Source of the DNA: a bacterium 42_11 | GTDB lineage: Bacteria > Synergistota > GBS-1 | Direction of reading: 5' to 3' | Length of the DNA stretch: 10,016 bases | Assembly: GCA_001508835.1 (NCBI GenBank) | Contig: LGFB01000031.1 | Coordinates: 1-10,016, forward strand | Shown here: piece after piece, positions 1-10,016 of the stretch | Layout of the letters: every line of letters starts with the position of its first letter | Position numbering within the stretch: position 1 is the first letter of the stretch | Position numbers and translations under genes: made by a program | The notes under the pieces: generated by a model | What the model was told of the DNA's origin: nothing | The model's database searches: none | Seen by the model: only the letters and a program-made list of their open reading frames with translations

Positions 1-690
1 GTATACCGAAGCTTCTCTATAAGTAAACAAGGGTATCAGGGGAACGTTAAGCCTCAAGGCAAGGGTAAAAGCGCCGCGGGGGGTTGAGGCCAACCTTCCC
101 ATGAAGGGGAGAAAAATCCCTTGGGACCCCTCATCCTGATCTACCAATATGACGAGAAGCTCTCCCTTCTCAAGGCATCTAACGCGCTGCCTTAACATTC
201 TATCCTTGGGGATGAGCTTTGCGCCATACTTTCTCCTTATCCCCTCTATATATTCAGCGAAAAAGGGGTCATTAGGAGGCCTCACTATCACATTTATCGG
301 GAGCCCCAAGGAGGAAAGGTAGGCCAAGGTAAGCTCCCAGTTGCCAAAGTGTGCCGAAACGATTATTCCTCCGTTTTTGGCATATTCCAGCCCCTCGGAG
401 ATATAAAGACTCTGTAGTTCCTCTACCTCCATCTTCTCGAGGCTTATGACTTCAAGAATGCTCATACCCAAGTGCTCGAAAAGCCCCTTAAGTATCTCAT
501 GGCGCCTATCCCTTAGAAGACCACCGAAGGCCAGAGATATATTCTCGAGGGCTATCCTTTTCCTTTTCAAAAATAGAGGAAGATAGTAAAAAGCCCTACC
601 AAGCCTTCTCCCATATTCCTGATTTTCCTCAAAACTCGATTTTAAAGCCCTCTCCCTGATTCTATTAAAGATCCAGTGAAGAAAGCCCAC
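1..690 (-). CDS. lpxL: Lipid A biosynthesis acyltransferase, LpxL/HtrB family (partial, 3' end beyond window)
   Basis: My own translation gives 230 residues open to the left edge; the family is usually about 290-310 aa, so perhaps 60-80 C-terminal residues are missing. The family transfers an acyl chain from acyl-ACP to the primary acyl chains of (usually Kdo-bearing) lipid A precursor at the inner membrane. Visible family marks are the catalytic HX4E motif HFGNWE (H114, E119), the DQDEG segment (184-188) followed by FLPFMG and ASTPRGA (about 193-207), and an N-terminal stretch of the type LGRAFYYLPL...KRKRIALENI. The start is GTG at 690-688, with GAGG at 700-697 six bases upstream; the next in-frame ATG is near residue 76, too far in. 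It overlaps the GT9 gene by 26 bases. Position after waaA fits an acyltransferase acting on Kdo-lipid A. LpxL, LpxM and LpxP cannot be separated from this fragment. Confidence 0.9.
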   Translation of the reverse strand, partial: MGFLHWIFNRIRERALKSSFEENQEYGRRLGRAFYYLPLFLKRKRIALENISLAFGGLLRDRRHEILKGLFEHLGMSILEVISLEKMEVEELQSLYISEGLEYAKNGGIIVSAHFGNWELTLAYLSSLGLPINVIVRPPNDPFFAEYIEGIRRKYGAKLIPKDRMLRQRVRCLEKGELLVILVDQDEGSQGIFLPFMGRLASTPRGAFTLALRLNVPLIPLFTYREASVY

Positions 691-1675
691 TTACGGCCTC
701 AAGCACCTCCTCGACCGATATGGAAAGCATACATAACTTGGAAGGACATGACCTTCTTCTGCACGGGTTACAACCAACCAAATGATAAAGGACCTTAACC
801 CTCGGTCCCCACGGATAGTTCCTCCAATAAGTTGTGGGGCCGAAAAGAGCTATCGTAGGGGTTCCTAAAGAGCCAGCTAAATTTGTGGGGCCAGTGTCAA
901 CGCCGATTGCGAGATCGCACATGCTCAAAAAGGCGCAGGTTTCCAATAAGGAAAGCTCACCGCCGAGATTTAAAAGGCCATCGATATCGAACTTTCTTGC
1001 ATCGTCCCCCCCTATTACCACGGGTATGAAACCAAGCTTTAAGAGAGCCCAAGAAAGCTTCTCCCACCTTTGGGTCGGCCAGGTTTTCGATTCCCAAGTG
1101 CTTGCAGGGATTAAAGCCACAACCTTTTTAGAAAGAAGCCCTTCAAATTTTCTTAAGGCCTTCACCTTAACCTCTTGAGGGATATAAGGGCCTGCAAAGG
1201 GAGCTTTGGGAATATCCAGCTTAAAATAATGCCTAATAACATCAAGATACCTTTCGGCCACATGAAGGCTTTCAGGCCTCGCTGAAACCCTTTTTAAAAA
1301 TAAGGGGTTACCTTCGGAGGCATCGGGAAAGGTTAGCTTAGCGGAAGCCTTAACGAAAAGCGAAATTAAAGCGCTCTTGAAGTCCCCCTGAAGGTCAAAG
1401 AGGGCATCGAATTTCTCGCTTCTTAACTCCACTATGAGATTTCCCACTTCCTTTAAAAAGGAAGGCCACCGAAAGCCCCTCAATAGAGCCTTCAAGTGGC
1501 CTTTTTTAACGGGCAACAATTTCTTTACCCTCGGGTCTTTCTCAAGAAGGGGTTTAAACCCTTCATCGATAACCCAATACACCTCAACTCCATCAAGGGA
1601 GCTTAAAACCTCAAGGGTTGGAAAGGAATGAGCTATGTCTCCAAGAGAGCTCAGCTTTATAACTAAGGTCCTCAA
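665..1675 (-). CDS. GT9 family glycosyltransferase, heptosyltransferase-like (WaaC/WaaF type)
   Basis: 336 aa, the usual length for GT9 (ADP-heptose:LPS heptosyltransferase family), which adds core sugars to Kdo-lipid A on the cytoplasmic side of the inner membrane. The N-terminal strand VIKLSSLGDIAHSFP (residues 5-19) carries the family's catalytic Asp (D13). The C-terminal Rossmann domain has PASTWESKTWP (190-200) and GVDTGPTNLAGSLGTPTIALFGPT (258-281). Two oddities are Asn265 where the family typically has His (DTGxxHxA) and four clustered cysteines (C302, C305, C310, C315). The start is TTG at 1675-1673: its TTGA overlaps the kdnA stop and AAGGAGG lies four bases upstream. It overlaps lpxL by 26 bases. 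The context, after waaA and kdnBA, suggests it adds a sugar to Kdo or Kdo8N. The donor sugar (heptose or other) cannot be read from sequence. Confidence 0.88.
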   Translation of the reverse strand: MRTLVIKLSSLGDIAHSFPTLEVLSSLDGVEVYWVIDEGFKPLLEKDPRVKKLLPVKKGHLKALLRGFRWPSFLKEVGNLIVELRSEKFDALFDLQGDFKSALISLFVKASAKLTFPDASEGNPLFLKRVSARPESLHVAERYLDVIRHYFKLDIPKAPFAGPYIPQEVKVKALRKFEGLLSKKVVALIPASTWESKTWPTQRWEKLSWALLKLGFIPVVIGGDDARKFDIDGLLNLGGELSLLETCAFLSMCDLAIGVDTGPTNLAGSLGTPTIALFGPTTYWRNYPWGPRVKVLYHLVGCNPCRRRSCPSKLCMLSISVEEVLEAVSGLSSLDL

Positions 1676-2877
1676 AGAACCTCCTTAGCCACCTCCGCGA
1701 AGGCGGAAACTATTTTATCCAGCCTCTCCTTCTCTACCTTAGCGCTTATATCTAAGCTCAAAGCCCTTTCAAGTATCCCCGTAGAACGGGCATATTTTTC
1801 AGGAGAATAGTTTTTCCTTAAAGTATCGTTAAAGGCACACTCAAAGGGACATCTATGAGCAAGCAAGCTCTTCCATTCCATCATATGCTCCCAGTTGGGA
1901 ACGAAATGCCAGCGGTTTGAAGCAAGGTGGGCAACGCCTATCCCCCTCTTCGATAATCCCTCTTTAAAGGCGAGGGCCTTTTCCCTGGATGGGAGAAAAA
2001 CGGTCAGGGTCGAAGCTATCTCTCCCTCCGGGTCTGGTATCTCCCTGAAGGTTATCCCTTTTATCTCGGCTATCCTTTCCTTAAGATACCTTTTGTTTTC
2101 CTTGTGTCTTCTTATAACCTCATCCATCTTAGAAATTTGCGCCAATCCCAATGCCCCCTGAAGCTCACTCATCCTGTAATTGAAACCTATGGAATAACGC
2201 TTCTCCAGAGCCCTCGGAACGCTCATATCGTGAATATGTCCATGGTCGTGATAACAATCGGCCCTAAAGAAGAGCTCTTCATCATCGGTAATTACCATGC
2301 CACCTTCGCCCGTGGTTATTGGCTTGTAAAAGTCGAAGCTAAAGGTCCCGAAATGGCCGAAGGTCCCGAGCTTCCTACCTTTATAGGATGCCCCACAGGC
2401 CTGCGCGTTATCCTCTATCAAATATATACCATGTTTATCGGTTATCCTTTTTATTTCATCTATCTTGGCCTGAACCCCCGTCATATGAACCGCTATGACC
2501 ACCTTCGTTCTATCAGTAATATTCTTTTCTAAATCCTCAGGGTCAAGGTTTAAGGTTTCATCTATGTTCACAAAGACGGGAATAGCACCACAGTCGAGTA
2601 TGGCCTCTGGAGTAGCAACGAAGGTGAAACAGCTGGTTATCACCTCATCACCCGGTCCTACCCCCAGTGCAGCCATGGCAACCTTCAAGGCGGCAGTTCC
2701 AGACATGACGCCTAAGGCATACTTAGAACCCATGTATTCAGCAAACTTCTTTTCAAACTCCCTAACCGCGGAAACACCGAGCATTTGCTCCGCCGCATAC
2801 CTGTGAAGAACCCCCCTATCAAGAACCTTTATTACTTCCACTATCTCCTCCTTGCCAAAAAACTCGCTACCAGGCAT
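1672..2877 (-). CDS. kdnA: DegT/DnrJ/EryC1 family PLP aminotransferase, probable Kdo8N transaminase KdnA
   Basis: 401 aa, a full-length fold-type I sugar aminotransferase. PLP marks are SGTAALKVA (59-67, phosphate contact), IEDNAQACGA (154-163, D156 to the pyridine nitrogen) and SFDFYKPITTGEGG (180-193, Schiff-base Lys185). A YHDHGHIHD segment (209-217) follows. The start is ATG with GGAGG at 2889-2885, seven bases upstream; TAATG overlaps the dehydrogenase stop by one base. KdnA of Shewanella oneidensis transaminates the 8-oxo form of Kdo, made by the Fe-ADH-type KdnB, to 8-amino-3,8-dideoxy-octulosonate (Kdo8N). Coupling to an Fe-ADH gene directly after waaA and kdsD makes this the best reading. 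It rests on family plus context, not on substrate-pocket residues. The alternative is a transaminase for another nucleotide sugar of the LPS core. Confidence 0.78.
   Translation of the reverse strand: MPGSEFFGKEEIVEVIKVLDRGVLHRYAAEQMLGVSAVREFEKKFAEYMGSKYALGVMSGTAALKVAMAALGVGPGDEVITSCFTFVATPEAILDCGAIPVFVNIDETLNLDPEDLEKNITDRTKVVIAVHMTGVQAKIDEIKRITDKHGIYLIEDNAQACGASYKGRKLGTFGHFGTFSFDFYKPITTGEGGMVITDDEELFFRADCYHDHGHIHDMSVPRALEKRYSIGFNYRMSELQGALGLAQISKMDEVIRRHKENKRYLKERIAEIKGITFREIPDPEGEIASTLTVFLPSREKALAFKEGLSKRGIGVAHLASNRWHFVPNWEHMMEWKSLLAHRCPFECAFNDTLRKNYSPEKYARSTGILERALSLDISAKVEKERLDKIVSAFAEVAKEVL
1676..1686 (-). promoter_or_regulatory. Strong Shine-Dalgarno deciding a TTG start (GT9 gene)
   Basis: AAGGAGG at 1686-1680 on the minus strand is followed by TTCT and then TTG at 1675-1673. 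No ATG or GTG start would preserve the conserved N-terminal strand and the LGD motif, so the TTG start is supported by both the ribosome site and the protein alignment. The site lies inside the last codons of kdnA, which implies translational coupling. Confidence 0.75.
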
Positions 2878-4070
2878 TAAAATCCCTCCTCCCTTCCAAA
2901 GTTATATACTTCCCGATAGATGTTATATATCTCCTCATAGCCTATGCGACGAGGGTTATTGGCCAAGGGACGCTCCACCTCAAGGGCAGAGGCCGCTAAA
3001 CGCGGTAAATCCTCCTCGGGGACACCCAAATCGGCAAGGCTAACTGGTAGATTAAGGTCGTAAAGTAACTTAAGAAGGGCATCGTATACGGAAAAGGCTG
3101 CATCCCTTAAAGAAAGGTTTTCGGCTTTCTCTCCAAGTATGGAAGCAACCAGGGCGTATTTGTGAGGAACAGCTATCGCGTTGTAAAGAGAAACATGCGG
3201 GATTAAAACGGAATTGGCAAGACCGTGCCCAATCCCATAAAAGGCGCCCAAAGGATAGGACATGGAGTGACATGCTCCTACACCAGCGTGCGCCAAAGCA
3301 ATGCCCGCAAGAAAGCTACCAAAAAGCATCCCTTCACGGGCTTCGATATTATCCGGAACAGCATAGGCAATCCTTATGTTTTGAGAAATCAGCTTTAAGG
3401 CTTCAAGAGAAAACATTTCGCTCATGGAATTTGAGGAACGAGCCACATAGGACTCAAGAGCATGGGTTAAAGCATCCATACCAGTCGAGGCGGTCAAGGA
3501 AGGGGGCAAAGTAACGGTGAGCTCGGGATCAAGAATCGCAAGGTCAGGTATTATATGAGGGCTGTTAATACCACCCTTTTTTCTCTCATCAAATAGAAAA
3601 ACGGCCGTAGGGGTAACCTCGCTACCAGTACCCGCGGTTGTGGGTATGGCTACGATAGGAATTCCCCTTCGAGGAACTTTGTTAACGCCTATATAATCAC
3701 GAGCCTTACCACCATGCGATGCTACGACGCTTGCTCCCTTTGCAACATCGATGGAGCTTCCACCACCCACGCCTATAACCAAAGCACATTCTTTAGCCAG
3801 TTCTCCTGCCCTATCTGCCTGCTCAACCCGAGGTTCGGGAGTAACTCCATCGTAAAGAATATGCTCTCTGCCAGATATCTCTATCTCCCTTATAACATGT
3901 TCAACTATCTCGGTCTTAGAGAGATTCTCATCGGTGACTATCAATACTTTACCAGGCGGAAAGTTTTTCAGCTCGTCGGGAAGCTTCCTTAAGGTTCTTG
4001 CACCAAATATCACCTTACCGGCAGTTCTAAAAATGAAGGGTTTAATCTCAAACACCTCCCATAAGGTCAT
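2877..4070 (-). CDS. kdnB: Iron-containing (group III) alcohol dehydrogenase, probable Kdo 8-oxidase KdnB
   Basis: 397 aa from the ATG, a full Fe-ADH. Visible are the dinucleotide loop VGGGSSIDVAKG (101-112), IPTTAGTGSEVTPTAVF (142-158) and all four metal ligands, D199 and H203 in TGMDALTHALE, H268 in GACHSMSYPLG and H282 in GHGLANS, matching D196, H200, H263 and H277 of E. coli FucO. Residue 272 is Tyr where FucO and many relatives have a second His. KdnB of Shewanella oxidises C8 of Kdo so that KdnA can aminate it, and the partner gene follows with a one-base overlap. From the ATG the gene overlaps waaA by 23 bases and has no Shine-Dalgarno. Family N-termini align better with a start at the ATT codon at 4046-4044, which has GGGAGGTG upstream (389 aa). 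The alternative is a general alcohol dehydrogenase, unlikely in this operon. Confidence 0.78.
   Translation of the reverse strand: MTLWEVFEIKPFIFRTAGKVIFGARTLRKLPDELKNFPPGKVLIVTDENLSKTEIVEHVIREIEISGREHILYDGVTPEPRVEQADRAGELAKECALVIGVGGGSSIDVAKGASVVASHGGKARDYIGVNKVPRRGIPIVAIPTTAGTGSEVTPTAVFLFDERKKGGINSPHIIPDLAILDPELTVTLPPSLTASTGMDALTHALESYVARSSNSMSEMFSLEALKLISQNIRIAYAVPDNIEAREGMLFGSFLAGIALAHAGVGACHSMSYPLGAFYGIGHGLANSVLIPHVSLYNAIAVPHKYALVASILGEKAENLSLRDAAFSVYDALLKLLYDLNLPVSLADLGVPEEDLPRLAASALEVERPLANNPRRIGYEEIYNIYREVYNFGREEGF
4044..4060 (-). promoter_or_regulatory. Strong Shine-Dalgarno facing an ATT codon (candidate non-canonical kdnB start)
   Basis: GGGAGGTG at 4060-4053 is the best ribosome site at this junction. 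Eight bases after its GGAGG comes ATT (4046-4044), then AAA CCC. This ATT would begin kdnB one base after the waaA TGA stop (4050-4048), the same spacing as the kdsD-waaA junction. The in-frame ATG at 4070 has only AT-rich, non-SD sequence upstream. Use of ATT as start is inference. Confidence 0.45.
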
Positions 4071-5265
4071 TTATCACACTAAGATATCTATTTACCACCC
4101 CTTTGGAGAAAGACAGGGCTCTCTTAAGCGATAGGGAAATCTCGGAAAGCCTCTCCTCATCAAGGAGCAGTTCCCTAACCTTCCCATATAACTCGTCTTC
4201 ATCTTTAACCATAAAACCTGCCCCTATGCTTTGAAGAAAATGTGCTTCCTCAAAGAAATCGTTTATATAAGGCCCGTAAAGAACGGGCTTGCCCCAAGAG
4301 GCAGGTTCAATTAGGTTATGGCCACCCAATGGAACTAAGCTTCCTCCACAGAAGGCAAGGGTAGAAACGGAGTAAAGCTTGAAAAGCTCCCCCATAAGGT
4401 CCCATAAAACGACCTTTGTCCTCGGATTAACGCTCCTTAAGGAAAACTCAAGGTTGTGGTCTTTAAGAAGCTTTGCCACCCTGAAGGCTCTGTCGGGATG
4501 TCTCGGAACCAGAGCCAATCGAAGGTTCGGAAAGTCCCTCAAAAGCCTTTTATAAACCCTTAACACTATCTCCTCCTCACCTTCATGGGTGCTTCCACAA
4601 ACCCATAAAGGCTCATCGTTTAAGGCAAGAAGCTCTCTCATCTCTCCCTTAAAAGAATCCCTCATATTCTCCAAAACGGATTCATACTTCAAGTTTCCCA
4701 TCACCTGAACCCTCTGAGGAGGAGCTCCTAACTCTATGAAGCGGTCTCTATCCCTCTCCGTCATAGCGCCTATAAAATCGAAACTTGAAAGAACCTTCTT
4801 CAAAAAGGGAGAGATAAGCTTATAGCTACCATAAGATCTATCGGAAATTCTTCCGTTAGCTAATATCAATTTCACTCCTCTCTTCTTTAAGGTGGTTATC
4901 ATAAGGGGCCACAGCTCCGTCTCCACAACTATATATAGAGAAGGTTTAATTCTATCTATTGCCCTGTTAACCACCCAAGGCAAATCCCAAGGATAAAAAA
5001 ACAGCTCTTTAACACCGCTTTCCCTCGCAACGGAATACCCAGTCAAGGTGGTAACGGAAAGGCAAGCCTCCTTAAGCCTTCTTAAAAGAGGAAGGATCGC
5101 CTTAACCTCTCCAACGGAAACGGCATGTATCCAGACTCTCTTCTCCTTAGGAGGGGGAAGAGAAATTCTCCCCATCCTCTCATCAAAGCCTTGAGAGTAG
5201 CGTCTCCTCAGATAGGGATAGAGGGAGAAAAAAAGGGCACTCCCCAACAGGGAGTAAATAACCAT
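4048..5265 (-). CDS. waaA: 3-deoxy-D-manno-octulosonic acid (Kdo) transferase WaaA/KdtA
   Basis: 405 aa, slightly under the roughly 425 aa of E. coli WaaA. The enzyme transfers Kdo from CMP-Kdo to lipid A precursor at the inner membrane. A hydrophobic N-terminal anchor (about 2-18) is followed by a basic RRR stretch. The N-terminal domain has WIHAVSVGE with the likely catalytic base E53 (E31 in Aquifex WaaA) and VVETELWP (113-120). The C-terminal domain has CGSTHEGEEE (223-232), PRHPDR (254-259) and GGSLVPLGGHNLIEPASWGKPVLYGP (307-332), all family hallmarks. ATG start one base after the kdsD stop, with GGGGA at 5279-5275. The neighbours kdsD upstream and kdnBA downstream suggest that its donor may be CMP-Kdo8N, as in Kdo8N-making bacteria. 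Mono- versus bifunctional transfer cannot be told from sequence. Confidence 0.95.
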   Translation of the reverse strand: MVIYSLLGSALFFSLYPYLRRRYSQGFDERMGRISLPPPKEKRVWIHAVSVGEVKAILPLLRRLKEACLSVTTLTGYSVARESGVKELFFYPWDLPWVVNRAIDRIKPSLYIVVETELWPLMITTLKKRGVKLILANGRISDRSYGSYKLISPFLKKVLSSFDFIGAMTERDRDRFIELGAPPQRVQVMGNLKYESVLENMRDSFKGEMRELLALNDEPLWVCGSTHEGEEEIVLRVYKRLLRDFPNLRLALVPRHPDRAFRVAKLLKDHNLEFSLRSVNPRTKVVLWDLMGELFKLYSVSTLAFCGGSLVPLGGHNLIEPASWGKPVLYGPYINDFFEEAHFLQSIGAGFMVKDEDELYGKVRELLLDEERLSEISLSLKRALSFSKGVVNRYLSVINDLMGGV

Positions 5266-5266
5266 T

Positions 5267-6238
5267 CTAAACTATCCCCGCTTTCAAGAGATCGTGAATA
5301 TGAACTATACCAACGATATTATCATCACCGTCAACCACAGGCAAAACCGATATTTCGTGTCTTTCCATCAAAGCTAAGGCTTCAGCGGCAAGCTTCCCCA
5401 AAACTATCTTCTTGGGATTCCTTATCATAACCTCACCAACCTTTTTATCAAGAAGGGAGTAGCCGTAGCGTTCAAGAAGTCTTCTTAAATCTCCATCGGT
5501 AAGTATGCCAACAAGGTGACCATCCCTTTCGACAAGTATCGTACCAAAACCCTTGGAAGTCATCTCAAATAGGGCATCCTTAAGCACAGTCCATTCCCTC
5601 ACAAGGGGTATCTCCCTTCCGGTATGCATAACATCCTCTATCCGCAAAAGTAGCTTTCGGCCCAAACTTCCATCGGGGTGAAACATGGCAAAGTCTCCCT
5701 TGCTTAACCCTCTCATCCTCGCAAGGATAACAGCCAAGGCATCTCCTAAGGCAAGCATGACGGTTGTACTCGAGGTAGGGGCAAGGCCTAAAGGACAGGC
5801 TTCCTGATTAACGGAGGTATCCAAAACTATATCAGACTCCTTAGCTAAGGTTGATGAAGGCTTACCCGTAAAGGCGATTATCTTCGTCCCTATCCTCTTA
5901 AAATAAGGGAGGCTTAATAAAACCTCTCTCGTCTCTCCGCTGTTGGAAAGAATCAATGCCACATCCTCTTTCTTAACCATGCCTAAATCGCCGTGAAGCG
6001 CCTCGGCGGGATGGAGAAAGAAAGAAGGAGTCCCCAACGAAGAAAGGGTGGCCGATATCTTCCTTCCCACCAATCCTGACTTTCCCATACCCATAACTAC
6101 TACCCTACCCGGGGATGAGTATATAAGCTTTGCCGCCTTAACGATTTCCTCTCCAAGCCTATCCCTCAACGTTAAAATCTCTCTGGCTTCTATCTCCAAA
6201 ACCCTTTTAGCCTCTTCAAGAAACCTTATATCCCCCAT
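5267..6238 (-). CDS. kdsD: D-arabinose-5-phosphate isomerase (KpsF/GutQ/KdsD family)
   Basis: 323 aa, the normal length of SIS-CBS-CBS isomerases. It interconverts ribulose-5-phosphate and arabinose-5-phosphate, the first committed precursor of Kdo, in the cytosol. The SIS domain (about 40-175) has GMGKSG (50-55), ILSNSGET (96-103), QEACPLGLAPTSSTT (146-159) and FHPDGSLGRK (187-195). K53, E102, E147 and H188 sit where E. coli KdsD has K59, E111, E152 and H193. Two CBS domains follow (about 203-260 and 268-321), the second with ISVLPVVDGDDNIVGIVHIHDLL. It starts two bases after the gpgS stop. The nearest AGGAGGA is 15 bases upstream, long spacing that suggests coupling to gpgS translation. Placement before waaA supports a Kdo role over the GutQ/KpsF paralogues. 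Confidence 0.94.
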   Translation of the reverse strand: MGDIRFLEEAKRVLEIEAREILTLRDRLGEEIVKAAKLIYSSPGRVVVMGMGKSGLVGRKISATLSSLGTPSFFLHPAEALHGDLGMVKKEDVALILSNSGETREVLLSLPYFKRIGTKIIAFTGKPSSTLAKESDIVLDTSVNQEACPLGLAPTSSTTVMLALGDALAVILARMRGLSKGDFAMFHPDGSLGRKLLLRIEDVMHTGREIPLVREWTVLKDALFEMTSKGFGTILVERDGHLVGILTDGDLRRLLERYGYSLLDKKVGEVMIRNPKKIVLGKLAAEALALMERHEISVLPVVDGDDNIVGIVHIHDLLKAGIV

Positions 6239-6240
6239 GG

Positions 6241-7455
6241 CTATATCTTCTTATCCTCCTCCACGACATCAAGAAGTCTTTCAAAGAAATCCGGCATAGC
6301 CGATATCACATTTACCCAATTCGGTATTATAGGCAAAGACATGGGATCCCTCAATATCTCTTCACCAGCTATATCGATAGCCTTTGAGAAGGCAAGGACC
6401 ATCATATGCTCTCCATGCAAATTATATTTCAGGGAATTTATCAAGGCATCGTTATGATATCCCCTTATCATTTTTAAAGCCTCCGTATAATAGGTGGCTT
6501 TAAGAGTCTTAAAGAATCCTTCAGAAAATACGACGCCCCTCCCGGCAAGACTCCTAAATAGCATCTTGGCTATATCCACAGCCATCTTCAAAAGTCCCTT
6601 TTTCGGGTCATCGGGATCTATAACCTGATGCTTATGATCGTAAACATCAGCGATATCAACCTGACATATGGTTCCAAGCGTTGATAGCCTGTAGACTTCA
6701 GCAAGAATCCCTATCTCAATTCCCCAATCGGAAGGAATCCTTAACCTTATGGCAAGCTCAGAGGTCATTGCGAATTCCCCCGAAAGGGGATATCTAAAGC
6801 TGTCCAAGTAAACCAAGAAGTCTATTCTCCCCAATATATTCATAAGAGCCCTTAAAAGGGGAGTTAGGAAAATCCTCATAACTCTCCCATTAAGTTTATC
6901 GGTAAAGCGAGCATAATACCCCTTAGCAAAATCGAAGCTTAAACGGGGATTCGCTATAGGATAAACAAGTCTTGTAAGAAGCTCCCTCTTGTATGTTAAG
7001 ATATCACAGTCGTGCGAAGCTATAGTATGAAACTGTCTCCTTGCAAGAGCATATCCGTAACCAATCCAGACCGCCATCCCCTTTCCTCTTTCCCAAGGGC
7101 CAAACTCATCCCAGAGCTTTCTATAAAGCTCCTGCATACGAGGCCCATCATTCCATATAACCACGACCTCTTGGGGAAGCTTGGAAAGAAACCTCTTCAC
7201 ATAGCGAAAGCCCTCCTCATCAGCCCTATCCAGAGATAAAACTATCAAGTCTACATAGTCGGCGGTAGCCAGCTCATCCACTATCTTGGGCATCGCATCT
7301 CCCTCAAACTCGGAAAATAAGGAAGGCAAGACCAACGCTACCTGGCTGTAAGGTTTGAATTTCTTCAGTTCGCTTATCAAAAGGTCTTCATTGTCCCTTC
7401 TTAATCTGTGAAGGGTAGTTATAACGCCGTTTTGAAAGAAATCCGCCATCCCCAC
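6241..7455 (-). CDS. gpgS: Glucosyl-3-phosphoglycerate synthase GpgS (GT81)
   Basis: 404 aa, matching bacterial and archaeal GpgS of the Persephonella type. It joins an NDP-glucose to D-3-phosphoglycerate, giving glucosyl-3-phosphoglycerate, precursor of the compatible solute glucosylglycerate. The GT-A fold is shown by ALVLPSLFSE (40-49), the GKG loop (124-126, nucleotide contact), the metal-binding HDCDI (148-152; D149 and D151), LSGEFAM (224-230), DWGIEIG (243-249) and the active-site His in VYDHKHQ (271-277; H274). A helical C-terminal part completes the protein. I take GTG at 7455 as start: the near-canonical GAGGGGGTGA ends one base before it. ATG two codons later (7449) is an equal alternative. 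It follows the phosphatase gene by one base. GDP- versus UDP-glucose preference is not visible. Confidence 0.88.
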   Translation of the reverse strand: MGMADFFQNGVITTLHRLRRDNEDLLISELKKFKPYSQVALVLPSLFSEFEGDAMPKIVDELATADYVDLIVLSLDRADEEGFRYVKRFLSKLPQEVVVIWNDGPRMQELYRKLWDEFGPWERGKGMAVWIGYGYALARRQFHTIASHDCDILTYKRELLTRLVYPIANPRLSFDFAKGYYARFTDKLNGRVMRIFLTPLLRALMNILGRIDFLVYLDSFRYPLSGEFAMTSELAIRLRIPSDWGIEIGILAEVYRLSTLGTICQVDIADVYDHKHQVIDPDDPKKGLLKMAVDIAKMLFRSLAGRGVVFSEGFFKTLKATYYTEALKMIRGYHNDALINSLKYNLHGEHMMVLAFSKAIDIAGEEILRDPMSLPIIPNWVNVISAMPDFFERLLDVVEEDKKI

Positions 7456-7456
7456 T

Positions 7457-7466
7457 TCACCCCCTC
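7457..7466 (-). promoter_or_regulatory. Near-consensus Shine-Dalgarno of gpgS overlapping the phosphatase stop
   Basis: GAGGGGGTGA at 7466-7457 differs from the consensus GAGGAGGTGA by one base. Its TGA is also the phosphatase stop codon. GTG (7455) and ATG (7449) both fall within reach, so the exact start is ambiguous by two codons. Confidence 0.6.
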
Positions 7467-8236
7467 AATATTTTGAAGATGGCTTCGGCCCAACCAAAGG
7501 GACCCGGTTGCTCGGTGACATATAGATTATGGAGGTTAAGCTCGGGTAACCTGCCGGATTTGCCTCGAACCAGAACCGGATAATCTACCTCCTTAAGCAT
7601 GGGAAGATCGTTTTCTCCGTCTCCCAAACCTATAAAAACCACCTCGCATCCGGAATAGATGTTCTTAAATCTCTCCCTAAGAATCCTGACAGCCTTTCCC
7701 TTGTCGTTATCTCCGGTTACAGAGTAAAACCTACTCCCTTTAGTGAGCTTGAGCCCATGCTTCTTTAGGAAACTTTCAAGAGAAGGGGCAAGCTCATCAT
7801 CAATGAGAATCGTCTCTGAAAAATCTCTCCTTTTGGCCAAATCGGCCTCCTTCAAGCTTAACCCACTTACCCGCGCAACCTCTTCCACGGAGAGCTCATG
7901 AAATCCCTTAAAGTTCAACCCTAAAGCTTCCTTCGCCTTTTTAAGGATTTCAACTATAAAGCTATGGGGAACCCCCAGGGATATTATCTCATAATCTTCA
8001 CCGGAAGGAAGAAAGATTCCTCCTCCGTTCTCCGATATAAATGGATACTCTTTTAAAGATAGCCTCTCCCTATATAGCTCAATCTCCGCCCTCGTTTTAC
8101 TCGAGCATAATATAAGAGGAATATTCTTCTCCCTTAAAAGCTTTAATGCTTCCTCCGCTCCCTCGAAAGAATAGCTCTCATCGAGAAGGGTGCCATCGAG
8201 GTCACTAATCACAAACTTTACCTCTTTTTGTTTCAT
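7457..8236 (-). CDS. HAD-type mannosyl-/glucosyl-3-phosphoglycerate phosphatase (MpgP/GpgP family)
   Basis: 259 aa from the ATG at 8236. It is a HAD class IIB phosphatase that removes phosphate from glycosyl-3-phosphoglycerate to give the free solute. In the 263-residue numbering from the ATG at 8248, motif I is SDLDGTLLD (nucleophile D16, acid/base D18), motif II is LCSSKT (47-52), motif III Lys is in GDNDKGKAV (179-187) and motif IV is GLGDGENDLPML (207-218). MpgP-specific marks are SENGGGIFLP (72-81), RFYSVTG (173-179) and PGPFGW (248-253). The start at 8236 is preferred because AGAGGA (8245-8240) lies just upstream; the ATG at 8248 has only a weak AGG. Either way it overlaps the preceding glycosyltransferase gene (32 or 44 bases). 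Adjacent gpgS makes glucosyl-3-phosphoglycerate the likely substrate; mannosylglucosyl-phosphoglycerate (MggB role) is possible. Confidence 0.85.
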   Translation of the reverse strand: MKQKEVKFVISDLDGTLLDESYSFEGAEEALKLLREKNIPLILCSSKTRAEIELYRERLSLKEYPFISENGGGIFLPSGEDYEIISLGVPHSFIVEILKKAKEALGLNFKGFHELSVEEVARVSGLSLKEADLAKRRDFSETILIDDELAPSLESFLKKHGLKLTKGSRFYSVTGDNDKGKAVRILRERFKNIYSGCEVVFIGLGDGENDLPMLKEVDYPVLVRGKSGRLPELNLHNLYVTEQPGPFGWAEAIFKILRG

Positions 8237-9479
8237 CTTTCCTCTCATCCCATACCTTTATAAGATAAGGCTTATTGTCTTCGAAAACCTGTGCCTGCGT
8301 CTCAACGTGAGCCTCCGCCTCCTCGGAAGTCATGTTCATGGTCTCGTTGATGAAAGAGGCAACCCTTCCAAAATAAAGAGGCATCAAAAGCATGACAAGC
8401 TTTCTCGTATTAACCGCCCACACGTTATAGGTAGCTGCCCACTCATAAACTATTTTGGACCATATATCTATGGGAATTATAAAATCTCTAACGGATAGGT
8501 CGGCAAGCCTTTCTATATACTCAAAAAGCTCCTTGGAAAGTATGTTCTGCCAAACGGGAGCAAACTGTTTAAAACCCATCTTAAATTCGTAAACCAGATT
8601 CTCAAGGTCTACCTTTACCGGCTCCGGCTCGTGTTTCTCAGGAGATCCAAAGGTTTCAACGGGAACGCTTTTTTCCACGCTCCTCCAGTAAGGTTCATGC
8701 TCCCTCATTAGGTAAAACATGGTCCATACGACTTCACGGAACATGGGACCAAGATGCAACGCAGGGTCTTTCGCATCATGGACCTTAACTCCAAGGTTGG
8801 CCTGGCAAACCTTAAATCCATTGACTATCGCCTCGGTCGTAACCCATATATCTATACCGAAGCGAGCTACCTCCGTGTCCCAAACGGGCTTTTTAAGATA
8901 AGCTTCAACAAGCTTGTTAGAAAAGGCGAAATCCCCACCTATGGGCTGTCTGATTCTTTTACCGTATAAGGCCCTTGTAACATTGTAAACTATGTTATTT
9001 GTTATAGTCCCATCGTGCTTGTGCCTTATGTACACGGGAGCCACAAAGTCGAAATCCCTTTCCAAGACAGGCGTAAGTAGCTCCTTAACCCACTCCGATG
9101 TAATACTTCTAAGGTCGGCATCAACGGTAATGCAGGCTTTAGCTTCCAAAAGAGAGGCCACTTCAAAAATAAGCCTCACCGCACTACCCTTTCCACTAGG
9201 CCCGCGGTATATGGCGACGACCTTTTCCTGCCACGGCTTGAGCTCCACATCTTCCACCACTTCCCTTGAGTCGTCAGTAGACCCACCATCTGCAACAACT
9301 ATGACGCTTCTTAAATCTCTGTAATATTTGTGAAGTCCCTCACTTGCCATTCGAACAACATGTCCTATTGTCTTTTCATTGTTGTAGCAAGGTATTCCCA
9401 CAATTATATCCGCCTTTTCTATTTCCTCTACCCTCTTACGAATCTGCGGTCTTAAAGTAGAAGTGTAAATTTTAAACAC
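8205..9479 (-). CDS. GT-A glycosyltransferase, glucosylglycerate/mannosylglycerate synthase-like
   Basis: 424 aa. The N-terminal GT2-like domain has IVGIPCYNNEKTI (26-38), VVADGGSTDD (61-70), the SGKGSA loop (95-100), the metal-binding DADL (120-123), RQPIGGDFAFS (177-187), FGIDIW (208-212) and an active-site-like His in VKVHDAKDP (231-239). The C-terminal part (about 290-400) is helical and contains YEWAATY (345-351), which recalls WAATY in Rhodothermus mannosylglycerate synthase. This makes a one-step sugar-to-glycerate transferase (Ggs or MGS type) the best reading; a mannosyltransferase making mannosylglucosylglycerate is the main alternative. The start is GTG: the upstream in-frame codons are TGA GGG GGG, so nothing longer is possible, and GAGG (9487-9484) is four bases away. 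It follows pdxT by 15 bases and precedes the matching phosphatase and gpgS. Confidence 0.75.
   Translation of the reverse strand: MFKIYTSTLRPQIRKRVEEIEKADIIVGIPCYNNEKTIGHVVRMASEGLHKYYRDLRSVIVVADGGSTDDSREVVEDVELKPWQEKVVAIYRGPSGKGSAVRLIFEVASLLEAKACITVDADLRSITSEWVKELLTPVLERDFDFVAPVYIRHKHDGTITNNIVYNVTRALYGKRIRQPIGGDFAFSNKLVEAYLKKPVWDTEVARFGIDIWVTTEAIVNGFKVCQANLGVKVHDAKDPALHLGPMFREVVWTMFYLMREHEPYWRSVEKSVPVETFGSPEKHEPEPVKVDLENLVYEFKMGFKQFAPVWQNILSKELFEYIERLADLSVRDFIIPIDIWSKIVYEWAATYNVWAVNTRKLVMLLMPLYFGRVASFINETMNMTSEEAEAHVETQAQVFEDNKPYLIKVWDERKDETKRGKVCD
8237..8245 (-). promoter_or_regulatory. Shine-Dalgarno choosing the phosphatase start
   Basis: AGAGGA (8245-8240) followed by AAG precedes ATG at 8236. 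The alternative ATG at 8248 overlaps the other side of this site and is preceded by TATGGG. The conserved HAD strand begins only at about residue 10, so the protein alignment does not decide and the ribosome site does. Confidence 0.5.
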
Positions 9480-9494
9480 CCCCCCTCAATTATA

Positions 9495-10016
9495 TCAGAA
9501 AGATAAAGCCTTTTCTAAAAAATATCTATGTAGCCTCGTATCATCGGTGAGCTCAGGATGAAAGGTTAACCCTATCAGGTTTCCCTGCTCGACGCCGACA
9601 ACCTCCTCTCCTAAAAAAGCCAAAGGCTTAACTCCCTCATAGAGCCTCAAAATCCTGGGAGCCCTTATGAAAACCCCTCTAAAGGGCTCACCCTCATCAA
9701 AGGAAAGCTTAAGGGGAGCCTCAAAGCTATCTACCTGACGGCCATAAGCATTTCTGCTTACCCTTATATTTAAAAGGGAAAAGCCTCTTTGACCCTCAAT
9801 CCCACCCTCTATCTCCTTGGCAAGCATGATTATGCCCGCACAGGTTCCCATAACGGCAAGGCCGTTTAAAATCAAATCCTTAAGCTCATCAAAAAGGCCA
9901 TCCCTTAAAAGTAGCTTAAAGATGGTGGTGCTCTCACCACCGGGAATTATCAATCCCCTTAAGCCTTGGAGGTCTTCCCTCCTCCTTAAAGGAAAGACCT
10001 CCCCCTTTAAATTCAT
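9495..10016 (-). CDS. pdxT: Pyridoxal 5'-phosphate synthase glutaminase subunit PdxT (5' end beyond window)
   Basis: 173 residues visible. PdxT is the class I glutamine amidotransferase that feeds ammonia to PdxS in the ribose-5-phosphate-dependent PLP pathway. Marks are LIIPGGESTT (22-31), the nucleophile Cys in GTCAGIIMLAKE (C59), NAYGRQVDSFEA (89-100), FIRAPRI (116-122) and the His-Glu of the triad in TFHPELTDD (H153, E155). The family N-terminus with its GVLALQG segment is absent. Comparison with Bacillus PdxT (nucleophile near residue 79) indicates about 20 residues lie past the right edge, so the ATG at 10016 is internal, not the start. pdxS is commonly adjacent and probably lies just upstream outside the window. 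Its link to the other genes is operonic position; KdnA downstream needs PLP. Confidence 0.95.
   Translation of the reverse strand: MNLKGEVFPLRRREDLQGLRGLIIPGGESTTIFKLLLRDGLFDELKDLILNGLAVMGTCAGIIMLAKEIEGGIEGQRGFSLLNIRVSRNAYGRQVDSFEAPLKLSFDEGEPFRGVFIRAPRILRLYEGVKPLAFLGEEVVGVEQGNLIGLTFHPELTDDTRLHRYFLEKALSF

Follow-up and report, generated by a model that had tools for sequence, protein, structure and literature searches.

A Kdo transferase operon from Synergistota probably directs 8-amino-Kdo synthesis through KdnA and a second type of Kdo oxidase

Introduction

Kdo is often regarded as a near-invariant sugar of LPS, and lipid A linked through 8-amino-Kdo (Kdo8N) has been taken as a hallmark of Shewanella, the genus from which this sugar has so far mainly been known. 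The operon described here, in which genes for an iron-type alcohol dehydrogenase (FeADH) and a DegT-family aminotransferase follow the Kdo transferase gene waaA, raises the question of whether the lipid A-core linking sugar is also made as Kdo8N outside Shewanella, and by which enzymes. We conclude that it probably is (at a probability of about 0.82), with a second type of oxidase that we call KdnB2. The aminotransferase appears to be the known KdnA, while the oxidising enzyme appears to differ from the known KdnB, and the gene pair appears to recur in a second phylum.

Results

The window, that is, the whole 10,016-nt stretch of DNA analysed, carries genes in the order kdsD-waaA-FeADH-kdnA-GT9, in a single direction and all on the minus strand (Table 1). 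The FeADH frame overlaps waaA by 23 bases, and its stop codon has one base in common with the aminotransferase start codon (TAATG); the coordinates thus confirm the preliminary description of an FeADH and a DegT aminotransferase gene joined in this way after kdsD and waaA.

Table 1. Features of the cluster, with the basis of each assignment
Feature	Position	Strand	Basis
Lipid A acyltransferase, LpxL/HtrB type, extending beyond the window	1-690	-	PF03279, 107.6 bits, above cut-off
GT9 heptosyltransferase-like inner-core glycosyltransferase	665-1675	-	TIGR02193, 132 bits, below cut-off of 185
kdnA, DegT aminotransferase, predicted 8-amino-3,8-dideoxy-manno-octulosonate transaminase	1672-2877	-	5k8b as top PDB and fold match; tree
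TAATG junction (FeADH stop 2879-2877, kdnA start 2877-2875)	2875-2879	-	Read off the sequence
Iron-type alcohol dehydrogenase (FeADH), predicted second-type Kdo 8-dehydrogenase (KdnB2)	2877-4070	-	Clade, linkage, distribution relative to KdnB, pocket residues, fold
waaA, Kdo transferase to lipid A, here probably of 8-amino-Kdo	4048-5265	-	NF004388, PF04413
kdsD, arabinose-5-phosphate isomerase, step 1 of Kdo synthesis	5267-6238	-	NCBIfam KdsD model, TIGR00393

Every reading frame of the cluster had highly significant family matches, several of them below the curated NCBIfam cut-offs. KdsD scored 354 bits against the NCBIfam KdsD model (cut-off 505) and 334 bits against TIGR00393 (above the cut-off of 203.7), and WaaA scored 331 bits against NF004388 (below the cut-off of 438) and above the cut-off of PF04413, the model by which it was the sole copy found in the genome. 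The kdsD-waaA-FeADH-kdnA order is conserved in the 3 nearest genomes (L137, L138, and L173, in the last of which a contig end truncates kdnA). Together, these matches and the conserved order indicate that the frames are not due to chance. The expectation that both genes would be annotated generically held for the FeADH, whose relatives are named just alcohol dehydrogenase, but not for the aminotransferase, since many of its relatives carry the specific JGI name 8-amino-3,8-dideoxy-alpha-D-manno-octulosonate transaminase.

The aminotransferase is, judged from its sequence, KdnA, and its function is predicted accordingly. Shewanella KdnA (5k8b) was its top PDB match (311.7 bits versus 193.3 for the next) and ranked first in the fold search with a predicted model (pLDDT 75.8), and in a tree 62 KdnA rows separated from a small outgroup of 2 DegT segments (support 100/95), which places it in the KdnA clade and outside perosamine-type DegT enzymes. 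Across 11 KdnA sequences including 5k8b, residues K185 (which we take to be the PLP-holding lysine), D156, N321, W323, H324, W329, and H331 were invariant. The window protein is full length and shares with the S. oneidensis enzyme the PLP lysine and the DHGH, PDPxG, and N-x-WH...WxH motifs, although the two are just 41% identical. Three of the Synergistota KdnAs placed in the tree, from G039, G041, and G027, cluster with 5k8b; the rest do not. The ranking, fold, tree, and motifs thus bear out the identity proposed in the preliminary description. No relative was found on viral contigs, and the DegT relatives found on plasmids were below 38% identity among the 15 listed of 1012 records.

In many relatives kdsB-kdsA-kdsD-waaA-FeADH-kdnA forms one cluster, which in L142 is annotated as lpxK-kdsB-kdsA-kdsD-waaA-FeADH-kdnA, and kdsB, kdsD, waaA, the FeADH gene, and kdnA were co-located in 12 fetched contexts. 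A search for kdsA, kdsB, and kdsC elsewhere in the genome, as the preliminary description had suggested, fell short in the window's own assembly (77.6% complete), where kdsB and kdsC were not found and kdsA was just a fragment at a contig edge, but succeeded in G001, a genome of the same genus, where all three scored above cut-off. In the KdsB tree, a branch with 98% support split 29 rows from KdnA genomes from 33 others together with E. coli KdsB. In the available part of PMC3149649, no residue of KdsB is named as a contact to C8 of Kdo.

The KdsB tree also bears on the possibility that the pair modifies Kdo at another stage or place, either after activation or transfer, or so as to give an outer Kdo8N with plain lipid A-linked Kdo. 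In favour of this, 8 KdnA genomes have, in addition to a KdsB of the KdnA-genome clade, one of the ordinary clade, and may therefore make both sugars. Against it, G001-G003, the genomes closest to the window, each have a single KdsB above cut-off, which lies in the KdnA-genome clade, and the genes adjoin the only waaA found. We consider modification at another stage or place unlikely.

The dehydrogenase falls in a different clade from the known enzyme. The S. oneidensis KdnB (5k8c) belongs to FeADH3, cd08184 (PMC5125639). Compared to the PDB, the window FeADH scored 104 bits with 5k8c, which ranked 36 of 46, and 235-256 bits with methanol, propanediol, and lactaldehyde enzymes. The KdnB clade stood apart in the FeADH tree with 100% support, and in the fold search FucO and methanol dehydrogenase were closer than KdnB, with 5k8c absent among the 50 chains listed. 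The PDB scores, the separate clade, and the fold therefore rule out strict orthology of the FeADH with KdnB. The preliminary description had called it KdnB and had itself named a placement in another clade, for example with lactaldehyde-type enzymes, as speaking against this; by similarity the enzyme does fall on the methanol/propanediol/lactaldehyde side, and what stands of that proposal is the predicted function. A tree with window-type and KdnB-type enzymes on the same side of 48 other FeADHs had an lnL 11.07 higher and was not rejected (pAU 0.70); a tree with convergence fits too.

The FeADH gene is nevertheless the genomic partner of kdnA, as is the KdnB gene in S. oneidensis and as had been proposed. 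Among 80 named loci (the best 80 of 473 relatives), mostly from "Deltaproteobacteria", a window-type FeADH lay upstream of kdnA on the same strand and within 1.7 kb in 73; in 5 others no FeADH was found in the at least 3.5 kb upstream of kdnA, and in the remaining 2 the upstream region was cut. KdnA was present in 91 of 185 Synergistota genomes, 39 of which had the window-type FeADH (38 adjacent; in G067 the locus is truncated by the start of a contig). Linkage at this frequency in both sets rejects a chance neighbourhood. A further 47 of the 91 had KdnB instead (27 adjacent, 20 elsewhere), and neither oxidase type was found in 5. This alternative oxidase belongs to the KdnB clade (163 bits with 3rf7, 152 bits with 5k8c, next 59), and KdnA accompanied it in 47 of 48 Synergistota genomes, the exception being G164, with no KdnA hit. 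Conversely, KdnB was not found in 38 of the 39 genomes with a window-type FeADH; the only genome of the 185 with a Shewanella-branch KdnB plus an adjacent window-type FeADH was G025. The two oxidase types are thus largely complementary in distribution, not strictly exclusive.

We compared the active sites of 83 window-type, 10 KdnB-type, and 48 other FeADHs. The Asp-His-His-His metal ligands (D199, H203, H268, and H282) were present in all of them. Asn169, in contrast, occurred in 82/83 window-type and 10/10 KdnB-type enzymes (92/93) and in none of the others (0/28, plus 0/20 held out; 0/48 in total). Val264, Asp86, and Tyr272 are likewise common to the window type and KdnB, Tyr272 also being present in 17 of the 48 others. 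Asn169 and Val264 occupy substrate-pocket positions of FucO, aligning with Val166 and Leu259, respectively. Replacement of FucO Leu259 by Val enlarges the substrate pocket, and Val166 lines the specificity pocket (available part of PMC10324492). Overall, FucO residues N151, V166, F254, and L259 correspond to T, N, L, and V in the window type; the Leu at the Phe254 position (Leu259) was found in 83/83 window-type and in no KdnB-type enzymes, and Thr155 is shared with only 2/10 KdnB rows. The sole window-type enzyme lacking Asn169 (L147, from G025) has Ser.

An alternative is that the FeADH acts as an ordinary dehydrogenase of small alcohols and only shares the operon, with KdnA served by another oxidase. 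This would agree with its top PDB and fold matches (FucO, methanol, and 1,3-propanediol dehydrogenases, at a TM of about 0.9 and, for the top rows, 33-37% identity) and with the KdnB retained in G025. We regard this as very improbable given a genomic partner, kdnA, that sets it apart from those enzymes, the near-absence of KdnB from window-type genomes, a residue 169 unlike that of all 48 comparison FeADHs, and scores below all NCBIfam cut-offs among its matches, including that of lactaldehyde reductase FucO (TIGR02638, 302.9 with a cut-off of 523.15). Amination of some 3-deoxy-2-ketoacid sugar other than Kdo, for which the modest identity to the Shewanella KdnA could be adduced, is highly improbable in view of the KdnA motifs and of kdsD and waaA in the cluster, joined by kdsA and kdsB in relatives.

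Discussion

The prediction that the FeADH oxidises C8 of Kdo stands on its occupying KdnB's place beside kdnA, on the Kdo gene clusters, and on the common pocket residues. In the pathway that we infer, KdsD would begin Kdo synthesis, the FeADH would use NAD(P)+ to turn the C8 alcohol of free Kdo into an aldehyde, and KdnA would transaminate this 8-oxo-Kdo aldehyde, with glutamate, the amino donor of Shewanella KdnA, as the donor by analogy. A KdsB encoded outside the operon would then activate Kdo8N, and WaaA would move it onto lipid A, placing Kdo8N in the LPS. In Desulfobacterota-type genomes and across much of Synergistota, the position next to kdnA would be taken not by KdnB but by KdnB2, which lies outside the Shewanella KdnB clade.

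More tentatively, and with the odds somewhat against it, iron-type alcohol dehydrogenases may have given rise to Kdo 8-oxidation on two occasions and arrived convergently at Asn (FucO 166) and Val (FucO 259), with the oxidases swapped beside kdnA in Synergistota. Kdo8N-lipid A would on this account be old, common in Synergistota and Desulfobacterota, and served by KdsB lineages of its own. G025, where the two oxidases coexist and the window-type copy would have lost Asn169, would represent a half-way swap.

If the proposed pathway is correct, the Asn169 and Val264 pocket code would let annotators separate Kdo 8-oxidases from the alcohol dehydrogenases as which they are now labelled, and one would expect the trait in roughly half of the 185 Synergistota species covered here, as well as in many Desulfobacterota-type genomes. 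In these bacteria, an amino group on Kdo would bring positive charge close to lipid A, which could alter membrane tightness and endotoxin recognition.

The window aminotransferase is assigned as KdnA

The whole window is a single run of minus-strand genes (table), and the preliminary description had correctly placed the genes and the TAATG junction between the iron-type alcohol dehydrogenase (FeADH) and DegT aminotransferase genes. Its naming of the aminotransferase was borne out: among solved structures, 5k8b, the Shewanella oneidensis KdnA, scores highest (311.7 bits vs 193.3 for the next) and aligns over the full length at 41% identity, with the motifs common to both proteins kept. 5k8b was also the first fold match of the predicted model, whose confidence was moderate (pLDDT 75.8). 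A 64-row tree, for which we chose 29 of the 79 relatives' loci L003-L081, separated 62 KdnAs from two DegT outgroup segments (100/95). On sequence grounds, we assign the window DegT aminotransferase as KdnA. Genome G125 encodes a divergent KdnA-like protein (40% identical, motifs altered) with two TetR-like frames nearby, seen by eye, and with no oxidase, kdsB or waaA match within 7 kb; this protein may have some other role.

The remaining kds genes, which the preliminary description proposed to look for, were all present in G001, of the same genus (kdsB about 10 kb from kdsC on one contig), but the window's own assembly, 77.6% complete, yielded only a kdsA fragment at a contig edge, and kdsB and kdsC were looked for there and not found. 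Since G001 has all three, an assembly gap is the simple reading. Three genes directly before kdsD resemble a set for the compatible solute glucosyl- or mannosylglucosylglycerate, and the trio also occurs in the nearby genome G002 (L173).

Window genes in listed order, and features of relatives' loci
Sequence	Coordinates	Strand	Feature
Window		-	pdxT-like (by eye)
Window	6241-9479	-	GT2 glycosyltransferase, MPGP-family phosphatase, GpgS-like synthase
Window		-	kdsD
Window		-	waaA
Window	2877-4070	-	FeADH
Window		-	DegT aminotransferase
Window		-	GT9
Window		-	lipid A acyltransferase
L142	9081-10241		putative ELM1-type glycosyltransferase (PF06258), immediately downstream of kdnA within a Synergistota LPS operon
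L147 (G025)	6694-7860		kdnA-adjacent FeADH
L242 (G025)	1489-2553		Shewanella-branch KdnB
L265 (G125)	3075-4277		KdnA-like protein

The dehydrogenase is distinct from KdnB and shares pocket residues with it

The naming of the FeADH as KdnB did not hold. It scores 235-256 bits with methanol, propanediol and lactaldehyde dehydrogenases vs 104 with KdnB, and the same enzymes lead the fold ranking of its model (pLDDT 91.1), with the KdnB structure 5k8c absent among the 50 chains listed. PMC5125639 places KdnB in an FeADH subfamily of its own, cd08184. In the narrow sense, the window FeADH is not KdnB by descent. The window type formed one clade (94%) in a 104-row FeADH tree, in which L003-L081 were thinned at random to 25, and needed 2 changes in a 121-row tree (83 window-type rows) that did not reject a single clade. 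A tree that groups the two oxidase types apart from every other FeADH was not rejected either and scored slightly higher; these quick trees, with long branches, allow either sisterhood or convergence of the two types.

Each of 397 positions was screened for a residue that both oxidase types keep and that is rare among 48 other FeADHs; these were sampled within the window's phylum, with three references added, rather than across all FeADHs. Asn169 ranked first (82 of 83 window-type rows, none of the 48 others and 10 of 10 KdnB-type rows, two of these being PDB segments, included irrespective of linkage), followed by Val264 (83/83, 10/10 and 5/48) and Asp86. Asn169 was first noted against 28 of the 48; the other 20, from KdnA-free genomes, served as a held-out set. 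Four more unlinked FeADHs have Q, V, M and V at position 169, and two contig-end FeADHs beside waaA or kdsB have N. Asn169 and Val264 correspond to FucO Val166 and Leu259, with the metal ligands Asp196, His200, His263 and His277 serving as a check on the numbering. PMC10324492 places FucO Val166 in the lining of the specificity pocket and reports that Leu259Val combined with Asn151Gly makes this pocket wider for bulky substrates. The window type has Thr at FucO position 151 and Leu at 254 (both 83/83), and FucO His267 is Tyr in both oxidase types and in 17 of the 48 others.

Distribution of the two oxidase types

GTDB contigs gave 557 pattern matches, 473 of them encoding KdnA relatives. Among the best 80 of the 473, a window-type FeADH lies upstream of kdnA on the same strand, within 1.63 kb, in 73; two loci are cut by a contig end and five lack this FeADH type over at least 3.5 kb. 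One of these 80 (L002, GBS-1) belongs to the same family as the window; the other titles mostly name Syntrophaceae, Smithellaceae, Desulfobacterales and "Deltaproteobacteria", and neighbours include hldD and kdsB. The window-type FeADH is the usual partner of KdnA.

The window's phylum is Synergistota. All 61 Synergistota genomes searched have waaA, and 32 have a KdnA-clade match (at least 288 bits; next DegT, 209), with an adjacent window-type FeADH in 21 and another FeADH in 11. This second type is KdnB-clade (3rf7 163 bits, 5k8c 152, next 59). A search of 185 genomes (both at E 1e-75) found KdnA in 91 and the KdnB type in 48, of which G164 alone lacked a KdnA match. The 91 had an adjacent window type (38), an adjacent KdnB (27), a KdnB elsewhere (20) or neither (6); because the window-type FeADH of G067 is cut at a contig start, the first and last counts become 39 and 5. 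In four of these five (G115, G116, G156 and G163) kdsB lies beside kdnA, the fifth being G125. Two genomes counted as KdnA-free (G079 and G180) encode a window-type FeADH at the edge of a contig; in one of them the initial 66 residues of KdnA are present too. As a check for window-type enzymes located away from kdnA in KdnB genomes, seven FeADHs from seven of these genomes (L198-L204) were inspected, and all lack Asn169.

Exclusion between the oxidases is not strict, because G025 has both. Its KdnB (320 bits to 5k8c, encoded away from kdnA) was the 12th match in the 61-genome set, at 34% identity and below the E 1e-75 threshold of the larger search, and is the only Shewanella-branch KdnB among the 185 genomes at E 1e-50. 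The kdnA-adjacent FeADH of G025 has Ser at 169, the sole window-type row of 83 without Asn169; the one genome with both oxidases is thus also the one whose adjacent copy has lost this marker residue.

Kdo8N is called a hallmark of Shewanella in PMC6357163. Among the matches listed, literature on Kdo8N, KdnA or KdnB was made up of papers and reviews on Shewanella LPS, a single survey of FeADHs and a few passing mentions; among those listed on Synergistota LPS, no title or opening of an abstract referred to Kdo8N. We found no account of the operon or the window-type oxidase among the open-licence matches listed, one query being swamped by kDNA.

KdsB lineages

In a quick KdsB tree of 94 sequences (no bootstrap), a 98% branch sets 29 rows from KdnA genomes, labelled by linkage or genome and not by the tree, apart from 33 unlinked KdsBs, which lie with E. 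coli KdsB (93 and 89%); of the 33, 25 come from KdnA-free genomes and 8 are second copies. A third group holds 31 KdsBs, obtained from 31 of the 79 loci L003-L081. Absent are G000 (the window's assembly, none found), G058 (fragment), G033 (protein identical to that of G022) and the KdnA-free G012, G028, G044 and G059. The 29-row group are likely CMP-Kdo8N synthetases. Shewanella KdsB reportedly prefers Kdo8N. E. coli KdsB positions 101, 184 and 211 are mostly Asp, Pro and Met in KdnA genomes vs Glu, Ile and Gln in unlinked copies, and are candidate specificity positions.

Operon layouts and probable partner exchange

Of the 21 genomes in the 61-genome set that have the window type, 18, the window included, show the order waaA-FeADH-kdnA, and the other three (G038, G040 and G052, of one genus) have kdsB-FeADH-kdnA. 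With KdnB as the oxidase, the equivalent layout kdsB-KdnB-kdnA is found at L153-L155, L159 and L162, and at L156-L158 kdsB lies on the opposite side. Twelve fetched contexts group kdsB, kdsD, waaA, FeADH and kdnA; L142, checked gene by gene, runs lpxK/lpxB-like, kdsB, kdsA, kdsD, waaA, FeADH, kdnA and then ELM1-, GT4- and GT9-type glycosyltransferases. Three loci (L160, L163 and L164, of G039, G041 and G027) have a Shewanella-branch KdnA without an adjacent oxidase, and each genome has a KdnB-clade enzyme elsewhere.

Eight Synergistota KdnAs adjoining KdnB nest inside the clade of KdnAs adjoining the window type (100/100). Forcing these eight together with 5k8b cost 140.6 log units (pAU 2.7e-5), and 55.8 (pAU 0.022) when the KdnAs of G027, G039 and G041 were added. 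Together, this placement and the costs of the constraints make it likely that the oxidase partner beside kdnA has been exchanged in Synergistota.
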